A DNA stretch of 25,392 nucleotides from a virus. Of this stretch, positions 1-25,392 are shown piece by piece. The DNA is taken from IMG/VR virus record IMGVR_UViG_3300025889_000868, positions 1 through 25,392 of that record; one strand, written 5' to 3'. Positions within the stretch are counted from its first letter, which is position 1. Each line of letters begins with the position of its first letter. Position numbers and translations under genes: made by a program. The notes under the pieces are model-generated. The model worked only from the letters and a program-made list of their open reading frames with translations. It did not search any database and had not been told where the DNA came from.

Positions 1-1
1 C

Positions 2-151
2 TCAGAGTTCCCACCTGAGTTTGGACTTGACCAATTTGTAGACTATGATTTACAATTTGAGAAGTCTTTCCTGGAACCTCTGAAAGTCATTCTTGATGCC
101 ATTGGTTGGAATGTGGAGAAAACTGTAAACCTAGAATCATTTTTTGGATAA
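2..151 (+). CDS. 43: DNA polymerase gp43, C-terminal end (partial)
   Basis: Only the last 49 codons are in the window, reading in frame from base 2 to the TAA at 149-151. The tail contains FVDYDLQFEKSFLEPLKVIL and ends NLESFFG. This resembles the end of T4-type family B replicative polymerases, whose last residues (LDFLF-like) bind the gp45 sliding clamp; NLESFFG would be that clamp-binding peptide. The stop overlaps the uvsX start (TAATG), which suggests translational coupling. The order gp43-uvsX-gp41 is usual for T4-like cyanophages. The catalytic parts lie outside the window, so the call rests on the tail and the neighbours. Confidence 0.8.
   Translation, partial: SEFPPEFGLDQFVDYDLQFEKSFLEPLKVILDAIGWNVEKTVNLESFFG
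27..56 (+). promoter_or_regulatory. Possible sigma70-type promoter for uvsX
   Basis: TTGACC at 27-32 and TACAAT at 51-56 are 18 bases apart, with the uvsX start about 88 bases after the predicted transcription start. It lies inside the gp43 coding sequence, so the match could be codon chance. Low confidence. Confidence 0.3.
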
Positions 152-1155
152 TGGACCTTTTAAAAGATATCGTAAAAGAAATTGGTGACGAGTATACTAA
201 ACTCGCAGCAGATATTGATGAAACTGAAACTTATGTGGACACAGGTTCGTACATTTTTAATGGACTCGTTTCAGGTAGTATATTTGGTGGTGTATCTGGG
301 AATAAGATTACTGCCATTGCTGGGGAGTCTTCTACTGGAAAAACTTTTTTTAGCCTCGCAATGGTTAAGAATTTTCTGGACTCTAATCCTGATGGATATT
401 GCTTGTATTTTGATACTGAGGCAGCTATCACTAAATCGCTAATTGAATCCCGTGGAATCGATACTACTCGTCTTGTTGTTGTTAATGTTGTTACAATTGA
501 AGAGTTTCGTGGCAAAGCGCTCAAAGCGGTAGATATATATTTAAAAAAACCTGAAGAAGAACGTAAACCATGTATGTTTGTGTTAGACTCTTTAGGAATG
601 CTTTCCACAGAGAAAGAGATCACTGATGCTCTTAATGACAAACAAGTTCGTGACATGACCAAGTCACAACTTGTCAAAGGTGCATTTAGGATGCTCACAC
701 TCAAGTTGGGTCAAGCAAAAATTCCCATGATCGTTACGAATCATACTTACGATGTCATTGGTGCATATGTCCCTACAAAGGAGATGGGAGGCGGTTCTGG
801 TCTTAAGTACGCCGCTTCTACTATCATTTATCTCTCAAAGAAAAAAGAAAAGGATGGAACAGAAATCGTTGGAAACCTTATCAAGGCAAAGACTGCTAAG
901 TCGCGTTTAAGTAAGGAGAATAAAGATGTCACTGTTCGTTTATATTACGATGAACGTGGCCTTGATCGTTATTATGGTCTTCTTGAACTTGGTGAGATTG
1001 GTGGACTTTGGAAGAATGTCGCTGGTCGTTATGAGATGGATGGTAAAAAGGTTTATGCCAAAGCCATCTTGAAAGACCCTGAACAATATTTCACCCCAGA
1101 GGTGATGGAAAAACTTGATGTAATTGCAAAGGAAGAATTTAGTTACGGTACTTGA
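151..1155 (+). CDS. uvsX: UvsX, RecA-like recombinase
   Basis: UvsX coats single-stranded DNA and catalyses strand exchange for recombination-dependent replication and repair. From the ATG at 151 the protein has 334 residues, somewhat shorter than T4 UvsX (about 390). Residues 58-65 are a Walker A loop (GESSTGKT) and CMFVLDSLGML is a Walker B strand; GSGLKYAASTIIYLSK fits the RecA L2/core region. I chose ATG 151 over an upstream in-frame TTG at 106 because it overlaps the gp43 stop as TAATG and begins with a typical amphipathic MDLLKDIVKEIG. It overlaps the next gene as TGATG. UvsX works with the gp41 helicase, its direct neighbour. Confidence 0.93.
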   Translation: MDLLKDIVKEIGDEYTKLAADIDETETYVDTGSYIFNGLVSGSIFGGVSGNKITAIAGESSTGKTFFSLAMVKNFLDSNPDGYCLYFDTEAAITKSLIESRGIDTTRLVVVNVVTIEEFRGKALKAVDIYLKKPEEERKPCMFVLDSLGMLSTEKEITDALNDKQVRDMTKSQLVKGAFRMLTLKLGQAKIPMIVTNHTYDVIGAYVPTKEMGGGSGLKYAASTIIYLSKKKEKDGTEIVGNLIKAKTAKSRLSKENKDVTVRLYYDERGLDRYYGLLELGEIGGLWKNVAGRYEMDGKKVYAKAILKDPEQYFTPEVMEKLDVIAKEEFSYGT

Positions 1156-2534
1156 TGGATAAGATTGAATTCTTGGTTCTTAAGAACCTTGTACATAATG
1201 AAAAATATCTGAGGAAGGTTCTTCCCTTCCTCAAAGAAGAATATTTCGAAGACACTAAATACAAGGTAATCTTCGATGAAATTTCCTCCTTTGTTACAGA
1301 ATATAATGAGGTTCCTACCAGGGAAATTCTCAGTATTGAAGTAGAGAAGAGAAAAGATATTAATGAGGATTCTTTCAAACAGATTTCTCAGGTAATTAGT
1401 TACCTTGAAGATGATGTTGTAGAGTTTGAGTGGCTGGTCAATACTACAGAAAAGTGGTGTCGCGACCGTGCAATCTATCTTGCTCTTGTGGAGTCCATTG
1501 GTATTGCTGATGGTGGTGATTCCAAGAAAGCACCAGATGCTATTCCATCAATTTTGTCTGATGCACTTGCAGTCAGTTTTGATAATCATGTGGGTCATGA
1601 TTATCTGGAGGATTACGAACAGAGATATGAGTCTTATCACAAGAAGGAGGATAGAATTGAATTTGATCTCGACTACTTTAACAAAATCACGAAAGGTGGG
1701 CTCCCTAACAAAACTCTTAACATCGCGCTTGCTGGTACAGGCGTCGGGAAGTCTCTATTCATGTGCCATGTGGCTAGCTCCGTCTTGCTCCAAGGGAGGA
1801 ACGTTCTGTACATTACAATGGAAATGGCAGAAGAACGCATTGCTGAACGAATTGACGCGAACCTCCTCAATGTGAATATTCAAGAGATTATTGACCTTCC
1901 AAAACAAATGTTTGAAACAAAGGTTACTAATCTTGCACAGAAGACTCAAGGTCAACTAATTATTAAGGAGTATCCTACTGCCTCCGCTCATGCTGGACAC
2001 TTTAAGTCACTTCTTAATGAACTTGCACTTAAGAAGTCATTTAGACCTGATATTATTTTCATTGATTACCTTAATATATGTGCTTCCAGTAGGTATCGCG
2101 GAAACAGCACTGTCAATTCATATAGCTATATCAAAGCTATTGCTGAAGAACTTAGAGGATTGGCTGTCGAAACGAACGTACCTATCGTATCTGCCACCCA
2201 GACCACTCGTTCTGGTTATGGTAGCTCTGATGTTGAACTTACTGACACTTCTGAGTCCTTTGGTCTCCCTGCTACTGCTGATCTTATGTTTGCCCTTATT
2301 TCGACTGAAGAGCTTGAGGGGCTTGGACAAATACTTGTAAAACAACTTAAGAACAGGTATAACGATCCCACGATTCATAAACGTTTTGTTGTCGGTATTG
2401 ATCGTGCTAAGATGAGACTTTACGATTGTGAACAGTCTGCACAAGATGATCTTCTTGACAATAGAAAAGAAGAAGAGTATACTTATGAAGAACAATCAAA
2501 ACCAAAGAAATCCTTTGATGGATTTAAATTCTGA
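1155..2534 (+). CDS. 41: gp41 replicative DNA helicase (DnaB-like)
   Basis: This is the hexameric 5'-3' helicase of the T4-type replisome, which unwinds the fork and stimulates the gp61 primase. The product has 459 residues. An N-terminal helical domain (about 1-150) is followed by the RecA-like core with Walker A in LAGTGVGKSLF, then YITMEMAEERIAERID and the Walker B region DIIFIDYLNICAS. QTTRSGYGSSD and LKNRYNDP are conserved further on, as in DnaB-type helicases. A TTG at 1152 is in frame, but ATG 1155 is preferred because it overlaps the uvsX stop (TGATG). The C-terminus is acidic and lysine-rich (EEEYTYEEQSKPKKSFDGFKF). The gene also seems to carry a promoter for the downstream genes near its 3' end. 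Confidence 0.95.
   Translation: MDKIEFLVLKNLVHNEKYLRKVLPFLKEEYFEDTKYKVIFDEISSFVTEYNEVPTREILSIEVEKRKDINEDSFKQISQVISYLEDDVVEFEWLVNTTEKWCRDRAIYLALVESIGIADGGDSKKAPDAIPSILSDALAVSFDNHVGHDYLEDYEQRYESYHKKEDRIEFDLDYFNKITKGGLPNKTLNIALAGTGVGKSLFMCHVASSVLLQGRNVLYITMEMAEERIAERIDANLLNVNIQEIIDLPKQMFETKVTNLAQKTQGQLIIKEYPTASAHAGHFKSLLNELALKKSFRPDIIFIDYLNICASSRYRGNSTVNSYSYIKAIAEELRGLAVETNVPIVSATQTTRSGYGSSDVELTDTSESFGLPATADLMFALISTEELEGLGQILVKQLKNRYNDPTIHKRFVVGIDRAKMRLYDCEQSAQDDLLDNRKEEEYTYEEQSKPKKSFDGFKF
2455..2483 (+). promoter_or_regulatory. Sigma70-type promoter inside the gp41 3' end
   Basis: TTGACA at 2455-2460, a 17-base spacer and TATACT at 2478-2483: perfect -35, one mismatch in -10. The predicted start is near 2490, just ahead of the gene at 2536. 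It would let host RNA polymerase transcribe the mazG and modification genes independently of the upstream replication genes. Confidence 0.6.
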
Positions 2535-2535
2535 A

Positions 2536-2817
2536 ATGGGTCTCACTACGAAACAATTACAATCTGAGTTGGTTACACAAGACCAACTACATTATTTTGA
2601 GATCAGAGATTTTGATGGTAATCGATATTGTCATTGTGGTAGTATGAAGGATGTGGAGAATATGTTATCTCTTCATCCTGAGTTTACATATGAGAAGATC
2701 TATCTTCCTCATTCACCAAAGACTGTTAATGTTACTCACACCTCAGTCACACCTGATCCAGAATTACCCGAACAAAAAATTCTACCTGAATCTGAACTAC
2801 AACCCCTAGATTTATGA
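2536..2817 (+). CDS. Small conserved phage protein of unknown function
   Basis: A 93-residue protein that I do not recognise. The open frame extends upstream into gp41, but the ATG at 2536, one base after the gp41 stop, is the sensible start. The first part (about 1-60) looks like a compact folded domain with HYFEIRDFDGNRYCHCGSMKD, including a CxC pair, and KDVENMLSLHPEFTYEKIYLP. The rest is a proline- and glutamate-rich tail that is probably disordered. It overlaps mazG by ATGA, so the two are likely co-translated. Confidence 0.65.
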   Translation: MGLTTKQLQSELVTQDQLHYFEIRDFDGNRYCHCGSMKDVENMLSLHPEFTYEKIYLPHSPKTVNVTHTSVTPDPELPEQKILPESELQPLDL

Positions 2818-3218
2818 CTGTAAATACTAAAGCATATCTTGAATTCGTCAATGCTGTCACGTCACAACCATCCCAAGACCACGAAGCTTTCGTCTATCGT
2901 ATTCAAGAATTGGAGGGTCAGGGTTTTCCTACCGAGCGACTGCTTACTGCTGCTGTAGGTATGTCTGCTGAAGCAGGTGAGTTTACTGAGGTGGTCAAGA
3001 AAATTGTCTTCCAAGGTAAACCTGTTAATGAAGAAAACCTTTTTCATCTGAAACGTGAACTTGGTGATATTATGTGGTATGTTGCTCAGGCATGTATGGG
3101 TCTTGATACTACCATTGATGAGATCATTGAGATGAATGTAGACAAACTGAAGTCTCGTTATCCTGGTGGTGAGTTTGATGTCCATTATTCTGAAAACCGT
3201 AAAGAAGGAGATGTATGA
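2814..3218 (+). CDS. mazG: MazG-type nucleoside triphosphate pyrophosphohydrolase
   Basis: MazG-family enzymes hydrolyse (d)NTPs to monophosphates and pyrophosphate. In cyanophages MazG was proposed to alter host (p)ppGpp but has been reported to act on nucleotides, preferring dGTP/GTP. The 134-residue product has a single MazG domain with two metal-binding helices: EAGEFTEVVKK (ExxE) and ELGDIMWYV (ExxD). The following helix is rich in acidic residues (TTIDEIIEMNVDKLKSRYP). The length matches the single-domain cyanophage form, not the double-domain E. coli protein. The start overlaps the preceding stop (ATGA), and the 3' end carries the AAGGAG ribosome site for the next gene. Confidence 0.92.
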   Translation: MTVNTKAYLEFVNAVTSQPSQDHEAFVYRIQELEGQGFPTERLLTAAVGMSAEAGEFTEVVKKIVFQGKPVNEENLFHLKRELGDIMWYVAQACMGLDTTIDEIIEMNVDKLKSRYPGGEFDVHYSENRKEGDV

Positions 3219-3412
3219 TTACTATTGAAGTAGATGTAAGACAAGCAGCTGCTATTCGTCAAGCATTATTTCGTGAACAAGATGGATATACTTATGATCC
3301 TAATTGTTGTCCTTCACGTATTGTAGATATCAGAAATGTTATCCAAAGTCTTGACAAACAGATTGAGAGTGAATTAAAATCTATTGAAGAAACTGAAGAA
3401 ACTAAAGAATGA
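3215..3412 (+). CDS. Small hypothetical protein
   Basis: A 65-residue protein with a good ribosome site (AAGGAG at 3205-3210) and ATGA overlaps with both neighbours. It starts MITIEVDVRQAAAIRQALFR, then has a cysteine pair (NCCPSR), a helical stretch DIRNVIQSLDKQIESEL and a glutamate-rich tail. I do not recognise a family. Its position between mazG and the CmoA-like gene suggests co-expression but says little about function. Confidence 0.65.
   Translation: MITIEVDVRQAAAIRQALFREQDGYTYDPNCCPSRIVDIRNVIQSLDKQIESELKSIEETEETKE
3351..3380 (+). promoter_or_regulatory. Possible sigma70-type promoter ahead of the CmoA-like gene
   Basis: TTGACA at 3351-3356 and TAAAAT at 3375-3380, spacer 18. The predicted start is near 3387, about 20 bases before the ATG at 3409. 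It lies within the preceding coding sequence. The -35 is perfect and the -10 has one mismatch. Confidence 0.45.
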
Positions 3413-4104
3413 CATACGACTTTTCTTTCGCTCATTCACCAGAAGGTTTTGACAATCACATTGATAGTTCTATCCGTGGGTATTCAAATCTTCTAGAAGA
3501 CACTGTATCTTTCTCCCGATACTTTGTGGAAGATGATACCAAAGTCGTTGATGTGGGTTGTTCTACTGGTAAACTCACTAAGATGATCATCAGTAACAAT
3601 CCCAATCGTAAAAGGGCTCAGTATGTGGGTGTAGAACTTGCTGGTAGTTTTTATGATGACTTGTCTGAACGTCAGACAGAGGTTCGTAAAGAATATCCCT
3701 GGGCCCTCCTAGAGTGGGTTCGTGGTAATGTCACTAACTATGAGTTCAAGAACTGTTCTCTGGTGACTTCACTATTCACTCTACAGTTCATGCCCAAGAC
3801 CACTAGACAGGAGACTATCAATAAGATCTATGATGGTCTCAATGAGGGTGGTGCATTTATCTTTGCAGAGAAGTTGATGTGTGAGAATGCATTCTTCCAG
3901 GAACTTCTTACCTTCAATCACTATGATTACAAGAGAAAGACTTTCACTGCAGAAGAGATCATGGACAAGGAGAAACAACTCCGTGACATGTTAAAACCAA
4001 ATACCTGGTCTGAACTAAAAGATATGGTTACCAAAGCTGGTTTTAAAGATTGTCAGATCTTTTGGAGAAACCATCAATTTGTTGGAGTTATTGCAATTAA
4101 GTAA
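3409..4104 (+). CDS. CmoA-like SAM enzyme (carboxy-SAM synthase family)
   Basis: The 231-residue product aligns from end to end with E. coli CmoA, which converts SAM and prephenate to carboxy-SAM for wobble-uridine modification of tRNA. Shared blocks include RGYSNLL (23-29), motif I VVDVGCSTG (46-54), LFTLQFM (122-128), the IYDGLNEGGAFIFAEKL region (140-156), LLTFNHYDYKR (166-176) and KAGF (209-212). One key difference: gapless alignment puts Glu188 at the place of E. coli Arg199, which I recall binds the carboxylate of carboxy-SAM; an Arg (192) lies one helical turn later. The enzyme may therefore have changed its substrate or bind it differently. It overlaps the AsnB-like gene (TAATG) and stands one gene from a DNA cytosine methyltransferase. 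Family membership is clear; the reaction is uncertain. Confidence 0.85.
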   Translation: MTYDFSFAHSPEGFDNHIDSSIRGYSNLLEDTVSFSRYFVEDDTKVVDVGCSTGKLTKMIISNNPNRKRAQYVGVELAGSFYDDLSERQTEVRKEYPWALLEWVRGNVTNYEFKNCSLVTSLFTLQFMPKTTRQETINKIYDGLNEGGAFIFAEKLMCENAFFQELLTFNHYDYKRKTFTAEEIMDKEKQLRDMLKPNTWSELKDMVTKAGFKDCQIFWRNHQFVGVIAIK

Positions 4105-5501
4105 TGTGTGGAATTATTGGTGGATTTGACATTCCACAAATTGAAAAAGGTCTTCATGCAATTGTTCATAGAGGACCAGACAATCAAAAAGTAATTCAGA
4201 CGGACAATGTCTATTTTGGACATGTCCGTTTGTCTATTATTGATACTAGTAGCGATTCAAATCAACCGTTTGTTTATGGTAACACTACCATGATTTTCAA
4301 TGGTACGATTTGGAACTATCGTGAGTTGAGAGAAGAATTGGATATTGAAACAAAAACTTCAGGTGATACTGAGGTTCTTTGTGCTATTTTGGATAAGTAC
4401 GGTATTGAAGGATTGAACAGAGTTCAGGGAATGTTTGCCATTGCATTCACTCAAGGTGATGGATCTATTACTATTGTGAGAGATCGTCATGGTGAAGTTC
4501 CTCTTCACTATTCTCTTATCTCAGGTCTGTTTTCATCATTCTCTTTCTGTTCAGAGATCAAAGGTCTTCTTGCCATAGGTGAGAGCGGTCAAACCATCAA
4601 GATGTTGGAACCTGGTGCATTTATTAAGGTTACATCTAATTTCACTGTGGAAGAAGGATATTGGTATAATATTAGAGAACATATCACAGATACTTCTACA
4701 TGGGGTTTTGATGACTCTAAGGCAATGATTTATAGAAATATTGTGATGGGTTCTTTTGAAAGAACTGTTGCCGATGTTCCTGTTGCTTGTCTTTTATCAG
4801 GTGGTATTGATTCTGCTATTACAACACTTGTTGCTTCTCAAAACATTCCAAATTTGGTGACATATATTGCAGTTCATAATGAGAACTCAAAGGATCTTAA
4901 GTCTGCCAGAGAAGTTGCTAAATATTTGGGAGTTGAACTGAGAGAAGTCAAAGTTCGACCTCCTACAGTTGATGATGTTAATGATGTTATCAATACTATT
5001 GAGATGCCATACAAGGCCCAGGTAGAGATTGGATACCCATGTATTCAGCTTGCAAGGAGAATCCATGAAGATGGATTCAAAGTGATTATGTCTGGTGAAG
5101 GTAGTGATGAACTCTGGGCATCCTACGGTATGAGTTACCATGGAATCAAAGATCATGGTTGGAAAGACTATAGAATTGGTTTGTTTGGTTCACAACACCG
5201 TAAAAACTTTTCGAGATGTAATAAGATCTTCATGAAGTATGGTATTGAATGTAGATTACCATTTCTCAATACTCAATTGGTAGAAACTGCACTTGGTCTT
5301 CCTCAAGATATTGTGTGGGATGGTAAGTCTAGACCTAAGGCAATTCTTCAAGAAGCATTTAGAGATCGACTTCCTGACGATATTATTGATAGGAAGAAAG
5401 TAGCATTTCAAGATGGTATGGGTATTAAGAGTCTTTATGAAAATATTGTTGACTCACCAAAAACATATTATAATGACCACTATAAGAAGAAGTTTACATG
5501 A
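4104..5501 (+). CDS. AsnB-like glutamine-hydrolysing amidotransferase
   Basis: The 465-residue protein has two domains. The N-terminal class II glutaminase begins with the nucleophile Cys2 (MCGIIGGF) and shows HRGPD, HVRLSIID, FNG (65-67) and SGD (86-88). The ATP-dependent synthetase domain has the PP-loop LLSGGIDS, MSGEGSDELWASY and IECRLPFL. Family enzymes release ammonia from glutamine, adenylate a carboxylate and form an amide; AsnB uses aspartate. Compared with E. coli AsnB (about 554 residues) it is shorter. The usual NGEIYN reads NGTIWN, replacing a Glu that I recall contacts glutamine, and RDRFGxKPLY reads RDRHGEVPLH. Sandwiched between a CmoA-like enzyme and a DNA cytosine methyltransferase with overlaps on both sides, it may amidate something other than aspartate. 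Cyanophage homologues are usually annotated asparagine synthase. Confidence 0.88.
   Translation: MCGIIGGFDIPQIEKGLHAIVHRGPDNQKVIQTDNVYFGHVRLSIIDTSSDSNQPFVYGNTTMIFNGTIWNYRELREELDIETKTSGDTEVLCAILDKYGIEGLNRVQGMFAIAFTQGDGSITIVRDRHGEVPLHYSLISGLFSSFSFCSEIKGLLAIGESGQTIKMLEPGAFIKVTSNFTVEEGYWYNIREHITDTSTWGFDDSKAMIYRNIVMGSFERTVADVPVACLLSGGIDSAITTLVASQNIPNLVTYIAVHNENSKDLKSAREVAKYLGVELREVKVRPPTVDDVNDVINTIEMPYKAQVEIGYPCIQLARRIHEDGFKVIMSGEGSDELWASYGMSYHGIKDHGWKDYRIGLFGSQHRKNFSRCNKIFMKYGIECRLPFLNTQLVETALGLPQDIVWDGKSRPKAILQEAFRDRLPDDIIDRKKVAFQDGMGIKSLYENIVDSPKTYYNDHYKKKFT
5446..5474 (+). promoter_or_regulatory. Possible promoter ahead of the DNA methyltransferase gene
   Basis: A perfect -10, TATAAT at 5469-5474, has TTGTTG 17 bases upstream (5446-5451). 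The predicted start is near 5481, just ahead of the ATG at 5498. The -35 matches only TTG of TTGACA. It lies inside the AsnB-like coding sequence, so a chance match is possible. Confidence 0.35.
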
Positions 5502-6619
5502 CCAAGTTGCCCTATAAATTACAAGATGTCTATGACGGTGAGGCTCAGGAAAAGTTCACCGTTATTTCTACATTCGCTGGTGGAGGTGGTTCCTCTACTG
5601 GGTATCGTCTTGCAGGTGGTAAAATCCTCTGTATTAATGAGTTTGTAGAGGAAGCAAGAAGGACATACTCACAAAACTATCCAACAACCACTATTCTTCC
5701 TGGTGACATCAAAGAGTTGACAGGTAAAGATTTCTTGGAAGCCACTGGTTTGAAACCAGGAGAACTTGATATTCTTGATGGTTCACCACCATGTTCTGCA
5801 TTTTCTGTTGCAGGATCTATGTGTCGTGGTGAAGGATCTAAACATTCTGATGGGTGGGGAAAGACCAAGAACTATTCTGATGGTAAGAAAGTAGAGAATA
5901 TTGAAGATCTCTTCTTTGAGTATATTCGTGTTGCTAATGATATTCGTCCAAAGGTTATTGTTGCGGAGAACGTCAAGGGTTTGACCATTGGTGAGGCTAA
6001 GACTTATTATGCAAAGATTACTAATGCATTTGAAGAAATTGGATATCTTGTCACTTCAAAAGTGATGAAAGCATCTCATTATGGTGTGGGTCAAGCAAGA
6101 GAAAGACTTATCTTTATTGCAGTTCGTGATGACATTGCAGATCAGATTGGTTTGAATGTCTTGACTGTATCTTCTCTGTTCCCTCCTACATCATCTAAAG
6201 ATACTACTATCGGTGATATTATTGATGGTGTAGAGAATGATCCTGATAATGTCAAGGGTCTTACGGAACACATGTTGAAGAGTGGTATCTATCAGAGTGT
6301 TGTGAAGAAAATGCCTAAGGATCCTAAAAAGATTCTTTCAGGTATGGATTATCATGAGAAGGGTCATTGTTTCAATACTAAGAGAGCATCATTCTACAAA
6401 CCATCTCCTACACTGACTGCAAGTGGTGGTTTGATTCACTGGAATGAAGACAGAGTATTATCTGTTCCAGAACTTAAACGTATCCAATCACTTCCTGATG
6501 ATTTCATTCTGACTGGTTCTCATTCACAACAAACAGAGAGAGTTGGTCGTATGGTTCCTCCTCTGATGATGAAAGCCATTGCGGAGAATATTTATAAAGA
6601 GGTTCTATCTAAACTCTAA
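5498..6619 (+). CDS. DNA cytosine-C5 (carboxy)methyltransferase candidate
   Basis: The 373-residue protein has the ordered motifs of DNA C5-cytosine methyltransferases: motif I STFAGGGGSSTGY (24-36), motif IV with catalytic Cys99 in GSPPCSAFSVAG, motif VI AENVKG (156-161), motif VIII QARERLIFIAVR (199-210), motif IX region RASFYKPSPTLTASGG and motif X VGRMVPP (349-355). The enzyme flips a cytosine, attacks C6 through Cys99 and transfers a one-carbon group from SAM to C5. Motif X normally reads GNxVPP; here Asn is Arg351 (codon CGT at 6548-6550). Because motif X lines the SAM pocket, this may fit an unusual donor such as carboxy-SAM. The target domain between motifs VIII and IX is short. The ATG overlaps the AsnB-like stop (ATGA). 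There is no restriction partner in the window. Confidence 0.88.
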   Translation: MTKLPYKLQDVYDGEAQEKFTVISTFAGGGGSSTGYRLAGGKILCINEFVEEARRTYSQNYPTTTILPGDIKELTGKDFLEATGLKPGELDILDGSPPCSAFSVAGSMCRGEGSKHSDGWGKTKNYSDGKKVENIEDLFFEYIRVANDIRPKVIVAENVKGLTIGEAKTYYAKITNAFEEIGYLVTSKVMKASHYGVGQARERLIFIAVRDDIADQIGLNVLTVSSLFPPTSSKDTTIGDIIDGVENDPDNVKGLTEHMLKSGIYQSVVKKMPKDPKKILSGMDYHEKGHCFNTKRASFYKPSPTLTASGGLIHWNEDRVLSVPELKRIQSLPDDFILTGSHSQQTERVGRMVPPLMMKAIAENIYKEVLSKL

Positions 6620-6622
6620 TAT

Positions 6623-6630
6623 CATAAATA
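6623..6630 (+). promoter_or_regulatory. T4-type late promoter (CATAAATA)
   Basis: An 8-base NATAAATA box lies in the gap after the DNA methyltransferase gene, 38 bases before the next ATG. T4-like late promoters have only this element and depend on gp55, gp33 and gp45. Position and sequence are both right, and it opens the structural gene block. Confidence 0.75.
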
Positions 6631-6660
6631 GAAATAATAAGAGTTGTTAGAACTAAAACC

Positions 6661-8289
6661 ATGTCGGATATGAGCAATCTGTACAGAGCTTATTCAGCTG
6701 TACACAATTCTGAAATTAGTAATCAGTTGAATGAGTCGAGAGATCTCATCTCTGGTATGCAGTTCAATCAAATGAATTCAGTTGATCTTCAGGAAGTTGC
6801 TGAAGAGATCTTGGAAGAAATGTTTGAGATGAGTCTTGACATCAATCAGACCTCTGACATCATCACTGATATTCTTAGTGAGTCATTAGAGTTAAGTCAG
6901 TCTAATCTTAAAGCTCAGAAGATTGATTCTCTGGCAGAAGCATTTGATAATGCCCTTGAGAATGGTCATACTGTAGAGAGATTCCTCCAGTATAGACGTT
7001 CCAAGAAAGTTCAAGAGAACTTCCACAATATTTCTAATGAAGAACTTGGAACTAAGAGACTTCATGAAGCTCTGATTGCTCAGAATAGAAAGAACATCAA
7101 GGAAGGTATCCTGTCCCTGGTTGAGAAGAAGGTCAAGGATTCTTCTTACCTTGAGACCAACATGAAGAAGAGACAAGAGAATAACGAGAAGGCCCGTAAG
7201 GATATGGAGAAAATGGGTACTTCAATGAAGAACCCTCACTTCGAAGAAGTTTCCCAGATCCGTAAGGACTGGGCAAGTTCTTACAAATCCATTTATGAGA
7301 AGATGGATCCCGTTGGTCAGGAAGATGGTGATATCGACAACGATGGTGATGAGGATTCCTCTGATAAGTATCTCGCCAAGAGACGTAAAGCCATCGGTAA
7401 GGCTATGGGTAAGAAGAAAGAGAAAGTTAAGGAAGAAGTAGATCCAGAGAAAGCCAAAAAGATTAAGAAAACAATTTCTAATATGGGTAAAGGAAACCCA
7501 CACTATGATGCCAAGAGTGCTGGATCATCTCGCGTAAAAGGTTTTAAGTTTACTCCTGTCAAAGAAGAAACTGAGAATGTAGAAGATTTTGATCAGATGT
7601 TTGATTCTCTGATTGAAGAGGGTTATACAAAGTCTGAAGCTCTTCAGATCATGACTCAGATGGCACTTGATGAGGATTCACGTCGTACCAGCAACAAACA
7701 ACATACTCAACGTGTAAGATCTAACATTAAGTCTTTTGGAAGTAACTATACTCCTCCTAGTAACTATGACCCCGATGCTAATCGTGGTAAAGGAGAAGTT
7801 CTTACTCGTAAGCAGATTGAGAAGAAACGTCGTAAGTCACTTCGTCAAGAAGAAGTAGAACAATACGTTGACTTCCTTATTGATGAGGGATACGATTGCT
7901 CGGATCTTACATGGGAAGATATGTTTGAAGAGTATGAGTCTCTAGATGAGGGTCTCCGTTCTGCTGTTAAGAGACTTCTTGGTAAAAAGGATGCTCCTGT
8001 TGAGAAGAAACCAGAGAGCAGAGGTGAGCAACTTCGTAAGAAGTATAATGTTGGTCCCGAAAGATCCGACACTTCTGCTAAGAGACAGATTCTTGACCGT
8101 ACTCGTGCAAAGGCAGAGAGAGATCAAAAGCAGTATGGTGGATCTAGATATTCTAAGTCTGTTGCAGACAAATCAAAAGCAGCACATGATCGTTATCTGA
8201 AAGGTGGTTATAGTAAGTATGGTGCTGATGATGCGAGAGGTAGTGGAAACAAAGCACGCAAGAGATCTGAGGCACTCAGAAATAAATAA
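6661..8289 (+). CDS. Cyanophage virion protein with Ca-binding-like loop
   Basis: A 542-residue, strongly charged protein behind a late promoter, probably a virion or capsid-internal structural protein; I recognise the style from cyanophage genomes but not a named family. The N-terminal half is helical (VDLQEVAEEILEEMF, 41-55). At residues 224-235 the loop DIDNDGDEDSSD fits the 12-residue EF-hand pattern DxDxDG with D at positions 1, 3, 5, 9 and 12, followed by KYLAKRRKAIGKAMGKKK. Two similar short segments, FDSLIEEGYTKSEAL (314-328) and VDFLIDEGYDCSDL (403-416), suggest an internal repeat. The last 150 residues are rich in Lys and Arg and may bind DNA. The ribosome site is weak. Confidence 0.7.
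   Translation: MSDMSNLYRAYSAVHNSEISNQLNESRDLISGMQFNQMNSVDLQEVAEEILEEMFEMSLDINQTSDIITDILSESLELSQSNLKAQKIDSLAEAFDNALENGHTVERFLQYRRSKKVQENFHNISNEELGTKRLHEALIAQNRKNIKEGILSLVEKKVKDSSYLETNMKKRQENNEKARKDMEKMGTSMKNPHFEEVSQIRKDWASSYKSIYEKMDPVGQEDGDIDNDGDEDSSDKYLAKRRKAIGKAMGKKKEKVKEEVDPEKAKKIKKTISNMGKGNPHYDAKSAGSSRVKGFKFTPVKEETENVEDFDQMFDSLIEEGYTKSEALQIMTQMALDEDSRRTSNKQHTQRVRSNIKSFGSNYTPPSNYDPDANRGKGEVLTRKQIEKKRRKSLRQEEVEQYVDFLIDEGYDCSDLTWEDMFEEYESLDEGLRSAVKRLLGKKDAPVEKKPESRGEQLRKKYNVGPERSDTSAKRQILDRTRAKAERDQKQYGGSRYSKSVADKSKAAHDRYLKGGYSKYGADDARGSGNKARKRSEALRNK
8281..8288 (+). promoter_or_regulatory. Weak late promoter candidate (AATAAATA)
   Basis: This matches NATAAATA but overlaps the last codons of the preceding gene and lies only 23 bases before the ATG at 8304, leaving a leader of a few bases. 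It may be chance from AAT/AAA codons. Confidence 0.35.
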
Positions 8290-8303
8290 TTTCATGAGAC
8301 CCG

Positions 8304-10316
8304 ATGAAAGACGTATTTAAATACTTGAAGGACTCCAGGAAACTCTTGGAGTCCACAACCTCTGAGAGGGCTGCTGAACTTGGTTACGAATATCGTGCTA
8401 GGGGTGTTTGGGGTGACCCAAGGACTGGTAAGAGATATAGGACTGATGGTACTCGTTTCGTAGAGATTCAAGAACCTGAGAAACAAGAGAAAGAACCTAA
8501 AGAACAAGAACCCAAGACTCTTTCTCAATTCAAAAAAGATGCTCTTCAACAGGAAATTCCTCCACAAGAGGAGACACCTTCTGTTGCAGACCAAAATTCA
8601 AGGAATGTTCCTGGTGGACCAACTGAGACTGCAATAAGTTCTGGTGACCAGAAGACTGTTGAGAAACAACTCTCCCGTGGTAGAGAGAATGTTCAAAGTC
8701 CTGAAAGAAAGAAACAGATTGCACAACAGGCATCTGATATTATTGCTCAACTTCAGGCAGAAAAAGAAGCAGAAGAGGTAACCGCTGCAGAAGCTGAAGA
8801 AGAAAAACAGAAACAGTTAGCACAAGATGCAGGTCCTCCAACAAAGGACAAAGAAGATTTCAAAACTATTGATGATGTAATTCAGAAGAACGCTGAAGAC
8901 AATGATGATGAAGGTGAAGAGTTTATTTCTCAAGTCGATAGAATAACTCAAGAAGCCATGTCAAAACTGGGTGAGATGACCACCCGTCAAAATGCAAATG
9001 CTGACAAGAAATTCAAGGTATTAAGAGATACATTAGGTAAGATTGAAGATGTAAATAAACAGAAAGCATTTATCAATGCATTGACACGTGCATTTAGTTA
9101 TACTGGCAGAGTAAATTCTGGTGCAGGTAAGAACGCACTTGGTAAAGTTGATTACGAACTTCTTGAAGCAAATAGACAAAGACTTAAAGAAGGATATGGT
9201 GATGGAAGTCCTGAATCTATCAAAGAGTTTGTAGACTCTACAAGACCTATTGAAGTATCTGATGAGGAGGTAGAAGTATTCTTCGACGCATTACCTACAA
9301 AACTACAGAAAAACTTTATGGGTGCTGGTAAGATCTCTGATTCTTACACTGGACATTCTCTTGGTATTGACAAAGATGGGAATCAGATGAGAGGTAAATT
9401 GAGTGGTAAGACAAATGGTGTCTCCAACGGAAGACTTCGTGGTTTGATGGTTGCAAAATTATTTTTACAACAGGGTGGTAAAGATGGATATACTGGTGCA
9501 GACCTTGACCTGAACGCAACAGATCTGGAACATGTTAGAGGTTTTAATAACAAAGATGATGGTGCTCCTACACAGGAGATGAAAGACCAAAGAGAAAATG
9601 TTGACAACTTTATTCTTACCGCATCAAACCTGAATCAGACTAAAGTTGATAAGAATATGGATGAGTGGTATAATACTGAAGTTGAAAGACTTAAGGACTT
9701 TTCTGATGAGGATTATTTGAAGAGAGATGCCCTTACAGAACAGTCAAATATTGTCAATGATAAAGCCAGACTTGTCAATTCTCTATTCTTTGATGGAGAC
9801 AAATTGTCAGACAATGCCACTTCTGAATTGTTTGATTTATATTCAAATAATGATAGGCAGATGGCAAAGACTATCAATAGTAATATCAACAAATTTGGTA
9901 AAGAGAAGGGCGTCAAGTTACCCAATGTGAAGAGTAGAATGGGTTATGAGATGATCAAGAAACTTGATCTTGGTGGTTACATGAAGAAGAAGTCTGGTAG
10001 AGGTAACCAGGGTAAACTTGATGATAAAATTTACAGTGCATTTGTATCTACATTGATGGATGGAGATGAGGAAGAAAGAGAAAGACTTTCCCAAGTTTGG
10101 AGAGAAGCAAGAGAGTTGGGTAGTCAAGCTGCATTCGATCAACAAAATGATGGTGTAGCTAAGTCAACTTTGATTGATTATTTGAAGAAAAATGGTGGTT
10201 TCGCAGATCGATTCTTACAGAGTAAAGAGTTTAAAAGAATTCTCTCAGAATCTCTTCTTTATGGTAGATATGTGATAGAATCTTTAAGAAGGTCTCTTAA
10301 GGATGTGATGATCTGA
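8304..10316 (+). CDS. Probable packaged virion protein with HNH-like domain
   Basis: A 670-residue protein of the late block. The N-terminus MKDVFKYLKDSRKLLE/S resembles T4 capsid-targeting peptides and has a gp21-protease-like LxE/S site at 14-17. Its first 50 residues also resemble the start of the next gene product: both have MKxxFKxL, an SxxAxxLG stretch and a GxWxDxxGK pattern. A Q/E/P-rich linker and coiled-coil-like helices (about 55-215) follow. Residues 396-450 look like an HNH nuclease: YTGADLDL, DLEHV (His410), GFNNKDDG, NVDNFILTASNLNQTK and K450, in the order of Cas9- or McrA-like HNH folds (YTG...EHI...N..LT...N..K). If active it would nick DNA on injection or during packaging. 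The C-terminus is basic and ends with ILSESLLYGRYVIESLRRSL. Nuclease activity is inferred. Confidence 0.65.
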   Translation: MKDVFKYLKDSRKLLESTTSERAAELGYEYRARGVWGDPRTGKRYRTDGTRFVEIQEPEKQEKEPKEQEPKTLSQFKKDALQQEIPPQEETPSVADQNSRNVPGGPTETAISSGDQKTVEKQLSRGRENVQSPERKKQIAQQASDIIAQLQAEKEAEEVTAAEAEEEKQKQLAQDAGPPTKDKEDFKTIDDVIQKNAEDNDDEGEEFISQVDRITQEAMSKLGEMTTRQNANADKKFKVLRDTLGKIEDVNKQKAFINALTRAFSYTGRVNSGAGKNALGKVDYELLEANRQRLKEGYGDGSPESIKEFVDSTRPIEVSDEEVEVFFDALPTKLQKNFMGAGKISDSYTGHSLGIDKDGNQMRGKLSGKTNGVSNGRLRGLMVAKLFLQQGGKDGYTGADLDLNATDLEHVRGFNNKDDGAPTQEMKDQRENVDNFILTASNLNQTKVDKNMDEWYNTEVERLKDFSDEDYLKRDALTEQSNIVNDKARLVNSLFFDGDKLSDNATSELFDLYSNNDRQMAKTINSNINKFGKEKGVKLPNVKSRMGYEMIKKLDLGGYMKKKSGRGNQGKLDDKIYSAFVSTLMDGDEEERERLSQVWREARELGSQAAFDQQNDGVAKSTLIDYLKKNGGFADRFLQSKEFKRILSESLLYGRYVIESLRRSLKDVMI

Positions 10317-10317
10317 T

Positions 10318-10325
10318 GATAAATA
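10318..10325 (+). promoter_or_regulatory. T4-type late promoter (GATAAATA)
   Basis: The box sits just after the stop of the HNH-like gene and 30 bases before the ATG at 10348, the spacing seen for the other boxes in this block. Confidence 0.65.
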
Positions 10326-10347
10326 CTTCCATGGAATCTGATAAAAG

Positions 10348-11640
10348 ATGAAAAGTTTCTTTAAATTCCTCTCTGAAGCTAGAAGTACCCCTGCATCTGA
10401 GAAGGCTAAAAAACTTGGTTTGGTGAGTGATGGAAGTGGTGGATGGAAAGATAGATCTGGTAAGACTGTTGCACGTACAGTTGGTGGTGAACTGAAGTTT
10501 TCTGAGAGAGGAACTTCTACACCTACCACTGGTGGTGGTCAACAACCTACACAACAACAAAGACAAGAGATTCCTCAACAGAAAAGACCTCAACCTGAGG
10601 AAGAACCCACTGTAAAGAAAGGTGGTGAAGAGGAAGAAGGTGAAGGTAGAGAGAAGAGTGGTAAGACTATAACTCTGGTATTTGGTAGGTTCAATCCTCC
10701 CACTATTGGACATGAGAAACTTCTCAATGGTGCAAAACAAGTTTCTGCTGATGGTGACCTGAGAATCTATCCTTCAAGATCAGTTGATCCTAAGAAGAAT
10801 CCTCTGGATACAAACCAGAAGACAGAACTGATGAAGAAGATGTTCCCTGATCATGCAGATAACATCATTAATGATGAAGGTGTAAAGACAATCTTTGATG
10901 CCTTAAAGATTGCAAATGAAGATGGATATTCAAACGTCAAGATTGTAGTTGGGTCTGATCGTGTTGCTGAGTTTGACAATCTGGCTCAGAAATACAATGG
11001 TGACCTGTATGACTTTGAAGAGATTGATACCATCTCTGCAGGTGAAAGAGATGAAGATGCAGAAGGTGTCTCTGGTATGTCTGCCTCTAAGATGAGAAAG
11101 GCTGCAACAGAAAATGACTTCGATACATTCAGAAAAGGTATTCCCGATACTCTGGATGATAATGCAGCGAAACAGATGATGAATACTGTTCGTAGAGCAA
11201 TGCAGGTTACAACAGAGTCTTGGGCTTTGTGGGAAATTGCACCCAAATTTGATTGGAAAAACCTGAGAGAAAATTATGTTACAGGTAACATCTTTAAAAT
11301 TAATCAGTTGGTTGAGAATCTGAATACAGGATTAGTTGGTAAGATTGTTCGTAGAGGAACCAACTATCTGATCTGTGTCACAGAAGATGACATCATGTTC
11401 AAGTCCTGGATCCGTGATCTCCGTGAATACACAGAGGTAAAGATGGACAGGAAGATGAGAGTGAAGGGTAAACCGAATACCCTTACTGGAACAACAGGTT
11501 ACTTCAAGAATGCAGCTGCTATTACACCTGGATTTGAAAAAGGAGATGATACTAACCTTCAATATGGTGCCAAACCTTACAAAGGACCTAAGACAAATAT
11601 TCGTGAATTCATAAATAGATACAAAAGTAGAAGTCTCTGA
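10348..11640 (+). CDS. Nucleotidyltransferase with capsid-targeting-like N-terminus
   Basis: A 430-residue late protein with three parts. Residues 1-12, MKSFFKFLSEAR, closely match my recollection of the T4 internal protein III start (MKTYQEFIAEAR), which is cut after Glu by the gp21 prohead protease; FLSE/A fits its (L/I)xE/A rule. A P/Q/E-rich linker (about 52-105) leads to a cytidylyltransferase-fold domain (107-290) with VFGRFNPPTIGHEKLL (the [H/T]xGH motif, 111-126), VVGSDR and GMSASKMR, like NMN adenylyltransferase or FAD synthetase. The C-terminal part (about 295-430) includes TGLVGKIVRRGTNYLICVTE, a small beta-rich domain I cannot name. Likely packaged and perhaps injected, where it could modify nucleotides or cofactors. 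The catalytic substrate is unknown. Confidence 0.78.
   Translation: MKSFFKFLSEARSTPASEKAKKLGLVSDGSGGWKDRSGKTVARTVGGELKFSERGTSTPTTGGGQQPTQQQRQEIPQQKRPQPEEEPTVKKGGEEEEGEGREKSGKTITLVFGRFNPPTIGHEKLLNGAKQVSADGDLRIYPSRSVDPKKNPLDTNQKTELMKKMFPDHADNIINDEGVKTIFDALKIANEDGYSNVKIVVGSDRVAEFDNLAQKYNGDLYDFEEIDTISAGERDEDAEGVSGMSASKMRKAATENDFDTFRKGIPDTLDDNAAKQMMNTVRRAMQVTTESWALWEIAPKFDWKNLRENYVTGNIFKINQLVENLNTGLVGKIVRRGTNYLICVTEDDIMFKSWIRDLREYTEVKMDRKMRVKGKPNTLTGTTGYFKNAAAITPGFEKGDDTNLQYGAKPYKGPKTNIREFINRYKSRSL
11610..11617 (+). promoter_or_regulatory. T4-type late promoter (CATAAATA)
   Basis: The box lies in the last codons of the nucleotidyltransferase gene, 37 bases before the next ATG at 11647. Same sequence as the box at 6623 and nearly the same distance to its gene. 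Confidence 0.65.
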
Positions 11641-11646
11641 TCCGTC

Positions 11647-12303
11647 ATGACAAGAAAAAATAGATACTCTAACTGGAGAGAAGATCTTAGAGAAGTTGTG
11701 GACGTAGAACCTAAGACTGATACTGAGGATGAAAAAAAGATTACCGAAAAGAAGGTAAAGAATAAGATTGTTATCAATCCTCCTATGAAGGAAGCCTTTG
11801 AAGAGATTGGTGGTATAATTTTAGAGGTTGTTGAACTGGATGAAGTTCTTGATATGAAGAAGGCTGATATGGGTGAAGTCATTAAGGACTTCCGTAAGTC
11901 TGATGCTCCTCAGTTCAAGGGTAAGTCAAAAGAAAAAAGACGTGAGATGGCCATTGCTGCCAAGTTAAGTGCAGAAGAAGGGTTTGTTCCTCCGTATAAA
12001 GAACTCAAGACTGTCTCCAATGAGAAGGCAAAGAAGAAAGGACGTGAAAGTGGAGTGAGTGAAGCAGCAGAAGATCGTTTGAGGGATATGCGCCAAGAGC
12101 GTGGTGGTGTTGATGGCAATGTAGATTATCGTCGTACTCCTAAGACACCTAATACCAAGAAGTTTGGTACTGGTAAGACCATGGCTCAGAAAGAGATGGA
12201 GAAAAAGTATGGTAAAGGTGCTTCTGTCATGGATTTTGTAAAGGCGGAAATCCGTGCTAAACATGGAAAGGGTGCAATCTTGGATACCAAGAAAAAGAAG
12301 TAA
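11647..12303 (+). CDS. Cyanophage virion-type basic protein
   Basis: A 218-residue, very basic protein. It begins MTRKNRYSNWREDLREVVDV; YSNWRE is a start I associate with cyanophage structural proteins. Residues 86-110 carry a second recognisable motif, SDAPQFKGKSKEKRREMAIA then AKLSAE, also common in cyanophage late proteins. The middle has an acidic-hydrophobic stretch (GGIILEVVELDEVLDM), and the C-terminus (about 150-218) is Lys/Gly-rich, ending DTKKKK. No enzymatic motif is visible. It follows its own late promoter and is probably a minor capsid or neck component, but the exact role is unknown. Confidence 0.65.
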   Translation: MTRKNRYSNWREDLREVVDVEPKTDTEDEKKITEKKVKNKIVINPPMKEAFEEIGGIILEVVELDEVLDMKKADMGEVIKDFRKSDAPQFKGKSKEKRREMAIAAKLSAEEGFVPPYKELKTVSNEKAKKKGRESGVSEAAEDRLRDMRQERGGVDGNVDYRRTPKTPNTKKFGTGKTMAQKEMEKKYGKGASVMDFVKAEIRAKHGKGAILDTKKKK

Positions 12304-12339
12304 TTGATATATAGAGTATAGATACCTTATGAGGTTATT

Positions 12340-12540
12340 ATGCTCGCATTCTTACTTCCACTTGCATCAAAGATTATTACTGATGCTGTAGCCAAGATTC
12401 CTGAAAATGAGGAACTGGGTGAAAAGCTTATCGAAATTTGTCTTGTCATTCTTGGTAAAGCAGTCAAACTGACCAAAACTGATATGGATGATCAACTTCT
12501 TGAGATTGTATCTAAGGCAATTAAAACAAGAGAAGAGTGA
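12340..12540 (+). CDS. Small hydrophobic-helix protein, unknown
   Basis: A 66-residue protein, start supported by GAGG six bases upstream of the ATG. The N-terminus MLAFLLPLASKIITDAVAKI and the segment LIEICLVILGKAVKL are hydrophobic helices, and the rest is charged. A holin-like membrane role is possible, but the second helix is interrupted by charges and the structural context equally suggests a small virion protein. It is followed at once by a strong terminator, so it ends a transcription unit. Confidence 0.6.
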   Translation: MLAFLLPLASKIITDAVAKIPENEELGEKLIEICLVILGKAVKLTKTDMDDQLLEIVSKAIKTREE

Positions 12541-12546
12541 TATTCT

Positions 12547-12570
12547 GGGAGACCCTGTCTCCCTTTTTTT
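12547..12570 (+). terminator. Rho-independent terminator
   Basis: Perfect 7-bp stem GGGAGAC/GTCTCCC (12547-12553 with 12557-12563), a CCT loop and seven T residues. It directly follows the gene ending at 12540. The last T of the run is also the first base of the late promoter TATAAATA. Confidence 0.93.
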
Positions 12571-12577
12571 ATAAATA
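12570..12577 (+). promoter_or_regulatory. Consensus T4 late promoter (TATAAATA)
   Basis: Exact T4 late consensus, fused to the end of the terminator T-run and 41 bases before the ATG at 12611. Termination and late re-initiation are thus placed back to back. Confidence 0.85.
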
Positions 12578-12610
12578 TTTCTATCTAATAAAGTTTATCA
12601 GGAAAAAGAC

Positions 12611-13135
12611 ATGGCACTTTGGGGAAATAATGATGCTGTAGGAACTGGTGGTACAGTGTCCCTTAACTATGCAACTGGTGTAGTAATTGGTAGTGGTACA
12701 ACTTTCGGTGAAACTGGTGCTGCCCAAGAAGGTGACGTTATCCGTTTTGGTAGCAGAACTGGAACATACTTTGGTGATGCTGTTATTGTAAGTATCGCTG
12801 GCACAGAGTCACTTACCATTGGTTCAACAGCTGGTCTCAGTGGTGCTTCTATCGCTGGAACATCATTCCTTGTCTCACAACTTCCTAAGTCCAGCATTCT
12901 GGATTCACACTACAGTGAGTCTGCAACACTCGCTAATGGTTTTGATGCTCTTGTATATGGTACTAACGAAGTATCAACAGAAGCTGAGACTGGAACACAA
13001 TACGAACTGACTCACGGTGGTTGGGTTGGTGTTACTACCTATAACGATAACGAGGGTAACCTGAGAGTTAAGAAAGAAACTCTGGTTGCCATGTCTGGTA
13101 TCACAACGGGTGGTATTGATTATCACACCCCCTGA
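12611..13135 (+). CDS. Cyanophage virion structural protein (beta-rich)
   Basis: A 174-residue protein with a strong late promoter and an AGGA ribosome site at 12600. It begins MALWGNNDAVGTGGTVSLNY, a start I associate with a conserved cyanophage virion protein. The sequence is rich in Gly, Ser and Thr with alternating hydrophobic residues, for example VVIGSGTTFGETGAAQEGDV, which predicts a beta-sheet fold like tail or head decoration proteins. EGDVIRFGSRTGTYFGDAVIV and the following strands look like one small beta-barrel. Of the late genes here it has the strongest expression signals, so it is probably an abundant structural part. The precise location in the particle is unknown. Confidence 0.7.
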   Translation: MALWGNNDAVGTGGTVSLNYATGVVIGSGTTFGETGAAQEGDVIRFGSRTGTYFGDAVIVSIAGTESLTIGSTAGLSGASIAGTSFLVSQLPKSSILDSHYSESATLANGFDALVYGTNEVSTEAETGTQYELTHGGWVGVTTYNDNEGNLRVKKETLVAMSGITTGGIDYHTP

Positions 13136-13141
13136 TAACTG

Positions 13142-13534
13142 ATGATTTTTAATGAATTGAACGAGGAAAACTTCCTCTTATTCGCAATTAAGTATTATGA
13201 AAATCCCCAAGCTTTGACAAAGGAGGATTTTAATAAAGACTTGAATCACTTCAAGTATATTAAAAGACTCCTAAAAAGATATAAGAATAACGGTGAACTG
13301 AAGATACATTTATTGATAAATCATTTTATTATTTTGTATAATATCTTTGGTGATGCCGCTACTCCTATGTTGTTTTATAAAATTGAAAGAGATCTATGGT
13401 CTACCATAAAGACGTTCATTGTTTTTATGGATAAATTACCAGAGTATCCTCATACTTATGTTCATGATATTGAGTTGGATCAAAGGTGCCTAAAAGAACT
13501 GGAGAAAATTTCTAATGGACAAGGACAAGATTGA
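13142..13534 (+). CDS. Conserved phage protein, unknown
   Basis: A 130-residue, mostly helical protein starting six bases after the previous stop. It has many Phe, Tyr, Leu and Lys residues (NFLLFAIKYYENPQALTKED, YIKRLLKRYKNNGELKIHLL) and the core LINHFIILYNIFGDAATPML. T4-like phages have small helical proteins of this type near the neck and scaffold genes, but I cannot name the family. It overlaps the next gene by 20 bases, which suggests co-translation. Confidence 0.65.
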   Translation: MIFNELNEENFLLFAIKYYENPQALTKEDFNKDLNHFKYIKRLLKRYKNNGELKIHLLINHFIILYNIFGDAATPMLFYKIERDLWSTIKTFIVFMDKLPEYPHTYVHDIELDQRCLKELEKISNGQGQD

Positions 13535-13838
13535 TAGGTTTGTAGATGCATTTCGTACTGCAATGTATAATGAGTTCAGTGTCAATGAGGAAGGTATGGT
13601 GGCAAATCCTCCTGGGGGATCTGGTGGATTTTCTGGGTCCTCCAATGCTGCTGGTCCTACTGCTGGTTATGACCCCATTATGAAGTTGGACGGTAGAAAC
13701 AAATATGTCAAGAAAGCCATCAAAGATTTGATGGATAGAAAGAAGAAGAGGGAAGATAAAAGGGCCATGAAGAAGGCATTAAACTATAATCCCTATTTCA
13801 AACCGTTCAATGGATCAGGTAAAGGTAGCACTAATTGA
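13515..13838 (+). CDS. Small basic phage protein, probably structural
   Basis: A 107-residue protein. After a helical start (MDKDKIDRFVDAFRTAMYNE) comes a Gly/Ser/Pro-rich segment, NPPGGSGGFSGSSNAAGPTA, then a Lys/Arg-rich helix (KKAIKDLMDRKKKREDKRAM) and a short tail. Low-complexity glycine linkers like this are frequent in cyanophage virion proteins. It overlaps both neighbours, so the three genes 13142-14190 form one translationally coupled set read from the late promoter at 12570. Confidence 0.62.
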   Translation: MDKDKIDRFVDAFRTAMYNEFSVNEEGMVANPPGGSGGFSGSSNAAGPTAGYDPIMKLDGRNKYVKKAIKDLMDRKKKREDKRAMKKALNYNPYFKPFNGSGKGSTN

Positions 13839-14190
13839 ACAAAAACTTGATGACCTCAAACCTATCATTGTCAAACTTGACAGTGCAATAGAGAAATTAA
13901 GTGAGGTAAATATATCAGTTAGCAGAATGCTTGCTGTCCATGAAGAAAGAATATCAAAACAAGAAGAGATTGACACTGTACTCTTTGCAAAGATTGACAA
14001 ACTCCGTGATAAAATGGACACAGATCATGACAGTGTGTTGTCAAGACTTCGTGGATTAGAGAAGAGAGTTTGGATGGTTGTTGGTGGATTGACAGTTCTG
14101 TCATTCACTGTAAATTCTCCATTGGTTGCAAAATTCTTGACAATATCCTCTCAACCACCTACAATAGAGAGAGGTTCCCTCCCTGATTGA
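13810..14190 (+). CDS. Coiled-coil protein with C-terminal membrane segment
   Basis: A 126-residue protein. Residues 1-90 form a long heptad-type coiled coil (LIEQKLDDLKPIIVKLDSAI, EERISKQEEIDTVLFAKIDK). A hydrophobic segment WMVVGGLTVLSFTV then follows, and a short polar tail ends SLPD. The layout resembles small phage membrane-anchored coiled-coil proteins sometimes called XhlA-like or holin-associated; I cannot decide between a lysis and a structural role. Its 3' end contains a strong sigma70-type promoter for gp61. Confidence 0.62.
   Translation: MDQVKVALIEQKLDDLKPIIVKLDSAIEKLSEVNISVSRMLAVHEERISKQEEIDTVLFAKIDKLRDKMDTDHDSVLSRLRGLEKRVWMVVGGLTVLSFTVNSPLVAKFLTISSQPPTIERGSLPD
14137..14165 (+). 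promoter_or_regulatory. Sigma70-type promoter for gp61-nrdA-nrdB
   Basis: TTGACA at 14137-14142, a 17-base spacer and TACAAT at 14160-14165. The predicted start near 14172 is about 20 bases before the gp61 ATG. It would give these replication genes early or middle expression independent of the late block just upstream. Confidence 0.65.
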
Positions 14191-14193
14191 TTA

Positions 14194-15183
14194 ATGGATT
14201 TTATTGATGTCAAGTATATTCAACTCATTTCATCAAGACTCCAAAAGTTTAAAAAAGTAAAACCACATTTGTACAACTGTCGTTGTCCTATTTGTGGTGA
14301 CTCACAGAAGAACAAGTCCAAAGCAAGGGGATACTTTTATCGTGTCAAGAATAATACTAATTACAAGTGTCATAACTGTGGGTTGAATATTTCATTTAAT
14401 AACTTTCTGAAACAATTTGATGAACCTACACATAAACAGTATGTGTTTGAGAAGTTCAAAGAAGGTAAGACTGGAAAGGGTTTTGTAACCGAATCACCAG
14501 AGGACCTTTTTAAGAAAGTAGATACATCTAAACCAACCTTTAAGAAGAAGGTAAAGATTGATCTTCCCAGTGCCTTTGATGTTGATGTGTCTAGACGATA
14601 TCTAAATTCCAGAGCAATCTTCGAAGGTAATTTTTATTATTCTGAGAACTTCCAGGAATTTGTAAATACACTCAAACCAGGTTCGTTTGAAAACACCAGG
14701 TATGGTGAACAGAGGATTGTAATTCCTCTTATCAGGGATGACAGACTTATTGGTCTCCAAGGAAGAGCCCTATCTACAAACCCTGTTAAATACTTAACCA
14801 TTATGTTGGATGAGGATGAACTTAAAGTCTACGGACTAGATTCTATTGATAAGGAGAAACCAGTTTATGTCACAGAAGGACCCTTTGACTCCACTTTCCT
14901 TAGAAATGCTATTGCTATGTGTGGTAGTGATGTTGACCTCAGCACTTTGGATTATCAGTTCATTTACGTCTACGACAACGAACCAAGAAACAAACAGATC
15001 GTTGATCGAATCTCAAATCAAATCGACAGTGGTAACTCCATAGTCATCTGGCCCTCCAACATCAGGGACAAGGATATCAATGACATGATCCTCAGTGGTC
15101 ATAATGTGAAGAATGTGGTAGAATCGAACACCTACCAAGGATTAGAAGCAAAACTTAAGTTTACAGTCTGGAAGAAAGTATGA
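14194..15183 (+). CDS. 61: gp61 DNA primase
   Basis: Makes RNA primers for lagging-strand synthesis together with the gp41 helicase. The 329-residue protein has an N-terminal zinc ribbon (Cys31xxCys34 and Cys59xxCys62, CPICGDS and CHNCGLN), with an additional Cys29, and a C-terminal TOPRIM core: QRIVIPLIRDDRLIGLQGRA, the VYVTEGPFDSTF strand with Glu228, and YVYDNEPRN with Asp261 as metal ligands. Length is close to T4 gp61 (342). It overlaps nrdA as ATGA and starts three bases after the previous stop. In T4 the gp41 and gp61 genes are adjacent, while here about 11.6 kb lies between them. Confidence 0.93.
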   Translation: MDFIDVKYIQLISSRLQKFKKVKPHLYNCRCPICGDSQKNKSKARGYFYRVKNNTNYKCHNCGLNISFNNFLKQFDEPTHKQYVFEKFKEGKTGKGFVTESPEDLFKKVDTSKPTFKKKVKIDLPSAFDVDVSRRYLNSRAIFEGNFYYSENFQEFVNTLKPGSFENTRYGEQRIVIPLIRDDRLIGLQGRALSTNPVKYLTIMLDEDELKVYGLDSIDKEKPVYVTEGPFDSTFLRNAIAMCGSDVDLSTLDYQFIYVYDNEPRNKQIVDRISNQIDSGNSIVIWPSNIRDKDINDMILSGHNVKNVVESNTYQGLEAKLKFTVWKKV

Positions 15184-17480
15184 GTAACGGTATCAAAGTT
15201 AAGAAAAGAAGTGGTGAAGTAGAGAAACTAGATCTTGATAAGATGCATCTTATGGTCGATGAGGCATGTAAAGATCTTGCTGGAGTGTCAGCCTCTCAGG
15301 TCGAGATGACCTCTGGTATTCAGTTTTATGATGGTATTACTACAGATGAGATTCAGGATATCCTGATTCGTAGTGCCAGTGATCTGATTGATTTGGACCA
15401 TCCAAACTATCAGTTTGTTGCTGCACGTCTCCTTCTGTTCACTCTTCGTAAACAAGTCTTCAAGAACAAGAAGGGTACTGCACCTAATCTGAAAGAACAC
15501 ATTGAGAAGTGTGCATACAATGGTCACTATGATAAACAGATTTTTGAGAAATATTCTCTGGAGGAGATTGAAAAGGTAAATAGTTTTATCTATCATGATC
15601 GTGATATGTTGTTCACCTATGCTGGTCTTCGCCAGGTGGTGGATAAGTATCTTGTTCAGGATCGTAGTACTGGGGATGTGTTTGAGACTCCTCAGTTCAT
15701 GTATATCATGATTGCTCTTACGATCTTCCAAGACTACCCAAAGGAGACCCGTCTTGACTATGTCAAAAGATACTACAATGCCATCTCCAAACACAGACTC
15801 AACATTCCCACACCTATCATGGCGGGAGTGCGAACTCCACTTCGACAATTTGCTAGCTGTGTTCTTGTTGATGTTGATGACTCCCTCGATTCTATCTTTA
15901 GCTCTGATATGGCTATTGGCAGATACGTTGCACAAAGGGCGGGAATCGGTATCAATGCAGGCAGAATCCGTGGTATCAACGCTAAAATCAGAGGCGGAGA
16001 GGTTCAACACACAGGTGTGGTCCCCTTCCTCAAAAAGTTTGAGTCAACTGTCAGATGCTGTACACAAAACGGGATCCGAGGTGGGTCAGCTACTGTCCAC
16101 TTTCCTATCTGGCACCAAGAAATCGAAGACATCATTGTTCTGAAGAACAACAAAGGTACTGAAGATAATAGGGTAAGGAAACTTGATTACTCAATCCAGA
16201 TTTCAAAAATTTTCTACGAACGTTTCATTCAGGATGGAGAGATTAGCCTCTTCTCACCGCATGATACGCCAGGTCTTTATGATGCTTTTGGTACTGATCG
16301 TTTTGATGAATTATATGTGGGTTACGAACGAGATCAGTCTATTCCTAGAAAAACGGTTGGGGCTCAAGATCTTATTCTAGATATTCTGAAAGAGAGGGCA
16401 GAGACTGGTCGTCTGTATATCATGAATATCGACCACTGCAACTCTCACTCTTCTTTCAAAGATAAGGTAGAGATGAGTAATCTTTGCCAGGAAATTACTC
16501 TGCCAACATATCCTATTAATCATATTGATGATGAGTACGGTGAGATTGCACTTTGTATTCTTTCTGCAATCAATGTAGGAAAGGTTAGGTCTGACGATGA
16601 ACTGGAAGACCTTTGTGATCTTGCAGTACGTGGACTGGAAGAACTGATTGATTATCAAGAGTATCCTGTAAGGGCCGCAGACATTGCTACAAAGGCCCGT
16701 AGATCCCTTGGAGTAGGGTTTATTGGTCTTGCACACTATCTGGCTAAGTTGGGTTATAACTATGATAGTCAGGAGGCATGGGATGCAGTACACGGTCTTA
16801 CAGAATCTTTTCAATACTACCTTCTAAAGTCTTCAAATGAACTTGCCAAAGAGAAAGGACATTGTGAATATTTTGGTAGGACAAAGTACGCGGATGGTAT
16901 TTTACCTATCGACACTTATAAGAAAGATGTCGATAAGATTTCGTCACAAACCTTACAACATGATTGGGAGTCTCTACGATCTTCTATATCCACCCATGGA
17001 CTACGGCACTCAACATTGTCCGCTCAGATGCCTTCAGAGAGCAGTTCCGTTGTGTCAAACGCAACAAATGGAATCGAACCACCTAGAGACTATCTGTCCA
17101 TTAAGAAGAGCAAAAAGGGACCGCTCAAACAGATTGTCCCTCAGTATGGATCTCTTAAAAATAATTATACACTTCTGTGGAATATGTCTTCTAATCGTGG
17201 TTATATTAATGTTGTGGCTGTGATGCAGAAGTTCTTTGACCAAGCGATCAGTGGTAACTGGTCTTACAACCCTGAGAACTACCCTGACAATGAGGTTCCA
17301 GTCTCTGTAATGGCACAAGACTTCTTGACAACATACAAGTTGGGATGGAAGACTAGTTACTATCAGAATACATATGATATCAAGACGGATGAAGCTCCAG
17401 AGGAAAACTCTGAACTTTCAAATCTCCTAAATGATATTATGGAGTCTGAAGAGGACGATTGTGAAAGCTGTAAAATCTAG
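15180..17480 (+). CDS. nrdA: Ribonucleotide reductase class Ia, large subunit
   Basis: Reduces ribonucleoside diphosphates to deoxy forms for phage DNA synthesis. The 766-residue protein is co-linear with E. coli NrdA. The N-terminus (about 3-95) is an ATP-cone-like domain. The active site has ASCVLVDVDDSLDSIF, SNLCQEITLP with the thiyl-radical Cys, and ALCILSAINVG. The conserved NATNGIEPPR and the radical-transfer tyrosines TSYYQNTYD are also present. The C-terminal redox pair is CESC in a DCESCKI tail, two residues shorter between cysteines than CESGAC in E. coli. No intron or frameshift is visible. Marine picocyanobacteria mostly use a B12-dependent class II enzyme, so this phage brings its own class. 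nrdB follows after 13 bases. Confidence 0.97.
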   Translation: MSNGIKVKKRSGEVEKLDLDKMHLMVDEACKDLAGVSASQVEMTSGIQFYDGITTDEIQDILIRSASDLIDLDHPNYQFVAARLLLFTLRKQVFKNKKGTAPNLKEHIEKCAYNGHYDKQIFEKYSLEEIEKVNSFIYHDRDMLFTYAGLRQVVDKYLVQDRSTGDVFETPQFMYIMIALTIFQDYPKETRLDYVKRYYNAISKHRLNIPTPIMAGVRTPLRQFASCVLVDVDDSLDSIFSSDMAIGRYVAQRAGIGINAGRIRGINAKIRGGEVQHTGVVPFLKKFESTVRCCTQNGIRGGSATVHFPIWHQEIEDIIVLKNNKGTEDNRVRKLDYSIQISKIFYERFIQDGEISLFSPHDTPGLYDAFGTDRFDELYVGYERDQSIPRKTVGAQDLILDILKERAETGRLYIMNIDHCNSHSSFKDKVEMSNLCQEITLPTYPINHIDDEYGEIALCILSAINVGKVRSDDELEDLCDLAVRGLEELIDYQEYPVRAADIATKARRSLGVGFIGLAHYLAKLGYNYDSQEAWDAVHGLTESFQYYLLKSSNELAKEKGHCEYFGRTKYADGILPIDTYKKDVDKISSQTLQHDWESLRSSISTHGLRHSTLSAQMPSESSSVVSNATNGIEPPRDYLSIKKSKKGPLKQIVPQYGSLKNNYTLLWNMSSNRGYINVVAVMQKFFDQAISGNWSYNPENYPDNEVPVSVMAQDFLTTYKLGWKTSYYQNTYDIKTDEAPEENSELSNLLNDIMESEEDDCESCKI

Positions 17481-17493
17481 AACAGAGGTGTAA

Positions 17494-18684
17494 ATGCAGT
17501 ACGATTTCGTAGCAAGTAAAGAAAATAACAATAACAAACAGACCGTCAAGGGGATGACGGTCTTCAACACAGAACAAGTTAATACCAAGAAACAACCAAT
17601 GTTTTTTGGTAAACCCCTAGGAATACAAAGATACGACTCATATAAGTACCCAGTCTTTGAGAAACTGACTACTCAACAACTGGGTTATTTCTGGAGACCA
17701 GAAGAGGTTTCTCTACAAAAAGATAGAGCGGACTATCAAACACTTCGTCCTGAACAGAAACATATCTATACTTCTAACTTAAAGTATCAGATTATGTTGG
17801 ACTCTGTTCAAGGTCGTGGTCCTGGTATGGCTTTCATTCCTTACTGTTCACTTCCTGAACTGGAAGCGTGTATGGAAGTCTGGGGATTTATGGAGATGAT
17901 TCACAGTCGTTCCTATACATATATTATCAAGAACGTATATCCTGATCCTAGTGATATCTTTGATCATATCATTACAGACAATCGTATTCTTGAAAGGGCT
18001 TCAAGTGTGACGGAGTCCTATGATGCATTTATCGAAAGTGCTCAAACATGGGGTAATGGTAATCTGTGGCAAGAAGATTTTCGTGATACATACACTTCAC
18101 AGGATCAAATCAAAGATGTCAAACGTAAACTCTACAGAGCAGTCGCAAACGTTAACATTCTTGAAGGTATTCGGTTCTACGTTAGTTTTGCTTGTAGTTT
18201 CGCCTTTGGTGAACTTAAACTCATGGAGGGATCTTCCAAAATCATCTCACTGATTGCAAGAGATGAAAATCAACATCTTGCTATCACTCAGAATATTCTG
18301 AACAAGTGGTCACAGGGTGATGATCCTGATATGAAACAGATTGCTAAAGAAGAAGAAGAGTGGGTCTACGCAATGTTTGACCGTGCTGTCAACGAAGAGA
18401 AGAAGTGGGCCGACTATCTATTCAAGGATGGATCCATGATTGGTCTGAATGATGTACTTCTTCAGAAGTATGTTGAGTGGATCGCCAATCGTCGTATGAA
18501 GTCGATTGGTCTCAAGCCAGTCTATGATGTGGCTGCCAAGAATAATCCTCTCCCATGGACACAACATTGGATTTCTTCTAAGGGTCTTCAAGTTGCGCCA
18601 CAAGAAACAGAGGTTGAAAGTTACCTAATTGGAGGAATCAAACAAGATGTTAAGAAAGATACTTTCTCGGGTTTCCAACTCTAA
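17494..18684 (+). CDS. nrdB: Ribonucleotide reductase class Ia, small subunit
   Basis: Provides the diiron-tyrosyl radical that NrdA uses. The 396-residue protein shows the family landmarks: DRADYQTL (Asp iron ligand), LDSVQGR, FMEMIHSRSYTYII (Glu and His ligands with the radical Tyr in RSYT), EGIRFYVSFACSFAF (Glu ligand) and ARDENQHLAI (Glu and His ligands). All expected ligands are present, so the enzyme should be active. The start ATG at 17494 has a GAGGTG ribosome site. An N-terminal extension of about 20 Asn/Lys-rich residues precedes the domain. The gene is uninterrupted, unlike T4 nrdB with its intron. Confidence 0.97.
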   Translation: MQYDFVASKENNNNKQTVKGMTVFNTEQVNTKKQPMFFGKPLGIQRYDSYKYPVFEKLTTQQLGYFWRPEEVSLQKDRADYQTLRPEQKHIYTSNLKYQIMLDSVQGRGPGMAFIPYCSLPELEACMEVWGFMEMIHSRSYTYIIKNVYPDPSDIFDHIITDNRILERASSVTESYDAFIESAQTWGNGNLWQEDFRDTYTSQDQIKDVKRKLYRAVANVNILEGIRFYVSFACSFAFGELKLMEGSSKIISLIARDENQHLAITQNILNKWSQGDDPDMKQIAKEEEEWVYAMFDRAVNEEKKWADYLFKDGSMIGLNDVLLQKYVEWIANRRMKSIGLKPVYDVAAKNNPLPWTQHWISSKGLQVAPQETEVESYLIGGIKQDVKKDTFSGFQL

Positions 18685-18711
18685 AAAAGTACAAGCCAAA
18701 CGTGAGACTGA

Positions 18712-18737
18712 TTGGTGGTTCCATGAGGAACCATCAA
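18712..18737. terminator. Intergenic hairpin between converging genes
   Basis: An 11-bp stem (18712-18722 with 18727-18737, one G-T pair) closes an ATGA loop. It sits between the nrdB stop and the stop of the opposite-strand GIY-YIG gene. There is no T-run on either strand, so it may protect 3' ends or act as a weak bidirectional terminator. Confidence 0.5.
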
Positions 18738-18738
18738 A

Positions 18739-19158
18739 TCACTTATCGTTTCGCATAACAACTTCATAAATTCTAGTTCTTTCACTCACAAAAAATCTTC
18801 CTTCAATATTTGTATTATAATAACCATCAGTCATTAGAACATCTCTTTTGAATTGTTCCATAGTTTCGTAATAAGACATTGATTTTTTGTGAGGACACAA
18901 ATAAAGTATTTCTCTTAAAAATTTATCCTCACCAAGAAGTTTTACATCTTCATTTAATTCATCACAAGATCCAAAATATTTTTTCCAATCACTCTCTTTT
19001 GTTTTTCTTCTACCAGTCTTTTTATCTTTTCTTCTTGTCCAAAAAGATTTCTTACCAACATACTTTCTATCATTTGTTAAATTTGTTATGAGGTAAACAA
19101 ATCCTTCCATACCTTTTGGTGCTTCAGTAAAGTTTTCTTCGTTATATTTCCAAGACAT
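18739..19158 (-). CDS. GIY-YIG family endonuclease, probably homing type
   Basis: A 139-residue protein on the minus strand, the only such gene in the window. It shows the GIY-YIG core: GFVYLI (19-24) for GIY and KYVGKK (32-37) for YIG, then SDWKKYFGS, the catalytic-Glu helix SYYETMEQFK (Glu98) and the Asn-containing YYNTNIEG. T4-like phages carry such nucleases as free-standing homing endonucleases (Seg type), and the insertion beside nrdB fits, since nrd genes are classic homing targets. It has an A/T-rich composition and lacks a clear DNA-binding tail. No convincing promoter was found upstream on its strand. Confidence 0.75.
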   Translation of the reverse strand: MSWKYNEENFTEAPKGMEGFVYLITNLTNDRKYVGKKSFWTRRKDKKTGRRKTKESDWKKYFGSCDELNEDVKLLGEDKFLREILYLCPHKKSMSYYETMEQFKRDVLMTDGYYNTNIEGRFFVSERTRIYEVVMRNDK

Positions 19159-19214
19159 GAAAAATATTTTTTACCATAAACTATAAACCTATTTACATTG
19201 TTCTGACAAAGGTC

Positions 19215-19244
19215 TTGACAGAGGATGTTCCCCTGTACTATAAT
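19215..19244 (+). promoter_or_regulatory. Perfect sigma70 promoter, lysozyme-like gene
   Basis: TTGACA at 19215-19220 and TATAAT at 19239-19244, spacer 18, in a true intergenic region. Transcription would start near 19251, giving a leader of about 65 bases. It is divergent from the GIY-YIG gene. Confidence 0.85.
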
Positions 19245-19293
19245 CCAAACATTCTCATTCGGTACTACCGTAAGAATTACTTTGAGCCGTGTG

Positions 19294-19308
19294 AAGGGTC
19301 AAACCCTT
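19294..19308 (+). promoter_or_regulatory. Leader hairpin upstream of the lysozyme-like start
   Basis: AAGGGT and ACCCTT pair around a CAA loop. The hairpin ends 7 bases before the ATG at 19316 and includes a purine-rich AAGGG that could be the ribosome site, so folding could limit translation. No protein or ligand is implied. Confidence 0.4.
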
Positions 19309-19315
19309 GAGACGG

Positions 19316-19942
19316 ATGTTGAATTCTATTAACTTAATGTTTACTAAATTTCTCTCACTTGCTTTAATTACATCTATTCCTGCTGCTTGTGCTTATCCAA
19401 GTATCAGTGAAATTGAGAACCCACCCACTGTTGATGTGACTGTCAATGAGGAGAAGGCAGTACCCATCGAAGTGGTAGAAAAGTCCTGGAAGTGCCCAGG
19501 ATGTAATTACAATGAAAAATATGTCCTGCAAAAACTCCAAGAAAAAACCAGAATCTCAGATCGTAATGCCCTTGCTACGATCATGGGCAACATTAAATCA
19601 GAGAGCAACTTCCATCCCAACATTTGTGAGGGAGGCGCTAGAGTTCCTTACAATCGTTGTCATCGTGGGGGGTATGGTCTTATTCAGTGGACCAGTATAG
19701 GACGATATAATAACCTTGGTAAGTTTGCTACTAAATATGGTTACGATCCTTCTTCACTAGAGGGACAAACGGCATACATGATCAATGAATCTGTATTCCA
19801 ACGTTATCTTCCTGAGTTTGAGGGTCCTGGTAAGACAGTCTCTCAGTATATGGTCCCTGCTTACTACTGGTTAGGATGGGGAATCAAAGGGTATCGTGAA
19901 CATTATGCATATGATTACACTAAAAAAATGGTATTTTCATGA
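19316..19942 (+). CDS. Exported lysozyme-like protein (probable endolysin)
   Basis: A 208-residue protein that resembles the phage tail lysozyme domain (lysozyme-like fold): ATIMGNIKSESNFHPNICEG with the probable catalytic Glu in SES, then GGYGLIQWTSIGRYNNLGKFA, LEGQTAYMINE and a Cys-containing surface (CPGCN). The N-terminus has a signal peptide, MFTKFLSLALITSIPAACAYP, with cleavage plausible after ACA. I chose ATG 19316; ATG 19337, starting MFTK, is an equally good secretion start and a TTG at 19307 is unlikely. A signal sequence would let the host Sec system take the enzyme to the periplasm without a holin, or make it a lysis regulator. A tail-associated role is also possible, but the strong sigma70 promoter argues for a separate protein. 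Confidence 0.7.
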   Translation: MLNSINLMFTKFLSLALITSIPAACAYPSISEIENPPTVDVTVNEEKAVPIEVVEKSWKCPGCNYNEKYVLQKLQEKTRISDRNALATIMGNIKSESNFHPNICEGGARVPYNRCHRGGYGLIQWTSIGRYNNLGKFATKYGYDPSSLEGQTAYMINESVFQRYLPEFEGPGKTVSQYMVPAYYWLGWGIKGYREHYAYDYTKKMVFS

Positions 19943-20334
19943 TCCAAAAAATTAAATCTATACTTAAAAAACTGATATCAGTAAAAGAAAATACTAAGGT
20001 ACTTAAGATATCTAATAAGATTAAGAATGTAATTAAGAAACCTTATAGGACAATTCCTGCACCCCACATTCTTCCTGATGATCCTTGGTTTGGTTCTTCA
20101 ATCAAGACTCAGAAAGGACTTGACATTCAAAAACAAATTGATCATAATAAAGAAGTTGAGAGACAAACCAATCTCTCTAAGGAGTCAGAAAACATTCATC
20201 AAGAGATGTATGAACTGGCAACTAAGAACTGGAACACTGTCAAAGAGACTCAGGGAGGTTCTGAAAACTTCCAAGAAGGTTCAAGTTCAGGAGGTTGGCA
20301 ATCAGGAACTGGTTATGGTCAGTTCAGGGGTTGA
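19939..20334 (+). CDS. Hypothetical protein following the lysozyme-like gene
   Basis: A 131-residue protein that overlaps the lysozyme-like gene as ATGA. The first 40 residues are very Lys-rich and amphipathic (MIQKIKSILKKLISVKENTK), the middle is charged and helical, and the tail is Gly/Ser/Gln-rich (GGSENFQEGSSSGGWQSGTG). There is no membrane segment or signal peptide. Its coupling to the lysozyme-like gene suggests a partner in lysis or cell-wall binding, but I recognise no family. Its stop codon overlaps the TTGACA of the tRNA promoter. Confidence 0.6.
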   Translation: MIQKIKSILKKLISVKENTKVLKISNKIKNVIKKPYRTIPAPHILPDDPWFGSSIKTQKGLDIQKQIDHNKEVERQTNLSKESENIHQEMYELATKNWNTVKETQGGSENFQEGSSSGGWQSGTGYGQFRG

Positions 20335-20359
20335 CAACTCAACCAACATCAGTTATATT
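20331..20359 (+). promoter_or_regulatory. Sigma70-type promoter for the tRNA cluster
   Basis: TTGACA at 20331-20336, a 17-base spacer and TATATT at 20354-20359. Transcription would begin near 20366, about 70 bases ahead of the first tRNA. Confidence 0.72.
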
Positions 20360-20365
20360 ATAGAG

Positions 20366-20433
20366 GTGGTTGAGAGACCACTGCGGTGATCCCCTTCCTG
20401 GTTCAGGGTCAGCGGCGATAGGAACCAGGACTT
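20366..20433 (+). ncRNA. Structured leader RNA ahead of the tRNA array
   Basis: The stretch from the predicted transcription start to the first tRNA holds two hairpins: GTGGT/ACCAC (20366-20370 with 20377-20381) and a 9-bp perfect stem 20396-20404 with 20422-20430 (TCCTGGTTC/GAACCAGGA) closing a 17-base loop. It may guide processing or be a small RNA or a decayed tRNA; nothing more can be said from sequence. Confidence 0.45.
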
Positions 20434-20506
20434 GCCCCTGTAGTTCAGTAGATAGAACATCGCTCTTCTAAAGCGCAGGTCGTGGGTGCAAATCCTACCA
20501 GGGGTG
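20434..20506 (+). tRNA. tRNA-Arg (TCT)
   Basis: Acceptor GCCCCTG pairs with CAGGGGT (G-T at the end). The anticodon loop CTTCTAA holds TCT at 20467-20469, and the T-arm GTGGG/CCTAC pairs. CCA is not encoded. It reads AGA, a codon favoured in this AT-rich genome. First of four tRNAs in this group. Confidence 0.93.
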
Positions 20507-20508
20507 TT

Positions 20509-20579
20509 GCCTCTAAAGCATTGTGGTGATGCAGCTGTTTTGTAAGCAGCAGAGGTTGGTTCAATTCCGACTAGAGGCT
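20509..20579 (+). tRNA. tRNA-Thr (TGT)
   Basis: Acceptor GCCTCTA pairs with TAGAGGC at 20572-20578. The anticodon stem GCTGT/GCAGC encloses TTTGTAA with TGT at 20541-20543. It starts two bases after the Arg tRNA and encodes no CCA. Reads ACA. Confidence 0.92.
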
Positions 20580-20581
20580 CC

Positions 20582-20652
20582 GCGGGATTAGTTTAGAGGT
20601 AAAACTAAAGGTTTCCAACCTTTCGTCGTCGGTTCGATTCCGACATTCCGCT
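20582..20652 (+). tRNA. tRNA-Gly (TCC)
   Basis: Acceptor GCGGGAT pairs with ATTCCGC. Anticodon stem AAAGG/CCTTT encloses TTTCCAA, with TCC at 20614-20616. T-arm GTCGG/CCGAC with loop TTCGATT is standard. Reads GGA. A small hairpin (TTCCTT/AAGGAA, 20653-20668) follows it. Confidence 0.93.
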
Positions 20653-20688
20653 TTCCTTCTTTAAGGAATATGAAAACTGTTAAAACAC

Positions 20689-20760
20689 GGGTGATTAGCG
20701 CAGCGGTAGCGCACCTCCTTTACACGGAGATGGTCGGGGGTTCGAATCCCTCATCACCCA
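20689..20760 (+). tRNA. tRNA-Val (TAC)
   Basis: Acceptor GGGTGAT pairs with ATCACCC at 20753-20759. The anticodon loop TTTACAC holds TAC at 20721-20723, and the T-arm GGGGG/TCCCT-type pairing with TTCGAAT loop is good. Reads GTA. Last tRNA of the first group; the HExxH protein gene begins 17 bases on. Confidence 0.92.
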
Positions 20761-20777
20761 CTTATCATATATAAACT

Positions 20778-21452
20778 ATGAAAAAACTATTCTTATCATT
20801 ACTGTCATCGGTGATCTTAACGTCACCAGTATTAGCTGATAACTCTAAAATCATCAAGGGTTATAATACTATGGATTCTATGGGATGTATGTTACTCAGA
20901 GAATGCACTGATGGAGTCGAAGAAGTCTTTAGTATTTTGGATATTTCTAGTCAGTATCCCAATACTGAGTCTTATACTCCTGTTGCTGCAGAGTTCCACA
21001 GTATGCTTGTTTCCCTTAATCAAATCGGAGTTAAGGTGTTTCTAGCAGATCAAAAGTATTTTCCAGTAGGACATCGTGGTGTCTATCACACTGTAAGTAA
21101 TAACTTTTTCTTGAACAAAGCATATATGGGTCGTCCATCTACACTTATGACTGTGATGAGACATGAAGGATGGCACGTTGCACAGGATTGTATGGCAGGA
21201 ACTATTAAGAATAGTTTGATTGCTATTATCAAACCAGAAGAGGATGTTCCTAAGGTTTGGCGAGAGATGGCTGAAAAAACTTATCCTAAATCTGCTGTAC
21301 CTTGGGAAGCAGAAGCAAAATGGGCAGGTCTTACAGAAGGTATGACAATGAAAGCACTTCAGGCATGTGCTAATGGTGAGATGTGGAAAGTTTATCCACC
21401 AACACCCCTCACAGAAAAATGGCTTCGGGAAAACAATTATATTAAGGATTGA
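20778..21452 (+). CDS. Secreted protein with zinc-metallopeptidase HExxH motif
   Basis: A 224-residue protein with a clear signal peptide (1-20, MKKLFLSLLSSVILTSPVLA, cleavage before DNS). The mature part has MRHEGWHVAQDC (His129, Glu130, His133), the HExxH zinc-binding and catalytic pattern, and a later Glu-rich helix VPWEAEAKWAGL (Glu177 or Glu179) that could supply the third ligand, as in gluzincins. Four Cys (37, 43, 138, 197) could form disulfides. This suggests an exported peptidase or a related zinc protein acting in the periplasm or on the cell surface. It sits between two tRNA groups and has no ribosome site I can see. I recognise no named family; activity is inferred from the motif alone. 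Confidence 0.68.
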   Translation: MKKLFLSLLSSVILTSPVLADNSKIIKGYNTMDSMGCMLLRECTDGVEEVFSILDISSQYPNTESYTPVAAEFHSMLVSLNQIGVKVFLADQKYFPVGHRGVYHTVSNNFFLNKAYMGRPSTLMTVMRHEGWHVAQDCMAGTIKNSLIAIIKPEEDVPKVWREMAEKTYPKSAVPWEAEAKWAGLTEGMTMKALQACANGEMWKVYPPTPLTEKWLRENNYIKD

Positions 21453-21480
21453 TAGTAAATGATTAAGAGGTTACAGAACT

Positions 21481-21729
21481 ATGTTAATTGTAAGATGCAA
21501 ACAATGCAACAAGGAGATCTCCAGCACTAACAAAACTCAGTGTTGTGGATGTCCAAACATGATGACAGTTACAGGTGACAATGTTTCAGCGGTTGACTTA
21601 AACAAGGTCATCATGTTAAACTCTAAAAAGAACACTAAACAAAAAAGTGTTCTTTCTTCTCAAGATTTAATGTATCAAGAGGAGAGAAAAAATCGAAAGG
21701 TCCGCAAATTAGACTTTGAGGTTCGTTGA
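21481..21729 (+). CDS. Small zinc-ribbon-like conserved cyanophage protein
   Basis: An 82-residue protein with CKQCNK and TQCCGCPN, five cysteines arranged as two knuckles that could bind one zinc. The following part, MTVTGDNVSAVDLNKVIML, resembles a conserved small cyanophage protein that I have seen described only as hypothetical. The C-terminal half is basic and disordered. It overlaps the next gene as TGATG. A role in binding nucleic acid or protein is possible. Confidence 0.65.
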   Translation: MLIVRCKQCNKEISSTNKTQCCGCPNMMTVTGDNVSAVDLNKVIMLNSKKNTKQKSVLSSQDLMYQEERKNRKVRKLDFEVR

Positions 21730-21929
21730 TGTACACCGTATTGAATTATGTGACTGCTTTCTTTCAGGTAGTTGTTGTGAATTGTATTCAACCAACTAAT
21801 TGGGAATATTGCTACAGAGTAGATCAATGGTTGATTCCAGATGTGATAGAAGGTTATCAACTCTGGAGTGGACAAAAACATCCTTATCAATCAGAGAAGG
21901 ATTATTTGGAAGGTCAATCCGATAGGTGA
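21729..21929 (+). CDS. Small hypothetical protein ending inside tRNA-Ser
   Basis: A 66-residue protein. The ATG at 21729 overlaps the previous stop (TGATG) and is preferred to TTG 21726. The N-terminus is hydrophobic (MYTVLNYVTAFFQVVVVNCI) and could be a membrane segment or signal; the remainder is aromatic-rich (TNWEYCYRVDQWLIP). Its last 22 bases are also the first 22 bases of the tRNA-Ser gene, so the two products cannot both come from one processed transcript without loss of the mRNA end. No family recognised. Confidence 0.58.
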   Translation: MYTVLNYVTAFFQVVVVNCIQPTNWEYCYRVDQWLIPDVIEGYQLWSGQKHPYQSEKDYLEGQSDR

Positions 21930-21997
21930 CGGAACCGCTCTTGAAAAGCGTTGAGGTGTTAAAGCCCTTGGGAGTTCGACTCTCCCACCTTCCGCCA
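21908..21997 (+). tRNA. tRNA-Ser (TGA), CCA encoded
   Basis: Acceptor GGAAGGT pairs exactly with ACCTTCC at 21987-21993. The anticodon loop CTTGAAA holds TGA at 21942-21944. The long variable arm expected of a class II tRNA is present, and the 3' GCCA is encoded (21994-21997). Reads TCA. It overlaps the end of the upstream protein gene and abuts tRNA-Pro. Confidence 0.93.
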
Positions 21998-22068
21998 CGG
22001 GGCGTAGTATAGTGGCAGAATGTCGCGTTTGGGACGCGGAGGTGTAAGTTCGATTCTTACCGCCCCGA
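21998..22068 (+). tRNA. tRNA-Pro (TGG)
   Basis: Acceptor CGGGGCG pairs exactly with CGCCCCG at 22061-22067. Anticodon stem TCGCG/CGCGG encloses TTTGGGA with TGG at 22030-22032. It starts directly after the CCA of tRNA-Ser, so both are probably cut from one precursor. Reads CCA. Confidence 0.93.
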
Positions 22069-22096
22069 TTATATGTTTCTTATATATACTCTAACT

Positions 22097-22270
22097 ATGG
22101 AATTTTACTCCGTGGAATATTGGCAAAAGAACTGGGAAACCCTTATCGAAAGAGTAGAAGGTGGAGAGACTATAGGCATAGAAAATAATAACGGGGAAAG
22201 AGCAGTAATGTTACCAGTGGATGATGAACTCTATAAAATGTATGTTGAACTGAATAACGATGCGTCGTAA
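22097..22270 (+). CDS. Phd/YefM-like antitoxin-type protein
   Basis: A 57-residue protein that resembles the N-terminal domain of Phd/YefM antitoxins: a strand start (MEFYSVEYWQ), helix WETLIERVEGGET, strand TIGIENNNGERAVMLP and a short helix VDDELYKMYVEL. These proteins bind DNA as dimers and neutralise a toxin encoded downstream. The ATG at 22097 is preferred to an in-frame ATG at 22073, which would extend the product upstream with MFLIYTLT. It overlaps the next gene by 11 bases, the layout of toxin-antitoxin pairs, but that gene is not a known toxin family. No DNA-binding site was identified. Confidence 0.6.
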   Translation: MEFYSVEYWQKNWETLIERVEGGETIGIENNNGERAVMLPVDDELYKMYVELNNDAS

Positions 22271-22604
22271 GAACAAGTCCTATAAGAGAGTTACGGACGA
22301 CAGAAAACCAACTCTGATTAAACATTCTAAAATATGTTACTCAAAGGCAATCAAACAAAAACTAATAGACGAAGTAGATACTTCTTATCCAGGTATTCTC
22401 ATCAAATATGATACTGGATATCTTTTGGAAGATGGATGTCATCGAATAGCAAAACTTCAACAAGAAGGTGTCTATGAGTCACTGTTTTATGTTGTCACAG
22501 TGGACGAATACAAAAGTGGTCTAGTTGAAATGGTATGTGGTTCAAATTGTGTTATATTAGGTGAATGGAATCACAACAAACTTACCCCACAAAAACACCA
22601 ATGA
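22260..22604 (+). CDS. ParB-like domain protein, possible partner of the Phd-like gene
   Basis: A 114-residue protein. The segment GILIKYDTGYLLEDGCHRIA (DGCHR at 58-62), then KLQQEG and SLFYVVTVDEY, fit the ParB/sulfiredoxin-type fold, where DGxHR is the nucleotide-binding motif. It starts 11 bases before the Phd-like stop. Some ParB-fold proteins act as nucleases or CTPases, others as cofactors of DNA metabolism; none can be chosen here. A toxin role would be only a guess from gene order. It overlaps the next gene by ATGA. Confidence 0.55.
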   Translation: MRRKNKSYKRVTDDRKPTLIKHSKICYSKAIKQKLIDEVDTSYPGILIKYDTGYLLEDGCHRIAKLQQEGVYESLFYVVTVDEYKSGLVEMVCGSNCVILGEWNHNKLTPQKHQ

Positions 22605-23185
22605 AAAAGATTTCAAAAGTAAATTGGTCGTGGGATCATGGTAAAACCTCCACTGAAATTACTTATGATGATGGTGAGTTAGACAAGAGAGAAAACCTTA
22701 ACAGACCACCAACAAATCCCTCTCATGATATTGCACATTTTATATGTGGATTTAATGGTGGATATGAATGGGATTATCTTTTAGAAGACAATCAGATGGC
22801 AGAATACAATGCTGTCTTCATGGAAACACTCCTTTTTTATGGAGCAAATGTCAACATCAAAGATATAGAACCATCTACAAAAACGTTAGAAAAATTTGCT
22901 TATCTAACAACAGAGCATATGGTATGGTTTTCTAAAGACTACTACTACATACCAAAATTTGATACAGAATTGAGAAGAGAGTTTGTTTCAAACTTAGATA
23001 TATCTGTTTTCTCACAACACTACAAAGCATTCTATGATGTATTTGTCATAGAAGAGGAACTAAAAAAAGAGAATAAAGATGTTAGAGATTTTAATATATC
23101 CCTAACCATGGATTCTTCTATTGACTATACGAATGAATTTTCGTATGATTACATAACCAAGATGAAAGAACTTCTGACATATTAG
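22601..23185 (+). CDS. Conserved cyanophage protein of unknown function
   Basis: A 194-residue protein from ATG 22601 (overlap ATGA with the previous stop); an upstream ATG at 22565 would add 12 residues but has no properly spaced ribosome site. It contains NPSHDIAHFICGFNGGYEWD, which has His and Asp residues like a metal site but matches no motif I know, then several aromatic-rich helices (MVWFSKDYYYIPKF). The TAG stop shares its last base with the first base of tRNA-Ile. Function unknown. Confidence 0.55.
   Translation: MKKISKVNWSWDHGKTSTEITYDDGELDKRENLNRPPTNPSHDIAHFICGFNGGYEWDYLLEDNQMAEYNAVFMETLLFYGANVNIKDIEPSTKTLEKFAYLTTEHMVWFSKDYYYIPKFDTELRREFVSNLDISVFSQHYKAFYDVFVIEEELKKENKDVRDFNISLTMDSSIDYTNEFSYDYITKMKELLTY
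23121..23149 (+). promoter_or_regulatory. Possible promoter for tRNA-Ile/tRNA-Met, with palindrome
   Basis: TTGACT at 23121-23126 and TATGAT at 23144-23149, spacer 17, one mismatch in each. The spacer contains the inverted repeat ATACGAA/TTCGTAT (23127-23133 and 23140-23146), which reaches into the -10 and could be an operator. It lies inside the coding sequence upstream. Confidence 0.4.
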
Positions 23186-23256
23186 GGAGTGTTGCTTATT
23201 GGTTAAAGCCCATGCCTTATAAGCGTGTGAACCGAGTTCAATTCTCGGCATTCCCA
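23185..23256 (+). tRNA. tRNA-Ile (TAT)
   Basis: Acceptor GGGAGTG pairs with CATTCCC at 23249-23255. The anticodon loop CTTATAA holds TAT at 23218-23220, and the T-arm CCGAG/CTCGG with loop TTCAATT is intact. It reads ATA with an unmodified-type anticodon, not the lysidine CAT form. Its first G is the last base of the preceding TAG stop. Confidence 0.9.
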
Positions 23257-23258
23257 TC

Positions 23259-23331
23259 GCTGGTTTAGCACTTCGGTAATTGCACCCTGCTCATAACAGG
23301 ACAGAAACTGGTTCGACTCCAGTAACCAGCA
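23259..23331 (+). tRNA. tRNA-Met (CAT), elongator type
   Basis: Acceptor GCTGGTT pairs with AACCAGC at 23324-23330. The anticodon loop CTCATAA holds CAT at 23292-23294. The G1-C72 pair is intact, which excludes a bacterial initiator tRNA (normally mismatched there). A lysidine Ile2 tRNA remains possible, but a separate Ile(TAT) gene already serves ATA. Confidence 0.88.
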
Positions 23332-23333
23332 TT

Positions 23334-23353
23334 GGACAGTTTAACTACTGTCC
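23334..23353 (+). terminator. Hairpin after tRNA-Met
   Basis: Perfect 7-bp stem GGACAGT/ACTGTCC around TTAACT. No T-run follows (TCTTG only), so it is a weak terminator or a 3' processing stop. A promoter begins three bases further on. Confidence 0.5.
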
Positions 23354-23355
23354 TC

Positions 23356-23384
23356 TTGACTCACAAGGTCAAACCCCTTATAAT
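23356..23384 (+). promoter_or_regulatory. Strong sigma70-type promoter
   Basis: TTGACT at 23356-23361, spacer 17 and a perfect TATAAT at 23379-23384 in intergenic DNA. Predicted start near 23391, only 16 bases before the ATG at 23407. Confidence 0.8.
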
Positions 23385-23406
23385 ACTAAGGTCAACAAAC
23401 AAGACA

Positions 23407-23622
23407 ATGACTATCACTTCTAAGTTCAAAAAAGATCTTCAAACCCTTCGTGGTGCAGCAAACGGAGATTTCTTCCTGGATGTAAAGAATCCGAAACTTT
23501 TCAAAAAGGTCCGTAAGTTTTATGAAAACAGTGGTGTAGTGTTTTCTGGTGATCCCCTGGATGACTATGATATCCTCATCGACTGTATTGCTGAAGATCT
23601 TGAAACCGTTGAAGTCGCTTGA
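23407..23622 (+). CDS. Small hypothetical protein
   Basis: A 71-residue protein; the frame is open further upstream, but the strong promoter between 23356 and 23384 would not transcribe those earlier starts, so ATG 23407 is used. It begins MTITSKFKKDLQTLRGAANG and ends with an acidic DPLDDYDILIDCIAEDLETV. I recognise no family. The expression signal, a strong host-type promoter with a very short leader, suggests an early gene possibly acting on the host. Confidence 0.6.
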   Translation: MTITSKFKKDLQTLRGAANGDFFLDVKNPKLFKKVRKFYENSGVVFSGDPLDDYDILIDCIAEDLETVEVA

Positions 23623-23624
23623 TT

Positions 23625-23858
23625 ATGAACGTTCTACTGGAACGATTTCCTTATAGATACATTGAGTGTGGAACCCTAGAGAATGGGTTCCCTGACTATC
23701 GAATTCAAAAAGCTGATAGTTGGACCAAACGCTACAAGGATATGTATCTCCTTGACAATCAGATGCAACTTCTGACTGCTATGGAAGATTTTGATTATAC
23801 TCTCTGGCTTGATCCAGCAAGAGTTCCTTGTTATATTAAAGACTCAGTATGTCAATAA
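23625..23858 (+). CDS. Small hypothetical protein
   Basis: A 77-residue protein starting at ATG 23625, two bases after the previous stop; a TTG at 23619 is less likely. It is rich in aromatic and acidic residues (MNVLLERFPYRYIECGTLEN, YTLWLDPARVPCYI) and has three Cys. No motif recognised. Probably co-transcribed with the gene at 23407 and ended by the terminator at 23877. Confidence 0.55.
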   Translation: MNVLLERFPYRYIECGTLENGFPDYRIQKADSWTKRYKDMYLLDNQMQLLTAMEDFDYTLWLDPARVPCYIKDSVCQ

Positions 23859-23876
23859 ACTGGTCCTGGTTGGTAT

Positions 23877-23905
23877 AAGGAGGGTTGTATAAACCCTCCT
23901 TTTTT
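23877..23905 (+). terminator. Strong rho-independent terminator
   Basis: A 10-bp perfect stem AAGGAGGGTT/AACCCTCCTT (23877-23886 with 23892-23901) around GTATA, followed by a T-run to 23905. It ends the unit that begins at 23391. Confidence 0.92.
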
Positions 23906-23912
23906 GTATAAT
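23885..23912 (+). promoter_or_regulatory. Promoter overlapping the terminator
   Basis: Perfect TATAAT at 23907-23912 with TTGTAT 16 bases upstream (23885-23890). Predicted start near 23919, ahead of the ATG at 23933. The -35 is weak and is part of the terminator stem. Confidence 0.5.
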
Positions 23913-23932
23913 ATAAGAAAAGATATTCTAAA

Positions 23933-24427
23933 ATGAAAGTAGGATTTAATTGTAGTTCATTTGATTTGTTTCATGCTGGACATGTTACAATGTTGAAGAT
24001 GGAAAAACAATTGTGTGATTATCTGATTGTTGCACTTCAGGTTGACCCAACTATTGATCGTCCTGGTATTAAGAACAAACCAACACAGTCAGTGTATGAA
24101 AGGTATGTTCAAGTACAGGGATGTAAGTATGTGGATGAAATCCTTGTATATGAAACAGAAGCAGATCTTCTGAACATGATCAAGACACAATTAATTAATA
24201 TTAGATTCCTGAGTGAAGAGTATAAGGATAGAGACTTCACTGGAAAACAGTATTGTATTGATAATGGTATTGAGTTACACTTCCATAAACGTGAACATCA
24301 ATACTCTTCCACTGAACTTCGTAATAGAGTGTATGAACTTGAGAAGGTGAAGAGAGAAACCAAACAAAGTGAATCATCTATTCAACAATACTCCCCCGAA
24401 CTTCTGGAAAAATATAATCAAAAATGA
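23933..24427 (+). CDS. Cytidylyltransferase-family protein (HxGH motif)
   Basis: A 164-residue nucleotidyltransferase with FDLFHAGHVTML (His14xGlyHis17), which binds the nucleotide phosphate, and YSSTELRNRV (124-133), the counterpart of the RTxGISTTxL/SST motif. The fold is that of glycerol-3-phosphate or ethanolamine-phosphate cytidylyltransferases and of the HldE C-domain. It activates a phosphorylated alcohol or sugar as a CDP or ADP compound. Its place directly before RmlB- and RmlC-like genes (ATGA overlap) suggests a role in surface polysaccharide or lipid-head synthesis. The exact substrate cannot be read from the sequence. Confidence 0.85.
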   Translation: MKVGFNCSSFDLFHAGHVTMLKMEKQLCDYLIVALQVDPTIDRPGIKNKPTQSVYERYVQVQGCKYVDEILVYETEADLLNMIKTQLINIRFLSEEYKDRDFTGKQYCIDNGIELHFHKREHQYSSTELRNRVYELEKVKRETKQSESSIQQYSPELLEKYNQK

Positions 24428-25350
24428 CCTTACTTATTACTGGAGCAGCAGGATTTATAGGTAGTAATTTACTTCATAATCTCATTGATCTATATGATAG
24501 TGAGATTATTGTGATTGATTATCTCACTGAAATATCTAATCCAAAAAATGTTCCTGAGTTTATCAATTTATATCCAGTTGATATTTCTGATGGTTATGTC
24601 ATTGATGAGATCTTTCATAAACATAAACCAGAATATGTTTTACACCTTGCAGCTGAAAGTCATGTAGACAATTCTATCAGTAATTGTTTACCCTTCATTG
24701 ATACTAATATCAAGGGTACTGTTAATCTGATGAATGCATCACTTGAGAATAATGTGAAGAAGTTTATTCATGTTTCAACTGATGAGGTGTATGGTGCATT
24801 GGGTGAAGATGATCCTCCTTTCACAGAAGAGACACCATATGCACCACAAAATCCATATTCCGCATCTAAGGCTGCCAGTGATCATTTTGTCAGGTCATAT
24901 GTAAATACACATAATCTTCCTGCCGTTATCACCAATTGTTCAAATAATTTTGGACCAAGACAAAGTAATGACAAGTTAATTCCTAAGACTATATGTAATC
25001 TTTTACAAGGTAAGAAGGTTCCTGTGTATGGTAAGGGAGAACAGATTAGAGATTGGTTGTATGTTCAGGATCATTGTGAGGCACTCATTGAAGTCTGGAA
25101 GAATGGTAAAATAGGAGAGAAGTATAATATTGGTGGAGGAACTGAACTAAACAATCTCACTGTTGTAAGTAAGATTTTTAAATTGATGAATAAGGATTAT
25201 TCTGATATTGAATTTGTAAAAGATCGTCCTGGTCATGATTTTAGATACTCTATTGATTGTCAAAAGATTGAAGATGAGTTAGGATGGAAGTCAAGGTTTG
25301 ATTTTGATGAAGCCCTTTTAGAGACTATTAAATGGTATGAAAATTATTGA
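24424..25350 (+). CDS. rmlB: dTDP-glucose 4,6-dehydratase-like SDR enzyme
   Basis: A 308-residue extended short-chain dehydrogenase. It shows the NAD-binding GAAGFIG (7-13), AAESHVDNSI (76-85), the dehydratase signature STDEVYG (118-124) with Thr, Asp and Glu in the active site, the Tyr145-xxx-Lys149 pair in YSASK, NCSNNFGPRQ (171-180) and RDWLYVQDHCEAL. Together these fit RmlB, which converts dTDP-glucose to the 4-keto-6-deoxy sugar. It is shorter than usual (about 350), missing some C-terminal or loop sequence. A related sugar-nucleotide dehydratase or decarboxylase is possible, but the RmlC-like start after it supports dTDP-sugar synthesis. Confidence 0.85.
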   Translation: MTLLITGAAGFIGSNLLHNLIDLYDSEIIVIDYLTEISNPKNVPEFINLYPVDISDGYVIDEIFHKHKPEYVLHLAAESHVDNSISNCLPFIDTNIKGTVNLMNASLENNVKKFIHVSTDEVYGALGEDDPPFTEETPYAPQNPYSASKAASDHFVRSYVNTHNLPAVITNCSNNFGPRQSNDKLIPKTICNLLQGKKVPVYGKGEQIRDWLYVQDHCEALIEVWKNGKIGEKYNIGGGTELNNLTVVSKIFKLMNKDYSDIEFVKDRPGHDFRYSIDCQKIEDELGWKSRFDFDEALLETIKWYENY

Positions 25351-25392
25351 AACTGGTTTGAAAGATGCTCTCCTCATTGAGGTAGACAAATA
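25337..25392 (+). CDS. rmlC: RmlC-like dTDP-4-keto-sugar 3,5-epimerase (5' end only)
   Basis: Eighteen codons are visible: MKIIETGLKDALLIEVDK. RmlC proteins start in this way (MKVIETxLPGVLIIEP), and the gene follows RmlB as in rhamnose clusters. The ATG at 25337 overlaps the RmlB-like stop by 14 bases. RmlC epimerises the 4-keto sugar made by RmlB. Most of the protein is outside the window, so this rests on a short N-terminus and context. Confidence 0.6.
   Translation, partial: MKIIETGLKDALLIEVDK

Follow-up and report, generated by a model that had tools for sequence, protein, structure and literature searches.

A putative CmoA–CmoX–CmoY DNA hypermodification operon with a glutamine-hydrolysing ligase in a marine cyanophage, and exchange of the ligase gene between near-identical phages

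A probable locus for DNA hypermodification

The analysed stretch of DNA (the window) is a full virus record of 25,392 bases and derives from a T4-like marine cyanophage. It carries three overlapping genes that quite probably form a CmoA–CmoX–CmoY DNA hypermodification operon, whose capping product would be 5-carbamoylmethylcytosine. We also lean, with less assurance, towards a wider reading, in which 5-carbamoylmethylcytosine occurs naturally in uncultured marine cyanophages and the capping ligase is a cassette (for ammonia, for glycine, or missing) that is exchanged in answer to modification-dependent host nucleases. The carboxymethylation core of such loci is already published; the ligase exchange and the linkage of the window-type locus are new.

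The core was described in Nat Commun in December 2025 for Synechococcus phage S-B43 (PMC12783734). According to that report, the phage CmoA produces carboxy-SAM, and CmoX transfers the carboxymethyl group onto cytosine C5 in GC motifs, taking carboxy-SAM as its only donor and refusing SAM; its key residues are Cys98, in an SPPC motif (S95–C98), and Arg350, which touches the carboxymethyl group. CmoY, a protein of 271 aa, then joins glycine to the carboxymethyl group, and glycyl-carboxymethyl-dC was detected in S-B43 DNA. The same report outlines a second CmoY cluster (A0A7T0Q3R0) with a glutaminase domain, for which glutamine-derived ammonia was suggested as the substrate, and of which its authors did not obtain soluble enzyme. 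The window locus joins the December 2025 system, and it does so with the very type of ligase that was not obtained in soluble form in that work.

Genomic organization

The features of the locus are as follows.

2814–3218, plus strand: MazG-like pyrophosphohydrolase gene, upstream of cmoA
3215–3412, plus strand: 65-aa ORF between the MazG-like gene and cmoA, with head-to-tail overlaps
3409–4104, plus strand: cmoA, predicted carboxy-SAM synthase, 231 aa (TIGR00740, PDB 4GEK, identity to S-B43 CmoA)
4102–4106, plus strand: TAATG, overlap of the cmoA stop and the cmoY start (sequence)
4104–5501, plus strand: cmoY, glutamine-hydrolysing (AsnB-like) type, 465 aa, predicted amide ligase on DNA 5-carboxymethylcytosine
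5498–5501, plus strand: ATGA, overlap of the cmoY stop and the cmoX start (sequence)
5498–6619, plus strand: cmoX, predicted DNA cytosine C5-carboxymethyltransferase, 373 aa (PF00145, identity to S-B43 CmoX)

The tandem of CmoA-like, AsnB-like and C5-methyltransferase genes joined by TAATG and ATGA overlaps, as described in the first-pass annotation, was confirmed by the ORFs, the sequence and the family matches. In S-B43, S-B05, RB11-B and RN05-S, too, cmoA is preceded by a small ORF and a gene of MazG type. Further upstream of the MazG-like gene, uvsX- and helicase-like ORFs were identified by eye, and uvsX and a helicase are annotated at the equivalent place in RN05-S, RB11-B and S-B05. The observed/expected ratio of GpC is 0.60 in the window and 0.72 around the S-B43 locus, values that were judged uninformative on modification.

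CmoA and CmoX

The window CmoA matches TIGR00740 over residues 11–231 (E=7e-33; 114 bits against a curated 193) and E. coli CmoA (PDB 4GEK; E=5e-27), and shares 203 of 231 residues (88%) with the biochemically proven Cx-SAM synthase of S-B43. CmoX belongs to the DNA_methylase family (PF00145, E=7e-53), and 332 of 373 alignment columns (89%) are identical to S-B43 CmoX (PDB 8YF3); residues 275–372 are identical throughout, and many of the substitutions are grouped at positions 233–274. The SPPC motif at residues 96–99, with the catalytic C99, equals the S-B43 catalytic motif, and R351, within RVGR at 348–351, is the equivalent of the carboxylate-binding Arg350. Both the SPPC motif and this arginine are invariant across 78 distinct CmoX relatives.

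Because of the 88 and 89% identities and the retention of SPPC and the arginine, we infer both steps with high confidence: CmoA would convert SAM and prephenate into carboxy-SAM, and CmoX would place the carboxymethyl group on cytosine C5, probably in GC dinucleotides. The first-pass annotation was therefore right about carboxymethyl-cytosine, although the idea is not new, given the experiments in S-B43 with proteins this similar (PMC12783734). Its further proposal, protection from host restriction, has in vitro backing only, namely that 5cxmC blocks HhaI (PMC12783734).

The AsnB-like ligase

The product of the middle gene combines GATase_7/GATase_6 and Asn_synthase domains. Across 49 distinct relatives, C2, R42, N66-G67, D88, the PP-loop SGGxDS and K432 are invariant; in the residue mapping, made by alignment with AsnB, K432 corresponds to AsnB K449 and human K466. 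Judged from these residues, the class II glutaminase site is intact and a PP-loop synthetase domain is present. An AF2 model (pLDDT 77.5, with low confidence at the active-site loop 333–342) finds its best structural match in AsnB (1CT9; Z 30.9 over 424 residues), followed by the hydroxyamidotransferase TsnB9 (Z 29.5) and then human ASNS. With S-B43 CmoY, only the PP-loop synthetase domain is common (hhalign 97%, 24% identity, 221 columns).

We propose that the glutamine-hydrolysing CmoY uses ATP to adenylate the carboxylate of the 5-carboxymethyl group, and that ammonia channelled from its glutaminase site attacks the adenylate to yield 5-carbamoylmethylcytosine. As an amide the group would no longer be negatively charged, and the base so modified may protect the DNA against cytosine-specific restriction. 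Among the conceivable products, 5-carbamoylmethylcytosine is the most likely from the conserved residues and the model, since the ligase has an AsnB-like fold with its glutaminase residues intact and an equal suggestion is made in PMC12783734. No paper on carbamoylmethylcytosine in DNA came up in a title-level search of the open-access literature.

An operon that makes 5-carboxymethylcytosine and whose ligase adds some other amine (on the S-B43 pattern, glycine or another amino acid; on that of TsnB9, hydroxylamine), with the glutaminase domain serving a different nitrogen donor or a regulatory role, is in our estimate rather improbable. TsnB9, the second-best structural match, does illustrate that the fold can deliver hydroxylamine instead of ammonia. 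Not every enzyme with the AsnB fold uses ammonia, beta-lactam synthetase being an example; that enzyme, however, has no catalytic Cys, whereas in the ligase family studied here neither the glutaminase nucleophile nor its partners vary. Similarly, the S-B43 ligase that occupies the equivalent slot attaches glycine (PMC12783734), but it has no glutaminase domain and is 21% identical to the glutaminase type. Amide formation with glutamine-derived ammonia is the reading that we favour for the window enzyme.

Coupling of the ligase with cmoA and cmoX

Two scans of viral contigs were made, each of which kept the 80 best matches to the window, so that the counts of ligase types are not frequencies. 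Among the 80 contigs with the best ligase matches, 79 carry cmoA and/or cmoX beside the ligase gene, and the single exception (L074) ends inside that gene; the coupling of the ligase with cmoA and cmoX is thus beyond chance. Three gene orders were observed: cmoA–ligase–cmoX in cyanophages, ligase–cmoX–cmoA in more distant contigs, and cmoX–ligase–cmoA in Streptomyces phage TurkishDelight. Since the order varies between lineages, the linkage is more than inherited synteny.

TurkishDelight is the sole isolate with a full-length relative of the window ligase at more than 40% identity (41.6%). The isolated cyanophages of the collection contain no glutaminase-type ligase, save a remote match (25%) in S-SCSM1, and a weak scan of bacterial genomes, based on two short peptide patterns only, found no relatives of the ligase. 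Among the isolates with a related locus, S-B43, S-B05 and RB11-B carry the glycine-type ligase, and RN05-S and S-CRM01 carry cmoA and cmoX with no ligase in between. Searching the genomes of S-B43, RN05-S and S-CRM01 with a profile turned up no glutaminase-type ligase at any other place, and the only match in S-B43 was the phage's own glycine-type ligase.

Exchange of the ligase between near-identical phages

The clearest case of exchange is a pair of contigs, L028 with the glutaminase type and L132 with the glycine type, which share 99.0% identity in the 3,556 bases up to the cmoA stop codon and again in the 2,726 bases from the cmoX ATG onward. Their CmoX proteins are identical, and the intervening ligases are 21% identical. 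The same pattern was found in the pairs L043/L111 and L036/L088, with an extra gene beside the glycine ligase. The flanking identities were taken from blastn blocks; gapped alignments of the middle part, whose identities are inflated by cheap gaps, were not used. A quick maximum-likelihood tree of CmoX from 65 loci shows 10 or more changes of ligase state; if only its starred branches are considered, 7 changes of the glutaminase type are still forced. The contigs are metagenome assemblies, in which a single pair could be a chimera, yet several independent pairs agree. The isolates S-B43 and RN05-S also differ in the ligase slot, which is filled in the former and empty in the latter.

A glycine-type ligase in the slot of the glutaminase type, on a background about 99% identical, makes it very likely that both ligases use the same CmoX product. 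With breakpoints at the stop of cmoA and the start of cmoX, this alternation makes the terminal group of the DNA modification resemble a cassette that can be exchanged. With the ligase replaced in place by a glycine ligase, or lost, the exposed group would alter and carboxymethylation would persist. This pattern suggests that modification-dependent host nucleases drive the exchange, and selection by such nucleases may lie behind the change of end group. The word 'swap' is absent from the main text of PMC12783734, and no exchange of ligases between phages was found described there.

The coupling and the exchange also bear on whether the AsnB-like protein simply supplies asparagine for phage protein synthesis, with its neighbours there by chance. 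AsnB is its nearest fold, and E332, D335, E336 and R371 match the aspartyl-AMP residues of human ASNS (E364, D367, E368 and R403), so that, by those positions alone, an amino-acid-like substrate is possible. However, the ligase does not reach the curated thresholds set for asparagine synthases (NF006949, AsnB: 262 of 499 bits; TIGR01536: 261.9 of 267.1 bits) and has AQVEIG where the E. coli and human enzymes have TTxRAS, with A305, Q306, E308 and I309 invariant. Moreover, the ligase is linked to cmoA/cmoX in 79 of the 80 best-matching contigs and in more than one order, and its slot alternates with a ligase type proven on DNA. On these grounds simple asparagine supply was rejected as very unlikely. 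Plain methylation to 5-methylcytosine, in which CmoA would act in tRNA modification of host or phage, fits the database annotation of CmoA and CmoX as methyltransferases, but was rejected as having almost no likelihood, given that S-B43 CmoX is specific for carboxy-SAM and contacts the carboxymethyl group through R350, that the window CmoX retains this arginine as R351, and that S-B43 is reported to have no CmoB homologue (PMC12783734).

The first-pass annotation had likewise regarded asparagine supply and plain methylation as poor explanations of the coupling; its interpretation as a whole is partly supported. For the carbamoylmethyl pathway favoured here, the many close natural variants of the ligase (56–100% identical) offer a resource, as some may be soluble. 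What leads phages to vary the group at the end of a hypermodified base can be studied in the ligase exchange as a natural experiment, with the near-identical phages serving as matched pairs in assays of modification-dependent defence.

Comparison with known systems

The S-B43 locus resembles that of the window in its position next to a MazG gene within the replication gene block, in its identical gene order and in the key residues, which are kept; it differs in its ligase, a glycine ligase of 271 aa that lacks a glutaminase domain, whereas the window ligase has 465 aa and includes one. The A0A7T0Q3R0 cluster of PMC12783734 is described as sharing with the window a glutaminase domain and an AMP-forming synthetase, beside CmoX and CmoA, and we assign the window ligase to this cluster by architecture, not by comparison with A0A7T0Q3R0 itself. 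In TurkishDelight, genes 123–125 likewise bring together CmoX-, glutamine amidotransferase- and CmoA-like genes, the amidotransferase being 41.6% identical to the window ligase over its full length, but their order is cmoX–amidotransferase–cmoA and ParB-like genes lie upstream. AsnB (1CT9) shares with the ligase the fold, the glutaminase site, the PP-loop, the GEGSDE motif and the catalytic Lys, whereas the ligase is about 90 residues shorter, has AQVEIG for TTxRAS and lies in a genomic context of DNA modification. Finally, the eukaryotic tRNA wobble uridine ncm5U also bears a carbamoylmethyl group at C5 of a pyrimidine, but it is a uridine in RNA that is made by Elongator chemistry without carboxy-SAM.

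Ligase exchange between cmoA and cmoX

The glutaminase-type and glycine-type CmoY ligases were found to replace one another gene-for-gene between cmoA, which encodes the carboxy-SAM synthase, and cmoX, which encodes the DNA cytosine C5-carboxymethyltransferase, as seen when the viral contigs L028 (4306-7513) and L132 (2865-5487) are compared. The breakpoints of this exchange are the stop and start codons, and the surrounding DNA of the pair is about 99% identical. The same exchange was observed in L043/L111 and L036/L088. The consulted text of PMC12783734, on the Synechococcus phage S-B43 system, contains no account of such an exchange.

Several loci carry an additional gene in the interval between cmoA and the glycine ligase:

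L088 3140-4189, ParB-like by eye
L091 941-1948, ParB-like by eye
L093 1813-2760, ParB-like by eye
L104 1102-2106, ParB-like by eye
L095 2589-3920, protein with a DGGHR motif
L111 2849-4195, protein with a DGGHR motif

A Pfam scan of one of the ParB-like proteins returned no match, and a scan of one DGGHR-motif protein gave a weak GmrSD_N/HNH match.

Tandem and possibly intein-interrupted CmoX genes

CmoX genes are doubled in tandem in L048, L051, L053, L056, L061 and L067, where the additional copy shares about 70% identity with the CmoX of the window; both copies possess the catalytic SPPC motif and the carboxylate-binding Arg, and the duplication perhaps provides a second target specificity.

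A CmoX-like gene was also located in a jumbo phage:

L144, about 33.0-35.0 kb, CmoX-like gene of Erwinia phage pEa_SNUABM_20 (MZ443771)

This gene appears to be interrupted by an intein whose insertion point lies immediately ahead of the catalytic cysteine (putative junctions DGSPP/CFTED...VVHN/CKGFSTAG), so that an intact SPPC active site would be re-formed once the intein is spliced out. The carboxylate-binding Arg is retained (ERLGR).

Homing endonuclease in the window

18739-19158, minus strand, SegE-type GIY-YIG homing endonuclease

This gene lies just downstream of an ORF ending at 18684 and adjoins two ORFs resembling ribonucleotide reductase genes.

Related loci in Erwinia and Moraxella phages

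L142 4935-9813, gene run with a CmoA homologue in Erwinia phage pEa_SNUABM_20
L143 3938-5645, CmoX homologue and small gene of Moraxella phage Mcat8

The Erwinia run comprises, in order, a CmoA homologue, a 420-aa protein of unknown family (its sole match, at E=0.32, is a weak one to a glycosyltransferase), a DUF1611 protein, a protein resembling alanine racemase and, last, a PP-loop ligase similar to the glycine CmoY. These genes may constitute a carboxymethylcytosine pathway with a different amino acid, perhaps a D-amino acid, as the cap. In the Moraxella phage, the gene immediately after the CmoX homologue (44% identity) is small, has a SAM methyltransferase fold and may be a CmoA; the pair suggests that the system also occurs in phages whose bacterial host does not belong to the marine set.

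Follow-up and report, generated by a model that had tools for sequence, protein, structure and literature searches.

The CmoA-type protein encoded in the window, i.e., the whole 25,392-nucleotide stretch of viral DNA analyzed here (IMG/VR record IMGVR_UViG_3300025889_000868), is probably a functional carboxy-SAM synthase supplying the neighboring CmoX, and it probably binds the carboxylate with Arg192, a residue placed one helix turn along from, and standing in for, the Arg199 of E. coli CmoA. The window represents an ordinary case of a phage DNA modification system that is known and was recently described, and the new point here is hence a modest one: namely, a family-wide reciprocal pattern, read from the sequences, at the alignment columns equivalent to residues 199 and 203 of the E. 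coli enzyme (columns 199 and 203). In the literature searched, we found no report on the relocation of an arginine from 199 to 203, and neither a ligand-bound structure nor a mutant of an Arg203-type CmoA was found. The features discussed below are collected in Table 1.

Table 1. Positions in the window of the CmoA, CmoY, and CmoX genes and of the residues considered in this study
Feature	Position	Strand	Basis
CmoA-type carboxy-SAM synthase (predicted), 231 aa	3409..4104	+	87.9% identity to S-B43 CmoA, full length
His17, equivalent to E. coli Met31	3457..3459	+	35/35 His (Arg203 clade) versus 42/42 Met (Arg199 class)
Lys187, equivalent to E. coli Lys198; register anchor	3967..3969	+	invariant in 307/307 aligned CmoA
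Glu188, equivalent to E. coli CmoA Arg199	3970..3972	+	codon 188 = GAG; phmmer, HHalign, models
Arg192, at the position of E. coli CmoA Glu203; proposed to bind the carboxylate	3982..3984	+	codon 192 = CGT; 199/203 pattern, tree
CmoY-type amide ligase (predicted) with N-terminal glutamine amidotransferase domain, 465 aa	4104..5501	+	Pfam GATase_6, GATase_7, Asn_synthase; AsnB 1ct9
CmoX-type DNA cytosine C5-carboxymethyltransferase (predicted), 373 aa	5498..6619	+	best PDB match 8yf3, E 5e-227, residues 3-373
Catalytic Cys99 of CmoX, SPPC motif (Cys98 in SpCmoX)	5792..5794	+	comparison with PMC12783734
Arg351 of CmoX = SpCmoX Arg350 = HhaI Asn304 position	6548..6550	+	comparison with PMC12783734

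Reciprocal exchange at columns 199 and 203

In E. coli CmoA, Arg199 is reported to bind the carboxylate of carboxy-SAM and is the only residue reported to touch the carboxyl group; indeed, this residue was proposed as a marker by which carboxy-SAM enzymes can be told apart from ordinary methyltransferases (Byrne 2013). The window CmoA has Glu188 instead of Arg at this column, with Arg192 one turn further on, and this assignment, originally made in the initial annotation, is borne out by sequence, profile-profile, and predicted-structure comparisons alike. Given that E. coli CmoA has Glu203 where the phage protein has Arg192, the difference is a reciprocal Arg/Glu exchange and not a simple loss of Arg. 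The initial annotation also called for a survey of this position in homologues; in a first set of 92 proteins, Glu188 was found in 84 and Arg192 in 87, and such recurrence is explained by neither chance nor a sequencing slip.

The exchange was also evident in an alignment of 307 distinct CmoA proteins taken from viral contigs, phage records, and Enterobacterales. The residues at columns 199/203 were R/E in 150 proteins, E/R in 146, S/R in three, K/E in three, Q/R in two, and A/R, Q/K, and I/E in one each. Exactly one basic residue is present across the two columns in 306 of the 307 proteins, the sole exception being a protein with Ile199/Glu203 (L372) and hence with no basic residue at either column. 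Two classes can be distinguished: namely, the E. coli-like proteins with Arg or Lys at 199 and Glu at 203, and a phage clade that always has Arg or Lys at column 203, with Glu, Gln, Ser, or Ala at column 199. In a wider cellular set, which was drawn from a spread of 150 genomes of the phylum of E. coli, the CmoA-like matches comprised 42 R/E proteins and three exceptions (N/K, A/K, and S/K), all of which have Lys203.

We then examined a quick tree, which was built without the 199/203 site and carries SH-aLRT support only. The phage proteins with a basic residue at 203 and the two cellular proteins with Ala or Ser at 199 and Lys203 form one group in this tree, and the protein L390 (1498-2223) marks an independent change among the cellular proteins. 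L390 has Asn199/Lys203 with Met31 kept, and its gene is adjoined by a CmoB-like gene in a bacterial genome of ~1.1 Mb. On this tree, the basic position must have changed at least twice, i.e., once in the 203 clade and once in L390; only these two independent changes were found (sign test, p 0.5), which makes this a lineage pattern with too few events for statistical proof.

As an observation in its own right, a CmoA-like protein with Ala199/Lys203 (L414, 3848-4606) is encoded in a bacterial cluster resembling those for surface-sugar synthesis, where its neighbors are two further methyltransferases and genes that are NeuB-like and CMP-sugar-synthetase-like (names assigned by eye on the basis of sequence). 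Carboxy-SAM is possibly used on sugars at this locus.

Proposed roles of Arg192 and His17 in the carboxylate pocket

In the E. coli-like CmoA, the arginine that holds the carboxylate is Arg199, with Glu at 203; in the phage clade, position 199 is variable, with Glu as the usual residue, whereas position 203 of the same active-site helix is fixed as basic (Arg192 in the window). Most likely, Arg192 takes over the carboxylate binding, in a pocket that has His17 for Met31. Because exactly one of the two columns is basic in almost every CmoA aligned, column 203 is the one most likely to have taken over this task. The use of Arg192 instead of Arg199 was among the readings offered in the initial annotation, and it is the one that the family data at 199/203 and the tree favor, while the role of Arg192 in binding stays putative.

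Alternatively, carboxy-SAM might be made but with its carboxylate held by other residues (e.g., His17 or the invariant Lys187), in which case Arg192 and Glu188 would only form a salt bridge within the helix or a dimer contact; we consider this rather unlikely, albeit far from negligible. Indeed, when the positions were ranked by the difference between the two classes, His17/Met31 came first, followed by Arg192/Glu203 and Glu188/Arg199. His17 is within the N-terminal helix (residues 14-21 in the AlphaFold model of the window protein). This helix reportedly closes the cavity of CmoA (PMC5289526), and His17 may hence share the task of carboxylate binding. Since His17/Met31 divides the classes as cleanly as Arg192 does, furthermore, the pocket differs between them at more than one place. 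A salt bridge between residues 188 and 192 is, nonetheless, insufficient as an explanation of the conservation; members of the clade may have Gln, Ser, or Ala in place of Glu188, while Arg/Lys192 is conserved, which favors a functional role of Arg192 over its pairing with Glu188. Also, the separate bacterial shift to Asn199/Lys203 in L390 occurred with Met31 retained, which speaks against a carboxylate held by His17.

Carboxy-SAM synthesis by a CmoA without Arg199

The pathway has been described for the Synechococcus phage S-B43 in December 2025 (Yang et al. 2025, Nat Commun; PMC12783734). The S-B43 CmoA converts SAM and prephenate to carboxy-SAM (Cx-SAM, m/z 443) with a kcat of 2.33/s, which is about ten times faster than that of E. 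coli CmoA (0.23/s), and the S-B43 CmoX uses carboxy-SAM to make 5-carboxymethylcytosine in GC motifs, to which the S-B43 CmoY ligates glycine. For a second ligase cluster, of which no soluble enzyme was obtained, ammonia derived from glutamine was predicted as the substrate and amidation of 5cxmC in DNA as the reaction; ParB-domain partners are also mentioned (PMC12783734). Arg199 is absent from the main text of that paper. We have taken SpCmoA as QDH50618.1 (MN018232), which is the sole CmoA match in the record and is encoded beside CmoY and CmoX. As read from MN018232, this protein is 88% identical to the window CmoA and carries His17 as well as Glu188 and Arg192, the latter two in the segment MDKEKELRDML. 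Given that the S-B43 CmoA is active with Glu188, Glu at column 199 is compatible with carboxy-SAM synthesis, and Arg199 is no valid requirement for membership in CmoA.

It had also been considered in the initial annotation that the lack of Arg199 makes the window protein a plain SAM-dependent methyltransferase or a synthase of a different SAM derivative. Besides the status of Arg199 as the sole reported carboxyl contact in E. coli CmoA, the score of the window CmoA against TIGR00740 (E 7e-33, 114.3 bits) would be in line with such proposals, as it is below the curated cut-off of 193.3 bits, which the cellular Arg199-type enzymes clear. Both proposals are, however, contradicted by the S-B43 orthologue with Glu188/Arg192, which makes Cx-SAM from SAM and prephenate in vitro, and the partner CmoX in the window retains the Cx-SAM-specific Arg; we therefore regard them as very improbable. 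Prephenate-dependent synthesis of carboxy-SAM, which the initial annotation named as the result that would overturn its doubt on Glu188, has been demonstrated with the S-B43 protein, and the window CmoA would, by analogy with an enzyme of such high identity, perform the same reaction.

The window CmoA is otherwise close to the E. coli enzyme (P76290; 4gek and 4iwn). The top structural matches were the solved CmoA structures 1im8, 4iwn, and 4gek with a Z of 30, and the next group was at 26; the rmsd to the E. coli structures was 1.9-2.1. Several SAM-binding residues are kept (Y25, D48, G50, and S52, corresponding to Tyr39, Asp62, Gly64, and Ser66 in E. coli), as is the TLQF motif (T124-F127), and the reaction would be that of the family. 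The two proteins differ in Glu188/Arg192/His17 of the window versus Arg199/Glu203/Met31 of E. coli and also in their use: E. coli CmoA serves the synthesis of cmo5U in tRNA with CmoB, whereas the window CmoA would serve DNA modification.

Register of the alignment around Glu188

In the phmmer alignment with 4gek, Arg199 falls on Glu188 with a single gap upstream, in KRANG/KRKT, and the alignment is then gap-free to KAGF. An identical register was obtained by profile-profile alignment (HHalign) of 35 Arg203-type against 42 Glu203-type CmoA, and the MAFFT alignment also keeps a near-ungapped register. In the AlphaFold models (pLDDT of 95.6 for the window CmoA and 88 for E. coli CmoA, the latter being lower near the site with blocks of 77 and 74), a 12-residue helix spans residues 181-192 of the window protein and 192-203 of the E. 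coli protein, and the next helix spans 200-210 and 211-221, respectively; all the boundaries are hence offset by 11. Within the 12-residue helix, Glu188 and Arg199 each occupy the 8th position, and Arg192 and Glu203 each occupy the 12th.

The initial annotation had left room for a better alignment that places an Arg at 199; we sought one and found none, with phmmer, MAFFT, HHalign, and the helix boundaries all keeping Glu188 in place. It is scarcely credible that the alignment is displaced by a full helix turn, with Arg192 as the true equivalent of Arg199 and compensating indels on both sides: E. coli RSML does resemble RDML at phage 192-195 by eye, but the three methods agree on the register, Lys187/Lys198 is invariant, and the helix boundaries are offset by exactly 11 both before and after the site. 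The four-residue shift putting Arg192 on Arg199 was ruled out by HHalign and the helix boundaries.

CmoX, CmoY, and the neighboring genes

The initial annotation saw in Glu188 the principal weakness of the pathway hypothesis. This concern has been removed: the pathway has been published, and all of its parts are present in the window, including the carboxylate-reading Arg in CmoX. The window CmoX matches 8YF3, the structure of the S-B43 CmoX, across its whole length and has both the SPPC motif and an Arg at the position of HhaI Asn304. The equivalent Arg350 in SpCmoX binds the carboxylate of Cx-SAM (PMC12783734). The window CmoA would supply carboxy-SAM to this neighboring CmoX, which would place a carboxymethyl group on C5 of cytosine in the phage DNA, and the glutaminase-type CmoY would then probably convert the carboxylate to an amide. 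The predicted end product for the window is, accordingly to this scheme, 5-carbamoylmethylcytosine.

Among viral loci, with some duplicate contigs included in the counts, the readable CmoX beside CmoA has SPPC and the carboxylate-reading Arg throughout (177/177 with E/R, 5/5 with R/E, and 5/5 with K/E); the pairing of a Glu188-type CmoA with an ordinary C5 methyltransferase was ruled out, as all readable CmoX of the E/R class have these features. Most of the viral R/E loci have no CmoX inside the flank examined. At L304, L306, L308, L331, L087, and L088, an R199-type phage CmoA was observed with no CmoX within about 6 kb and with other genes alongside it. Separately, a CmoA that is basic at 203 was observed in Staphylococcus phages and a few others (L085, 6461-7468; L086, 5681-6679; L371; L147; and L221), where the C5 methyltransferase partner has GSPC or GFPC and is without Arg at the carboxylate position of CmoX. 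These partner enzymes may have another way of reading carboxy-SAM or may not read it.

The window shares with S-B43 (PMC12783734) the gene order of CmoA/CmoY/CmoX downstream of a MazG gene, and the CmoX proteins are closely similar from end to end, both having SPPC and the carboxylate-binding Arg. CmoY is, in contrast, different: the window has the 465-residue glutamine amidotransferase type, which corresponds to the second ligase cluster of the paper, whereas the S-B43 CmoY is a glycine ligase of 271 residues with 21% identity, over 231 columns, to the synthetase part of the window CmoY. The window CmoY starts with MCGIIGG and contains LSGGIDS and SGEGSDEL, the features of a glutaminase with an N-terminal Cys and of an ATP-PPi synthetase, and the same form was found in 62 other viral loci. 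We also noticed, near the glutamine site, NGT in all 61 readable CmoY of the window type (4104-5501 in the window) versus NGE in E. coli AsnB; this glutaminase domain retains both the N-terminal Cys and the Asp after it. The Synechococcus phages S-CRM01 and RN05-S resemble the window in having CmoA with Glu188/Arg192 and an adjoining CmoX but have no ligase gene between the two. Since CmoY differs or is missing among S-B43, S-CRM01, RN05-S, and the window, the ligase is the interchangeable component of the cassette. Elsewhere in the window, a SegE-like GIY-YIG homing endonuclease is encoded on the opposite strand (18739-19158, -), just after the ribonucleotide reductase genes.

Implications for the CmoA family

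The low activity of E. coli CmoA has been attributed to tight product binding (Kim 2015), and the pocket of the phage enzyme could thus be looser and faster. We speculate that the shift of Arg loosens the product binding and raises the turnover; the tenfold difference in kcat fits this idea but might have many other causes. It is conceivable, and we propose this only tentatively, that carboxy-SAM synthases comprise two classes holding the carboxylate from different turns of one helix (Arg199/Glu203/Met31 and X199/Arg203/His31) and that selection has favored quicker product release and a higher flux in the second class, which phages use for DNA modification; no such proposal was found in the literature searched.

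If Arg199 were used as a marker, most of the phage CmoA sampled here would be mistakenly left out. A two-position rule, i.e., a basic residue at either of columns 199 and 203, can replace it and predicts single and double mutants that are testable, and the shift of the basic residue offers a possible reason for the tenfold faster turnover of the phage enzyme.

Follow-up and report, generated by a model that had tools for sequence, protein, structure and literature searches.

A probable cytosine carbamoylmethylation cassette in a T4-like cyanophage, with a ligase gene exchanged repeatedly among close relatives

The closest described system is the CmoA-CmoX-CmoY pathway of Synechococcus phage S-B43, reported by Yang et al. 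in Nat Commun in December 2025 (PDB 8YF3; PMC12783734). SpCmoA produces carboxy-SAM (Cx-SAM), with a kcat ten times that of E. coli CmoA, SpCmoX moves the carboxymethyl group onto cytosine in GC motifs, and CmoY ligates glycine (PMC12783734). In the crystal structure SpCmoX Arg-350, at the position of M.HhaI Asn-304, touches the carboxymethyl group and its carboxylate; the wild-type enzyme uses Cx-SAM only, and R350N is inactive with either cofactor (PMC12783734). The same paper cites M.MpeI N374K as an engineered parallel to the SpCmoX arginine, and proposes ammonia as the amine for a cluster of GATase-type ligases that includes A0A7T0Q3R0, from which no soluble enzyme was obtained (PMC12783734). 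ParBc genes are also reported near cmoX (PMC12783734); among the phage records examined here, ParB-like annotation near cmoX was seen only in Streptomyces phage TurkishDelight and in PaBG.

The window analyzed here is a stretch of 25,392 nucleotides of virus DNA (IMG/VR record IMGVR_UViG_3300025889_000868, positions 1 to 25,392). It contains three rightwards-transcribed genes, cmoA, a ligase gene and cmoX, arranged as a single unit with overlaps of 1 and 4 bp. The features referred to below are:

3409–4104, + strand: cmoA, carboxy-SAM synthase homologue, 231 aa (TIGR00740; PDB 4gek; identity to S-B43 CmoA)
4104–5501, + strand: 465-aa AsnB-like amide ligase whose N-terminal domain is a class II glutaminase (PF13522/PF13537 and PF00733; AlphaFold2; 1ct9)
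4107–4109, + strand: codon of ligase Cys2, the residue expected to be the glutaminase nucleophile (present in 60 of 60 full-length relatives)
4797–4814, + strand: SGGIDS pyrophosphate loop of the ligase synthetase domain (S232, G233, G234, D236 and S237 in 60 of 60)
5498–6619, + strand: cmoX, DNA cytosine C5-carboxymethyltransferase homologue, 373 aa (PF00145; PDB 8yf3; identity to S-B43 CmoX)
5783–5794, + strand: SPPC (residues 96–99) with the catalytic Cys99, equivalent to SpCmoX Cys-98
6542–6562, + strand: motif X, VGRMVPP (residues 349–355); Arg351 is equivalent to SpCmoX Arg-350 and M.HhaI Asn-304
15180–17480: nrdA, used for the GC count

We consider it probable that these genes, from a T4-like cyanophage, form a cassette for DNA hypermodification, in which CmoA, an arginine-dependent CmoX and a glutamine-dependent ligase together make 5-carbamoylmethylcytosine. 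CmoA would convert SAM to carboxy-SAM; CmoX would then flip the target cytosine out, Cys99 would attack C6, and the carboxymethyl group would pass to C5. The motif X arginine would hold the carboxylate, so that SAM would be excluded as a cofactor, and the ligase would activate the carboxylate with ATP and then amidate it. The modification may serve to shield the DNA from restriction. The chemistry of CmoA and CmoX and the role of the arginine were established in orthologues about 88% identical to the window proteins, for which we infer the same, along with a GC target and the amine and product of the ligase.

The middle gene is the part of the cassette that departs from S-B43. An assignment of its product as a glycine ligase of the SpCmoY type (about 270 aa, no glutaminase domain) fails, since it is 465 aa long and has a GATase domain. 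With the window ligase as query, S-B43 contains no matching place at an E-value of 1e-10, and GATase ligase and CmoY share about 22% identity over the synthetase part. Of the named phages in the collection, Streptomyces phage TurkishDelight carries the nearest relative, at 41.6% identity. The AlphaFold2 model (built from 21 sequences; pLDDT 89.1, pTM 0.88) has E. coli AsnB (1ct9) as its best fold match in the PDB, with a TM score of 0.84, ranking above beta-lactam synthetase; the match to the AsnB family TIGR01536 is 261.9 bits, just under the cut-off of 267.1. Cys2, Arg42, Asn66, Gly67, Asp88 and the SGGxDS loop are kept in all 60 full-length relatives (the window included), down to about 40% identity. 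The roles of the glutaminase residues, Cys2 as nucleophile among them, we take to be those of class II amidotransferases. Because the glutaminase domain is apparently intact, we think that the amine is ammonia released from glutamine, and predict 5-carbamoylmethylcytosine as the end product where S-B43 has the glycine amide. A search of the PMC literature found no report of 5-carbamoylmethylcytosine in DNA; if the GATase ligase makes it, it would be a further DNA base and would offer a further tool for DNA labelling.

It is also conceivable that CmoA and CmoX act as proposed and the ligase adds glycine, another amino acid, a polyamine or nothing, with the glutaminase domain a relic as in beta-lactam synthetase. 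The S-B43 ligase uses glycine (PMC12783734), beta-lactam and carbapenam synthetases have the same two-domain fold and match the ligase structurally, and the residue after the oxyanion pair Asn66-Gly67 is Thr in 46 of the 60 relatives, where AsnB has Glu. Set against these points, the invariance of the five glutaminase residues across all 60 relatives, at identities as low as about 40%, argues against a relic, and the GATase cluster was also read as ammonia-using (PMC12783734). We judge the use of another amine unlikely, and amidation by glutamine-derived ammonia is the reading carried forward.

The gene between cmoA and cmoX varies. Where CmoX is at least 75% identical to that of the window, this slot holds, among the matches listed, a GATase ligase in 42 rows (the window counting twice), CmoY in 19, and no gene in 5; five second cmoX copies and four rows cut by contig ends were kept off the tree. 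On the CmoX tree (66 rows, 65 of them different; a quick tree with SH-aLRT support only) the three slot states need 13 changes, and the well-supported branches force at least nine for the GATase type. The clearest case is a pair of contigs, L033 with a GATase ligase and L134 with CmoY, which are 99.0% identical over 3556 bases to the left and 2726 bases to the right, the DNA exactly between these flanks being unrelated; their cmoX genes differ by 0.09%, and the CmoY form was recovered from two metagenomes, once as L134 and once as L135. Isolates behave similarly, the slot being CmoY in S-B43 and a 25-bp gap in RN05-S, with flanks 96.6% and 92.0% identical; searches of the whole RN05-S record turned up neither ligase type at another place. 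Chimeric assembly could mimic one such pair, and could hardly produce the repeated pattern.

The ligase slot is thus exchanged repeatedly among close cyanophages, between GATase ligase, CmoY and no gene, a finding that is new here; the main text of PMC12783734 does not use the words swap, exchange, tandem or horizontal with this meaning. It provides natural phage pairs whose main difference is the last step, with which the value of each DNA coat becomes testable. An idea that we regard as evenly poised is that the phage DNA carries 5-carbamoylmethylcytosine and that close relatives, with genomes otherwise nearly unchanged, switch their coat (free acid, glycine amide or primary amide) through exchange of the ligase-slot gene alone, giving a switchable cloak against modification-sensing host defences.

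The slot also bears on whether the AsnB-like gene is simply metabolic, supplying asparagine and unrelated to DNA modification, as its fold and sequence, those of asparagine synthetase B, might suggest. Against this, the gene lies between cmoA and cmoX with the 1- and 4-bp overlaps, a relative of CmoY, the proven DNA ligase, takes exactly this place in phages that otherwise match, and distant relatives of the window ligase adjoin cmoX and cmoA in other gene orders. We therefore find asparagine supply very improbable, and favor a role of the ligase in the last step of DNA modification.

Several other arrangements were seen at these loci. Some CmoY rows have an additional gene between cmoA and cmoY; in some cyanophages, proteins of two types, about 314 and about 445 aa long, are encoded in this gap (L107 1162–2106, L093 4242–5189, L099 2589–3920 and L114 3849–5195). 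A Pfam scan of the two types found no clear family, with one sub-cut-off LRAT match in one and nothing in the other. Tandem copies of cmoX, each with the motif X arginine and differing in the catalytic loop and the target recognition region, are present in L118 (1081–2208 and 2205–3323), the L053/L058 group, L057, L066, L141 and L202; the two genes possibly have two target sequences. Phage S-SCSM1, which is without a CmoX match, has a 2OG-Fe(II) oxygenase gene after mazG (L339 24171–25748) in place of the cassette.

CmoA of the window is an S-B43-type phage CmoA, not one of the E. coli type. It shares 87.9% identity with S-B43 CmoA, which is active; its best NCBIfam family is TIGR00740 at 114.3 bits, under the curated cut-off of 193.3, and it matches E. 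coli CmoA (PDB 4gek) with an E-value of 5e-27. In the E. coli enzyme Arg199 forms a salt bridge with the Cx-SAM carboxylate (PMC3663124). This arginine is not conserved in the alignment with window CmoA, which has Glu188 in its place and Arg192 four residues on (window 3970–3984); E. coli residue numbers were obtained by counting along the alignment. Because S-B43 CmoA is active with the same Glu/Arg pair, the carboxylate clamp of the phage enzymes seems, as far as an alignment can tell, to have shifted one helical turn onward, to the place of Arg192. The absence of Arg199 from these phage CmoAs, with an arginine one turn later, is also new here. Among 127 CmoA rows (122 unique locus ORFs and five reference proteins, with some phages counted twice), the residues at the Arg199 place and four further on are Glu/Arg in 106, Arg/Glu in six (the reciprocal arrangement, as in PaBG), Ala/Arg in six, Gln/Arg in three, Ser/Arg in two, Glu/Gln in two, and Glu/Lys and a gap in one each.

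The cmoX product is a C5 cytosine methyltransferase family protein (PF00145, E-value 7e-53; TIGR00675 also matches), and a PDB sequence search returned SpCmoX (8yf3) with an E-value of 5e-227, aligned ungapped over residues 3–373. The two enzymes are 88.7% identical, and all six cofactor and catalytic residues named for SpCmoX (F25, E47, F48, D69, C98 and R350) are identical in the window protein; 15 of the 41 differences fall in residues 233–274. The initial annotation of this DNA had placed the motif VGRMVPP at residues 349–355, which is right, and at nucleotides 6539–6559, which is one codon too far left. Its observation that an arginine (Arg351, codon CGT at 6548–6550) stands in the place of the motif X asparagine is borne out by phmmer alignments, in which the window ervGRmvpp pairs with kmiGNavpv of M.HaeIII and rqvGNavpp of DNMT1. 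Arg351 is invariant in nine of nine diverse aligned relatives and in 13 of 13 sequences of a second alignment, both of them sets of R-type relatives. The arginine is neither a sequencing error nor drift or chance, since it is invariant among relatives and separates loci with CmoA from those without.

It had further been proposed that this is a natural carboxymethyltransferase with Arg351 contacting the carboxylate. That proposal is backed by the Cx-SAM crystal contact, the Cx-SAM-only activity and the inactive R350N mutant of SpCmoX, and for the window protein itself a DNA cytosine C5-carboxymethyltransferase reading is supported by inference from this orthologue. The strongest evidence within the window, the genes for a CmoA homologue and a ligase immediately 5' of cmoX, did not figure in that proposal. 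The same idea was published for a nearly identical enzyme in December 2025. The suggested equivalence of M.MpeI N374 to the motif X asparagine (M.HhaI N304) also agrees with the published pairing of mutants, N304A (Q82A/Y254S/N304A) and N374A (Q136A/N374A) (PMC6009647).

The relationship between the motif X residue and CmoA was examined in C5-methyltransferase ORFs gathered from IMG/VR, GTDB genomes and ten phage records, with the motif X residue taken from a profile alignment and CmoA sought in the same locus; seven of the 233 unique ORFs end before motif X and are omitted from the residue counts. In the bacterial genomes, among the matches listed, CmoA accompanies 38 of 41 Arg-type genes and one of 37 with Asn, Met or Leu at a loose cut-off (55 bits), and 15 of 41 and none of 37 at a strict one (100 bits). 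Most of these CmoA matches are weak; when five weak matches were checked against NCBIfam, CmoA was the best family for L269, L234, L279 and the phage locus L008, and was not for L291. This last locus, of the Met type and the one case among the 37, does not break the rule, as its supposed CmoA lies 8.4 kb off and has BioC as its best match. Since the sequences within groups are related, a fairer figure comes from clusters at 60% identity, where, among the matches listed, 13 of 16 Arg clusters and two of 20 others have CmoA (Fisher p 2e-5). One of the two non-Arg clusters is mixed and its Arg member carries the CmoA, the other is L291, and three Arg clusters without CmoA remain. Among the viral loci listed, which are the best 80 per search and weighted to close relatives, 118 of 144 with Arg and none of four with Asn, Met or Leu have CmoA; 25 of the 26 Arg loci lacking it are within about 2.3 kb of the locus end, and the other (L231) is 4.1 kb from it.

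In these sequences the motif X arginine tracks CmoA, an association that is new here. Comparison of phages and prophages confirms this residue as a good marker of carboxymethylation, so that sequence can be used to sort C5-methyltransferases according to their likely chemistry. That the window enzyme is an ordinary 5-methylcytosine methyltransferase with a neutral Arg replacement is hardly credible: relatives with motif X Met or Leu and without CmoA do exist, one of them (Leu, L007) adjoining a Tet/JBP-type oxygenase, and other residues are tolerated in likely methyltransferases, but SpCmoX, at 88.7% identity, has no activity with SAM (PMC12783734) and CmoA co-occurs with Arg and not with Met, Leu or Asn.

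We do not regard the bacterial-genome matches as a general cellular system, as both loci checked (L269 and L237) adjoin terminase genes and are prophages; the word prophage is absent from the main text of PMC12783734. Verrucomicrobia genomes (many of L263–L308) contain several cmoX-cmoA pairs per assembly with weak CmoA scores, and L269, noted above, is next to a terminase. A branch of the same C5-methyltransferase group with motif X Met (GMSVPP) and without CmoA includes L009, L011 and 24 genome loci (e.g. L261, L297 and L312). In Methylophilales phage Melnitz-3 (L007 3866–6050) the motif X Leu enzyme is followed by the Tet/JBP oxygenase (PF12851), an arrangement that resembles a 5mC oxidation pair.

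The genomes may also carry a footprint of the target sequence. In nrdA, GC across codon boundaries is 0.34–0.51 of expectation in four CmoX phages, which are partly close kin, and 0.54–0.98 in eight without CmoX (Mann-Whitney p 0.004), whereas CG does not differ (p 0.46). The exception is ACG-2014f, which has no CmoX match and is equally GC-depleted. GC depletion in the CmoX phages fits a GC target and is suggestive only. In the window as a whole, GC dinucleotides are at 0.60 of expectation, a depletion exceeding that of most cyanophages without CmoX.

Compared with the known systems, the window is most like S-B43, with CmoX 88.7% and CmoA 87.9% identical, and the same gene order, arginine and pocket residues; it differs in the middle gene, which encodes the 271-aa glycine ligase CmoY in S-B43 and a 465-aa ligase with a glutaminase domain in the window. 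The ligase cluster of A0A7T0Q3R0 resembles the window ligase by description, having glutamine-hydrolysing and asparagine-synthetase domains beside CmoX (PMC12783734). Genes 123–125 of Streptomyces phage TurkishDelight likewise code for a CmoX-like protein with the arginine, a GATase ligase (the 41.6% relative noted above) and a CmoA homologue, although the order is X-ligase-A, CmoX is 40% identical, and two ParB-like genes lie upstream. E. coli AsnB (1CT9) has the two-domain fold and the glutaminase and PPi-loop motifs of the window ligase at 27% identity, and acts on aspartate where the window enzyme is expected to act on a DNA carboxymethyl group. M.MpeI N374K has a basic residue at the motif X Asn and the same chemistry (PMC12783734), but is engineered, uses Lys and targets CG, whereas the phage enzymes are natural, use Arg and, in S-B43, target GC.
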